44,016 nucleotides of DNA from positions 1-44,016 of the IMG/VR virus record IMGVR_UViG_3300049489_000410; one strand, given 5' to 3'. Shown one piece after another: positions 1 through 44,016 of the stretch; position 1 is the stretch's first letter, and the number at the start of each line of letters is the position of its first letter. The DNA comes from a virus. Below the pieces are notes generated by a model, which saw nothing but the letters and a program-made list of their open reading frames with translations, was not told the origin of the DNA and did not search any database. Made by a program: the position numbers and the translations under genes.

Positions 1-127
1 AGCCGCCACCTTTTGCAAGCTCTGGCTTCAGTGCTGGGTCCATGAACTCATAAGCTCGACGGACGATGCGGAATAGTTTTTCGATACCATCCTGCTCATG
101 CGCGAGAATGCAGGCGTTTTTGTTTTT
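1..127. repeat. Terminal 127-bp direct repeat, left copy (circular contig overlap)
   Basis: Bases 1-127 are identical to 43890-44016. The repeat lies inside the terminase large subunit gene, whose reading frame continues perfectly through the junction when the ends are joined. An exact overlap of 127 bases is what a de Bruijn assembler with k=127 leaves on a circular contig, so I read it as an assembly overlap and not a biological terminal repeat. It implies a circular map of 43,889 bp, consistent with a circularly permuted or cohesive-ended genome. Confidence 0.93.
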
Positions 128-343
128 GCTGAACAGCACAAAGTCCAATTGCCGCAGAAGCTCATTCGTTGAGACGCCCATCTGCCGAGCCTTCAATATC
201 CTGCGGCGCTTTGCTGTAACATAGTTAAGTCGGCGCTGCACGGCATTCTGCTTGAACTGCGACCGCTTCCCCGCCTTATCCACGATGAAATAGCAGTGGT
301 TCAATCGGTACTCGGCATCAAGGAGCGGGCTATTGTCCACCAT
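1..343 (-). CDS. terL: Terminase large subunit, N-terminal part (gene spans the contig ends)
   Basis: This is the first part of the DNA-packaging motor ATPase. The ATG is at 343-341 and overlaps the end of the small terminase gene by 14 bp, which is usual for TerS-TerL pairs. Residues 51-59 read KARQMGVST, the Walker-A-like segment of large terminases. The frame runs off base 1 and continues at 43889, because bases 1-127 repeat at the other end. The joined gene (343 to 1, then 43889 to 42742) encodes 496 residues, a normal TerL length. Only residues 1-114 are encoded in this piece. Confidence 0.92.
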   Translation of the reverse strand, partial: MVDNSPLLDAEYRLNHCYFIVDKAGKRSQFKQNAVQRRLNYVTAKRRRILKARQMGVSTNELLRQLDFVLFSKNKNACILAHEQDGIEKLFRIVRRAYEFMDPALKPELAKGGG

Positions 344-722
344 TCTCTAGCTTTTCAATAATGGCATCGTGCAGGTTTCGTATCGTTGTATTATTGTCCA
401 CCTGAATCTTATCCGTGACTTTCCCAATGGTTCGCTCCAGCAATAGATTCAGCCGTGCAATATCGCCATGCTGAATGGCCAGGACCAGGAGCTTGATAAC
501 CACAAGGTCAATGGCTGGAGTCGATGGGTCAGCCATTATCACGCGCAACCGCTCAATCGGAGCATCCATGTATTTGTAGATGATCCCCTCAAACTTCGAG
601 GCATTCATCAGGCGAGCTTCTTTCACTTCAGGCGGCAATGCCCGACTGGACTTTTTACCACCTGCTATGGCCCTTGGGTCGCCTTTTTTGAATGATGCTG
701 GAGTAGCTTTACCCTTTGCCAT
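330..722 (-). CDS. terS: Terminase small subunit-like protein
   Basis: A 130-residue protein directly upstream of TerL and overlapping its start. The N-terminus has the 'FKKGDPRAIAGGKK' style that opens many phage small terminases and related DNA-binding proteins (DUF5681-like). The C-terminal half is helical, with 'LNLLLERTIGKVTDKI', a segment common in such proteins. The small subunit recognises the packaging site and regulates TerL. The assignment rests mainly on position, size and N-terminal pattern; I see no clear helix-turn-helix. Confidence 0.75.
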   Translation of the reverse strand: MAKGKATPASFKKGDPRAIAGGKKSSRALPPEVKEARLMNASKFEGIIYKYMDAPIERLRVIMADPSTPAIDLVVIKLLVLAIQHGDIARLNLLLERTIGKVTDKIQVDNNTTIRNLHDAIIEKLENGGQ

Positions 723-751
723 AATGCGCTAACTACGGCTTATCTTTTAAA

Positions 752-827
752 TGGAGCGTATCGGTCGGACTTTCACCGCCCCTTTCACCATGGAATGATG
801 ACGTGCCAGATTCAACACTAGATACGC
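752..827 (-). tRNA. tRNA-Gly(UCC)-like gene, non-canonical elbow
   Basis: On the minus strand, 827-752 folds as a 76-nt cloverleaf. The acceptor is a perfect 7-bp helix (GCGTATC with GATACGC). The D arm has GTGT paired to GCAC with one wobble. The anticodon stem TCATC/GGTGA has one wobble and encloses the loop ATTCCAT, giving anticodon UCC after U33. The T-region stem GGGCGG/CCGACC has one mismatch. The gene-encoded tail is U73-CCA; U73 is typical of bacterial glycine tRNAs. The D loop lacks GG and the T loop is TGAAAGT, not TTCRANY, so the usual D-T loop contact is missing. It lies 3 nt after the tRNA-like gene at 831-892. It may supply GGA decoding for the glycine-rich fibres. Confidence 0.62.
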
Positions 828-830
828 AAA

Positions 831-892
831 TGGTGGAGCAACCTAGACTCGAACTAGGAGAGAATTGCTTCCCTGGCCCCTCGCCTCGCCCC
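831..892 (-). ncRNA. tRNA-Ala-like / tmRNA-like truncated RNA with CCA end
   Basis: On the minus strand, 892-831 gives a 62-nt tRNA-like RNA. The acceptor GGGGCGA pairs with TTGCTCC through all seven positions, including a G3-U70 wobble, the alanine identity pair, with A73 and an encoded CCA. The T arm is perfect: CCTAG, loop TTCGAGT, CTAGG. In place of normal D and anticodon arms there are only 27 nt, which can form a small GGC/GCC hairpin and a 6-bp AGGGAA/TTCTCT helix closed by a GCAA tetraloop. No 7-nt anticodon loop can be drawn. It could be a decayed tRNA gene or a functional tRNA mimic. It lies between a Mom-like gene and tRNA-Gly, upstream of TerS. Confidence 0.55.
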
Positions 893-905
893 ATTTTTAA
901 AAAAA

Positions 906-1583
906 CTAAACCCACGACTGGTCCCTTCTGAAGATTTCACTGTCCTTTGGAAAAGGCAAGCACTTAGGTTCCATTTTCCGTCTTACTGCTTTGTCCAATG
1001 GATAGAAATAATAATACCGCTTCGTTTTTAGTAGCTTCCCTGGTCCGTAAACAAATGCAGCCTTTTCCTCTTTGCTCTTTAATTCCTTTGGAGCTTTGCC
1101 GAAGCGTAGAACGTTTATTATGTTTTTGTATTCCCCGCTATCGGTTAGATAGAAATCTTCGCATGGCTCGCAGCCCAGGTACATGAACCCGCTGGACTGA
1201 TAAACTATTCCGCAATCGTTCTTGCAGCCACCAGCATAGGTCCAGACTATTTTAATCTTTTCGTAATGGTCTTTTATCATTTTCATAACAAGCGAAATAG
1301 TTTTACTCTCTGCGTTATGACCAAGGTCATCGCTGATCCACATTCGCTGCATTTCAAGTATGTTTTCCGGTTCGCACTTTGGAAAGAGCTTTGCCTTTGC
1401 GTCCGTTCCAGTGCTTCTGCCAAACACTAAGATGCCCTTCACTCCCTTTAGCTGCGGGTGGAAAATACCGAAGGCAAGCAGGGCTCCGCTTGGAGCAGTT
1501 TTCATATAGTGATACATCTTGCAGAGCCTTTTGGCTCCCTGCATGTCTATTGGCCTTATTTCAATTAAATTGATATCAACCAC
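906..1583 (-). CDS. Mom-like DNA adenine modification protein, second copy
   Basis: A 225-residue protein related in layout to its upstream neighbour (1576-2226). Both share an HY motif near the N-terminus, then 'GxF...LKGVKGILVFG', a 'LEMQRMW' or 'IELNRMA' segment, and 'G-x-IYQSSGF-x-LG'. These are hallmarks of the Mom family, GNAT-fold enzymes that in phage Mu convert adenine to a methylcarbamoylated form and so protect DNA from restriction. I place the start at GTG 1583, because AAGGGG lies 6 nt upstream and the upstream stop overlaps here; an earlier TTG at 1613 is possible. The family call is from remembered motifs only; the copy is more divergent than its neighbour. Confidence 0.6.
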   Translation of the reverse strand: MVDINLIEIRPIDMQGAKRLCKMYHYMKTAPSGALLAFGIFHPQLKGVKGILVFGRSTGTDAKAKLFPKCEPENILEMQRMWISDDLGHNAESKTISLVMKMIKDHYEKIKIVWTYAGGCKNDCGIVYQSSGFMYLGCEPCEDFYLTDSGEYKNIINVLRFGKAPKELKSKEEKAAFVYGPGKLLKTKRYYYFYPLDKAVRRKMEPKCLPFPKDSEIFRRDQSWV

Positions 1584-2226
1584 GTTTCTGCCCCTTATAC
1601 ATGCCAGCGCCAATTTCTAGAATTTTATCGAATGGAATGACCGGAGCCGTGAGTCGTTTTTCTGCTTCTGGGTTCAGGAAATAAATATACTTCAACTGAA
1701 AACCCTTTAGGGCTTCCCAGGTCCTGAACTCATTGCTGATCTTTAGGTGATGCGCCTGGATGATATGAATTTTTTCACCAGTCTTTGGATTCGTTCTTAG
1801 AGACGAGTTGGTTGCTATGCCTACCAGCTTGAAATTGCTGGCCCTGTAAATCGTTCCATCGCCGCACTGCGTTGCATCAGCAAAGCTAATCACCCATTCA
1901 ATGTGTGGATAGGATTTTTTGATTAGACGAAGGCACACTCCGATCACTCGGCTTTCGCTGTATTTGGGAAGTGATTCGTGGAAGGCCATGCGATTAAGCT
2001 CGATGAATCCGTTCCATTTGGTTCCGCTAACAAGATTGATGGTGCCTTTTTTATTGATGCTTGGACCAAACTGAAGGACGCCGTAGCAGAGGTCTTTGAA
2101 AAAGACTCCAAAGTGTAGCTGGCTGTTTGGAACGACCTTGCCGCTGTAATGCCACTTCTTGACCAGGTTATTGGCATCGGTAGCAGAACTTGGCTTTACG
2201 ATAAGGTCTTTAGGCTTGATCTGCAT
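1576..2226 (-). CDS. Mom-like DNA adenine modification protein (GNAT fold)
   Basis: 216 residues. Visible Mom-family features in order: 'VKKWHYSGK' at about 23-31, 'FGVF' then 'YGVLQFG' at about 39-54, 'ELNRMAF' at about 76-82, a 'SFADATQCGDGTIYRASNF' segment at about 114-132. In Mu the homologue modifies adenine in phage DNA using acetyl-CoA-derived chemistry and defeats host restriction. The ATG at 2226 overlaps the end of the ParB-like gene by 17 bp, so the three genes ParB, Mom, Mom are co-translated. The gene lies late in the minus transcript just before packaging genes, as expected for a modification applied before packaging. Confidence 0.68.
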   Translation of the reverse strand: MQIKPKDLIVKPSSATDANNLVKKWHYSGKVVPNSQLHFGVFFKDLCYGVLQFGPSINKKGTINLVSGTKWNGFIELNRMAFHESLPKYSESRVIGVCLRLIKKSYPHIEWVISFADATQCGDGTIYRASNFKLVGIATNSSLRTNPKTGEKIHIIQAHHLKISNEFRTWEALKGFQLKYIYFLNPEAEKRLTAPVIPFDKILEIGAGMYKGQKRG

Positions 2227-2830
2227 TCAAATACCACTCACATATTCTGGCAATAGCGTTGCCATTTTTGTTCGTGTTCACTGTTTCGTCAAAATTCCCC
2301 TGCTCAATTGCCTTATCGAGAGCGTTTTTGACTTCCGTTGCCTGGTCCTTGTGCAAGGTGAACGTGATCTGTTCAAGTTCTGACTTTTCAGCATCCGAAA
2401 GCTCCGGTATTGCGATTGAACTTACATCAATGCTGAAATCTTTTATTCCCAACATATCAATATCAAAATCCGGACCAAGGTCCTGAATGTCCATATTGAT
2501 TCCACTGAAATCTAAGTCGGCCCAGGTCGCAATCGCGTTGTCAGATTGTAGGAAAGCGTATTCCTGATCTTCGTTTTCGAATTCCTGGTACACCACCGGA
2601 ATATCTTTCATCCCAGCCTGTTGTTCAGCTAGCAGAGTCCCATGGCCCTTCACAATAAAGCCTGAACTCTTTGAAACAACAACAGGAGCGCGAACGCCTT
2701 GGTATTTGATAATCTTTTCAAGACGATCAACTTGATCCTGCGGGTGTTTGTTTCTGTTTTTTGGATGCGGCTTCAGATTTTTTACTGAAACGAGTTCATC
2801 GTACTTGCAATGAATTGCAATATCGCTCAT
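2210..2830 (-). CDS. ParB/sulfiredoxin-domain protein
   Basis: 206 residues from ATG 2830, chosen because GAGGAGTAAAAAA precedes it; an upstream in-frame start at 2845 lacks such a site. Residues about 12-90 form a ParB/Srx nuclease-like domain: 'NLKPHPKNRNKHPQDQVDRL', then 'GVRAPVVVSKSSGFIVKGHG' and 'IPVVYQEFENEDQEYAF'. In phages this family often accompanies DNA modification genes and TerS. Here it sits directly upstream of two Mom-like genes. The C-terminal half is acidic, with no recognised helix-turn-helix. A near-perfect chromosomal-type parS palindrome lies 61 bp upstream of its start (2891-2906), so autoregulation is possible. Confidence 0.78.
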   Translation of the reverse strand: MSDIAIHCKYDELVSVKNLKPHPKNRNKHPQDQVDRLEKIIKYQGVRAPVVVSKSSGFIVKGHGTLLAEQQAGMKDIPVVYQEFENEDQEYAFLQSDNAIATWADLDFSGINMDIQDLGPDFDIDMLGIKDFSIDVSSIAIPELSDAEKSELEQITFTLHKDQATEVKNALDKAIEQGNFDETVNTNKNGNAIARICEWYLNADQA

Positions 2831-2890
2831 TTTTTTACTCCTCAAGTTTGTCCACTGCGTTAACGCTAAAACTAGACCATGATATCAGCA

Positions 2891-2906
2891 TGTTCCACGC
2901 GGAACA
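2891..2906. promoter_or_regulatory. parS-like palindrome upstream of ParB-like gene
   Basis: The 16-mer TGTTCCACGCGGAACA is an inverted repeat. It differs at one base from TGTTCCACGTGGAACA, the chromosomal parS form known from proteobacteria. It lies in the 84-bp gap between the metallophosphoesterase gene and the ParB-like gene. I found no second full copy in the window. It may be an operator for the phage ParB-like protein or a site bound by host ParB. Confidence 0.55.
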
Positions 2907-2914
2907 ATACTTGT

Positions 2915-3619
2915 CTAAACGAGTTTTCCTATCCAGCGGCCTTTTTTGTTCATCACCAGGGGAATAAGGCGCGGCCACCCGTCAATTATCATCATGCTTC
3001 CAATGATCGGGCGTTTCAGGTTTGTATTGTTGTAGCTCATAGCCAAGCTGTGATCGTTCACCAAGCAGCCAGTAAAGGCTTGCCAGTACAATCCAAGGGA
3101 ATTGCCCCAATAGTTTATCGAGAACTTTTCGTGAAAATGGCCCTGTACGGACGACATGCCCATCGACTGCGATAGCTTTAATGGGTCGGATGTTTTCCCA
3201 TGGTGAAAATAAACAAACGATCCATTGGATAATTTGAGCGTCAAATCAAAGTGCCAGCGCCATTCTTTTGGCGCTCCTAGAACATCACGGAATGATTTAA
3301 AGACATGGCGCGGCAATCCGTGAGCCTTTCCTTTTCTGAAAACAAGAGAGCCGTGATTGGATTCGATTAAATCCATCTTAGGAAATAGTCTGTATAGCGG
3401 TTGCAGCTTTTGAATTGCTGACTTCAATTCATCCCCTGGGGATAGCAAATCTGGGTCAGCGCCATGGAAGCTGATCGCATGATAGTCCACTTCGTCGCCG
3501 ATCTGAATAATTCTGTCAGGCCTGTAAACTTTTTTGATTTCACGAAGGAAGGCTATCGTATCTAAATGATGATACGGAACATGTATATCGCCAATGACAA
3601 GAACTCTAGAGTTTGCCAT
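2915..3619 (-). CDS. Calcineurin-like metallophosphoesterase
   Basis: 234 residues with the full set of metallophosphoesterase motifs: GDIH at 10-13, GDEVD at 41-45, SNHG at 87-90 (the GNHE position), HHG at 139-141 and GHFH at 160-163. These bind a two-metal centre that cleaves phosphodiester or phosphomonoester bonds. Similar proteins occur in phage genomes as nucleotide or DNA-end phosphatases; the substrate cannot be told here. It is cytoplasmic, with no signal peptide. It lies in the minus transcript between a LuxR-type regulator and the ParB/Mom module. Confidence 0.85.
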   Translation of the reverse strand: MANSRVLVIGDIHVPYHHLDTIAFLREIKKVYRPDRIIQIGDEVDYHAISFHGADPDLLSPGDELKSAIQKLQPLYRLFPKMDLIESNHGSLVFRKGKAHGLPRHVFKSFRDVLGAPKEWRWHFDLTLKLSNGSFVYFHHGKTSDPLKLSQSMGMSSVQGHFHEKFSINYWGNSLGLYWQAFTGCLVNDHSLAMSYNNTNLKRPIIGSMMIIDGWPRLIPLVMNKKGRWIGKLV

Positions 3620-3646
3620 TAAAATATTCCACCATGCTGAAAGTGG

Positions 3647-3925
3647 CTACTGGTCAAGGTTTCCGCTTGGTCCTGTTTCATGCTTTACAGCGTGACAGGT
3701 ATCGGCCAGGTTTTCAATAGGCGATGGCGTTAAATATCTGGCCATCATTTGGGCGCGATTTTTTACATTTAGCTTTCGATAGATATTCGTCAGATGAAAT
3801 TTCACGCTAGGCTCGTAGATTTCCATATCGTATCCGATGTCGAAGTTCGACATTCCTTGAAGGACTTTTGTGAAAACGATTCGCTCTTTTTCTGACAGCA
3901 TTTCGATTGCTTCTTGTTTTGTCAT
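3647..3925 (-). CDS. LuxR/GerE-type helix-turn-helix protein
   Basis: 92 residues. Residues about 10-68 match a LuxR-type DNA-binding domain: 'LSEKERIVFTKVLQGMSNFDIGYDM' style entry followed by 'SVKFHLTNIYRKLNVKNRAQ', the recognition-helix region. There is no receiver or autoinducer domain, so this is a stand-alone DNA-binding protein. The ATG at 3925 overlaps the end of the upstream HNH-like gene (4-bp overlap), indicating coupling. It is likely to regulate late transcription; this is inferred from its place at the head of the late operon. Confidence 0.8.
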   Translation of the reverse strand: MTKQEAIEMLSEKERIVFTKVLQGMSNFDIGYDMEIYEPSVKFHLTNIYRKLNVKNRAQMMARYLTPSPIENLADTCHAVKHETGPSGNLDQ

Positions 3926-4200
3926 GATTCCTTCAAATCTCTGTGCCAGAGCTTTTCGTTGATTTCCCAGCCTTTGTTATCCAAGTACCATCGAACGTTT
4001 CGATATTTCCTAGCGAAGTCCATTGTGCCCAGCTTGTCATGCTCATGGCAGTGCTTGGAGCATAGCGGCATGATATTAAAAAACTCCTTTGGGCCATAGC
4101 AATCAAGCGGCTTGATGAAAGCGCCATGACTTGGGGTTTTGCCGCACTCGCAGCATGGCAAGGCCTTTACATGAACCAGGATGGCATCAAAGTCACTCAT
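3922..4200 (-). CDS. HNH/zinc-binding protein, small
   Basis: 92 residues. A Cys-Cys-x-Cys cluster near residues 16-19, then His and a 'MPLCSKHCHEHDKLG' segment at about 43-57, give the zinc-ribbon plus HNH-like layout seen in phage DUF968/NinG-type nucleases. A canonical central D-H pair is not obvious, so nuclease activity is uncertain. It overlaps the sigma-like gene upstream (8 bp) and the LuxR-type gene downstream (4 bp), forming a tight three-gene regulatory block. Confidence 0.5.
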   Translation of the reverse strand: MSDFDAILVHVKALPCCECGKTPSHGAFIKPLDCYGPKEFFNIMPLCSKHCHEHDKLGTMDFARKYRNVRWYLDNKGWEINEKLWHRDLKES

Positions 4201-4390
4201 CTAGCGTCCTTTTCAGCATGTCTTTTGTTTTTGAAATATGGCTGGAAACCACTTCTGGCGGGATGTTGAAGGCTTGGCCGATTTCTTCGTAAGTTAATCC
4301 CCACTTGAAAACGAGAACGAACATGCAGCGATCAATTCTGTTTTCGATCAGGTCGTAAATTTCATCGCTCATGGTTGTCGATTCAAGCAT
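4193..4390 (-). CDS. Sigma-70 region 4-like small regulator
   Basis: 65 residues. The segment 'FKWGLTYEEIGQAFNIPPEVVSSHISKTKDMLKRTL' resembles sigma factor region 4, the helix-turn-helix that binds the -35 element. Regions 2 and 3 are absent, so it would act as an anti-/co-activator or small DNA-binding protein, not as a full sigma factor. ATG 4390 and ATG 4372 are both possible starts; neither has a strong ribosome site. It is the first gene after the tandem terminators and may switch on the late minus-strand operon. Confidence 0.6.
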   Translation of the reverse strand: MLESTTMSDEIYDLIENRIDRCMFVLVFKWGLTYEEIGQAFNIPPEVVSSHISKTKDMLKRTLDE

Positions 4391-4416
4391 GCAGATATTT
4401 TCTGTGCGATTGATTC

Positions 4417-4460
4417 AAAAAGAAAGGCCACCAGGAGAACAGCATGTAAACCTGATGGCC
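4417..4460 (-). terminator. Rho-independent terminator or attenuator, distal
   Basis: In minus-strand RNA, GGCCATCAGG (4460-4451) pairs with CCTGGTGGCC (4435-4426) as a 10-bp stem with one G-U pair and a 15-nt loop, followed by TTTCTTTTT. On the plus strand the wobble becomes a C-A mismatch, so the minus orientation is the likely functional one. It lies downstream of the stronger hairpin at 4526-4554. Confidence 0.6.
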
Positions 4461-4525
4461 CTAAAGAAAAAGAACCAAGGACAATCAGAATAATAATGAG
4501 CAAAGAAAAACACAAATGTTTCGAC

Positions 4526-4554
4526 AAAAAAACCCGGTGAATTTCTCCACCGGG
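4526..4554 (-). terminator. Rho-independent terminator of the early minus operon
   Basis: In minus-strand RNA a perfect 7-bp stem CCCGGTG/CACCGGG (4554-4548 with 4539-4533) with an 8-nt loop is followed by seven U (4532-4526). It lies about 30 bp after the 4585-4833 gene and should end transcripts that start near 6290. Between it and 4460 a weak promoter-like pair (TTGTGT, 17 bp, TATTCT, minus strand) might restart transcription; that part is a guess. Confidence 0.85.
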
Positions 4555-4584
4555 CCAATAACGATTTACCGCACCAACACTAAA

Positions 4585-4833
4585 CTATCCTTTAGATAAA
4601 AGGACCTGCTTTGGCTTGTCAAGCTCCTCACCCTTTCCATGCAGCGCCTTCCGAAGCCAGAACTTGCCAGCCAGCACTTCCGCAGCAAGGCTTACAGCGG
4701 CCACCAAGCCGCGCTGGTCCCCTGGGAAAGGCTCATGCTCCACCCACTGGCCGTTCTGCATGCATATGTGCATTTCATATCCATTGCTCGTTTTAAAAAC
4801 TTTCACAAGCTCATGCTGCAATATGGCTTTCAT
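4585..4833 (-). CDS. Hypothetical protein, 82 aa
   Basis: 82 residues, no family recognised. It has a beta-rich first half ('ELVKVFKTSNGYEMHICMQNGQW'-type alternation) and a helical, basic second half. The ATG overlaps the stop of the DUF932 gene by 4 bp, so it is co-translated with it, and the early operon terminator follows. Such small partners of DUF932 proteins are common in phages, but no function can be assigned. Confidence 0.7.
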   Translation of the reverse strand: MKAILQHELVKVFKTSNGYEMHICMQNGQWVEHEPFPGDQRGLVAAVSLAAEVLAGKFWLRKALHGKGEELDKPKQVLLSKG

Positions 4834-5780
4834 ACGGCCACCTCGCTCATCACAAAATCAAAGGCTTTCTTGTTCTGCGCTGCTTGTGTGCCATTGAACC
4901 ATAGGCCATTCAAGCGCGTTTCTGCGCTGTTTCCCGCCTCATGCGTTAGGTACTGGGTGGCCGCATTGTATAGCGCCCATCCTGTGCCCTTTACGCCGCG
5001 AGCGTCGTTGCCATAGCCTGTTTCAAAGAGCTTTGTTATTTCCCTTGTCATATTGTCCAGTCGGGTCTGGGCACGTTCCTGGTCCGCTGTATTGTAGCCG
5101 AATACCACTTTTACGAATTGCTCCAAGGTTCGCTTGTTCACGCGAAGGCGAAGCATCGCTCTGTATTGTTCAGCCGTTGCCTCAAAGGATTGATTCGCCG
5201 CATCCATGCTCTGCTGCACAAGGTCCAATGCATCGTTTACTTTTGACGAATGCGTGATCCTAATTTGTTTCGAGTGATGATGCTCATCGGCCATGCGTAA
5301 GGTATTGGCGCAGACTACGCGAATGGGAGTAAAGCCAACCCTTACTGCCGATCTGCCATCATGGCCATTGGATAACAAAATGTATTTATTCACTAAGTCG
5401 TCCTTCGCGATCATCATCGGGTCCCTGTTGAGCCTTGCCAATATGAAAATCCGCTGGCCTTTGTTCAAGCTGCCAGCCGTTTCCATTGTTGCTTGCCCTT
5501 GTTCTAAAAACTTATTGAAAAACTCAAAGGCTTTTATGTTCTGCACTGGGGTCCAGTTCTTTCCGACCACTCCGAGAATTGATTTGTCCAAGTCTCGCAC
5601 CACGGCCATTTCTGGAGCCAGGACGCCATCTTTTGTGAACAGCTCCTTTTTTTCAACGCTCCAGTCCAGGCCCGCAATTTTGATTGCTTCCTGCACATTG
5701 GGCGCTTCGGTTACTATTTTCCCCAGGCCATGCCAGGGCACTTCTTTTACTGAGAACATATTTTCTACATTGTGAGCCAT
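4830..5780 (-). CDS. DUF932 phage/plasmid-like protein
   Basis: 316 residues. The opening 'WHGLGKIVTEAPNVQEAIKIAGL' pattern, the 'GVVGKNWTPVQN' segment (about 88-99) and 'FEFFNKFLEQGQATMETAGSL' style middle are typical of the DUF932 / TIGR03299 family, present in many phages and plasmids and near DNA metabolism genes. Its biochemical role is unknown. ATG 5780 is preceded by AACCAAGGAG (5796-5787), the ribosome-site variant shared by early genes here. It is the largest gene in the early minus block. Confidence 0.88.
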   Translation of the reverse strand: MAHNVENMFSVKEVPWHGLGKIVTEAPNVQEAIKIAGLDWSVEKKELFTKDGVLAPEMAVVRDLDKSILGVVGKNWTPVQNIKAFEFFNKFLEQGQATMETAGSLNKGQRIFILARLNRDPMMIAKDDLVNKYILLSNGHDGRSAVRVGFTPIRVVCANTLRMADEHHHSKQIRITHSSKVNDALDLVQQSMDAANQSFEATAEQYRAMLRLRVNKRTLEQFVKVVFGYNTADQERAQTRLDNMTREITKLFETGYGNDARGVKGTGWALYNAATQYLTHEAGNSAETRLNGLWFNGTQAAQNKKAFDFVMSEVAV

Positions 5781-5803
5781 TTTTTTCTCCTTGGTTTAGT
5801 TTT

Positions 5804-5986
5804 TTAGTCTGTTTCTTTGTTCAATCGTATTATCAGTTCTTCAATTTCTTTCGCAGCTTGGGCGTAGGTAATTACTCCGCACCGAGCCGATGCCATTATT
5901 ATTTTCCTTTCATGGTTTATGATTTCAAGGCGCTTTGTTCTGCGCCTCATGCTGTATTTACTTTTCTTTCTGTCTAAAGTTTTCAC
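5804..5986 (-). CDS. Small basic hypothetical protein, 60 aa
   Basis: 60 residues, very basic in the first half, helical in the second ('AKEIEELIIRLNKE'). The start is GTG 5986, supported by AACCAAGGAG at 6002-5993. It lies between the DUF932 gene and the 5988-6236 gene with almost no gap. The charge pattern suggests nucleic-acid contact, which is inference only. Confidence 0.65.
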   Translation of the reverse strand: MKTLDRKKSKYSMRRRTKRLEIINHERKIIMASARCGVITYAQAAKEIEELIIRLNKETD

Positions 5987-5987
5987 T

Positions 5988-6236
5988 TTATGCTCCTTGG
6001 TTTAATGCACTGTTGGTGCAGGTTAAAAGTTCCTTGATTTCTTTCCATGCCTTTGGCGGGTTCCGATCATCCATGAACAGGCGATTGACCTTTAATTGAA
6101 AGTCATCTTTTGTCAGGTGGTCGTTTTCTGCCAGGTATGTTTCACAAAATAAAACATCTGCCTTCGTGAGCTTTTTGAATACCCTGCAAAGCCAGGGATG
6201 GTTTTTATAACTATGAAATTGATCTTTTCTTTTCAT
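5988..6236 (-). CDS. Hypothetical early protein, 82 aa
   Basis: 82 residues from ATG 6236, chosen because AAGGAAA lies just upstream; an in-frame ATG at 6269 has no such site. It is the first gene of the early minus operon, below a promoter-like element at 6287-6315. Mixed charged and aromatic residues ('HSYKNHPWLCRVFKKL'), helical. No family recognised. First-expressed small phage proteins often act on host proteins, but nothing in the sequence proves this. Confidence 0.65.
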   Translation of the reverse strand: MKRKDQFHSYKNHPWLCRVFKKLTKADVLFCETYLAENDHLTKDDFQLKVNRLFMDDRNPPKAWKEIKELLTCTNSALNQGA

Positions 6237-6261
6237 CTTATTTTCCTTGTTCCTGGGCGCC

Positions 6262-6480
6262 AATACCATATCAGCGCCATATAAGTATATTAACGCAATA
6301 TAACGCCCAAAACAACGTAAATATGCGATATTAAGGAGCTTTTTGCCATTTCAACGGTATTGCAGAGTGGCCATTTTGGCATAAAAAAGGCTTATGGCAG
6401 CATTTATGGTCTCGCGTATATTCGTTATGGCAAGATTTCGTCCGATTTTGCTTTATTTTTAAAAATCAATATGGCTTTAA
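6262..6480. promoter_or_regulatory. Divergent early control region with repeated ATATGG/TTATGG motifs
   Basis: The 272-bp gap 6237-6508 separates divergent early operons and is AT-rich. It holds two direct CCATAT copies 11 bp apart (6266-6271, 6277-6282), TTATGGCA at 6392-6399 and 6425-6432, TTTATGGT at 6403-6410, ATATGGCT near 6470-6477, and an imperfect inverted pair TGGCATAA/TTATGGCA around 6377-6399. Two TAACGC copies lie 10 bp apart near 6291-6306. This is the density expected of repressor or activator sites, or of origin iterons. Confidence 0.45.
6287..6315 (-). promoter_or_regulatory. Putative sigma-70 promoter for early minus operon
   Basis: On the minus strand, TTGTTT (6315-6310) and TAATAT (6292-6287) are separated by 17 bp, about 50 bp upstream of ATG 6236. 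The -10 is decent and the -35 is partial. It is the best-placed promoter candidate for the 6236-4585 block. Confidence 0.45.
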
Positions 6481-6508
6481 AACTCAAATATTCACCAAGG
6501 AATTGAAA

Positions 6509-7207
6509 ATGGCCAAAAGATACACCGACAGCGAGAAATGGAAAAACCCGTGGTTCCGAAAACTGCCAAGCCCATATCGGTGGCTTTGGGTCTATATTCT
6601 AGATTCATGCTCACATGCTGGCGTCTGGCGAGTTGACTTTGATCTTGCTGCGTTTTCAATAAATGAGCATGTAAACCAGCGTGAAGCCGAGCTTCTTTTT
6701 GCGGGAAAAATAAAGTTTATCGACCACGACAAATGGTTTATTCCATCATTCATCGAATTTCAGTACGGAAAGTTAAATTATCAGAACAGGGTCCACAAGT
6801 CAGTAATTGATTCGCTTCTTCATCTCAACGTAGATATTTCTGGGGATAACTATGGGGATAAGAAGGGGCATGCTAGGCCCTGCGATGGAGCTAAAGACAA
6901 AGATAAAGACCAAGAGAAAGAAAAAGACCAAGAGAAAGAAGAAGACAAAGATAAAGATAAAGACATGTGGTTCGATGATCCCGATCTTTATGAAAACGAT
7001 CTGGTTGCGATTCATGCGGCGATAAAAAGATTTGGAAGGTACAACGGCGCACAAGCTAAAGAATATCTGAAGCCCAGGCGGTGGAAGCATATCGAATTAC
7101 TTGGTGGCTGGACGCACGTCTGCGGGCTTGACCAAAAGAAACTGAACTTTTTGATGATCAACAAAGTGTTCCGGAGAAAACATGAATCGACCATCCAAAA
7201 AGATTAA
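6509..7207 (+). CDS. DnaD-like replisome organiser / replication initiation protein
   Basis: 232 residues from ATG 6509 (CCAAGGAA 8 nt upstream). The first ~100 residues have the pattern 'KWKNPWFRKLPSPYRWLWVYILD' followed by 'HAGVWRVDFDLAAFSI', which is typical of winged-helix N-terminal domains of phage replication initiators that bind the origin and help load helicase. Residues about 125-155 are a low-complexity linker of Lys, Asp, Glu and Gln, then a C-terminal helical part. No helicase gene follows, so host helicase is likely recruited. First gene of the plus operon. Confidence 0.7.
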   Translation: MAKRYTDSEKWKNPWFRKLPSPYRWLWVYILDSCSHAGVWRVDFDLAAFSINEHVNQREAELLFAGKIKFIDHDKWFIPSFIEFQYGKLNYQNRVHKSVIDSLLHLNVDISGDNYGDKKGHARPCDGAKDKDKDQEKEKDQEKEEDKDKDKDMWFDDPDLYENDLVAIHAAIKRFGRYNGAQAKEYLKPRRWKHIELLGGWTHVCGLDQKKLNFLMINKVFRRKHESTIQKD

Positions 7208-7682
7208 ATGTCGGTGCGGTGTCTTTTTCAGCGTTTCAGATTTGCTGAAACAAAACATTGTCGGCTTTTGCAGCTCTGAATGTCGTGACGCTGCGGCAAA
7301 TCAACGGGCCATGATAAAGAAAAACAAAAAGTTTTTTCACCGGAATCGCGCACGGCAGCAAAAAAAGAAAAATAATGCGGTACGGCAAAACTTTCGGTCA
7401 AAAGAATCATCCGAAAAGTACAGGCTGTCAGCCGAAACCTTCTATAAATCGCCAGAATGGCTCAGGTTGCGTTTAAAAATTTTGGTTGTGCATGGACATA
7501 GATGCGCCTCATGTGGCAATACAGCGCAAAATACGACGTTACACGTTGACCACATAAAACCACGGTTGACGCACCCAGAATTGGAGCTTGATGAAAACAA
7601 CCTTCAGGTTTTGTGCAAAGACTGCAATCTGGGTAAGGGAGCGTCTTTTACGTTTGATTTTAGAAATAGTTCGATTAAATAG
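7182..7682 (+). CDS. HNH endonuclease
   Basis: 166 residues. The C-terminal ~60 residues form an HNH domain: CASCG near 115-119, 'LHVDHIKPRLTHPELELDEN' with the central DH, then 'NLQVLCKDCN' with the zinc-binding CxxC. The N-terminus carries another cysteine cluster (CRCG...CSSEC) and a very basic middle, suggesting a zinc-ribbon DNA-binding part. It overlaps the end of the replication gene by 26 bp. It may be a homing nuclease or serve recombination or packaging; its place among replication genes is the only hint. Confidence 0.85.
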   Translation: MNRPSKKIKCRCGVFFSVSDLLKQNIVGFCSSECRDAAANQRAMIKKNKKFFHRNRARQQKKKNNAVRQNFRSKESSEKYRLSAETFYKSPEWLRLRLKILVVHGHRCASCGNTAQNTTLHVDHIKPRLTHPELELDENNLQVLCKDCNLGKGASFTFDFRNSSIK

Positions 7683-7703
7683 ACCAAAACCAAGGAGAAC
7701 CAA

Positions 7704-8522
7704 ATGGACTTACCGAGCAGCAATGCGAAACTATTTTCTGCGCTCTGCCAGTTTCAGAGCAAAGTGAAATCAATCCCGAAGACTGGGAATAACCCGCACT
7801 TTCGATCCAGCTACGCCGAACTAGATGTGGCTTGCAATTATCTGTTTCCATTACTTTCTGCTTCTGGGCTTTCAGTCACGCAGCTTGCCTATGTGAACGG
7901 CGAATGGCTGATGTTGAAAACAGTCCTGGCGCATGTTTCAGGTGAGAAGGTTGAAAGCGAATGGCCAGTTGTGAAGATGGGCGCAAAGCCGCAGGAGATA
8001 GGCTCAGCGACTTCCTATGCGCGACGCTACTCTTTGTTTGCAATAACGGGATTGACCGCAGAGCTTGAGGATGATGATGCAGAAGTGGCCACCAACAGAT
8101 CGGCACCTGCGCCAAGGCCAGCACCAAAAAACTATGCACCGCAGCCACAAGCCGCGCCATCGACCACCGCAGCAGAAGTTCCAATGCCGCCATCACAGGG
8201 GCCATCCCATGCCGGGCTTTCTTTGAAGCAAGTCAATCGCATGTATGCCATTGCAAAGGCCAACAAATGGCCCGTGGCTTTTGTCCAGGCCTATGTGAAA
8301 CAGACCTACAAAGCCATACCGGAAAAGCTCTCAAGGCAAGCCTACGAACAGGCTTGCGATTACTTCGCCAACGCCATCTTTGACGACTCGATGAAGTCCA
8401 TATTGAAAGATTCTGTTCCTTCGGTTACAGAACAATTTGAAAAGGCGAAAAAATCCTACGTCGATCATACCAAGGAGCCATCAGCACCGCAGTTCAATGA
8501 CGATGAACCATTACCATGTTAA
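7704..8522 (+). CDS. erf: ERF-family single-strand annealing protein
   Basis: 272 residues. The first ~130 residues match the ERF superfamily: 'FSALCQFQSKVKSIPKTGNN' then 'FRSSYAELDVACNYLFPLLSASGL', 'KMGAKPQEIGSATSYARRYSL' and 'GLTAELEDDDAE'. ERF proteins anneal complementary single strands for phage recombination and genome circularisation. A proline/alanine-rich linker (about 135-170) leads to a helical C-terminal part and an acidic tip ending DDEPLPC, a form that could bind single-strand binding protein. AACCAAGGAG lies 6 nt before the ATG. It works with the Gp157 and DUF1064 proteins downstream. Confidence 0.88.
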   Translation: MDLPSSNAKLFSALCQFQSKVKSIPKTGNNPHFRSSYAELDVACNYLFPLLSASGLSVTQLAYVNGEWLMLKTVLAHVSGEKVESEWPVVKMGAKPQEIGSATSYARRYSLFAITGLTAELEDDDAEVATNRSAPAPRPAPKNYAPQPQAAPSTTAAEVPMPPSQGPSHAGLSLKQVNRMYAIAKANKWPVAFVQAYVKQTYKAIPEKLSRQAYEQACDYFANAIFDDSMKSILKDSVPSVTEQFEKAKKSYVDHTKEPSAPQFNDDEPLPC

Positions 8523-8549
8523 CCAAAACCCATAACCAAGGAGAAAAAC

Positions 8550-8960
8550 ATGGGAAGAAAAAAGAGAACAAGACGGCCATATACAGCACAGGAAATAGCG
8601 AACATCTATTACTGGAAATATGGTCTTGGAAAATCAAACAAGCAAATATCGAAAGTCGTGAGCAGAACAAGTGACGCACTGAATGCTCTGCGGCATCACA
8701 TTGACCATGACGCAATGGAATACAGAAGCCCGCTCAAAAAAGAACCGATTTATTTTGGCGACCTTGCTAGGCAAGATTTTCCTTCTGTAAAGGAAATTGC
8801 AGCTGCGAAAAAAGAGAAAGAGCTTTCAGTTGAGCCAAATCTTTTTGAGCAAGACTGCAAGGGCCATCAGCTTACCGATGTCCAGGGCCTTATCCTTCAT
8901 CTGACAGAAGCGAACATTGACCGCAGCCTTAAACTTAGGCTTATCGGTGAACTGCTATGA
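8550..8960 (+). CDS. Hypothetical protein with HTH-like N-terminus, 136 aa
   Basis: 136 residues. The N-terminus is very basic (GRKKRTRRPY) and followed by helices 'TAQEIANIYYWKYGLGKSNKQISKVVSRT' in pattern with a helix-turn-helix of the Myb/HTH type, so DNA binding is plausible. The C-terminal part 'LTDVQGLILHLTEANIDRSL' is helical. AACCAAGGAG precedes the ATG by 6 nt. The stop overlaps the next start (ATGA), so it is coupled to Gp157. No family named with confidence. Confidence 0.65.
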   Translation: MGRKKRTRRPYTAQEIANIYYWKYGLGKSNKQISKVVSRTSDALNALRHHIDHDAMEYRSPLKKEPIYFGDLARQDFPSVKEIAAAKKEKELSVEPNLFEQDCKGHQLTDVQGLILHLTEANIDRSLKLRLIGELL

Positions 8961-9448
8961 TGCCGGAAGTGAAGGAGCAACGCTCGCTCATCAACCTTTG
9001 CCTTGATCTGGTGGAACTTGACCCATCAGAGCAGGAAAACAAGGCGTTCATCATGCAGCGCCTTGGGCAGCTTGCGGATAAAGTTGACAACTATGTAGCA
9101 ATGGACCTTTTTGCTGATCAACAAATTGACGGCCTGAAGGCCGAGATTGGGAAACTTCAAGCCCTTGTGAAGCGATATGAGGACGTGAAGGAATCCCTTC
9201 GGGACCGCGCCATGGTGGCCCTGCAAACCTTGAATCAAAAGAAGCTGAAGTCCGACAAGGGTCATGAGCTTTCGATCCGAGTTTCAGAATCCATTGATGT
9301 TTTCGACATTACTCGCTTGCCTGACTGGGCAGTAAAGACGACTATTTCAAAACAGGCCGACAAAACCGCCATCAAGGTGGCCATTAAAGATGGCGACAAG
9401 GTGGACGGTGCAAGGCTTGTGAAAAAAGAATATGTGGTGATGCGCTGA
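8957..9448 (+). CDS. Siphovirus Gp157-family protein
   Basis: 163 residues. A long helical N-terminal half with 'LDLVELDPSEQENKAFIMQRL', 'KVDNYVAMDLFADQQIDGLKAEI' and 'RYEDVKESLRDRAMVALQTL' is followed by a beta-rich half with 'SIRVSESIDVFDITRLPDWAV' and 'AIKVAIKDGDKVDGARL'. This order is that of the siphovirus Gp157 family, linked to phage resistance in Streptococcus thermophilus phages and usually found beside annealases. Its exact role is unknown. Overlaps both neighbours by a few bases. Confidence 0.82.
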   Translation: MMPEVKEQRSLINLCLDLVELDPSEQENKAFIMQRLGQLADKVDNYVAMDLFADQQIDGLKAEIGKLQALVKRYEDVKESLRDRAMVALQTLNQKKLKSDKGHELSIRVSESIDVFDITRLPDWAVKTTISKQADKTAIKVAIKDGDKVDGARLVKKEYVVMR

Positions 9449-9813
9449 TGTTTAGACGACGCTCAAGATTCAATAAGTATGGTGCCAAGCGGACAGCTTC
9501 CGGATTTCCGAGCAAACTCGAAGAATCCGTTTACAATATGCTATTACTTCGCGAGCGAGCGGGCGAAATATCGGATGTGAAGCGCCAGCAGGTTGTAACC
9601 TTACAAGAAGGCGATAAAACCACGCGCATCAACTGGAAAGTGGACTTTTCTTTTCTGCGCGGTGACGTTCGATGTTATGCAGAAGCTAAAGGCGTAGAAA
9701 CTTCCGAATATGTACTCAAACTGAAGTTGTGGCGAAAGCTCCGGCCAGCGCCACTGGAAATATGGAAAGGAACTTATTTACGGCCAGTATTGGCTGAGAG
9801 GATTGAACCATGA
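9448..9813 (+). CDS. DUF1064 RecU/Holliday-junction-resolvase-like nuclease
   Basis: 121 residues. 'NKYGAKRTASGFPSKLEESVYNML' at the start, 'ISDVKRQQVVTLQ' and a central 'KVDFSFLRGDVRCYAEAKGVET' give the DUF1064 pattern, a PD-(D/E)xK-type fold with the E (residue ~27), D and E-A-K motif. These proteins are thought to cut branched DNA such as Holliday junctions during phage recombination. It follows Gp157 directly (shared base at stop/start), completing a recombination module with ERF. Confidence 0.82.
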   Translation: MFRRRSRFNKYGAKRTASGFPSKLEESVYNMLLLRERAGEISDVKRQQVVTLQEGDKTTRINWKVDFSFLRGDVRCYAEAKGVETSEYVLKLKLWRKLRPAPLEIWKGTYLRPVLAERIEP

Positions 9814-10004
9814 AAATCACAATGACAAAGCTCGCACAGTATATCGCGAAGCAAGAAGGCAAGAAAAAGAACGTGGACATCGCGCAGATCACAGAGATTT
9901 TGGGCATCTTGTCCGACATGATCGTGCTGGAAATCGACAATAGAAAAACATCATCTATTGTAAACGCGCTGATCAAAAACGGCGTCCGAAGGCAGGGCAA
10001 GTGA
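9810..10004 (+). CDS. Small hypothetical protein, 64 aa
   Basis: 64 residues, basic and helical ('AQYIAKQEGKKKNVDIAQITEILGILSDM'). The helix-loop pattern is like HU-type or small DNA-binding phage proteins that start 'TKxxLAxYIAxKEG', but too short to be sure. Overlaps the upstream and downstream genes by 4 bp each. Confidence 0.6.
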   Translation: MKITMTKLAQYIAKQEGKKKNVDIAQITEILGILSDMIVLEIDNRKTSSIVNALIKNGVRRQGK

Positions 10005-10252
10005 AGCCCGTTCTGTCCTGCGGATGCGCTCCGATGATTCATAAGGTTCTTCTGAATGAGAGAATCAGCCCAGCATGCCTGAAGCACATGAATGTTGTAA
10101 CGCTGAACCCGCAGCCGGACCTTACGCATCGCCTTGCCAAGTGCTGCAAGGAATCGACGATCATCCCAAGCAATACGGACCTTCCATACTTCGAATGGAA
10201 ATCGAAAGATCATTATGACAGGTATGTTTGCGACGAATGTGGCGGGTGGTAG
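10001..10252 (+). CDS. Small cysteine-rich (zinc-ribbon-like) protein, 83 aa
   Basis: 83 residues from GTG 10001, overlapping the preceding stop by 4 bp. Cysteines at the start (CGC), in the middle (CC) and at the end (CDEC followed by GGW) suggest a zinc-bound fold. No family recognised. It is part of the tight early operon. Confidence 0.6.
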   Translation: MKPVLSCGCAPMIHKVLLNERISPACLKHMNVVTLNPQPDLTHRLAKCCKESTIIPSNTDLPYFEWKSKDHYDRYVCDECGGW

Positions 10253-10342
10253 ATGAAAGAGATTCTGTTCTGGATGTTATTTTTTTTGATATTAAACCTA
10301 CTGGGGATGATGGCGTTCGTGGGAATGCCTCTGAACTGGTAA
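10253..10342 (+). CDS. Single-pass membrane micro-protein, 29 aa
   Basis: A 29-residue reading frame starting right after the stop of the previous gene (ATG 10253). Nearly all of it is hydrophobic (ILFWMLFFLILNLLGMMAF), enough for one membrane span. The next gene's ribosome site AACCAAGGAG begins one base after its stop, so it fits the operon spacing exactly. Function unknown; small membrane peptides in early regions can affect superinfection or membrane physiology. Confidence 0.5.
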   Translation: MKEILFWMLFFLILNLLGMMAFVGMPLNW

Positions 10343-10357
10343 AACCAAGGAGTCAAT

Positions 10358-10528
10358 ATGACGTTTTTTCTACTTATCGTTACGGTTCTTTCCGTTAACG
10401 GTCAAAAGACAGTGAGCTTCGAGAAATTCGATACTCACTACGAATGTTTTCAAGCGTTGAAAGCAGTGGCAGATGAGGTGCCAAACATTTCTGGCACATG
10501 CGCCGAAGTGAAAAGAGGCGACCAATGA
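10358..10528 (+). CDS. Small exported protein, 56 aa
   Basis: 56 residues from ATG 10358 with AACCAAGGAG 5 nt upstream. It opens with a hydrophobic run (TFFLLIVTVLSVNG), then a polar part with two cysteines (YECF and GTCAEV) that could form a disulfide in the periplasm. The stop overlaps the start of the FN3-like gene by 4 bp. No family known, but a 'tail' with two Cys after a hydrophobic start resembles phage periplasmic micro-proteins. Confidence 0.55.
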   Translation: MTFFLLIVTVLSVNGQKTVSFEKFDTHYECFQALKAVADEVPNISGTCAEVKRGDQ

Positions 10529-10914
10529 GAAAGTTAATCGCTGCACTTTCTTTTCTTTTCTGCACAAGCGCCATAGCTGGCGAAGCGAAACTAACTTGGT
10601 GCCACAATTATCTTGCCGAAGATGGCTCCACAGTGACGATCACTGGATTCAAATTTTACTGGCGAGTCAATGGTGGCGCTGAATCGGTTCTGACATACGG
10701 GCCACCCGCACCATTGCCATGGAAGGTCCAGAATGGATGCTACTACTATTCCAAGACCTATGTGAACGATGCTTGGGTCCCTGGCTCGACAGTTTGCTTC
10801 ATGGCATCAGCTGTGGCCGGAACCTTAGAATCCGACCGCAGTGGACAGGTCTGCAAGACGATGCCGAGCGACCCGGCTGCTCCGGTTATTATTGAGATTG
10901 ATCCGAAGCCGTAA
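10525..10914 (+). CDS. Secreted fibronectin type III-like protein
   Basis: 129 residues from ATG 10525, which overlaps the preceding stop; an earlier ATG at 10498 would bury the signal peptide. Residues 1-18 form a clear Sec signal peptide (RKLIAALSFLFCTSAIA, cut before GE). The remainder has the FN3 order: 'KLTWCHNYL', 'ITGFKFYWRVNGG', 'YYYSKTYVNDAW', 'CFMASAVAGTLESDRSGQV'. It should be exported to the periplasm or beyond. A secreted early phage protein could act in superinfection exclusion or cell-surface change. Function is not proven by sequence. Confidence 0.68.
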   Translation: MRKLIAALSFLFCTSAIAGEAKLTWCHNYLAEDGSTVTITGFKFYWRVNGGAESVLTYGPPAPLPWKVQNGCYYYSKTYVNDAWVPGSTVCFMASAVAGTLESDRSGQVCKTMPSDPAAPVIIEIDPKP

Positions 10915-10949
10915 GGCTTCGTGATCTTTTGGCAGCACATGGGGTGGTT

Positions 10950-11231
10950 GTGACACTACGACAAGCGTTAGAGAAGAAGATCGAAGATGCCGAAAAGAAG
11001 TACTGGATTTCGGTACCAATGGATGATGAGGTTACGCTGAAAAGAGCGTGGTTTAAAGATTCATTCAATGCCGGAGCCCACCTTTTCCTCGACGATATTT
11101 GCGAGTTGGTTGATTTAACAAGTGATGCCCTGGATGTGCTTTACGAAAGCGGGAATCGAAATCATCCGGCAACAAAAGATATTCACGAGGCGTATTTAAA
11201 AATTAGGGATAAACTATATGACACAGAATAA
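10950..11231 (+). CDS. Small helical hypothetical protein, 93 aa
   Basis: 93 residues from GTG 10950 (TTG 10929 also in frame). Helical and charged, with 'DSFNAGAHLFLDDI' near the middle. The gene at 11728-12024 has the same length and a similar core ('[17 protein letters not shown]'), so they may be distant paralogues. Its last codons (DTE, stop) lie in the first copy of a 15-bp direct repeat whose second copy starts the 11728 gene. Confidence 0.6.
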   Translation: MTLRQALEKKIEDAEKKYWISVPMDDEVTLKRAWFKDSFNAGAHLFLDDICELVDLTSDALDVLYESGNRNHPATKDIHEAYLKIRDKLYDTE

Positions 11232-11244
11232 AAAGGAGAACCAA

Positions 11245-11511
11245 ATGAAAGTATTAGTAAGAACAGAAAAGACGGAAGGACTTGAGTCGCTCTTGGGTGA
11301 GCGTGTACTTCTAATGTGCGCCGGATATTTCTACGAGGGAATACTTGTCGGAGTAAATAAAACCTGCGTAAAGCTCGACGATGCAGGGATTGTTTACTCG
11401 ACTGGTGCGTTTACAGAAAAGACCTATTCCGATCTTCAAAAGCTACACTCGAAAGAATGGTATGTGAGACTTCCACTAATCGAATCATTCGGAAGGTCAA
11501 AAAATGGCTAG
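11245..11511 (+). CDS. Hypothetical protein, 88 aa
   Basis: 88 residues from ATG 11245, supported by AAGGAGAACC just upstream; an in-frame ATG at 11218 belongs to the 15-bp repeat. The middle '[36 protein letters not shown]' has the beta-strand rhythm of a small Sm-like or SH3-like barrel: a strand pair with 'GxLxGVNxTCVKLxDA'. Such folds bind RNA or protein. This is a weak structural guess. It lies inside the repeat-bounded cassette. Confidence 0.6.
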
Positions 11512-11731
11512 TCCAAGATCATTTAGAAATAGGTCACGGTCAGGGTCAGGGTCAGGGTCATGGTCAGGGTCATGGTCAGGGTCAGGGTCATGGTCACGGT
11601 CAGGGTCAGGGTCATGGTCAGGGTCAGGGTCATGGTCAGGGTCAGGGTCATGGTCACGGTCACGGTCAGGGTCATGGTCACGGTCAGGGTCAGGGTCATG
11701 GTCAGGGTCAGGGTCATGGTCAGGGTCATGA
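11504..11731 (+). CDS. Ser/Arg/Gly/Trp repeat protein encoded by the hexamer array (tentative)
   Basis: A 75-residue frame whose start overlaps the preceding stop by 8 bp and whose TGA overlaps the next ATG by 4 bp, the coupling seen across this operon. After [10 protein letters not shown] it is a Ser-X dipeptide repeat where X is Gly, Arg or Trp, fixed by the variable last base of each hexamer. Two other frames through the array are also open (Gly-His/Gln, and Val-Arg/Met/Thr, the latter in frame with the 11728 gene), so which is used is uncertain. Confidence 0.4.
11532..11729 (+). repeat. Hexanucleotide tandem array GGTCAN, 33 units
   Basis: 33 uninterrupted 6-bp units, GGTCA plus one variable base: G in 18, T in 10, C in 5, A in none. 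The first five bases never vary. The variable base is always the last. The array ends exactly in the ATG of the next gene (last unit GGTCAT followed by GACAC). Confidence 0.97.
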
Positions 11732-12024
11732 CACAGAATAAATCATTTGCAGAGCGTAGGGATGAGGCGGCAGAAGAACATGTAAAAACCGCTACACTTG
11801 AAGCCTCAAAGGTTACACATAGAGGCCTCATAGACTCACTACAGATTTATGCATTTAATTCTGGAGCCAACTTCGGCTACCGCACAGCTCTTGAGGATAT
11901 GGGGGCGGCGGTTGAGGCTCTTAAGCAGATAATTAAACCAGATGAGCAAAATGAAGCTGATGTCGCCAGGGATGCCCTCGACCTTTTCGCCAAGCTCAAG
12001 AAAGAAAGTGAAGGTGAGGGATGA
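11728..12024 (+). CDS. Small helical hypothetical protein, 98 aa
   Basis: 98 residues from ATG 11728, the last three bases of which come from the hexamer array. It could be extended upstream in frame through the array, since each GGTCAT unit supplies an in-frame ATG. Mostly helical and acidic, with '[17 protein letters not shown]' recalling the 10950 gene. Stop overlaps the next ATG by 4 bp. No family recognised. Confidence 0.6.
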
Positions 12025-12236
12025 TGGGCGAACAAATCCTAAGTACAAGTGTGATGATAACAAACGATGATGATTGTAATTTATGGCTTATGCATGAGGT
12101 AAGATTGGTCAATCGCGACTACACTATGTACTACTTTCGTTCTGAGTTTTCAGATGGAAGCGGTAGCGCAATTGACGTTCGAAACATCTGTTCGCTTCTA
12201 ATTTATAATAACTCAACAAAAGTTGGTGAGCTGTGA
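12021..12236 (+). CDS. Hypothetical protein, 71 aa
   Basis: 71 residues, start ATG 12021 overlapping the upstream stop. Beta-rich with acidic patches ('MITNDDDCNLWLMHEVRLV'). No family recognised. It sits in the run of small genes between the recombination module and the sugar cassette. Confidence 0.55.
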   Translation: MMGEQILSTSVMITNDDDCNLWLMHEVRLVNRDYTMYYFRSEFSDGSGSAIDVRNICSLLIYNNSTKVGEL

Positions 12237-12254
12237 AACCACAAGGGCAAAAAG

Positions 12255-12764
12255 ATGAGTGACGATAAAAAATCTTTCAACTTAGTTGCGGCAACAAAAA
12301 TACTAAATGATTATAAAGTCCCGTTTGAAAATGTAGACATTTCCGATGTCTATTATGCAGCAACACAATTTGAGGCAGCCTACGACACCCTCAATATCGA
12401 AAACGAAAAGAACAAAAAAGCATTACGTGATATTGCAGACGGTTATCCTAGTGAGTGGGCATATACAATATTGAAGAAAAACTACGACGCCCTCGCAAAA
12501 CAGTGTGAGGAGTTGAAGGAAAACCTAGAGCAGAAAACAAATCATGCAAATGCTATGAAATACTCTTTCGATAAAAAACACAAAAAGGTATTGTCTCTTG
12601 AATCAGAAAACACCGAGCTGCGCGATGCTTTGCGAACTGCGATTGAGGCGCTTAATCGAGCTAAGTTTGATTTTGATATGGCAATAGAAAGCAAAACGGG
12701 ATTGAATGTTTTGGCCGGAAAGCACATAGGTGAAGCCCTCGAAAAACTGGGGAAGTGGAAGTGA
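12255..12764 (+). CDS. Coiled-coil hypothetical protein, 169 aa
   Basis: 169 residues. From about residue 50 to 140 heptad-like spacing with many Glu, Lys and Leu ('YDALAKQCEELKENLEQKTN', 'VLSLESENTELRDALRTAIE') indicates a long coiled coil. The C-terminus 'AGKHIGEALEKLGKW' is helical too. Similar accessory proteins fill the early regions of many phages, with no known role. Confidence 0.6.
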   Translation: MSDDKKSFNLVAATKILNDYKVPFENVDISDVYYAATQFEAAYDTLNIENEKNKKALRDIADGYPSEWAYTILKKNYDALAKQCEELKENLEQKTNHANAMKYSFDKKHKKVLSLESENTELRDALRTAIEALNRAKFDFDMAIESKTGLNVLAGKHIGEALEKLGKWK

Positions 12765-12786
12765 CACTCACCACAAGGCAGAGGCA

Positions 12787-13212
12787 ATGAGCTGGCACAA
12801 ACTTGCGAACGAACTTCGAGCATCTGGCCTTTCATGGCGCGATGTGGCGAATGAGCTGAACGCTCGCGGATTTAAAAGAAAAAATGGCAAGCCGCTGGCT
12901 TCTGGTGATATTTATTCATGGCGATACAATAGAAAACGAGCATTGGAGACTCGCATGAATCGAACAGGTGAATATCTTTTCAAGGCAAGGCTTCGCAAAG
13001 GCCTGACCCAAGCACAGCTCGCCGAACTGATCGGCCTTCAATTCAGCGTTTATTACAAGGTCGAAAGTGGCCAGCGCATGCTTCCAATGGATTCCCTGGA
13101 CCTTTTGTGCAGCATCCTAGACCTAGACCGCCAGACCATAATTGATGCCGTTTATGCAGATCAAAAAGACAAATCAAAGAAGTATGTCCTGACGCAGCAT
13201 GGTGACAGTTGA
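12787..13212 (+). CDS. Two-domain XRE-family transcription regulator
   Basis: 141 residues from ATG 12787 (AGAGG upstream; a GTG at 12730 is further away within the previous gene). The first ~50 residues have a small helix-turn-helix like that found in resolvase-type proteins ('ASGLSWRDVANELNARGFKRKNG'). Residues about 60-115 are a Cro/C1-type domain: 'LFKARLRKGLTQAQLAELIGL' then 'YYKVESGQRMLPMDSLDLLCSILDL'. It may control the downstream operon, because a perfect 9-bp inverted repeat lies 17 bp after its stop. Confidence 0.75.
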   Translation: MSWHKLANELRASGLSWRDVANELNARGFKRKNGKPLASGDIYSWRYNRKRALETRMNRTGEYLFKARLRKGLTQAQLAELIGLQFSVYYKVESGQRMLPMDSLDLLCSILDLDRQTIIDAVYADQKDKSKKYVLTQHGDS

Positions 13213-13228
13213 TTGAATTTTCTTCACT

Positions 13229-13253
13229 GTTAAAGTTAGACCGAAACTTTAAC
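13229..13253. promoter_or_regulatory. Perfect inverted repeat, likely operator
   Basis: GTTAAAGTT (13229-13237) and AACTTTAAC (13245-13253) are exact inverted copies with a 7-bp spacer. They sit between the XRE regulator and the 13265 gene, overlapping a possible -10 (TAAAGT, with TTGATT 16 bp upstream) and ending at the ribosome site AGGAGA. No U-run follows, so an operator is more likely than a terminator. Confidence 0.55.
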
Positions 13254-13264
13254 AGGAGAAAAAA

Positions 13265-13630
13265 ATGGCTCGATTTATCATGGCGCTTTTCATCGCCTTC
13301 ACAGCACAGACCGCCTTCGCGTCTGGTAAGCTGACACTTCAAAACAATCTTTATAATGATGGCACGACCTATCGACCTACAGTTGGCTTCGGCGTTTACG
13401 AGCGCCTATTCAAAGGCCTTGCGGTGAACGCATGGACTGGCTACGGAGTGATGCCGCTTGAATCATCTGATGATACAGAATGGTTCGTTGCGAAGGCTCA
13501 GATTGATTTTGAAATGGCTGGAAAACTGAAGAACGTAACTGTCAGTCCTGGAATCCAGCACAAGCAAATCGTGAACGAAGATTTCAGCGACAATATCGGA
13601 TACCTAAAGATCGACTGGAAATTATGGTAG
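13265..13630 (+). CDS. Secreted small outer-membrane beta-barrel-like protein
   Basis: 121 residues. Residues 1-19 are a signal peptide (ARFIMALFIAFTAQTAFA, cut before SG). The mature part alternates polar and aromatic residues ('LTLQNNLYNDGTTYRPTVGFGVYERL', broken into strands) and ends YLKIDWKLW, with a terminal aromatic residue as in outer-membrane barrels. Eight short strands could fit. It is preceded by AGGAGA and the inverted repeat. It may alter the host surface; being just before the polysaccharide synthase gene fits a role in export or exclusion. Confidence 0.6.
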   Translation: MARFIMALFIAFTAQTAFASGKLTLQNNLYNDGTTYRPTVGFGVYERLFKGLAVNAWTGYGVMPLESSDDTEWFVAKAQIDFEMAGKLKNVTVSPGIQHKQIVNEDFSDNIGYLKIDWKLW

Positions 13631-13633
13631 GTC

Positions 13634-15130
13634 GTGCTTCATACTAGCCCTACGCTTCACCAGAAGTATTTATTTCTAAAACAAGACCGATTGAAGATTT
13701 ATTCTTTCGGTCTTTTTTCTACCCTCTGCATCTTGGGTGGAAATCTGCTTTTTATTTTCGCCTTCCCCTTTTTTGTTCCGTTCATCATCGTCACGGCCAT
13801 CACGATTTTCTATCTTTCGCTTTCATACCTTGTGGGATTCCGTGGCCGTGAGTTTAACTTTGATCGGCACAGGGAAGTGATAACAAAATGGTTCGATAAA
13901 GCCGACGATGCTTCGGTGGATATTTATTTGCCCATCTGCAATGAGCCGACAGAAGTGATCCTAAATACCTGGGAACATGTGAAGGTCCTGCATAGAAACC
14001 ATCCGAACGTGAAGGTTTATGTCCTGGATGATGGCAAGAACAGAGATACGATGTATGTCCTGGCCAGCAAGTTTGGATTCAATTATATCACTCGGGAAAC
14101 AAATGAGCTGAAAAAAGCTGGAAACCTTCGCAACGCTTTCAAGCAGACTTCAGGCGAGTTCATAGTTATTTTTGATGCCGACTTTTGTCCAACAAAGGAC
14201 TTTCTGATCCAGACATTGCCGCACTTTTTTGACAATCCGAACGTGGCGATTGTTCAGACTCCACAATTCTTTGACGTAAGACCTTCATACGGGTGGGTGA
14301 GAAATGGCGCAGGAGCAGTGCAGGAATTATTCTACCGTCTTATCCAGGTCAATCGAAATACTTTTGGCGGTGCCATTTGCGTTGGTACTAATGCTGTTTA
14401 TCGTCGTTCTTTTCTTGAGCCATTTGGTGGCACAGCTCCTATTCCATACAGTGAAGACGTTCATACCGGATTTCAGCTCATTAAGACGGGCCATGAAATT
14501 GTGTATCTGCCCATAAACCTGGCCCTTGGCGCTTGCCCAGATACGACGAAACAATTCTTCACGCAGCAATACAGATGGGCACTTGGCTCCATTTCCCTTT
14601 TCTTTTCTAAGAACTTTTGGGATGCAAACATTACGGCCATGCAGCGCATCTGCTACATGACAGGGATGTTCTATTATATTTCGACTGGCATTGGATCCGT
14701 GACGTATTTCCTTCCAAGCCTTTTAATTTTGGCGTTTTATCCGCAGCACATGCACTGGTTCAATCTTCTGTTTTCGGTGCCAAGTATTCTTTTTTCTGTT
14801 GGATTCATGCGCTATTGGATGAAGCTGCCTATGAACATGGATGTGCTTCGCGTCCGTGCGCTGTCGTATTATGCCCATCTATACGCGCTACGCGACCGCA
14901 TCATGGATAGCCTTGAGGAATGGAAGCCGACAGGAGCGAGCTTCAATTCACAAAGATTTGATGCGGCTTCTAAGCTGTTCACATTCATCGCGCTGGCAGT
15001 CCCCGTGGTGACTTTCATGCTGATTTTTTGGCGAGTCGCGCAGGGATATGACCCCGCTGTGTTTATCCTTTTGGCCATTGTGACGCTGTTCAATGCCTTT
15101 ATCATGGTGCCGATAATCGACGACCTTTAG
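13634..15130 (+). CDS. Membrane-bound processive GT2 glycosyltransferase (cellulose/hyaluronan synthase-like)
   Basis: 498 residues from GTG 13634. Two membrane helices lie at about 24-66, then a cytoplasmic GT-A domain with the BcsA-type motifs in order: LDDG at 131-134, 'KKAGNLRNAFKQTSGEFIVI' then DAD at 181-183, VQTPQFF at 207-213, SED at 273-275 and QQYRW at 311-315 (QxxRW). At least four more membrane segments follow (about 340-400 and 445-495). Such enzymes extend a polysaccharide from UDP-sugars and push it across the inner membrane. There is no PilZ domain, so c-di-GMP control is not expected. The two genes after it could make the sugar donors. Confidence 0.88.
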   Translation: MLHTSPTLHQKYLFLKQDRLKIYSFGLFSTLCILGGNLLFIFAFPFFVPFIIVTAITIFYLSLSYLVGFRGREFNFDRHREVITKWFDKADDASVDIYLPICNEPTEVILNTWEHVKVLHRNHPNVKVYVLDDGKNRDTMYVLASKFGFNYITRETNELKKAGNLRNAFKQTSGEFIVIFDADFCPTKDFLIQTLPHFFDNPNVAIVQTPQFFDVRPSYGWVRNGAGAVQELFYRLIQVNRNTFGGAICVGTNAVYRRSFLEPFGGTAPIPYSEDVHTGFQLIKTGHEIVYLPINLALGACPDTTKQFFTQQYRWALGSISLFFSKNFWDANITAMQRICYMTGMFYYISTGIGSVTYFLPSLLILAFYPQHMHWFNLLFSVPSILFSVGFMRYWMKLPMNMDVLRVRALSYYAHLYALRDRIMDSLEEWKPTGASFNSQRFDAASKLFTFIALAVPVVTFMLIFWRVAQGYDPAVFILLAIVTLFNAFIMVPIIDDL

Positions 15131-15175
15131 ACTTTTTTGTTTGCCTTTGAATGCATGGTCTGATGAATTTAGGAA

Positions 15176-16039
15176 ATGAATATAATTTCCGGCAGCCAAG
15201 GGTTCATCGGGTCGCACCTTTACGATGCGGTCATAAATCCACTTGGAATCGACAAGCGTGATACCAAGCGTCAACAGAACTGGATTCCAGTCGATCTTCT
15301 AAGCAAGAACGAACTGTTCTGGGTTCTTCGCGACCATAAAATTGAATATGTTTATCACCTTGCGGCAGTGCCATCGGTGCCAGACAGCTATGCGAATCCA
15401 ATGGCGACATACCTGAATAACGTCAACGCGAGCTTGAACCTTATTGATGTCTGCAAAAAGCTCGACGTAAAGAAAATGATTTTCGCCTCTAGCAGTTCGG
15501 TCAAAGGAACCTCACCATATGGCCACAGCAAGAAAATAATCGAAGAAGCACTTCAAAACTGCGGCCTTCAGTTCACCACGCTTCGATTCTTCAATGTATT
15601 CGGGCCACGGCAAAGGTCCAATGTGGTCAAAATAATGTACGATAAAATCAAAGCCAATGAGGAAGTGGTCATCTTTGGCGACGGGAAAACCACCAGGGAC
15701 TTCACTTATGTCGATAACGTGGTGAAGGCATGCCTGAAGGCGACGCATCATCAATACAATGGCGAAACATTGGAAGTGGGAACAGGCGAACCGCATACAC
15801 TTTTGGACCTTTACGAGGCGATCAGGTCTAGGGTAAATCCGAAGCACAACAAATTGAGCTTTAAGCCTGACCGAATCGGTGATATTCGATTTTCAAAGGC
15901 ACGAACATTTCTCGATAACAGTGAGATCATTAACTTTGAACAGGGGATAGACAAATGGCTACGATTGGAGTCATCGGCGCAGGTTTTGTTGGGGGAACGC
16001 TTGCAAAGTGGTTCGCAGAATTTACCACTCATGTGGTGA
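15176..16039 (+). CDS. NAD-dependent sugar-nucleotide epimerase/dehydratase (extended SDR)
   Basis: 287 residues. GSQGFIG at 6-12 is the nucleotide-binding glycine motif, HLAAVPSVPDSY near 61-72 and SSSS at 105-108 plus YxxxK at 115-119 (YGHSK) are the catalytic triad region, and 'LRFFNVFGPRQR' is typical of UDP-glucose/UDP-glucuronate 4-epimerases. It likely interconverts UDP-sugars for the polymerase upstream. The last ~28 codons overlap the next gene and are not conserved-looking; the domain ends near 'GIDKWLRLE'. Confidence 0.85.
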   Translation: MNIISGSQGFIGSHLYDAVINPLGIDKRDTKRQQNWIPVDLLSKNELFWVLRDHKIEYVYHLAAVPSVPDSYANPMATYLNNVNASLNLIDVCKKLDVKKMIFASSSSVKGTSPYGHSKKIIEEALQNCGLQFTTLRFFNVFGPRQRSNVVKIMYDKIKANEEVVIFGDGKTTRDFTYVDNVVKACLKATHHQYNGETLEVGTGEPHTLLDLYEAIRSRVNPKHNKLSFKPDRIGDIRFSKARTFLDNSEIINFEQGIDKWLRLESSAQVLLGERLQSGSQNLPLMW

Positions 16040-17736
16040 AAGTTTACGATCCAGGCAAGCAAAGATTTGACGACCTGTCAGACTGCCTTGCGACATTCAT
16101 ATGCGTACCTGTTATGAATAACCAGGATGACTTTGGCCAGGACCTTTCGATTCTCGAAGAATCAATTCAGCGAGCTGGCGGGATAAAGTTTATTCGCTCG
16201 ACCGTGATGGTCGGGACAAATGATACTTACATGACATTCTCATGCCCTGAATTTCTGACTGAAAGAACTGCATATGAGGACCTTTGTAATATGCCAATCA
16301 TGACAGGATGTTCTGACCTAGGTCTTATGTCTGAGATTTTTCCAGGGAAAGAATTTCTTGTGATGACAAATAAGGAATGCGAAATGGCGAAGTACGCCCA
16401 TAACGTATTCGGCGCGATGAAAGTGAACTTCTTCAACAATATCTATCAGCTCTGCAAGAAGGAAGAAATTGACTTCAACATGGTCCGTGAAGGCGTCCTT
16501 ATGAGCGGATACATCAACGATGTGCATACTCAAGTCCCTGGTCCAGATGGCAAGTTTGGCTTCGGTGGAAAGTGCGTTCATCCAGATACTAGGATTTTGA
16601 AGCCAGACTCTACATGCTATGCTCACGAGCTAAAAGTTGGCGACGCAGTTATCGATAGCGAGTCCGTTACAACGATCACCAAGATTGGCAATCGGATATC
16701 AGAATTTCCAATACAAATAAAATCGAAGGGACGAAGGCTGACCGCAAGCCACGATCACATTCACTTCGTCTATGAAAACGACGATCTAAAGGAGGTTACA
16801 TTCGATCAAATCAAGCCTGGCGATTATGTATTTGTTAAGCGGCCAGTAATTGACGGACTTTCTTCTGTGTACCTAGGGCCAAAGCCAAATAATTACATAA
16901 AGGTATGGCACGAAAAGATTGAACTAAATCATAAGCTGGCGAGGGTTATGGGTCTTTATTCGGCTGATGGATGTATGTCTAACGATAAATACTCAACGAT
17001 ATGGGCATTGGGAACAAAGAAAGAACATCTTGCCGACGAGATCATTGAAACTCTTTCTGAATATGGATTACACGCGACCAAAAGGTATGCAGAAACTGAA
17101 GGAACCTATGGCCTGTCGAAGTGTTTTATTGTTCGATGCAGATCGCAGTGGCTTCAAACGCTATTCGATAAAGCAGATCTAGGCCGTGGAGCTTTCAATA
17201 AATCTTGCAAGCTATTCTCTGGCGATGTGGCATTAGGTTTTATTTCTGGGTGGCTTGATGGCGATGGATGTATCAATCAACAAACTGTTTCAGGATATTC
17301 GCGAAGCAAAGTTTTAATATCAAATATTGATACGATGCTCCTGTCTCTTGGCATATGTGCATCAATTAAAAACAATGGCGAAGAAATAAGAATAAGCTGC
17401 CGCGAAGATGTAGAAAAGATTTTAAAATATACTAAACGATTGTCTGGGTCGAAGCTGTACTACAAAAGAAACAGTTCCTACAAGTCGCCAAATACAATAA
17501 ACCTACCAAATGGATGGGCCACTAAGGTCAAGGAAGTAAAGTATTTGGATCCGACAGAGGTTATTTCAATAGAAACAGAAAGCCATACCTACGTCGCAAA
17601 CAACATGCTAACACACAACTGCTTTCCAAAGGACCTCCATGCATTCTATACGAAATATCCGCTGCTAAGTTTCGCCTCGGTTATCAAGGAGAATGGCGAG
17701 CATCGCTTTCGGCCAACTCAGGAATTGGAAGATTAG
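15955..17736 (+). CDS. UDP-glucose/GDP-mannose dehydrogenase-like protein interrupted by an intein
   Basis: 593 codons: extein residues 1-206 and 556-593 around a 349-residue intein. The extein starts with the Rossmann motif GAGFVGG, has 'FIRSTVMVGT', 'CPEFLTERTAYEDL', 'EMAKYAHNVFGAMKVNFFNN' and, after splicing, 'GFGGKCFPKDLHAFY', the family's catalytic cysteine motif. Splicing gives 244 residues, far short of the usual ~400-450: the C-terminal UDP-binding domain is missing, as the frame stops 38 residues after the active site. It would oxidise a UDP-sugar to a uronic acid if active. Starts inside the epimerase gene; its 3' end overlaps the convergent methyltransferase gene by 53 bp. Confidence 0.85.
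   Translation: MATIGVIGAGFVGGTLAKWFAEFTTHVVKVYDPGKQRFDDLSDCLATFICVPVMNNQDDFGQDLSILEESIQRAGGIKFIRSTVMVGTNDTYMTFSCPEFLTERTAYEDLCNMPIMTGCSDLGLMSEIFPGKEFLVMTNKECEMAKYAHNVFGAMKVNFFNNIYQLCKKEEIDFNMVREGVLMSGYINDVHTQVPGPDGKFGFGGKCVHPDTRILKPDSTCYAHELKVGDAVIDSESVTTITKIGNRISEFPIQIKSKGRRLTASHDHIHFVYENDDLKEVTFDQIKPGDYVFVKRPVIDGLSSVYLGPKPNNYIKVWHEKIELNHKLARVMGLYSADGCMSNDKYSTIWALGTKKEHLADEIIETLSEYGLHATKRYAETEGTYGLSKCFIVRCRSQWLQTLFDKADLGRGAFNKSCKLFSGDVALGFISGWLDGDGCINQQTVSGYSRSKVLISNIDTMLLSLGICASIKNNGEEIRISCREDVEKILKYTKRLSGSKLYYKRNSSYKSPNTINLPNGWATKVKEVKYLDPTEVISIETESHTYVANNMLTHNCFPKDLHAFYTKYPLLSFASVIKENGEHRFRPTQELED
16573..17619 (+). mobile_element. Class 1 intein with LAGLIDADG homing endonuclease
   Basis: 349 residues, from Cys (TGC 16573) to Asn (AAC 17617-17619), followed by Cys +1. 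Block A is CVHPDTRILKPD, block B has TASHDH, the two endonuclease motifs are GLYSADGC and GWLDGDGC, block F is 'VISIETESHTYVANNM' and block G is LTHN then C. All splice-site residues (Cys1, His penultimate, Asn last, Cys +1) are present, so it looks active. It sits exactly before the catalytic cysteine of the dehydrogenase, a conserved site favoured by inteins. The DNA looks more AT-rich than its exteins. Confidence 0.93.
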
Positions 17737-19006
17737 CTTCATCTGCGTATATCCATGTGAGCGCCTGTGAAAGGCTTTCGCTGGATACGTTCAAAAGAAA
17801 TCTAAGCGTGTTAACTGACTTCGCGTAAAGCTCTGACTTTTTCTTTTGATCCTGCTCTTTCATGGCCTTCATGCGATAGCAGTTGGCAATTCCCATGAGC
17901 ATTTGTGGACTGTTCGGCTTCTTTTTCAGGCCACGCGACAGCACTTCAAACGCCTCGTCATACCTCTCATAACGGGTCAGAATATCGGCCACATAAAGGC
18001 TCGCGTCTGAACTGTTCGGACAAGCGTCGAGCGTTGCCTGAAGGTATTTGTTCGTCTCTTCGCGGCTCTTATGGAACTCAGAGCGATTGTATTCGTAATG
18101 ATTGACCCAAGCAGTTGGTAGGTTTGGCCAGACTTCGATTGCTTCTTTGCACTTGTTTTCCTGCAAGAGCTTCCAGGCTTTGAATATCTTTTCAATATCC
18201 CTTTTGTACTTTGCCGCATCGAAGGTCTTTTTTTCATAAGGCTTGGTCGCCTTTTTCAGGATGTAGGTGTTCCCATAAACCTCTGTATTTCGCATGATGA
18301 TCTCAAGGCCAGCCTTTGCAATCACTTCTTCAAGATGTTCTTCTGACCAAGCGTTAATGTGATCCGGTGCCCAGTACCATTCAATGTCGAATCCAGCGCC
18401 GCCACTATTTGAAAGCTCACGAAACCAGATCGGGCATGACAAATAGAATATTCCGTTGTCCTTCAAACAAGCTGCGTATTCTTTCAGCCGCTTATCTGGG
18501 TCAAGCTGATGCTCAAGAACATGATATGAAATCATAAGGTCGTATTTTTTTGTCATATCCAGATCGTCAGTCAGCCGAAGTCCATACTCATGGAATGCCA
18601 CCCGCTTATATGTCGTGGTCAATTCAGTACCATGCACCTCTGCGCCTGGGACCTGCTGGCGAATCCAGTTAAGAAGCATGCCATAGGCTGAGCCGATTTC
18701 GCCGATGACTGGATTTTCCAGGCCTGCTTTTTCCCATTTTTCAAATAGCGGGGTCAAAAAGAAATTGTGGTATTGCAGCTTGCGCTCGCCCGTGAACAGA
18801 GCCGTCGCCTGTGGAGCCGTCCGGTAGCTAGAACGATAATGCTCTTTAATCTCTTCTTCAGATTGGTACTTGGAAGGGTATGAAACAAAGCCGCACTCAT
18901 CGCATTGGCACATGTTGATCGGCTTACCCTTATCGTCTACCTTGCGAAGGCGAAATTGATCTACGTTCGTCCACTTATTATCTGCATCACACACAGCGCA
19001 GCGCAT
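17684..19006 (-). CDS. Zinc-ribbon class I SAM methyltransferase with C-terminal TPR-like helices
   Basis: 440 residues. The N-terminus has C3/C6 and C35/C38, a zinc-ribbon as in sugar C-methyltransferases of glycan clusters. IGEIGSAYG (101-109) is the SAM-binding loop, 'YDLMISYHVLEHQLDPDKRL' the post-loop motif of Methyltransf_23. From about 280 on there are helical repeats ('ASLYVADILTRYERYDEAFE', then 'PNSPQMLMGIANCYRMKAM'), like tetratricopeptide repeats. It probably methylates a sugar or sugar chain. It is the last gene of the minus sugar cassette and touches the DAHP-synthase-like gene (one-base overlap at 19006). Confidence 0.8.
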   Translation of the reverse strand: MRCAVCDADNKWTNVDQFRLRKVDDKGKPINMCQCDECGFVSYPSKYQSEEEIKEHYRSSYRTAPQATALFTGERKLQYHNFFLTPLFEKWEKAGLENPVIGEIGSAYGMLLNWIRQQVPGAEVHGTELTTTYKRVAFHEYGLRLTDDLDMTKKYDLMISYHVLEHQLDPDKRLKEYAACLKDNGIFYLSCPIWFRELSNSGGAGFDIEWYWAPDHINAWSEEHLEEVIAKAGLEIIMRNTEVYGNTYILKKATKPYEKKTFDAAKYKRDIEKIFKAWKLLQENKCKEAIEVWPNLPTAWVNHYEYNRSEFHKSREETNKYLQATLDACPNSSDASLYVADILTRYERYDEAFEVLSRGLKKKPNSPQMLMGIANCYRMKAMKEQDQKKKSELYAKSVNTLRFLLNVSSESLSQALTWIYADEANLPIPELAESDARHSP

Positions 19007-19812
19007 TATAATACCTCTCTGATTTTTTTGATTTTTTTTGTCAGCAATTGAAATTCCACATAGCTAAGCGCCTGGTCTGGGTCTGAAAGGCTCATATCTG
19101 GGCATGGATGCGTTTCCACGAGGCACCCATCCGCTCCTGCGGCTATTCCAGCCAGCGTCATAGGAGCCACAAGGTCGCGCCGTCCAGTGCCATGCGAGCC
19201 ATCGACAAGCACAGGGATGCTAGTGATCTGCTTGATGGCCGGAATCATGCTAATCGACAAATCCCATCGGACATGGTTCGCATGCGTAGAGGAACCACGT
19301 TCGATCAAGTAAATCTCTTTACATCCCCATTTCAGAACATGCTCTGCGGCACCAAGCCATTCGTCCAATGTCGCGCCTGGATGACGCTTCAAAAATACAG
19401 GCTTTCCCGCCTGGCCGACTTCCTTGAGCAGGGTATAGTTCTGCATCTGTCGGCATCCGACTTGAAAGCAGCTCGCGTATTGAAGAAGGCTTGGAATAAC
19501 TCGATAATCCAGAACCTCAATGATATTCTTCAGTCCATGTTGCGTGGCAGCGGCATGATAAGCAGCGATCAGCGCCTCGTCGATCCACCCGAAGTTCTCG
19601 CCTGGGTAGGTGCCAGCACGGAATACCCCACCGCGCAGATGCGTGGCTCCTTGGGATGAAACGAACCCAGCCAAGTCAAATATCTGCTCACGGGATTCTA
19701 CCGAGCATGGGCCAGCGATGAAGGTGAAGTCATTATTTGGCCGCACATAATCAACGACTCTTTGGTAGCGCGGCTTCGGTCCCCACTGTCTGCGGAAATC
19801 AAATTCTTCCAT
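19006..19812 (-). CDS. DAHP synthase-family (type I-beta) PEP aldolase-like enzyme, divergent
   Basis: 268 residues. Matches the DAHP/KDO8P synthase fold: GPCSVES at 34-40, RGG at 60-62, 'QVGCRQMQNYTLLKEVG' at 117-133, ERG at 171-173 and 'GSHGTGRRDLV' at 205-215. The metal ligands Cys36, His207, Glu233 and Asp244 are in place. But the family's KPRTSP loop reads RAGTYP here, KRG reads KRH, and DPSH reads DGSH, so the sugar-phosphate site is changed. It would join PEP to some aldose to give a 3-deoxy-ulosonic acid; the substrate need not be erythrose 4-phosphate. It lies among sugar activation and transfer genes, not aromatic amino acid genes. Confidence 0.85.
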   Translation of the reverse strand: MEEFDFRRQWGPKPRYQRVVDYVRPNNDFTFIAGPCSVESREQIFDLAGFVSSQGATHLRGGVFRAGTYPGENFGWIDEALIAAYHAAATQHGLKNIIEVLDYRVIPSLLQYASCFQVGCRQMQNYTLLKEVGQAGKPVFLKRHPGATLDEWLGAAEHVLKWGCKEIYLIERGSSTHANHVRWDLSISMIPAIKQITSIPVLVDGSHGTGRRDLVAPMTLAGIAAGADGCLVETHPCPDMSLSDPDQALSYVEFQLLTKKIKKIREVL

Positions 19813-19820
19813 GTTGTCCT

Positions 19821-20192
19821 TTAGAAATTACTCTTCATAAGGAAAGCCTCGAACTCATTGTCGAGCTTTCGTTTTAGTTCCCTTGCTTGCTGAACATATT
19901 TAGCTGGTTCCTTCGCAGGGTCAAGCAGCGGAGCTTTGAATCGTTTTCGGTAAAGAAACTTCGCGCACTTTTCAATATCACGGCATCGCTTCATCACCCA
20001 AAGGTCCAGCTTGTCGTCCTTAATCCCACGCGCCACAGCTTCAGCAAGGCCAGCCTGTAGGCCATAACGCCACGCCATGAGCTTTTCGATGTTGTCAGAC
20101 TTCACGGCCTTACGCAGAACGGTTTCCCAATGGTCAAGTGTGAGCGTAGCGTACATGTTAACGACGTCGAGACTTGGGTGCTTTCGTGCCAT
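19821..20192 (-). CDS. Hypothetical protein, 123 aa
   Basis: 123 residues, helical and basic ('KCAKFLYRKRFKAPLLDPAKEP', 'QQARELKRKLDNEFEAFLM'). No family recognised. Its start lies inside the end of the SpsF/GT2 gene (35-bp overlap) and its stop is 8 bp before the next gene, so it is a full member of the sugar operon. Confidence 0.6.
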   Translation of the reverse strand: MARKHPSLDVVNMYATLTLDHWETVLRKAVKSDNIEKLMAWRYGLQAGLAEAVARGIKDDKLDLWVMKRCRDIEKCAKFLYRKRFKAPLLDPAKEPAKYVQQARELKRKLDNEFEAFLMKSNF

Positions 20193-21498
20193 ATTTACTT
20201 TCGATTATTCTGCGCGTTTTCTCGCGGTCTGAAAGGTTCGTTTTCGACATGGATTCGTTGTGCTGGCGGTAGCAGAAAATAGCACGGTCGTAATACCCTA
20301 TTTTGAGGATGTCCCGCGCACGAAGAAAAATATCAAGAGAATCATGATTCCGTAGATTATCAGTGAACTTAATATGATTGATAGCCGAGGTCCTAAAAAG
20401 CGAGCCACCAACATGATGACGTTCATCGCCTTTTTGAATGGTCCGCTGGCTGAGTCCTGCGTAGCAATTTGGATAGATGACATCAACTTCCTGCTCTTCA
20501 ATCTGCTTGACCATGCCATCAATGGCAGTCTTTCCGATAAAAAAATCATCACCGTCAAGACGAACAATGTACTTTCCACGGGCATTTTTAAGAGCAATGT
20601 TTGAACTACTCGCAAGCCCGACATTAGTCTCGTTACGAATGAATCTAGCATTTTTATTCCCCTGGCAGAACTTGGCCATGTGCAATAATGTTTTGTCGTC
20701 CGAATGATCGTCGATCAAAATATACTCATAATCCCTAAAGTTATTCTGCAAAGCGACCGATGACATCGCCTCTTGAATCCATTTTCCCGCGTTCTTCGCG
20801 CATGTGTAAACGGTAACCTGTGGCAGTTTGTTCATCTGCTTCAGAACAGGATGGCCATCGAAAAGTCGGACCACATCTTTGAGCGAAGCGTTCACGCCAA
20901 GGGTTGCGTAGATAACCCGCATGAGCTGGGTGTCTTCAAAGAAGTCGATCAGGAGTCGGATGTCTTTTCTTGGCTGTTCGAAACGATAGTTAACAGATCT
21001 GTTCGTGACGGCTTTGATGGCGTAGCTGATATGTTCGACTCTCGAGAATTGTCGCGCAGCTCGCTCAAGAGCGTCCATGCTAAATATTTCAAAGCCAGAT
21101 CCAGGGACAAAATCAGAACTAAATAAATAATCGAGTTTTCCATCAGACATCAAGCGTAGCATAGGTTCTAGCTGATCAGTATCCACGAAAATCTTGTCAT
21201 GTGTGATGCGAATTATTCGCTTCAGTCCATGCTTTTTCGCACACTCATACTGCCGAGCGAGCGGGTCGTCCTCAAAGCCGACGAAGAAATTGAGCTTTGG
21301 AAATATGTCCAAAAGGAACCCGTAATGGACAAGCTCCGATTCTGGCACGGCTAAGAATACCGGATAGCCCATCTTGTAAACTTGACCAAGCAGCAATTCG
21401 ATTTGCGTCTTGCCGTTGTATTTCAAGAGCGGTTTAGCGGGCACCCGCGAGGAGCTAAGGCGAGAACAAATGATTACTCCAGTGTCTACGATTGCCAT
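20158..21498 (-). CDS. Fusion: SpsF/KdsB-like cytidylyltransferase + GT2 glycosyltransferase
   Basis: 446 residues, two domains. Residues 1-~215 resemble SpsF/CMP-sugar synthetases: R13-x2-S-x-R18-x-P20-x-K22 (nucleotide-binding loop), 'GFEDDPLARQYECAKKHGL' and 'IIRITHDKIFVDTDQ'. Residues 227-446 are a GT2 domain: 'VTVYTCAKNAGKWIQEAM', DDHSDD at 263-268, 'RNETNVGLASSSNIAL' and DGDD at 315-318 for metal and donor binding. One polypeptide could thus activate a sugar acid with CTP and transfer it. No membrane span. It overlaps its neighbours by 13 and 35 bp within the operon. Confidence 0.78.
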   Translation of the reverse strand: MAIVDTGVIICSRLSSSRVPAKPLLKYNGKTQIELLLGQVYKMGYPVFLAVPESELVHYGFLLDIFPKLNFFVGFEDDPLARQYECAKKHGLKRIIRITHDKIFVDTDQLEPMLRLMSDGKLDYLFSSDFVPGSGFEIFSMDALERAARQFSRVEHISYAIKAVTNRSVNYRFEQPRKDIRLLIDFFEDTQLMRVIYATLGVNASLKDVVRLFDGHPVLKQMNKLPQVTVYTCAKNAGKWIQEAMSSVALQNNFRDYEYILIDDHSDDKTLLHMAKFCQGNKNARFIRNETNVGLASSSNIALKNARGKYIVRLDGDDFFIGKTAIDGMVKQIEEQEVDVIYPNCYAGLSQRTIQKGDERHHVGGSLFRTSAINHIKFTDNLRNHDSLDIFLRARDILKIGYYDRAIFCYRQHNESMSKTNLSDREKTRRIIESKYGTKAPKSRRR

Positions 21499-22436
21499 GG
21501 CGGTTCATAACCTTTGAAACTTTCATGGCTGGAACATGTCTTACATGGGTCAAGATCAAAGGCCGTTTTATCGAGCAACGACTTTCGTAAACGCTCAGCT
21601 TCTTGCCCTTGAAAGATTTCTTTTATTGTTTGTTTGTTGGCATCACCGATCACGATCTTTCCAGATATGTCTGGGCAGCATGCGCCAGTTGATCCATCCC
21701 ATCGAATCATCACTCTGGCGAACGCCTGAACGCAAGGCTGCCTATCGCTAAAATCCCTGGTCTTAACTAATGACTCTGAAATGTCTTTTTTGAGTCGGCC
21801 TTCGACGACATCACGGACTGACGCCTTCGCGCTTGGCCATCGTCTTTTGATTTCGCCTTCAAGGTCTTCATCTGCATTAAGTGTTGTTCGTACTGCTTGC
21901 ACCACCAGCTCATTATCTCGTCCTGGGTAGTTATAGAACTTGTCGATGTTTCGGATTGCCCTGTCATAAAGGGAACCTGTTCTTTGCTTTTCATAGATTT
22001 CCTTTCGGAAAGAATCGAAACTGACCTTTACCTTTGTCTGATTACATAATCCACGGAAAACATTTTCTTGGCTTTCGCGAAACTGAAAGTTTGAGTTCGT
22101 GATTCTGTCTATCAGCGTCCCGCCAGAAGCCAGGCTTTTTGCCAACGAAGTGATTTCTTCAAAGTGAGGATTCAGCGTAGATTCCCCACGGAAATTAGTC
22201 TTGAAAGAATGGACGCCAAACTCTTTACATTCATGCAATATTTTTGACGCCAATGATTTCGACATCATCCCAGTTTTAAATGGCAGATTTGACGCATCGT
22301 TCCAATAGCAATACGAACATCTGGATTGGCATACGGCAGCAAGCTCCACAGATACATCTACTGGAGTTTCTAGATTCAATGCGCGAGCGTTCGTGTACTT
22401 AAATCGATAGGCGGCATAACGTAATTTATCAAGCAT
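21486..22436 (-). CDS. Radical SAM protein with SPASM-like C-terminus
   Basis: 316 residues. C36-x3-C40-x2-C43 binds the catalytic 4Fe-4S cluster and reductively cleaves SAM. 'NFRGESTLNPHFEEI' stands for the GGEP region. The C-terminal part has further cysteines ('STGACCPDISGKIVIGD', 'DPCKTCSSHES') spaced as in SPASM/twitch domains, which hold extra clusters in enzymes acting on peptides or sugars. It is first in the minus sugar operon and starts 37 bp after the glycine-rich fibre gene. The substrate could be a sugar nucleotide or a virion protein; the sequence does not decide. Confidence 0.85.
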   Translation of the reverse strand: MLDKLRYAAYRFKYTNARALNLETPVDVSVELAAVCQSRCSYCYWNDASNLPFKTGMMSKSLASKILHECKEFGVHSFKTNFRGESTLNPHFEEITSLAKSLASGGTLIDRITNSNFQFRESQENVFRGLCNQTKVKVSFDSFRKEIYEKQRTGSLYDRAIRNIDKFYNYPGRDNELVVQAVRTTLNADEDLEGEIKRRWPSAKASVRDVVEGRLKKDISESLVKTRDFSDRQPCVQAFARVMIRWDGSTGACCPDISGKIVIGDANKQTIKEIFQGQEAERLRKSLLDKTAFDLDPCKTCSSHESFKGYEPPWQS

Positions 22437-22473
22437 GCCACATGGTTCAACGGCATGCCGATTTGGTCAACGA

Positions 22474-23619
22474 TTATTTGATATAGTATATAAAGACAAC
22501 TCCGCTCATTCCCGCGCCGCCAGCTCCGCCAGCTTCAGAACCAGCCTCGGCACCGCCTCCGCCTCCACCTCCGCCGCAGCCATAAGCTGTTGTTGTTGGA
22601 GTAGCTCCAGCAGTCGCACTTGGCGCTCCTCCGTTGGAATCTCCGTCCCCACCAAGGCCACCTACTCCAAACTCATTTCCACCGCCACCGCCTCCGCCTC
22701 CACCTGACGTTCCGTTGCCACCCGCGCCACCAGTGATTGTTCCGTTCAAAACTGAATATCCAACATATCCCGCTGTTCCAGATGGCGCAGCGACTCCGGT
22801 CCCGTTTCCTGCGCCACCATTCCCACCATAATAAACTGGTGCCATGCTTGATGTTTGAGCGAACGATGTTTGATAAGCCAAGCCACCTTGCTGAGTCGCG
22901 CCGCCACCAGTAGCAACGGCACCAGAGCCAGGCTTTGCTCCACCAAAAATAATAAGCGCAGGAAATACACCGCCTGAAATCATGCTATCGCCACCAGCCG
23001 TGCCAGTGGAGTTTACAGCTCCACCTGCGCCACCGATTCCGACTGTGATTGTAAGAACTGATAATGGAGTAACTTGCATTGGATATGGACCTTGGAGCGG
23101 CGAAGCGGCACCACCACCACCGCCATCACCACTTGCGTTAGATCCGTCGATACCATTTCCACCGCCTCCGCCTCCACCTCCGCCTCCGCAGCCTTGCAAC
23201 ATGATATTTGTCACGCCAGCCGGAACAGTCCAGACTCCAGACGCAGTAACGGTCACGCAATTCAATTGCCGAAGCGTGGTAGTCAAATAGCTATCTGAGA
23301 TAAATCCGCCAGGGCCGACTCGAAAAACTTCAGTCCCTTCGATCTTGAAAAGAAAAGCCCCAGTCGTTGCCGATGTATCGCCACTCAAAGTCAGCGTTGC
23401 CGTTGTCGTCGCCGTTCTAAAATCTACCTGCCCGACATAAGCGCCAGCCCAATAGTGATCTGTCGATCCAAGATAATGGGTGTTATCCGAAGCCGTCACA
23501 GTCGCTTCGTTTATCGGAAGCAGGTCCCCTCGATAATTCGAAAAGTTGGTGTTCACTTGTGATGATCTGGCCTTTGTGGCTGCTGTGAAAGTATAATAGG
23601 CGGTAATTGTGCTAGGCAT
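22474..23619 (-). CDS. Glycine-rich tail fibre
   Basis: 381 residues. Residues 1-~75 form an anchor domain nearly the same as in the 25346-26614 fibre ('RSSQVNTNF', 'LGSTDHYWAGAYVG'). From about 145 on it is glycine-rich with runs of up to ten Gly and ends 'GVVFIYYIK', the layout of glycine-rich receptor-binding fibre tips built of polyglycine II helices. 'ASGVWTVPAGVTNIMLQGCGG' starts that tip. It is the last gene of the tail/lysis part and probably binds the host receptor. Many GGA codons fit the tRNA-Gly(UCC)-like gene. Confidence 0.85.
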   Translation of the reverse strand: MPSTITAYYTFTAATKARSSQVNTNFSNYRGDLLPINEATVTASDNTHYLGSTDHYWAGAYVGQVDFRTATTTATLTLSGDTSATTGAFLFKIEGTEVFRVGPGGFISDSYLTTTLRQLNCVTVTASGVWTVPAGVTNIMLQGCGGGGGGGGGGNGIDGSNASGDGGGGGAASPLQGPYPMQVTPLSVLTITVGIGGAGGAVNSTGTAGGDSMISGGVFPALIIFGGAKPGSGAVATGGGATQQGGLAYQTSFAQTSSMAPVYYGGNGGAGNGTGVAAPSGTAGYVGYSVLNGTITGGAGGNGTSGGGGGGGGGNEFGVGGLGGDGDSNGGAPSATAGATPTTTAYGCGGGGGGGGAEAGSEAGGAGGAGMSGVVFIYYIK

Positions 23620-23651
23620 TTTTAAACCTCAATTTTCAGCCATTATACAAG

Positions 23652-24140
23652 TCAAGGCGTCGGTTCTCGATACCCCAAAACGCGACTTTTTGGATAATAA
23701 GCAATGCTCACGGCGTCCGACTGGTTCCCGCCAAGGCATCCGATCATTCCATTTTCCTCATGAACAAAGAACCCGACATGGCCCTGCCACGATTCCCCGC
23801 GCTCAAATACGACAATGCAGCCTTTGTATGGAGCTTTCACTTCACGTCCCCACTTCAACCATGAGCGGGCAAGGGCACTTCTGGTCCCCTGATGGCCAGC
23901 CTGTTTCATGACCCAATTGACGAAGGCGCTGCACCAGCTAATCTCATCTTCGTCTGCCTTTAATGTAGTTTCCTGATGGTATTCGATGATGCGTGGATTC
24001 TCGGCACCACGAAACTCCTTCACCCCAAGCTCTTTCAAAGCAATCTTGTACCAGGCTGTAGTGTTTTCTGCGTTCAGTGAATCCATATTTTTCCCGAAGT
24101 ATCTCAATAGAATTTGTATGATATTAAATATCCAGCTCAT
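23652..24140 (-). CDS. Endolysin-like peptidoglycan hydrolase (TIGR02594/CHAP type)
   Basis: 162 residues from ATG 24140, with GAGGAAAA upstream. Family features: 'ALKELGVKEFRGAENPRIIEY', 'DEISWCSAFVNWVMKQAG' with the catalytic Cys, 'SALARSWLKWG', 'WQGHVGFFVHEENG' with the catalytic His, and 'LGGNQSDAVSIAYYP'. It should cut peptide links in peptidoglycan. The first ~15 residues (SWIFNIIQILLRYFG) are hydrophobic and might bring it to the membrane. It closes the lysis cassette and overlaps the lipoprotein gene. Confidence 0.88.
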   Translation of the reverse strand: MSWIFNIIQILLRYFGKNMDSLNAENTTAWYKIALKELGVKEFRGAENPRIIEYHQETTLKADEDEISWCSAFVNWVMKQAGHQGTRSALARSWLKWGREVKAPYKGCIVVFERGESWQGHVGFFVHEENGMIGCLGGNQSDAVSIAYYPKSRVLGYREPTP

Positions 24141-24433
24141 TTTTTCCTCGCAAGGCATTGGTTCAGTTCACGATGCAGAATTTCATGGTGGGAAATCAAA
24201 TTGCTGAAAGCCTTTGGCCGGACGCCGATGTACCCGATTAAGTCCACGATCTGCATTTTGGTCACGTAATCGCCGTCCGATAACCGACATTCGGCTTCTT
24301 CTGGCGAAATGATCGTGCAATAAAACGCCGATGGTTCTTCAATGCCCGGCGTTGTAAGGCACGATGTAAGAACGCAGCTAGCCGTTAGCAGCGCGGTCAA
24401 CGAGCTTACGACTTTCAACTTTAAGTTTTTCAT
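24137..24433 (-). CDS. Lipoprotein, candidate outer-membrane spanin
   Basis: 98 residues with a lipoprotein signal: basic start, hydrophobic core and LTSC lipobox giving lipidated Cys25. The gene starts inside the end of the previous gene in another frame (56-bp overlap), the embedded layout known from Rz/Rz1 pairs. The mature part (~74 residues) has four cysteines and is longer than classic Rz1 and not proline-rich. A spanin partner would join membranes at lysis; this is inferred from context. Confidence 0.6.
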   Translation of the reverse strand: MKNLKLKVVSSLTALLTASCVLTSCLTTPGIEEPSAFYCTIISPEEAECRLSDGDYVTKMQIVDLIGYIGVRPKAFSNLISHHEILHRELNQCLARKK

Positions 24434-24653
24434 AAAGCTCCGGTGGAACAGGCTTTCCTTCTTTAAGGAGCGCCTTGATCTGGTCGGCTATCGCTTCCAC
24501 AATAGCCGCCTGATTATCGTTGTCTTTTACTATTTCGTTTCTGCGCTGGTATTCCTTGATGAACTCAAGCAGTCGGTCAATGCCCGCGATGAGCTTGTCC
24601 CACAAGAACTCGACAAGGAACTTTTTGATGAACCATTGCAGAATGGACGACAT
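24378..24653 (-). CDS. Lysis-region protein with amphipathic start and coiled coil, 91 aa
   Basis: 91 residues. Residues 2-30 form an amphipathic, aromatic-rich helix ('ILQWFIKKFLVEFLWDKLI'), followed by charged helices. It has no clear full membrane span. It could be an inner-membrane spanin-like or holin-accessory protein, given the embedded lipoprotein gene at its end. Stop/start junctions with both neighbours overlap. Confidence 0.5.
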   Translation of the reverse strand: MSSILQWFIKKFLVEFLWDKLIAGIDRLLEFIKEYQRRNEIVKDNDNQAAIVEAIADQIKALLKEGKPVPPELYEKLKVESRKLVDRAANG

Positions 24654-24928
24654 TACTGCGCGTCCTTTACTTCTTTGGCTGCGTCAAGAAGTGCCTTGAT
24701 TAGATTCATCGCTTCATCAAGGCTTAGGTCCTTCGCTTCATCAGCGACTTGGCCAAGGCCTTCAAATGCTGCAACTAGAACCTGTTGCTTTACCAAAAGC
24801 TGAGACAAAAGACTCAAATCATTCAAGTCAATTTTGCCATCTTTCAACGCAGCTTTACCGATCAAAGCCACTTCTTTAAGACCAGCGACTAGCTCCAGCA
24901 ATTCCTTTACGCCTTTTTGTTCTGCCAT
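24653..24928 (-). CDS. Helical hypothetical protein in lysis region, 91 aa
   Basis: 91 residues, almost all helical and Leu/Ala/Lys/Asp-rich ('LKDGKIDLNDLSLLSQLLVK'). The ATG has AAGGAGTAATT upstream. Similar small 'KDGKIDLSDL' proteins accompany phage lysis or tail genes, but no function is known to me. Ends with stop overlapping the next ATG. Confidence 0.6.
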   Translation of the reverse strand: MAEQKGVKELLELVAGLKEVALIGKAALKDGKIDLNDLSLLSQLLVKQQVLVAAFEGLGQVADEAKDLSLDEAMNLIKALLDAAKEVKDAQ

Positions 24929-24930
24929 AA

Positions 24931-25104
24931 TTACTCCTTTTTTTTTCGCACAAGCGATTTTAAAATGTTCACTGCACCAAGCAGCACGAACTCCAGTGTA
25001 GAACTATACTTTGTTTTGTCGGTCCTTCCCAGCCATGCTTCAAGCAATAAAATGCATGAAAGCAAAGCGCCTTGTTTCCAATCTGTTATGTCACATGTTG
25101 TCAT
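24931..25104 (-). CDS. Holin-like small membrane protein, 57 aa
   Basis: 57 residues from ATG 25104 (GGAAGGACGCC upstream); it overlaps the end of the preceding gene by 14 bp. It has one hydrophobic stretch near the start (GALLSCILLLEAWLG) and a second weaker one (LEFVLLGAVNILKSLV), with a basic tail RKKK. This is the size and charge order of class II holins, which form membrane holes. It lies right before the helical and endolysin genes. The call rests on topology and context. Confidence 0.5.
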   Translation of the reverse strand: MTTCDITDWKQGALLSCILLLEAWLGRTDKTKYSSTLEFVLLGAVNILKSLVRKKKE

Positions 25105-25345
25105 GGCGTCCTTCAAGTTTTCCCTCAAGCCGTGCTAGGGACTGAAGGATATTCGTGAGCGTTGACTGAACGGCCTCGAACTTATCCCAGATCATTTTGT
25201 CATTTTCGAGGCGATGTTCGTTTTGTTTTTCTAGGTACAGAACCTTCGCCTCAAGGCGAATGAGCCATATGATGACGAATACAGCGCTTAGAACCAATGG
25301 CCATATTTCTGAAATGTTTGAAAGCATCAGTTCTGACTCTTTCAC
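25091..25345 (-). CDS. Membrane protein with coiled coil; holin- or i-spanin-like, 84 aa
   Basis: 84 residues: short N-terminal tail, one membrane span at about 15-33 (PLVLSAVFVIIWLI), then a coiled coil ('LEAKVLYLEKQNEHRLEND' onward). This topology fits an inner-membrane spanin or a haemolysin XhlA-like lysis protein. It begins one base before the upstream fibre gene's stop region and starts the lysis cassette. Confidence 0.55.
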   Translation of the reverse strand: MKESELMLSNISEIWPLVLSAVFVIIWLIRLEAKVLYLEKQNEHRLENDKMIWDKFEAVQSTLTNILQSLARLEGKLEGRHDNM

Positions 25346-26614
25346 TTACGGCCTCCAGTTTTTTACGGGGAATAAAAACTCGAAAGAATATCCTAGGTCA
25401 TTTGACTGGTTGACGTTCAAATTTGAACCGCCGATGTATCCGCCTGATCCGCCTGAATTATATCCACCCATTCTAAATCCAGTTGCGTTATATGGGATAA
25501 TTGCCCCAACAACAAAGTTGCCGCCTGGATTTCCAGCGCGTCCAGTCCCAAGTATCGAACTAGAACCCTGATCATTGGCGGTATATTCAGTTATTTTATC
25601 TGTGTCGAACTCAAGTCCTGAAGGCAAAAGCCAGATGTATTGACCAGTTCCGCTTGCTCCACCAGTTGTTGATGCGTTTTTAAATTCGTATCTTCCGCGA
25701 CAATGTGTTCCAGTAATCCTCGACCAGTAGAATTTATCTACTACTTGAGTGTTTGGTTTTGTCGGCGCTGTTGTCGTCGCCGTTATTCCGATTGCTCCGG
25801 CATCCACTTCGCCAGTGTAAGTATAATGATCAACGACTTGCCATGACGTATTGTCTGAAACAAGCGTAATTGATTCCCCGCTGGTGTACATCGTGAAACT
25901 TGCTGTGGCGGTATCTGAACCCTGAATGTTTCCGAACGCTGATTTAACTTCATAAGGGACAAAATGAGATCCGCGATGGATGAACTTTACCTGCCGACCA
26001 GCCACCCCAGTTGGTCCATATAATGTGGCGGTATGAGTGGCTCCAGTAAAAAGAACAACATCCTCATTTCCAGTGCATGAAAACGCCGCGCTAACTGTGG
26101 TCAGGTTTACCGCTGCAACGGCTCCAGTCGCGAGTTTAGAGCGTGTCACCGCACCAGTGTCAATGTCGGAAGTGGTTACAGTTGGAATAACAGAAACAGA
26201 AGTTGTCCAGTAGGTTCGGCCATCTGTATCGGAAGCAAGGTATCGACCATTCGCAGCAGGAGCGCCATCGGGCAAGATCATCGTGAAGTTCGCCGTGACC
26301 GTCGTAGGCGCACGGATGCCGATGTAGTTTGTCCCATCAGCTTCGTAAAATTGATGGCTTGGCGGCGTGGCGGTGGTGGTCGGAACTTCTGGCTTCAGTC
26401 CAGTATCGCCGCGCAGAATGCCGATGTAGGCATTGGCCCATTCATAGCTGGCCGATCCAAGATCATAGGTATTGTTCGCAAAGGCCGCAGCAGAAGCGTC
26501 GATGGGCATCAAGTGACCACGGAATAAAGCAAAGTTCGTATTCACCTGGCTGCTGCGAATGAGCGTAGATGCTGTGAACGAATGGAAGGCCGTGATGGTA
26601 TTTGGCGATGGCAT
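25346..26614 (-). CDS. Tail fibre with shared anchor domain
   Basis: 422 residues. The first ~75 residues match the anchor of the 22474-23619 fibre ('RSSQVNTNFALFRGHLMPI' and 'LGSASYEWANAYIG'). The middle has beta-rich repeats and 'ADGTNYIGIRAPTTVTANFT', the end a compact Gly/Ser/Asn-rich tip. It probably forms part of the tail tip and contacts the cell. Follows the tail hub gene and precedes the lysis genes, so two fibres with the same base flank the lysis cassette. Confidence 0.8.
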   Translation of the reverse strand: MPSPNTITAFHSFTASTLIRSSQVNTNFALFRGHLMPIDASAAAFANNTYDLGSASYEWANAYIGILRGDTGLKPEVPTTTATPPSHQFYEADGTNYIGIRAPTTVTANFTMILPDGAPAANGRYLASDTDGRTYWTTSVSVIPTVTTSDIDTGAVTRSKLATGAVAAVNLTTVSAAFSCTGNEDVVLFTGATHTATLYGPTGVAGRQVKFIHRGSHFVPYEVKSAFGNIQGSDTATASFTMYTSGESITLVSDNTSWQVVDHYTYTGEVDAGAIGITATTTAPTKPNTQVVDKFYWSRITGTHCRGRYEFKNASTTGGASGTGQYIWLLPSGLEFDTDKITEYTANDQGSSSILGTGRAGNPGGNFVVGAIIPYNATGFRMGGYNSGGSGGYIGGSNLNVNQSNDLGYSFEFLFPVKNWRP

Positions 26615-26616
26615 AT

Positions 26617-28020
26617 TTATTTCCTACCTATGAATTTGCACTCACACGAGTCCAGGTTAATATCTACCGAAATCAATTTAAACTCTTCGTTCAGCAGTTT
26701 TATCGCATCACCGCCGGAATCATCCCAAACAAGGTCCTGTAAATCGGCAGCTCCAGCGGTATCCCCACCCCAATTGTAAACATCCCACAAGCTATTATTC
26801 GTGATCGGACTTTGGTCATAGGTCACATTTACCCGATCAAAAACGTCGAGCTGTGGAACGAAGGAAGTGGAAAAATCTATCTCAAACTTAATGGCCGAAT
26901 ACTCGTCGAACAATTCCTGCGCGATAGACTCCGCAGCCGTGGCCGTAGGAATCCAATTGTTTTCAATGGCCAGCGTCCGTTCGCCTAAAGTCCAAGGGCC
27001 AGAATCGCCAGATACACGGTACTGACTATCAACAGTTTCATAAGAAGTTGACGTGTCAGCTTCCCGATATTTGACTGTGACGCGAGAATAATATTTAGTA
27101 AATCTCTTCCCATAAAAGTTTACCTTCTTTATTGTCCTTCCGTACTCCGAAGAAAACCCGCCAGGACCATAAAAGTCATAGACCGTGGCCGTCGCATTGT
27201 CCCTTGGGATGAACTTGAACTTTCCATCCGTTGTGACAAGCGGCACATAGTTTTCTGCCTCTGCTAACTTTGTGACCACATCCCAAGTCGTCAAGTTCGT
27301 TATGTCTTCAGCCGTCGCGGTATTCAGATTCACATACTCGACCGTGGTCGTGGTGATGTCCCAATTGCCTGTCGTATCGCCAAAAAATGGACGAAAGATG
27401 TAATTTCCAAGGCTATCCTGCTGGTCCCGAAGCATGAACATAAAGTCCGATGCTGTTAGGGAATTGTTATATCCCGTCAATCGGCTGGCTGCGAACTGCC
27501 TGAAACACTCTGTCAATGGCACGACTGGAATATTGATTTGGTTATTCCCGACCAGATTGATGTCGCCTGAAATGTAGCCAGAATAGAGAACCGATTCTGT
27601 ATCCCAATTGCCATCGGCATCCCAATAGCTCACGTCCCATTCGGCACTGTGCGGGATGGGCACCTGAGCCCAAACGCCATCCTCGCCCTGAACCTCATAC
27701 AGGAACCCGCCTAGAACCTTTACCAAGGTCCTTTGCTGATCCCCATAGCCGAACCAGAAGCTATTTTCATCACTCGATGGGTTGAACTTCCCAGTGTCAT
27801 TGTTCAAAACGAGCTGCATGTTTGAGAATTTGAACTGGTTCACGCGAGTGGAATCTACTTCTTTTCGGATGTTTCCCCAGCGGATCACATCGTCAGAAAT
27901 ATCCTGCCAGTCATCTTCGTAAAGTCCTGTCCCCAAAGCGCGACGCTTTATCAGGAGCTTTCTAAAAACTCTTGAGCGCGGGTTCTTAATCTGCCCGTTT
28001 AGCGTCTGTAATCCGCTCAT
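26617..28020 (-). CDS. Tail hub / baseplate-like protein
   Basis: 467 residues. 'RVFRKLLIKRRA' and 'DDWQDISDDVIRWGNIRKEV' open a beta-rich protein that includes 'YSGYISGDINLVGNNQINIPVVPL', split over strands, and 'FVPQLDVFDRVNVTYDQSP' near the end. This order is found in siphophage tail tip proteins of gp27/hub type placed after the distal tail protein. It overlaps the 28017 gene by 4 bp. I cannot exclude a fibre-connecting role. Confidence 0.68.
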   Translation of the reverse strand: MSGLQTLNGQIKNPRSRVFRKLLIKRRALGTGLYEDDWQDISDDVIRWGNIRKEVDSTRVNQFKFSNMQLVLNNDTGKFNPSSDENSFWFGYGDQQRTLVKVLGGFLYEVQGEDGVWAQVPIPHSAEWDVSYWDADGNWDTESVLYSGYISGDINLVGNNQINIPVVPLTECFRQFAASRLTGYNNSLTASDFMFMLRDQQDSLGNYIFRPFFGDTTGNWDITTTTVEYVNLNTATAEDITNLTTWDVVTKLAEAENYVPLVTTDGKFKFIPRDNATATVYDFYGPGGFSSEYGRTIKKVNFYGKRFTKYYSRVTVKYREADTSTSYETVDSQYRVSGDSGPWTLGERTLAIENNWIPTATAAESIAQELFDEYSAIKFEIDFSTSFVPQLDVFDRVNVTYDQSPITNNSLWDVYNWGGDTAGAADLQDLVWDDSGGDAIKLLNEEFKLISVDINLDSCECKFIGRK

Positions 28021-28781
28021 GTTTCCTTCAAGTCTATGCTTCCAGAATATCCAGATTGCACGGCATCATCTGAATACTTGTAGAAATCGAAGTTCCCCAT
28101 CCAATTCGCCTCGAATAGAATCCCATCCCATGCAGTGCCAGTACCGAAAGGAACAAAAACCTTTGGCTCTGCCGCATCGTAAACAGTGCGAAGGTCATCC
28201 CTGAAGTCTTCCGTGATGTATTGCAGCTTGATCTTCGTAGCCCATTTTGTCTGCACAAGATGGCGACGAGTTCCACCATCGGACAATTCATGCACAAGCT
28301 CTTTCGGGTCGCGCATGGGCGTATAGTTACCAGCGTTCGGGATGCGCGGGAAGGTCAGTTCATTTGCTCCGACATAAATATACCCTACTGCTTTTTCGGA
28401 GTCGGCGACGAAAGTAGAGTAAAAATCAAATGTAACAGAAGTGCAAGCAACGCCAGTACAAGCGAGATAAAGAGAACTGGCAGAGTTACTGACCCACTGA
28501 GAGGAAGTAGTAGGATTTGTAAGAGTAAAAGCATTAGCTGTGACACCATTATAATAGACATTAAACTTTTTTGCATTGAACTCCATTATCGCTATGCGAT
28601 CTACTGTTTGGGTTGAATCAAAAGAAATGGTTATAGAACTTGTCAAAGAGTCGCTGTTCTTCGCATCGGAAACATGCTGCCTTCGCACGTCTGGGTCCAT
28701 GATGTTCGATGCCGTGATGGTCGAAGAATCGACTGTGATTTGCGTTGTGGTTTCTAGGTAGGTCCGACTTAAAAACTCCAT
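28017..28781 (-). CDS. Distal tail-like protein
   Basis: 254 residues, directly after the tape measure, the usual place of Dit-type proteins. The first ~140 residues are a beta-sandwich with 'ITISFDSTQTVDRIAIMEFNAKKFNVYY', read in strands, resembling a galactose-binding-like (discoidin) domain. The second half has 'YITEDFRDDLRTVYDAAEP' and 'WDGILFEANW'. It probably joins tail tube to hub, with a possible carbohydrate-binding module. Confidence 0.65.
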   Translation of the reverse strand: MEFLSRTYLETTTQITVDSSTITASNIMDPDVRRQHVSDAKNSDSLTSSITISFDSTQTVDRIAIMEFNAKKFNVYYNGVTANAFTLTNPTTSSQWVSNSASSLYLACTGVACTSVTFDFYSTFVADSEKAVGYIYVGANELTFPRIPNAGNYTPMRDPKELVHELSDGGTRRHLVQTKWATKIKLQYITEDFRDDLRTVYDAAEPKVFVPFGTGTAWDGILFEANWMGNFDFYKYSDDAVQSGYSGSIDLKET

Positions 28782-30430
28782 TAAAACACATCCGTTTCAA
28801 ATGCTACTGACTGGTTCGTTTGACGTAACTTCAAAAGTGATTTGTCGATAGCGCGGGCGAACTCCATGGCCTGTGCTTCATCACCCAAAACTGGACCATT
28901 GAAAATGATTGTGGTTCCACGGCCACCGCCAAGGCGCTCCTGTGCGGCAGGGTCATCTAATGGAATAACGGCTTCATCCCGTCCACCTTCCCCGATGATG
29001 GCAGGAGTGCCGCCATTTGTTGCTCGAACGATACCGCCTTCTGCGAGCTTGACGCCCGCGACCTGTGCGATCTGTGCGGCACCTGCAACCTTGGCAAGGC
29101 CAGAGAATGCAGCGGCGACGCCTGGTCCACCGATGGCCATGCCCCAGGCATATCCATCGGCAGCGGCTCTTGCCGTGGCGATAGTGATCTGTGCTATGGC
29201 AGCGGCCTTTCCAGCAGCGGCCAAAAGTTTATTGTTTGAATCTTGAAGCGACGACATGTGGCTCAAAAAGCTGGAGCGAGCTGCGAGAATCTTTTTATCT
29301 TCTTCGTCTTGTTTTTTTCTGGCTTCTTCTTCGTTTTTTGCTTTTTGTTCGTTTGCTTTTTTTTGAATTTCTAGACGTTTCTTTGCTTCTTCTGCTGCTA
29401 CAGTTGTTTTATTTTCTTCGCTTTTTCTAATGGACTCAAGCTCATCAAGTCGCTTTTGTTCTTCGGTCAAAGCCCGCTGCTGGTCGATCATGTCCAATTC
29501 TTCATTGAGCGTGATCACTCTTTGCTTTGTGAGATTGGCAACGTCATCCATACCCATCGCAACGACTTCTTTGGCCTGAGAAAACTTTCCCTTCATGGCC
29601 AATGAGACAGCTTCAACTGCAGCGCCAAGGCCTGACCCAATGACCTCTGCCGTTCCTGCAATTATGTTTTTCAGAACAACAAACGATTTTGCAACGAAGT
29701 CTACAGTTGTGGTTAGTCCGGAAAGAAAGTCTTTATTCGTTCTTAACGCAACTGTAAAATCCAATAATTGCTTTGTGAAAAAAGAAATAAACGGAGCTAG
29801 GTTTTCTCCTACTACTTCTAAGAAATCGCCAGCAGCATTTTTAAGCTGCTCCATTGAGCCAAGCCCACGCGCAGCGGCCTCTGCTTGTCCGTCATATTTT
29901 TGATTCAAAGCTCCGACGACAGCAGCCATTCTCTCGGTCTTGCCGCTCACATCGTCGATCTGTACGCCTTGACGTGCGAGAGCATTAGTCTCTGTGCCAA
30001 TGGTTTTTCCGACCATTTCAGCGGCAGACTTTAGGTCTATTCCCTTTGCTGCGGCCAGGTTCAGCGTTGCCATCGTCAATTCTGATGTGACTTCGGTTTG
30101 GCCAAGATATGTTTGAAGCGTGGCTTGTGCTGCCACAATAGCATCATCATCGAACTGGGTTTTGGCCTGCAGGGCTGCGGCCAGGTCCACATATTTCTGC
30201 TTTAGCTCACTGGTATACATCCCCTGGTTGACCATTGCCTGGGTCAATTCGTTCGATGACTTTTCACTTTCACGGAATGCCGCAACCGCTGCGGTTCCGA
30301 ATCCAACAAGAGCAGTCGCGACGACAGCAGCCTTGTCAGCAATTGCACCAATGCCGCTTCCGATCTTATCAAGGACATCGCTACCGACTTCTTTGATCCG
30401 TATCAGTAAACTTGCTTCGTTACTTGCCAT
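28781..30430 (-). CDS. Tape measure protein
   Basis: 549 residues. It begins 'ASLLIRIKEVGSDVLDKIGS', continues with Ala-rich hydrophobic helices, a coiled coil ('EEAKKRLEIQKKANEQKAKN'), a membrane-like stretch around 'AIAQITIATARAAADGYAWG' and the typical C-terminal 'LAEGGIVRATNGGTPAIIGE' followed by 'GGRDEAVIPLDD'. These are tape measure hallmarks. At about 1.5 angstrom per residue the tail would be near 80 nm, fairly short. It follows the tail assembly chaperone pair. Confidence 0.9.
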   Translation of the reverse strand: MASNEASLLIRIKEVGSDVLDKIGSGIGAIADKAAVVATALVGFGTAAVAAFRESEKSSNELTQAMVNQGMYTSELKQKYVDLAAALQAKTQFDDDAIVAAQATLQTYLGQTEVTSELTMATLNLAAAKGIDLKSAAEMVGKTIGTETNALARQGVQIDDVSGKTERMAAVVGALNQKYDGQAEAAARGLGSMEQLKNAAGDFLEVVGENLAPFISFFTKQLLDFTVALRTNKDFLSGLTTTVDFVAKSFVVLKNIIAGTAEVIGSGLGAAVEAVSLAMKGKFSQAKEVVAMGMDDVANLTKQRVITLNEELDMIDQQRALTEEQKRLDELESIRKSEENKTTVAAEEAKKRLEIQKKANEQKAKNEEEARKKQDEEDKKILAARSSFLSHMSSLQDSNNKLLAAAGKAAAIAQITIATARAAADGYAWGMAIGGPGVAAAFSGLAKVAGAAQIAQVAGVKLAEGGIVRATNGGTPAIIGEGGRDEAVIPLDDPAAQERLGGGRGTTIIFNGPVLGDEAQAMEFARAIDKSLLKLRQTNQSVAFETDVF

Positions 30431-30631
30431 GCCGTCCTCTAGCCCGTTGCGCTTTTTGAGCTGCCTTCACTTCTTCTTCCGTGCCGACCATGGCAACCAG
30501 AAGATTGAACTGTAAGTCTACAATGTCACCATGCAGGATGGTAGACGGCAAAACGCCATATCTTTTGGCCAGATAGTCAAATTCCAATATCTTTTGGCGG
30601 GCTAGATGCTTTGTGGTGAGTTTTTTTTTCC
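30420..30631 (-). CDS. Frameshift extension of tail assembly chaperone (GT-like)
   Basis: This is the -1 frame that continues the 30602-30991 protein. Nine A (minus strand, 30629-30621) let the ribosome slip back one base, giving '...YGKKKLTTKHLARQ...' and a product of about 190 residues in place of 129. An ATG at 30680 exists in this frame but lies within the first gene without a ribosome site, so I read this as an extension and not a separate gene. Such G/GT pairs help polymerise tail tube around the tape measure. Confidence 0.78.
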
Positions 30632-30991
30632 GTAGGTATGCTCGATGATGTGCCCGTAGAGCTTGTGGGCCAGGTCCCATTCCGTGAATAAATGATCAAC
30701 GAATAACCTGCCCTGCTCGCTTTGCTTGCGGGATAACTTTGGTTCCTGAACTGAGGCCATGAAAACATCGCGGTAATGCTCTTTGATTTTGTTCATGTTG
30801 GCCGTTGTGCTTTCCGGCTTTTCATCTTCGGACTTGCCCACCTTGTAGGTGTCGTAAGCCTGAAGAAGGACCTTCGATCCATCAAGGAAGGACGTGGGGT
30901 CAATCTTTTGAATGACAAACTTCACGCCATGAACCCGAACAGTCTTTGGTTTTATGACGACATCTTCAATTTTGGTAGCGAACGGCCACAT
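30602..30991 (-). CDS. Tail assembly chaperone (G-like)
   Basis: 129 residues, between the tail tube and tape measure genes. Acidic and helical after 'VHGVKFVIQKIDPTSFLDGS'. Its last codons carry GGA AAA AAA AAC, the slippery stretch used for the -1 shift into the 30420-30631 frame. The layout tube, chaperone, frameshift, tape measure is conserved in tailed phages. It overlaps the tube gene stop by one base. Confidence 0.82.
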   Translation of the reverse strand: MWPFATKIEDVVIKPKTVRVHGVKFVIQKIDPTSFLDGSKVLLQAYDTYKVGKSEDEKPESTTANMNKIKEHYRDVFMASVQEPKLSRKQSEQGRLFVDHLFTEWDLAHKLYGHIIEHTYGKKNSPQSI

Positions 30992-32043
30992 TAGTAACTC
31001 GCAGTTTTGTTTCTCACAACGGCTTGTAGGGCATAACCCGTAGATGTTGAATCATCCCGAAGGACAAGGCAAGAAACTTCGGCCTTCAAAATCTCATCTG
31101 GTCCACCAACTTCTGGATCACCAGCATCTTGGATGTAAATTCTAGGCATGTTCAGCGTGATTTTTTGACGCAAAGAAGAACCCGTCAATGTAGGTCCTTC
31201 AAATACAAGCTGTGCCGCCAATTGAGTTTCGTTCAACATGGCGTTGTAGGCAGTTAAGGTGTCGAAGCGCATTGAAAAATTCAATGTGAATTGAGCCACG
31301 CCAGGAGGCAAGACATCAAGGATGTTGGTGCCAATACGGCGGGAATCAGAGTCAGCCTTCAGCTGGTTACTGATACCGAACTCGAAAGATTGCACATGCC
31401 AGAAGGCAGATGAAGTCAATGAGGCGAATGTGCTTTCCACTGACAGGCGCATGTTCACGAATGACAATGGAGTTTGGCCAGTGACAGTTAGGACGTTTGC
31501 AGAAATGTCATTCCCTGAAACCGTAGAATCTACCGCGATGATGGCGGCATTGGCCATCAATGGCTCATCGACTTCTCCAGTCAAAGTAAACTCATTTATT
31601 CGGCAGCCACGATATTCAAAAACTTTCCCATTGGTAGAGTCGCCTTTGCGATGATTGAAGCTCAGCGATGTATTTGAGGCGTCAAAGTTATTGATCGAAA
31701 AAGTGTGATCCATAACGCCCGCGCCCGTCGTGTCGCCAGGTGCGCTGGCAGATGAAACAGCGCCGCCGCCAAGCGCATTGTGCAGCATGAAAACGCAAGC
31801 ATCTGAATCTGCCGCCATGTGAAATTCAACTTCACCCTCGACCACTTTTGAAAGGCTGATGCGGTCGGCATAGGTTCGCTTCGTAGAAATGGCCTCAATT
31901 GTTTTCTGTTCGACAGTCGTTTTGAATGATGCCGACAAAAAGTCCAGGCCAGCAGTTGCGGTCACATAAGTCTTGAATGTCGATTCCCTTGCCACCGCTA
32001 GATAGCTGCTGAAACCTACGTTAGCGTTTTGACCGTCTGCCAT
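30991..32043 (-). CDS. Major tail tube protein
   Basis: 350 residues, preceded by AGGAGTAAGAA. 'ESTFKTYVTATAGLDFLSAS', 'TKRTYADRISLSKVVEGEVEF' and 'VFEYRGCRINEFTLTGEVDE' are typical of phage tail tube proteins with two related beta domains; 'LSFVNMRLSVES' and 'VQSFEFGISNQL' continue the pattern. It forms the rings that build the tail. It lies between the DUF115 gene and the tail chaperones. Confidence 0.85.
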   Translation of the reverse strand: MADGQNANVGFSSYLAVARESTFKTYVTATAGLDFLSASFKTTVEQKTIEAISTKRTYADRISLSKVVEGEVEFHMAADSDACVFMLHNALGGGAVSSASAPGDTTGAGVMDHTFSINNFDASNTSLSFNHRKGDSTNGKVFEYRGCRINEFTLTGEVDEPLMANAAIIAVDSTVSGNDISANVLTVTGQTPLSFVNMRLSVESTFASLTSSAFWHVQSFEFGISNQLKADSDSRRIGTNILDVLPPGVAQFTLNFSMRFDTLTAYNAMLNETQLAAQLVFEGPTLTGSSLRQKITLNMPRIYIQDAGDPEVGGPDEILKAEVSCLVLRDDSTSTGYALQAVVRNKTASY

Positions 32044-32053
32044 TTCTTACTCC

Positions 32054-33037
32054 TTAAATCGAGTGACTTGCGAACCAGTGGTCCCTACCAATGTCCTGCA
32101 ACTCATTATTGATGCGTCTGATCTTTTCTTCAAGACCACCACGCTGATTCAAAAGGCTAGTCACCCGATGGGAATCCCTCGTGTTATGGCGATATTGCAT
32201 CTGTTGCTCAAGGTCCCCATACTTGCCGAAAGTCATCAGGGCATGCGGGCTGCACTGAATAACATTGGGCTTGTAAGCACTGATGTAGAGGTTCAGCCAA
32301 GAAGCCGAAGCGTTTAGGTTATTGCTCGAAAAAATGATCTTGCCGGACTGGGCCAGCCCGTAGATGTGGCGCATGTAGAATCGCTTCCCACCGCCATCTT
32401 CATCAAAGGCATAATACTTCCCATCGAATCGCCATGAATAATCGAAGCCGATCAGGAGCATTTTATCGTAGGCGAAAAGGTTCTGCTTTCGTTCGTTGTC
32501 GGACTGGACCAAAAGAACGACCATCATATTGGAAACATTCGTGCCTGCCGTGGCGAAGTTCGGGCATCCCGACAGAGCTGCGAACTCACGCTCATAGTGC
32601 ATCACGTCCTTATTGACGTAAAAGTATCGGTCCTTCCAATTGCCATTTTCGGTCCATAGGGGATTCCCGCAGACGTTCTGGAAAAGAATGGTTTCGTCTA
32701 GCTGGTCCTCATAGGGCTTTAGATACTTTTCGTAGTTCACATTCGCGTCACAGACGATGCAGATTTTAGGCTTTATCCCATGGCTCAATAGATGCCCAAG
32801 CGTTTTATCGCAGGCAATTATGTCCACATTGTCCTTGTATTTTTTGATCGTCTCGATGTTTTCCTCAAAGCTGTACCCGTTCGCCACAAGCAGCGCGGCC
32901 TTGCCGATGCCTGAATTTCTAAAGTCCTCAAAGCTCTTTTGTTCGTACTTGGCATGGCGCTTGGCATGCTCACGCCATTGGACGCACCACTGGGCATAAG
33001 CCGTTTTCGACTGCTTTACGATCTGATCGTGATTCAT
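32054..33037 (-). CDS. DUF115 (MptE/Maf-type) protein, glycosyltransferase-like
   Basis: 327 residues. 'KAALLVANGYSFEENIETIK' (46-65), 'VDIIACDKTLGHLLSHGIKP' (71-90) and 'KICIVCDANV' (91-100) follow the DUF115 pattern 'GxGPSL...aDxaLkxLlxxGIxPD...xxD'. The GPSL loop is altered (ANGYSF). This domain is the core of Maf flagellin glycosylation proteins, which place nonulosonic acids on flagellin, and of MptE-like pyrophosphokinases. It has no signal peptide. It is wedged between the tail terminator fusion and the tail tube gene, so it may glycosylate a tail protein. Confidence 0.75.
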   Translation of the reverse strand: MNHDQIVKQSKTAYAQWCVQWREHAKRHAKYEQKSFEDFRNSGIGKAALLVANGYSFEENIETIKKYKDNVDIIACDKTLGHLLSHGIKPKICIVCDANVNYEKYLKPYEDQLDETILFQNVCGNPLWTENGNWKDRYFYVNKDVMHYEREFAALSGCPNFATAGTNVSNMMVVLLVQSDNERKQNLFAYDKMLLIGFDYSWRFDGKYYAFDEDGGGKRFYMRHIYGLAQSGKIIFSSNNLNASASWLNLYISAYKPNVIQCSPHALMTFGKYGDLEQQMQYRHNTRDSHRVTSLLNQRGGLEEKIRRINNELQDIGRDHWFASHSI

Positions 33038-33046
33038 CTATTCCCC

Positions 33047-34468
33047 TCAGTAGTAGACTGAAACTTGTAGGTCGATGATGCCGATTCTGAAATGGGCTTG
33101 TTCATCATAGCCAGCAGAGTGATAGGAAACTCCAGTCGGAAACTGCCAGTTACAATTACGATTCAGGTCGGCATAAGACCTTAGAATAAGTTCGATGTTT
33201 TCCATCAAATATTCAAGATCATTATCCGCAGGGTCTTCCTTATAATTCTGGGTCCTGTCATTCCATAGCATGCCGACAATCTTGAATGTCAGGTTCGCAC
33301 GACGTTTCCCATATTGTTGATTGCTTGCGATTGATTTCTGCTCAATGTCCTTTGAGTCGAGAAATACAGTCACAGCAGGAAACAAGCTCGCCTGTGGGAT
33401 CAGCTTCTCTGGATTGACCTTCATAATGGTCTGGACGCGCCGCGCTAGGTTCGATGATAAATCTATTGGGCTTGCGGTGGTGGTGTTCGACTGGTCAAGC
33501 ACATATCGGATTGTCTCTTTTATGCTTGTGGTATCGCATGTGCCAGCGGTTCCAGATACCGCCGATGGGACATTGAGGGTTCCGGTGAGCGTCGCGCCTG
33601 AGATCAAATAAGACGTTCCAAGACGAACATTCCCAACACCTGGGTCTGTCGATGTCGGCACGTTATAGCTGCCCGTATAGGTCGTCCCGTAAATGACATA
33701 GGACGTTCCAGAAACAACATTGGCCGATCCTGGGTCGCTGGACAAAAGTCCATCGAATGCAGTTGCAGAAAAGAACCCAGTCCTTGTCGCATAGGTATGA
33801 GACTCCAGAGAATCCCAGACCACAAGCTCGTTTAGATTGACCTTAGTGGCCGTCGGCCCTGAGTTTAATGACCCGATCACGATGCCAGTCAGTTTATCTA
33901 TTTCTCTATTTGTGGTGGCCACAGCGCCAGCAGGACTTAGCGTTTCCCACTCGACGCCGTCAATAGAAACCTTCATGGCTCCAGTTGATGCTTCCCCACC
34001 CCATGCGAACATGATGTCAAATGGCACATTGGCGGTCGTGCTGATAACCTTCGTTCCCGTATAGGTGGAAATGTTTCCGGCCTGATCGGCAAGCTGGGCA
34101 TAGGCTTTTCCCGTTGAATTGATGGCGAATCGGCATCCATAACCATACATTCCGCGAGTGCTTGCTGCTTCAAATATCCCAAAGCCCGTGCATGTTGGCT
34201 GCGTGAGCGTGGGCACAAGGCGAGCAAGAACTGAAATGGCTCCGGTGTTCGCAGTTGCACCGACATTAGTCACTCCTGGATAAAGAAGGCCCTTTGTCAC
34301 AGAGAGTGGAACCATGTCGATATAAGCGTTTCCGAATAATCCCGCCACAGTGGTATTCACCACCACTGGATCATCGACCACGTTTCCGAACTTCCCTGGT
34401 GTTTTCCCGCCATAAGATCGGTATGCGTTCAGACTATTTCCTCGAAGTACAAATCTAGGCTCTGCCAT
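33047..34468 (-). CDS. Tail terminator-like protein with N-terminal lectin-like domain
   Basis: 473 residues in three parts. Residues ~1-230 look like a concanavalin/LamG-type beta-sandwich ('GFGIFEAASTRGMYGYGCRF', 'KVSIDGVEWETLSPAG', 'LNELVVWDSLESHTYATR'). Residues ~245-310 are two copies of a 'VxxGTSYxIxGxTxTGxxNVP' repeat common in phage structural proteins. Residues ~320-473 resemble tail terminator/completion proteins ('ARRVQTIMKVNPEKLIPQAS', 'ENIELILRSYADL', 'AHFRIGIIDLQVSVYY'). It lies where tail terminators normally are. The lectin-like part would sit on the neck or tail top. Confidence 0.62.
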   Translation of the reverse strand: MAEPRFVLRGNSLNAYRSYGGKTPGKFGNVVDDPVVVNTTVAGLFGNAYIDMVPLSVTKGLLYPGVTNVGATANTGAISVLARLVPTLTQPTCTGFGIFEAASTRGMYGYGCRFAINSTGKAYAQLADQAGNISTYTGTKVISTTANVPFDIMFAWGGEASTGAMKVSIDGVEWETLSPAGAVATTNREIDKLTGIVIGSLNSGPTATKVNLNELVVWDSLESHTYATRTGFFSATAFDGLLSSDPGSANVVSGTSYVIYGTTYTGSYNVPTSTDPGVGNVRLGTSYLISGATLTGTLNVPSAVSGTAGTCDTTSIKETIRYVLDQSNTTTASPIDLSSNLARRVQTIMKVNPEKLIPQASLFPAVTVFLDSKDIEQKSIASNQQYGKRRANLTFKIVGMLWNDRTQNYKEDPADNDLEYLMENIELILRSYADLNRNCNWQFPTGVSYHSAGYDEQAHFRIGIIDLQVSVYY

Positions 34469-34945
34469 TTACCCTTCCTTCAGCCATTTTAGAGTGTCGG
34501 AAATGATTCCATCAATAGCCTTGTTTGAAATCCACATAAATGGTCTTGGGTTCCCCATCCAGCTAGATCGTCCTTCATCGTGGTGCTTTGCGTATGCGAA
34601 TCCATCTTTTGTTTGAGCATTATTGAAAACAATAACGCCAGCAGAAACGCCACGCCAGTTTGAAGCCTTGTAGCCCTTGTAAATGCCTCGATTTCCTTCA
34701 AGGATTTTCTTGCTGCCTTTTCCTATGCTTCTCATGTGTTCGGCATAGGCTTTTGACCAAGCATCCCACTTTCCGTCTGGACCTTTTTGCTCCTGAAAGT
34801 GCGCCTCGTAATCTTGAGCAAATCGAACGGCTACAAATCCACCGAACTCTTTGTTGTATTGTATTCTGTTGATCTTTGACCCAAGACCCTTGAGAAACCT
34901 TTGCCAGTTGGAATCGTCAAACTTAAATTCTGCCGACTCGCTCAC
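34469..34945 (-). CDS. Virion morphogenesis protein (Mu gpG / tail completion type)
   Basis: 158 residues. 'FQEQKGPDGKWDAWSKAYAE' and 'GKGSKKILEGNRGIYKGYK' followed by 'HHDEGRSSWMGNPRPFMWIS' match the Mu-type virion morphogenesis (Phage_tail_S) family, which completes tails or joins them to heads. It follows the DUF1320-like connector gene. Confidence 0.8.
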   Translation of the reverse strand: MSESAEFKFDDSNWQRFLKGLGSKINRIQYNKEFGGFVAVRFAQDYEAHFQEQKGPDGKWDAWSKAYAEHMRSIGKGSKKILEGNRGIYKGYKASNWRGVSAGVIVFNNAQTKDGFAYAKHHDEGRSSWMGNPRPFMWISNKAIDGIISDTLKWLKEG

Positions 34946-34947
34946 AA

Positions 34948-35433
34948 TTAGCTCCTGTCGGAGTCAATATCGTCTAACTTATCCTGGTCTGGTTTCCAAT
35001 TGACTGGCTCGTCTTCGTTGAATGTCGGCTCGTAATTGGTGGTAGCATAGATCGCCCAGTCGCCAGCAATTTCATCAACCAAGTTTCCACTTGAATCGGT
35101 TAGCTGCGCTTCGCCATCGAGCAATTGTTTGATGTTCGCCATCACGCGCTCGATGTACCTGTCCGACCGCGCATAACCTTCCTTCGATCCACGGGCCATG
35201 TTTTCATACATGTACCCTACGGCTAGGGTTTCTGTCAGCGTGGTCACTATGGGCGGGATGCTTGTCGTGGTCAAAAATGGGGATGCAGTGAAATCATATC
35301 GCTTACACAGATGCTTTTTGATCTCGTTCTCAGCATCGTAAATACACGCAGACGCGAGAGAGACGGTAGCCGTATCGAATACCGTCCCGATCATTTTCGT
35401 TTCTAGCGATGTAGTTGTGGCGAATAATCCCAT
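34948..35433 (-). CDS. Head-tail connector-like protein (DUF1320/gp36 type)
   Basis: 161 residues. 'DTATVSLASACIYDAENEIKKHLCKRY', read in helices, then 'PPIVTTLTETLAVGYMYENM' and an acidic C-terminus. This helical pattern and place, after capsid genes and before gpG-like, fits the Mu gp36-type head-tail adaptor. The acidic tail (DDIDSD) is typical too. Confidence 0.7.
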   Translation of the reverse strand: MGLFATTTSLETKMIGTVFDTATVSLASACIYDAENEIKKHLCKRYDFTASPFLTTTSIPPIVTTLTETLAVGYMYENMARGSKEGYARSDRYIERVMANIKQLLDGEAQLTDSSGNLVDEIAGDWAIYATTNYEPTFNEDEPVNWKPDQDKLDDIDSDRS

Positions 35434-35440
35434 CTAATTC

Positions 35441-35755
35441 CTAAAGTCTAATCTTCAATGCGCCTTCGGCTCGCTTCTGCTCAACGAATGCTCGAATCTC
35501 TTTGCCGTGCGTCTTGTCTTCAGTCGATCCGACATAGGTCCGATAAACTGTTCCAGACTTCACGCGCTTACAAAGGCTGAGCTTATGGCCACGAATCTCG
35601 TACCATTTCTCGACCACTGTGTTTTCTTTTCTTGCTTGGAAGGCTTCAGCTTCTTTTTTTCTTAGCTCGCCTTGTGGTGTCGTCGGCTCTTCCGTCCGGC
35701 GTTTCCGTACCGTCTTCTTCTCTTCTACCATGTCTGCTTTGTCTGCTGTGTCCAT
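35441..35755 (-). CDS. Hypothetical protein in head module, 104 aa
   Basis: 104 residues with AGGAGTAAAC before the ATG. The first half is charged and disordered ('DMVEEKKTVRKRRTEEP'). The second half has 'HKLSLCKRVKSGTVYRTYVG' and 'IRAFVEQKRAEGAL', a small alpha/beta piece. Small proteins of this place often are connector or head-closure accessories; no family recognised. Confidence 0.6.
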   Translation of the reverse strand: MDTADKADMVEEKKTVRKRRTEEPTTPQGELRKKEAEAFQARKENTVVEKWYEIRGHKLSLCKRVKSGTVYRTYVGSTEDKTHGKEIRAFVEQKRAEGALKIRL

Positions 35756-35783
35756 GTTTACTCCTGAATGTTTTATTGGATAA

Positions 35784-35807
35784 CTGAGGGGCCTTTCGAC
35801 CCCTCGG
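35784..35807 (-). terminator. GC-rich hairpin after the major capsid gene
   Basis: GAGGGG (35786-35791) and CCCCTC (35800-35805) form a strong stem with an 8-nt loop, 17 bp after the capsid gene stop. Read on the minus strand it is followed by AGTTATCC and not by a U-run; on the plus strand GGTTTT follows. It may be a partial terminator or an RNA-processing/stability element that keeps capsid mRNA abundant. Confidence 0.5.
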
Positions 35808-35821
35808 TTTTGAAATCATGA

Positions 35822-36748
35822 TTAAGCGATAGCGTCGTTGATAAAGTAGCCCGCGAGGCTCGCGACAACTTTATATTGATACTCGACGTCCACTTCAATC
35901 GCATCGGCTTCGCGCTCTTCTTCGCGCCATTTGCGAACCATTGGCTTTGCTTTTTGGAAGCAATATCCCGCAGACAAGGCCATCATGCCAGCCGCAGGAG
36001 CTTTATATCCCAAGAACGCCATGTTGCGTTTCCAGATTGAACCGATTGCACCAGTCGCCGCAGATGCTCCGTAAACTCCAGAATCAAAATAGATGTCTGG
36101 AACTAGAAGATCGTTGACGCCCAAAAGACCGCCGATGATCGCAGGCGAAAGTTCACGGCTTGTGTACTTCACGCGGTCAACGATTGTCGTGTGGTTCTTC
36201 ACTGTATTGTAAACTTCAATCGGCAGGATGGCGAAGTTTGGCTTCACTCCTGAGTTTGAAACAACAACTGAAGTACCAGTGTCGAAGATGTTAATTGGCG
36301 AGCCTGTTGTGGTGTCCCATGCATCCGCGCCAGCGCCCAATGAAGCGCCCAAAGACCATGAAGTTGACGTGAACAAAGCGGCGCATGACGCTTCTTTGCG
36401 CATCAAAATCTTTTCTGTGAGTTCCATTGTGGCATCAGCTTCAAGAGACGCTAGGTCGTAGTTCTCTTTCGCAGCATCGGCAAGGAACATTTTAAGAGCA
36501 TGCTTCTCAAGTGAGTAGCTCTCTGTTCCAATGTCGAATTGATGTTCACGGGCCAAGCCACCGATGGCTCGGTTCGTTTCTGGGATGCTCCATTGACGGG
36601 TATATGTTCTGTAAAGGTCTGATGTCTTTTTGACAGGGACCATTGGGAACACTTGATCCGCAATAAAGCGTTCATTTTTGTACTTAACAGCTACGTTCGA
36701 TAGTAACTGGTCAACATGTAATTGACTGCGTAATACTCCAGACGGCAT
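35822..36748 (-). CDS. Major capsid protein
   Basis: 308 residues after the decoration gene, with AAGGAGTAGGAC at the start. 'SNVAVKYKNERFIADQVFPM' opens it, 'ALKMFLADAAKENYDLASLE' is the spine-helix region, and 'FAILPIEVYNTVKNHTTIVDR' plus 'VDVEYQYKVVASLAGYFIND' end it. The pattern fits HK97-fold capsid proteins of Mu-like and related siphophages. A strong hairpin follows, fitting high expression. Confidence 0.85.
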   Translation of the reverse strand: MPSGVLRSQLHVDQLLSNVAVKYKNERFIADQVFPMVPVKKTSDLYRTYTRQWSIPETNRAIGGLAREHQFDIGTESYSLEKHALKMFLADAAKENYDLASLEADATMELTEKILMRKEASCAALFTSTSWSLGASLGAGADAWDTTTGSPINIFDTGTSVVVSNSGVKPNFAILPIEVYNTVKNHTTIVDRVKYTSRELSPAIIGGLLGVNDLLVPDIYFDSGVYGASAATGAIGSIWKRNMAFLGYKAPAAGMMALSAGYCFQKAKPMVRKWREEEREADAIEVDVEYQYKVVASLAGYFINDAIA

Positions 36749-36758
36749 GTCCTACTCC

Positions 36759-37130
36759 TTATGGTACGTCGTTCATGCGACGAGGTTGAACTAGAACTTC
36801 ACCGATACCGCCAGTGGCGTTGATCGTCTGAAGCGACACACCAAGCGTATAAACGCCAGCGGTACTCTCCACGAAAGGGATTCCTCGACCAGATGCATCG
36901 GTCATAACCAAAGCTCCTGCTGCGATAGAATCATTGAACAAAACCTTTGCAACGCCGTTGACTACAACTGGCACCGCTTGGTTCGATTTGTTCGCATTGT
37001 CAGCGGTTACGCCAACGATGATATCCGTACCTGCCGAACATGCCGCGACGGTTTGAACGCCTGACACTCGGACAATACGGTAAGCAGAAATTGAATCGCC
37101 CTGCTTAAAGCTGATAGGTCCATAAGACAT
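36759..37130 (-). CDS. Capsid decoration protein (DUF2190-like)
   Basis: 123 residues of beta-rich sequence: 'SISAYRIVRVSGVQTVAACS', 'GTDIIVGVTADNANKSNQAV', 'IAAGALVMTDASGRGIP'. The pattern 'G....G.l....G.a.p......GI...' is that of DUF2190 and related head decoration proteins. It lies between scaffold/protease and the major capsid gene, the usual place. AGGAGTAAAAT precedes the ATG. Confidence 0.8.
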   Translation of the reverse strand: MSYGPISFKQGDSISAYRIVRVSGVQTVAACSAGTDIIVGVTADNANKSNQAVPVVVNGVAKVLFNDSIAAGALVMTDASGRGIPFVESTAGVYTLGVSLQTINATGGIGEVLVQPRRMNDVP

Positions 37131-37133
37131 ATT

Positions 37134-37640
37134 TTACTCCTCAACCGTTTGTTTCTGGTCCTTCATCACGGCTTTGTAGGCCTGTGCGTAAGAACACTTA
37201 TTGTCTTGAGCATATTTTTCGATCTTATCCTCAAGGTCTTTCATCTTGTCTTCTTTCTTTCCAAAGTCTGCTCTAGAACTCTCAGTGAAGTTAACTTTCG
37301 CGGCCTCTGTTGAAAGGGTAAGAATCTGTTCAATCGCTTCTTCTTTGGTGAGTGTTTTTTCACCAATAGAATATTCCTTTTTGTCGGACATAAGGTTTGA
37401 AACCAAGTCCTTCATGGCAGGAGTGACCAGCTTTTTTGACTCAAGTTCTGTTACGAACTTCGCCACTTTAGCTGCATTCGCATCGGCCAGGGCCTTTGCA
37501 TTTGCTTCGCGCAGAGCGCTTAGTTCTGCTTGTTGTGCATCCAATTGTTTTTGAAGGTCAGACTTTGCCGCCTCAATGGAAGCATAATCTTTCTTCTGCG
37601 CTTCAAGTTCGGCCTTCAGGCCTTCCATTTCCTCAGACAT
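37134..37640 (-). CDS. Internal scaffold start (nested in protease gene)
   Basis: Within the protease gene an in-frame ATG at 37640 (residue 182) has a perfect AAGGAG 5 nt upstream. Translation from here would give a 168-residue coiled-coil and acidic-helix protein ('KAELEAQKKDYASIEAAKSD'), a scaffold as in lambda Nu3 or the nested product of Mu gpI. The ribosome site is in sequence; use of it is inferred. Confidence 0.6.
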   Translation of the reverse strand: MSEEMEGLKAELEAQKKDYASIEAAKSDLQKQLDAQQAELSALREANAKALADANAAKVAKFVTELESKKLVTPAMKDLVSNLMSDKKEYSIGEKTLTKEEAIEQILTLSTEAAKVNFTESSRADFGKKEDKMKDLEDKIEKYAQDNKCSYAQAYKAVMKDQKQTVEE

Positions 37641-38183
37641 TTCGTCTCCTTCGCTAGTTTGGAAATTAACTTCGTACGTTTTAAAGGTATCGTCTTTTTC
37701 AAACGCTTTAAAGACCACATCGGCTTTGCTCTTGTTCGCATACTTACCCAAGATGTCCGATAGGTTCATAACGCCTGGGGTTTCAGCGCCAAGCAGTGCC
37801 ACAGCTCCAAGGACTCTAGGGTACTTCGTACCGTCTACGTCTAGGTCCCAGTAAATCTCACATGACACTTTTCGATAAGCCTTTGATTTTATGAGCTTGA
37901 ATATCTTTTCAGGAATGTAGTCCAGGTCCGCATATAGCTTTGACCCTTTGACGTATAACTTTTCAACCCATCCGACAGATGGCAATCCAGATGACTTTAC
38001 GAGCTTTTGATTGTCGTCGTGGCCAAGTTTCAAGAAAGGCTTGAACCCGTCTTTCAGATTATTGAAGGCCGTGACCATATCATGCAGGTCGTTGACTCCG
38101 TATTTATCCCTGTTCCATTCGCCAGCAGAAAAGACCTCAACCTCATTGATGCGGTATGTCTTTAGTTCTTCGATTTGATCCAT
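37134..38183 (-). CDS. Mu-type prohead protease with fused scaffold
   Basis: 349 residues. The first ~170 residues match Mu I-type prohead proteases: 'KPFLKLGHDDNQKLVKSSGL' has the catalytic His, 'KAYRKVSCEIYWDL' the catalytic Ser. 'VLGAVALLGAETPGV' follows, as usual. The rest is a long coiled coil and acidic helices, the scaffolding part. It processes the capsid during head assembly. It lies between the collagen-like gene and the decoration protein. Confidence 0.87.
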   Translation of the reverse strand: MDQIEELKTYRINEVEVFSAGEWNRDKYGVNDLHDMVTAFNNLKDGFKPFLKLGHDDNQKLVKSSGLPSVGWVEKLYVKGSKLYADLDYIPEKIFKLIKSKAYRKVSCEIYWDLDVDGTKYPRVLGAVALLGAETPGVMNLSDILGKYANKSKADVVFKAFEKDDTFKTYEVNFQTSEGDEMSEEMEGLKAELEAQKKDYASIEAAKSDLQKQLDAQQAELSALREANAKALADANAAKVAKFVTELESKKLVTPAMKDLVSNLMSDKKEYSIGEKTLTKEEAIEQILTLSTEAAKVNFTESSRADFGKKEDKMKDLEDKIEKYAQDNKCSYAQAYKAVMKDQKQTVEE

Positions 38184-38234
38184 TGAACCCCCGAAGGAAA
38201 TATCTTACCGAGGTTTTTTTGGAATTCTAGACCG

Positions 38235-40278
<2,044 letters not shown>

Positions 40279-40295
<17 letters not shown>

Positions 40296-42732
40296 CGTCT
40301 AGTCGCTTATGCTTTACTGACTGGATTTTGTTTTTCGTTTCATCAGTGAACACCACAGTGGACTCCTGAAATGCTTTTCCATTCAACGAGTATGTGGTCA
40401 CTTCGGTCAAGCCATCGTGCTTCGTTTCAAGCTCCACGCCCGCATCTGTGATCTGCGGCTTTACCTCTGGAGCTGGTTCCTCAACCACGGGATCAACGAT
40501 AGATTCATAAACGCTAAAGCCCTTATCGGTGACATTCTGCTCAAGGAATTTATCTACGTTCTGCCCGCCATTGGTCACTTTGTCCTGCGACCATTCCTCA
40601 TACTTTGTGATGGGAATGAGAACAGATCGGCAATTGAAGTGCATCGGTGGCACTGGAGCTTCGCCAGCGGGGAAGGTCAGCCCATGCAGATTGCCGCAGA
40701 TTTCCGATGTCACATCGTCAAGGATAGCCGAATATTGATAAGCAGCCACAACGCCAGTAGAATCAAAATACTCCATTCTTCCACGATTGAATACTTCAGT
40801 CGATTTTGTGCGAGCATATCTCTCCAGGCTGACTTCAGAAAGTTTGTAGCCTTCATCATCAAGAACCGAAGTGACAGAAGAAAGTGGTGAGCCATCTTTG
40901 ATCGCCTTTATGAGTTCGTTTTTCGTTTTCTTCGTGATTTCATACGACCAGTCGCCGATGTATTTGTAGGTTTCCTGGTCAAGGAACTGCAAGAACTCAT
41001 CCGCTGGGATGTTGGTATTGGGCTTCGGCTTGGCAAACTCAGACTTTTTGACTTCTGTTTTCGCTTGCACTTTTCCATCATCATACAATCTACGGAAATG
41101 CTTTTTGATGACCCCTTGCAAGCGGCCAAGGTATTTCAATTTCACATTGTCCATCTTGGTTATGTCTTGCGTCTGGATAATCTTCTTGGCCATGAGCTGG
41201 TCGTAAAGGTCCTCGAAAATATCCTCAACGATAGGCTGCGCTTCTGTCATGATGCGCTTCACTGTGCTTTTTAGAGTCTGATCGGCCAATTTAAAATCAA
41301 CCTTTGCTTTATAGTTTCCAGGTAAGCTATCCAAAGCTAAGGCAAATTCTTTTTTCTCTGGCTTGTCTTCAGGCTCTTTTTTTTCTTCTTGCTCAGCTTC
41401 TTTGTCAGGCGGTTTTGGTCCTTCCATGGACTCGCCACTTTCGCCATTCATAGCTTGTTGAGCAAGCATCGCGGCCTTATCAGCCTTCATAACAATATCA
41501 TCTGAAACAGGAAATTTAATCATTTCCTTGAAGTGGTTCACTTCTTCTGGAGTCGGTTCCCAGCCCACGCCCTGGATGCCCTTGATCCAAAGCTCAGCTT
41601 GTTTTGTAGCATCCTCATCCGACAGCGGGTTGAACTTGAATTTAGGATATTCTTCCATGAGTCCATAGTTGTAAACGCAGAGCGGGCGAATAACGTGCTG
41701 GTCAATGATGCGCTCTAAGGTTTCTCGTCGTCGATTGATGTGCTTGTAGAAAAGTCCGATCTGTTCTTTTCCAAGTGAAAAACTACCGCCACCAGTTTCT
41801 CCGCCACTGAATCCGAGCAGATCAGGGATAAACAGAGCGCGACCAATAAACATGTTAAATAAATTAATTCCCTTGATGTACGCTTCGCCAGTATTGTTTG
41901 TTTCAAGGAACTCAAGCTCAAAGTCCTTTGGAATGACCATAGCGGTCTTTGTTTGAAGTTTCTTAATAGAATTGAAAATATCCTCAACGACATTTGGCGG
42001 TGCCCTGCGGTCGTATTTCGCTACAGGCTTTGGGCCAGCAGCGTTCTCTAAAAAGATGGCATAAAAGCGCGTGACGTGACGCTTGGTCATCCACGCCTGA
42101 TAAGCAGCGTAAAGATCAGATCGGCCATAAGGGTTCTGATGCCGCTGATTGTTCACATAATGGATAAGCGCCATTGGGTCCACGTCAATAGCCTCAGACA
42201 TGGCCCTTTGCTCATATCTGGTCACATTCCCGTGCGGGTCCGTGTGCAATAACCAAGTCGATGGGTGCCGTGGGCGAATATCCTTCAACGCAAGGCGTCC
42301 ATCGGATAGGTTTTTGAATATCTTTTCGCTTACGGAAAAGCCGAACTCATAAGCCTGGATAATGTCCTGTAGAATCTCGGAAAGTGGGCGTTCTGTTTCG
42401 TCCTGTAGGATGGCCTCTAGTTCGTTTTTGACATCATCATCGGTGGACTGGATATGCCAGCCGGATCCTACCACAAGCTCTTTCTTTAAGTTCAGCGCAA
42501 CGTCCACTTGATCGTCGGCCATCATGTCTTCATAGACGGCGTAGGTAAAGTCCTGGCGCACAAGCGGGTCAGGGTTCCATGGACGAATCATTGAGTCAGG
42601 GTGATAGGCAGAATCTTTGAAGGACTTTTCAGCGGTGCCGAAGTAAAGGCCTTGAATGGCCGTGGCGTCTGACTTTGCGGTTTGTGGCTTCGCTAGTGGG
42701 GTAACATCTTCTTTTTCAGTTTCTTCAGCCAC
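40279..42732 (-). CDS. Portal protein (DUF935, Mu-like) fused to MuF head morphogenesis domain
   Basis: 817 residues. The first ~430 residues are a DUF935-type portal: '[20 protein letters not shown]', '[20 protein letters not shown]', 'EYGF'-like '[14 protein letters not shown]', '[20 protein letters not shown]'. An acidic linker (about 435-475) leads to a MuF/SPP1 gp7 domain with '[20 protein letters not shown]' and '[13 protein letters not shown]'. The portal ring carries DNA in and out of the head; MuF domains are injected or aid assembly. In Mu these are separate genes. Confidence 0.9.
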
Positions 42733-42741
42733 TTATCGCTC

Positions 42742-44016
42742 CTAAATTTTGATCTTACTTGCAGCATTATCGTAGATTGATAGCTTCCCTTCTTCAATAC
42801 TCATCTGGACGGCGATACATGCTGCCATAACCAAGTCGTCGTGCTTTCCTTCTTCTGCTTCGATCTTGCCGTCATTGTTGATAAGGGTCAGGCATTCCCC
42901 AAGGGTTTCGCGGTCATTGAGCTTGATGGTGCCGTTTTCCACGCCTTCTATAAAAGTGTCGATCATTATCGGCCTGGTCACGCGATCCGTGATCCATCCC
43001 AGTCGCATCTCTTTGATGTCTGATTTTTTTTCTTCTTTGTAAGTCTTGAAAATGTTCGGGTATTCCAAAACCTCATCGAGCTTGAGCAAAACAGAATGCC
43101 CGTGATTGTTTCGCTCCACGCCGATCAAAGTGCCTGGGTATCTTGTGCCATACATTTCAGCCATCTGGACCAGCTTTTCTGCAAACTCTGACGGCTTCAT
43201 AGTCTTTGAATGGAATGATGCAACTTGCTCGCAACCACGGATGTTGAACACATGCGCGGCGCATGCGTCCCCGCCTACGCCTTCAGCAGTATCAGCGCCG
43301 ATCACATAAATGCCGCCAGGAGATTGCTTCTTGTAAATCCTTATCCCATCCACAACTTCGATGGGCTTAGGCGCGTTATCATACATTGGTTTGATGATTT
43401 CTAAACTAAATGGCGCATTGCCTGATGTGAGAAAGCAGGTCATATCGTCTTCTGGATATTCCTGCTTGAATAGCTGCTTCAATTCACGCTGCTTGAACCT
43501 TCGGAAAGCTATCTGCCCAGGCGTTAGGTCCATCCCGTAGTTGGCCTTCGCGTATTGAATCAAATGCCGCTCATCCTCGCTGTAATCTTTTGGAGTGATT
43601 TCTGCGATGGGTATCGTATATTCCTCATGGAAATACCATGGGAAGAAAATGTTCGTATAATTCGATTCCCCATCCATCCAAGAGTCATAGAAATGATTCA
43701 TCCCGTTCGCTGTGGTTTCCTCAGTGACGATCCCATCCATGGGCACGGCTTCGACAGTCGCATAGACCCGATCAATATCCTCTATGAACGCCTTTTCCGA
43801 TACATGCAGCCAATGGATCGTATCGCCACGGGATGAAAGGTCACAATAGATGCGTGAATTATTTTTGGGGAAGAACATTTCATATTTCGAGCCGCCACCT
43901 TTTGCAAGCTCTGGCTTCAGTGCTGGGTCCATGAACTCATAAGCTCGACGGACGATGCGGAATAGTTTTTCGATACCATCCTGCTCATGCGCGAGAATGC
44001 AGGCGTTTTTGTTTTT
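42742..44016 (-). CDS. terL: Terminase large subunit, C-terminal part (continues across contig end)
   Basis: Residues 73-496 of the terminase whose start is at 343-1. 'HVSEKAFIEDIDRVYATVEA' holds the Walker-B/ISE region, 'TEETTANGMNHF' the motif III coupling segment, and the RuvC-like nuclease centre is seen in 'IYVIGADTAEGVGGDACAAH' (Asp near 314), 'LIGVERNNHGHSVLLKL' and 'GKHDDLVMAA'. It packages and cuts phage DNA. An in-frame Met at 43932 is internal. Bases 43890-44016 duplicate 1-127. Confidence 0.94.
   Translation of the reverse strand, partial: KNKNACILAHEQDGIEKLFRIVRRAYEFMDPALKPELAKGGGSKYEMFFPKNNSRIYCDLSSRGDTIHWLHVSEKAFIEDIDRVYATVEAVPMDGIVTEETTANGMNHFYDSWMDGESNYTNIFFPWYFHEEYTIPIAEITPKDYSEDERHLIQYAKANYGMDLTPGQIAFRRFKQRELKQLFKQEYPEDDMTCFLTSGNAPFSLEIIKPMYDNAPKPIEVVDGIRIYKKQSPGGIYVIGADTAEGVGGDACAAHVFNIRGCEQVASFHSKTMKPSEFAEKLVQMAEMYGTRYPGTLIGVERNNHGHSVLLKLDEVLEYPNIFKTYKEEKKSDIKEMRLGWITDRVTRPIMIDTFIEGVENGTIKLNDRETLGECLTLINNDGKIEAEEGKHDDLVMAACIAVQMSIEEGKLSIYDNAASKIKI
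43890..44016. repeat. Terminal 127-bp direct repeat, right copy
   Basis: Exact copy of bases 1-127; see the left copy. Should be removed once to obtain the circular map of 43,889 bp. Confidence 0.93.

Follow-up and report, generated by a model that had tools for sequence, protein, structure and literature searches.

The product of phage Mu's Mom enzyme is N6-carbamoylmethyl-adenine. FemXAB-type transferases use ordinary tRNAs, with one exception: staphylococci have a non-proteinogenic tRNA-Gly that is reserved for cell-wall glycine. This RNA serves a GNAT-fold transferase and is poor at translation, and it is full-size. As for smaller RNAs, alanine minihelices (laboratory constructs) demonstrate that an acceptor stem and a T arm are enough for alanyl-tRNA synthetase (AlaRS), and armless mitochondrial tRNAs have lost whole arms and still decode. 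Where the acceptor is a peptide or a small molecule, it is established that GNAT-fold enzymes can take amino acids from aminoacyl-tRNA (PMC12945691).

We analyzed a viral sequence of 44,016 nucleotides (the window; positions 1 to 44,016 of IMG/VR record IMGVR_UViG_3300049489_000410). This is the genome of a phage and has genes for terminase, portal, head protease, tape measure and tail fibre. It encodes two adjacent enzymes that belong to the same family as Mu Mom (PF25680, PDB 8bv8) by sequence and by fold, followed by two tRNA-like RNAs. Mu differs in having no adjacent tRNA-like RNA, and its donor is predicted to be acyl-CoA (PMC7824862). The logic that we propose would be shared with FemX, PacB, VlmA and DhpH-C, in which a GNAT fold moves an amino acid from aminoacyl-tRNA to a non-ribosomal acceptor (PMC12945691); in FemXAB-type enzymes, however, the acceptors are peptides or small molecules, not DNA, and there are two GNAT domains. 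In the RNA there is a likeness to the staphylococcal system, where a tRNA-Gly is set aside for a GNAT-fold transferase, but the phage RNAs go further: the glycine type has a bulge in the T stem and is missing U33, and the alanine type has no anticodon arm. In this respect the alanine type resembles the minihelices and the armless mitochondrial tRNAs, as a minimal substrate with lost arms. We think it probable that the RNAs are dedicated, translation-proof aminoacyl donors for DNA modification by Mom, with alanine for Mom2 and glycine for Mom1.

The Mom locus

All the genes of the locus are on the minus strand. In the order in which they are read, they are:

2210..2845, minus strand: ParB/sulfiredoxin-like protein (PF02195), conserved upstream of the Mom genes
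1576..2226, minus strand: Mom1, Mom-family DNA modification protein (PF25680, E = 1.8e-50)
906..1613, minus strand: Mom2, Mom-family GNAT DNA modification protein (PF25680; start codon uncertain)
831..892, minus strand: Ala-like RNA without an anticodon arm (sequence, fold, equivalents after 26 of 27 Mom2 genes, covariation)
752..827, minus strand: tRNA-Gly-like RNA (scanner, covariance model, equivalents at Mom1 loci, covariation)
330..722, minus strand: probable terminase small subunit, by position only
1..341, minus strand: N-terminal part of terminase large subunit, continuing at 44016-42742 across the closed ends

Both Mom proteins pass the gathering score of PF25680 (27.1 bits), Mom2 with 137 bits (E = 8.9e-40) and Mom1 with 171.8. 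Mom1 matches 8bv8 by sequence (E = 2e-28) and is 36% identical to Mu Mom. For Mom2, the best PDB match of a predicted model (mean pLDDT 83) is Mu Mom, 8bv8 (Foldseek E = 1.5e-15). The catalytic serine of 8bv8 (S124), which is the residue mutated in the inactive Mu Mom, aligns with S103 of Mom2 and S92 of Mom1, and it is invariant in both types of protein. A ParB-like gene is beside Mom in most of the loci that have enough upstream sequence.

The product of 330..722 had no PHROG or Pfam match, and a protein search found no relatives. It lies between the RNAs and the terminase large subunit, and in another locus (L003) the gene at this place is annotated as a terminase small subunit. The translation of the large subunit contains the Walker-A-like motif KARQMGVST, and 42742-43932 matches terminase PHROGs.

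A 62-nt RNA without an anticodon arm

The Ala-type RNA is 62 nt long and is read from 892 to 831 on the minus strand: GGGGCGA / GGCGAGGGGCC / AGGGAAGCAAUUCUCU / CCUAG UUCGAGU CUAGG / UUGCUCC / A / CCA. Its parts are:

892-886/841-835, minus strand: acceptor stem, containing G3-U70
885-875, minus strand: D-like hairpin, 3 bp
874-859, minus strand: GCAA hairpin, 6 bp
858-842, minus strand: T arm, canonical (5 bp, 7-nt loop)
834 and 833-831, minus strand: A73 and the encoded CCA

A preliminary description, made from the sequence of the window, had noted that the acceptor stem pairs fully and includes G3-U70, that A73 and CCA are present, that the T arm is canonical, and that the anticodon arm is absent, the middle being 27 nt with a GNRA-capped helix. 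Sequence and fold agree with all of these. The seven acceptor pairs all form (G3-U70 and G6-U67 are wobble pairs), the 27-nt middle consists of the 3-bp D-like hairpin and the 6-bp hairpin with the GCAA cap, and the minimum-energy fold is exactly a three-hairpin cloverleaf, at -24 kcal/mol. Taken alone, the fold is no better than chance (z = -1.1; 31 of 200 shuffles were equally good).

Standard tools do not report this RNA. Neither ARAGORN nor RF00005, the model for decoding tRNAs, matched either RNA of the window, and the Rfam covariance models left 892-831 unmatched even at E ≤ 10. This bears on another suggestion of the preliminary description, that the RNA is akin to the tRNA-like domain of tmRNA. 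The two do share G3-U70, A73, the T arm and the absence of an anticodon arm. However, the Ala-type RNA has no tmRNA D-loop motif and no message, and the tmRNA model (RF00023) does not match it at E ≤ 10, while message-less tmRNA domains from other viral contigs do score with that model. We therefore rejected tmRNA kinship.

Conservation of the Ala-type RNA beside Mom2

The first relative (L002) has a Mom2 that is 55% identical and the same gene order as the window. Its RNA differs in the acceptor and T stems, yet both still pair, and G3-U70, A73 and CCA are kept. A search with Mom2 found 26 loci, and in nearly all of them there is a mini tRNA-like RNA (51-77 nt) directly 3' of the gene.

We also used a scanner that is blind to identity: its sole requirements are a 7-bp acceptor, a T arm and a C after them. 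It found an RNA downstream of 26 of the 27 distinct Mom2 genes, and it had 6 matches, of mixed identities, in 1814 control windows from the same loci. G1-C72, G2-C71, G3-U70 and A73 are present in all 26 of the detected RNAs, so that the identity elements for AlaRS (G3-U70 and A73 on an acceptor-T minihelix) are there without exception. Pairing is one of the scanner's criteria, and pairing of the acceptor and T stem in alignments A4 and A6 was partly demanded by it; what is informative is how often the scanner matched, how varied the pairs are, and that the identity elements are fixed. In acceptor pairs 5-7 and in four pairs of the T stem, both partners vary (covariation score 0.78, vs. 0.17 when shuffled), and acceptor pairs 1-4 are invariant. 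Because an RNA follows 26/27 Mom2 genes but is found in only 6/1814 control windows, and because the covariation is strong, we rejected a chance fold. This comparative evidence surpasses chance by far and confirms, at the level of sequence, that the 62-nt RNA is real.

A DNA pattern that is independent of Mom gave a similar picture. Among the matches listed from viral contigs, 14 have a full acceptor and T stem but no room for an anticodon arm, and all but two of these adjoin Mom2 (12 of 14). (An earlier version of the pattern matched mostly full-size tRNA-Ala.) An exact search of viral contigs with the 3' half of the Ala-type RNA found nothing. Where other relatives have ACCA, some encode ACAA or ACTA, as expected if a CCA-adding enzyme completes the 3' end.

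The preliminary description had proposed to look for compensatory changes in both the acceptor and the GCAA hairpin. They are found in the acceptor (and the T stem). The hairpin is not conserved: relatives have ACAA, AGCG or no hairpin at all, so the GCAA cap does not define this RNA, and we rejected the GNRA hairpin as the functional core. Random decay among relatives, which it had named as an outcome that would refute its reading, is not seen; the stems pair and covary. Its proposal that the RNA is an alanine-accepting mimic that might feed an alanine-dependent process gains support from the sequences: G3-U70 and A73 are invariant, the neighboring pairs covary, and a conserved gene for a GNAT-fold modification enzyme adjoins. 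The first interpretation of 831-892 is partly supported.

A glycine-type RNA beside Mom1

In the RNA at 827-752, the acceptor is GCGTATC/GATACGC, U73 and CCA are present, UCC occupies the anticodon position, and the 3' strand of the T stem has a bulged A (765). We built a covariance model from 44 examples, and it matches this RNA at 2.3e-14 (the sequence itself is among the 44). With this model, Gly-type RNAs are found at 85 of 87 Mom1 loci, of which about 40 were not used in the model. At the other two loci, the contigs end 29 and 42 nt after Mom1. These RNAs covary as well.

The Gly-type RNAs keep G1-C72, C2-G71, U73, C35 and C36, which is the identity set for glycyl-tRNA synthetase (GlyRS) from E. 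coli and Thermus (PMC9976931). The RNA at 752-827 has the full set; the exceptions among its relatives are L308 and L316, which have A73. The scanner demanded NCC for the model set, and both NCC and the T-stem bulge are also present in covariance-model matches outside that set. The bulge is in 44/44 of the model's RNAs and U33 in only 20/44. Some relatives just pass RF00005 (29.5 and 30.5 bits vs. 29), and some are recognized by ARAGORN.

Mom1 often occurs without Mom2, and in all 52 Mom1-only loci, the Gly RNA is present and the Ala RNA is absent. Psychrobacter phage vB_PmaS_Y8A, for example, has Mom1 alone, two Gly-type RNAs, and no Ala-type RNA. In over a dozen loci, the Gly RNA is on the opposite strand from Mom1 with its position unchanged (L315, L324, L325, L327, L329, L333, L334, L335, L340, L365, L377, L378, L029 and L030). 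Those RNAs adjoin or overlap the 3' end of Mom1, and being on the opposite strand, they must have their own promoter. For both types, the existence of the RNAs, their conservation, their covariation and their identity elements are direct observations.

A third clade, and the Mom tree

At six loci, the Mom2-like protein belongs to a separate, third clade, and an RNA of 64-67 nt follows it. These RNAs have G73, a D-like arm, a hairpin that resembles a variable arm, and a T arm, and they have no anticodon arm. Because of G73 and the extra hairpin, they are probably of a seryl type, which is the least certain of our assignments. In one of them (L364), the third pair is G-U.

On a tree of Mom proteins, the labels Gly, Ala, Ser and none require three changes, as few as four groups allow. 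The proteins of the Ser clade fall within the Ala type, and the sister group of the Gly clade consists of Mu Mom and two relatives (SH-aLRT 89). As far as the sequences allow the RNAs to be typed, Mom clade and RNA type are paired one-to-one. There is no such RNA within a few kb of Mom in Mu, JD024, ICP1, Liebe, Riggi, PX29 and the other phages with distant Moms that we sampled, so a dedicated RNA is not required by every Mom. L121 has a canonical tRNA-Ala(TGC) at 5048-5123, with a ferredoxin-like gene before it and a distant Mom-like gene directly after it. It could be a donor RNA or an integration boundary; given the ferredoxin neighbor, it possibly marks the edge of host DNA, and we did not count it.

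A proposed role as aminoacyl donors

The anticodon is ignored by AlaRS and nearly dispensable for SerRS. GlyRS requires C35, C36 and U73 (PMC9976931). Each phage RNA appears to keep roughly what its synthetase reads and to shed what the ribosome requires, namely the anticodon arm (in the Ala type) or U33 and a regular T stem (in the Gly type). Selection for RNAs that are charged but do not decode would have this outcome. And since the type of RNA tracks the clade of the enzyme, the simplest account is that each Mom obtains the amino acid it transfers from its own RNA.

We propose that host enzymes would mature the 62-nt RNA, with the CCA-adding enzyme completing the ends of those that do not encode CCA. 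Host AlaRS would then charge it with alanine, by recognizing G3-U70 and A73 and not an anticodon. Without an anticodon arm the RNA could not decode, so its alanine would be withheld from the ribosome. Mom2 would then place the alanyl group on a base in the phage DNA, probably at N6 of adenine, and the mark would shield the DNA from nucleases before it is packaged. The 827-752 RNA would serve the paralogue Mom1 in the same way, with glycine, and the third clade would probably use a seryl version. We infer the expression and charging of the RNAs, the transfer to DNA and the modified base from these sequence patterns.

Some points count against a tRNA donor: an acyl-CoA such as glycyl-CoA has been predicted as the donor for Mom (PMC7824862), and the nearest non-Mom folds to our model of Mom2 are acetyltransferases that use CoA. 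On the other hand, N6-glycyl-adenine would have the same mass as N6-carbamoylmethyl-adenine, and we infer that it could rearrange to that product if the glycyl amine attacks C6. Mu Mom may draw on the host's glycyl-tRNA, which would settle its donor. In the open-access literature (subscription papers and preprints lie outside it), we found nothing that links Mom or DNA modification with an aminoacyl-tRNA donor.

More broadly, phages probably devote a set of translation-proof tRNA mimics to supplying alanine, glycine or serine to base-modifying Moms, and there is a good chance that this is a new route of DNA modification. If so, DNA would join the few acceptors that receive amino acids from tRNAs, the unsettled question of Mom's donor would be answered, and natural tRNAs that are free of decoding would reveal the bare needs of a synthetase. 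The predicted mass shifts in phage DNA are +57 for glycine, +71 for alanine and +87 for serine, and the glycine shift could be sought at once in the cultured Psychrobacter phage. It would also mean that a whole class of small phage RNAs escapes present annotation of tRNAs and Rfam families.

Alternative explanations

The alternative that survives best is serial addition, which is a variant of the donor role and does not exclude it. Mom1 would place glycine on the base, and Mom2 or the Ser-clade Mom would add alanine or serine to give a dipeptide-like base, much as FemX, FemA and FemB build the cell-wall bridge. Mom2 or the Ser-clade Mom never occurs without Mom1 (35/35 loci), which makes this a live alternative; Mom1 alone is common (52 loci), and the Mom genes are adjacent in one cluster. 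Two independent marks would fit that pattern equally well, and Mom2 retains the catalytic motif of Mom1, which in the Mu paradigm acts on the base. We consider serial addition possible but not the likelier arrangement.

It is much less likely that the RNAs are charged decoys or sponges, which would lower the levels of Ala-tRNA and Gly-tRNA or soak up defence enzymes that target tRNAs, with Mom as a neighbor in a shared anti-defence island. Phages carry tRNAs and decoys, and the identity elements are preserved in these RNAs. But the type of RNA tracks the Mom clade exactly, the short Ala RNAs found by pattern (among the matches listed) almost all adjoin Mom2, and the Gly RNAs remain beside Mom1 even when they are on the opposite strand. 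In particular, sequestration of AlaRS would not explain why Gly-, Ala- and Ser-type RNAs each go with a particular clade of Mom.

Less likely again, the RNAs could be structural punctuation, as cleavage sites or as protection for the 3' end of the mom transcript, with no amino acid involved. Their usual place, right after the stop codon and in the same direction, would suit this, but over a dozen Gly RNAs are on the opposite strand, and invariant G3-U70 and A73, or U73, C35 and C36 in the Gly type, have no role in cleavage. Finally, phage tRNAs often decay, and the shortened shape and the blindness of ARAGORN and Rfam to 892-831 could suggest dying tRNA genes or fragments left by integration (including an attP site), but we give this practically no credence, as it is contradicted by the relatives, with complete pairing and covariation across divergent sequences and a constant position relative to Mom.

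Other observations

Some viral contigs encode true tmRNA-like domains that lack a message. In L090, a 62-nt domain of this kind (8793-8854, minus strand; RF00023, 56 bits) is about 300 nt upstream of a cluster at 6825-8468 (minus strand) that contains ParB-like and ABC-ATPase-like genes along with a weak match to GNAT. This may be a second, unrelated GNAT system with an alanyl donor RNA. Four viral contigs without a Mom match have RNAs of 60-68 nt that score with RF00023 and are missing the message part (L082:7487-7553, L170:157-224, L175:6081-6146 and L100:176-235). The one in L100 also matches permuted tmRNA and may be part of a two-piece tmRNA.

In L002, the Mom2 gene contains an in-frame TAG (3619-3621), and the conserved tail LPFPKxSxxFRRDQxW follows in frame, which could reflect readthrough, recoding or a sequence error. 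In the window itself, weak PHROG matches to UDP-glucose dehydrogenase, a methyltransferase and GtrB are clustered at 15955-21498 and are perhaps involved in modifying host surface glycans. The contig was classed as linear, but the ends of the window are a direct repeat of 127 bases (1-127 and 43890-44016), so it closes into a circle of about 43,889 bp and probably represents a complete genome.
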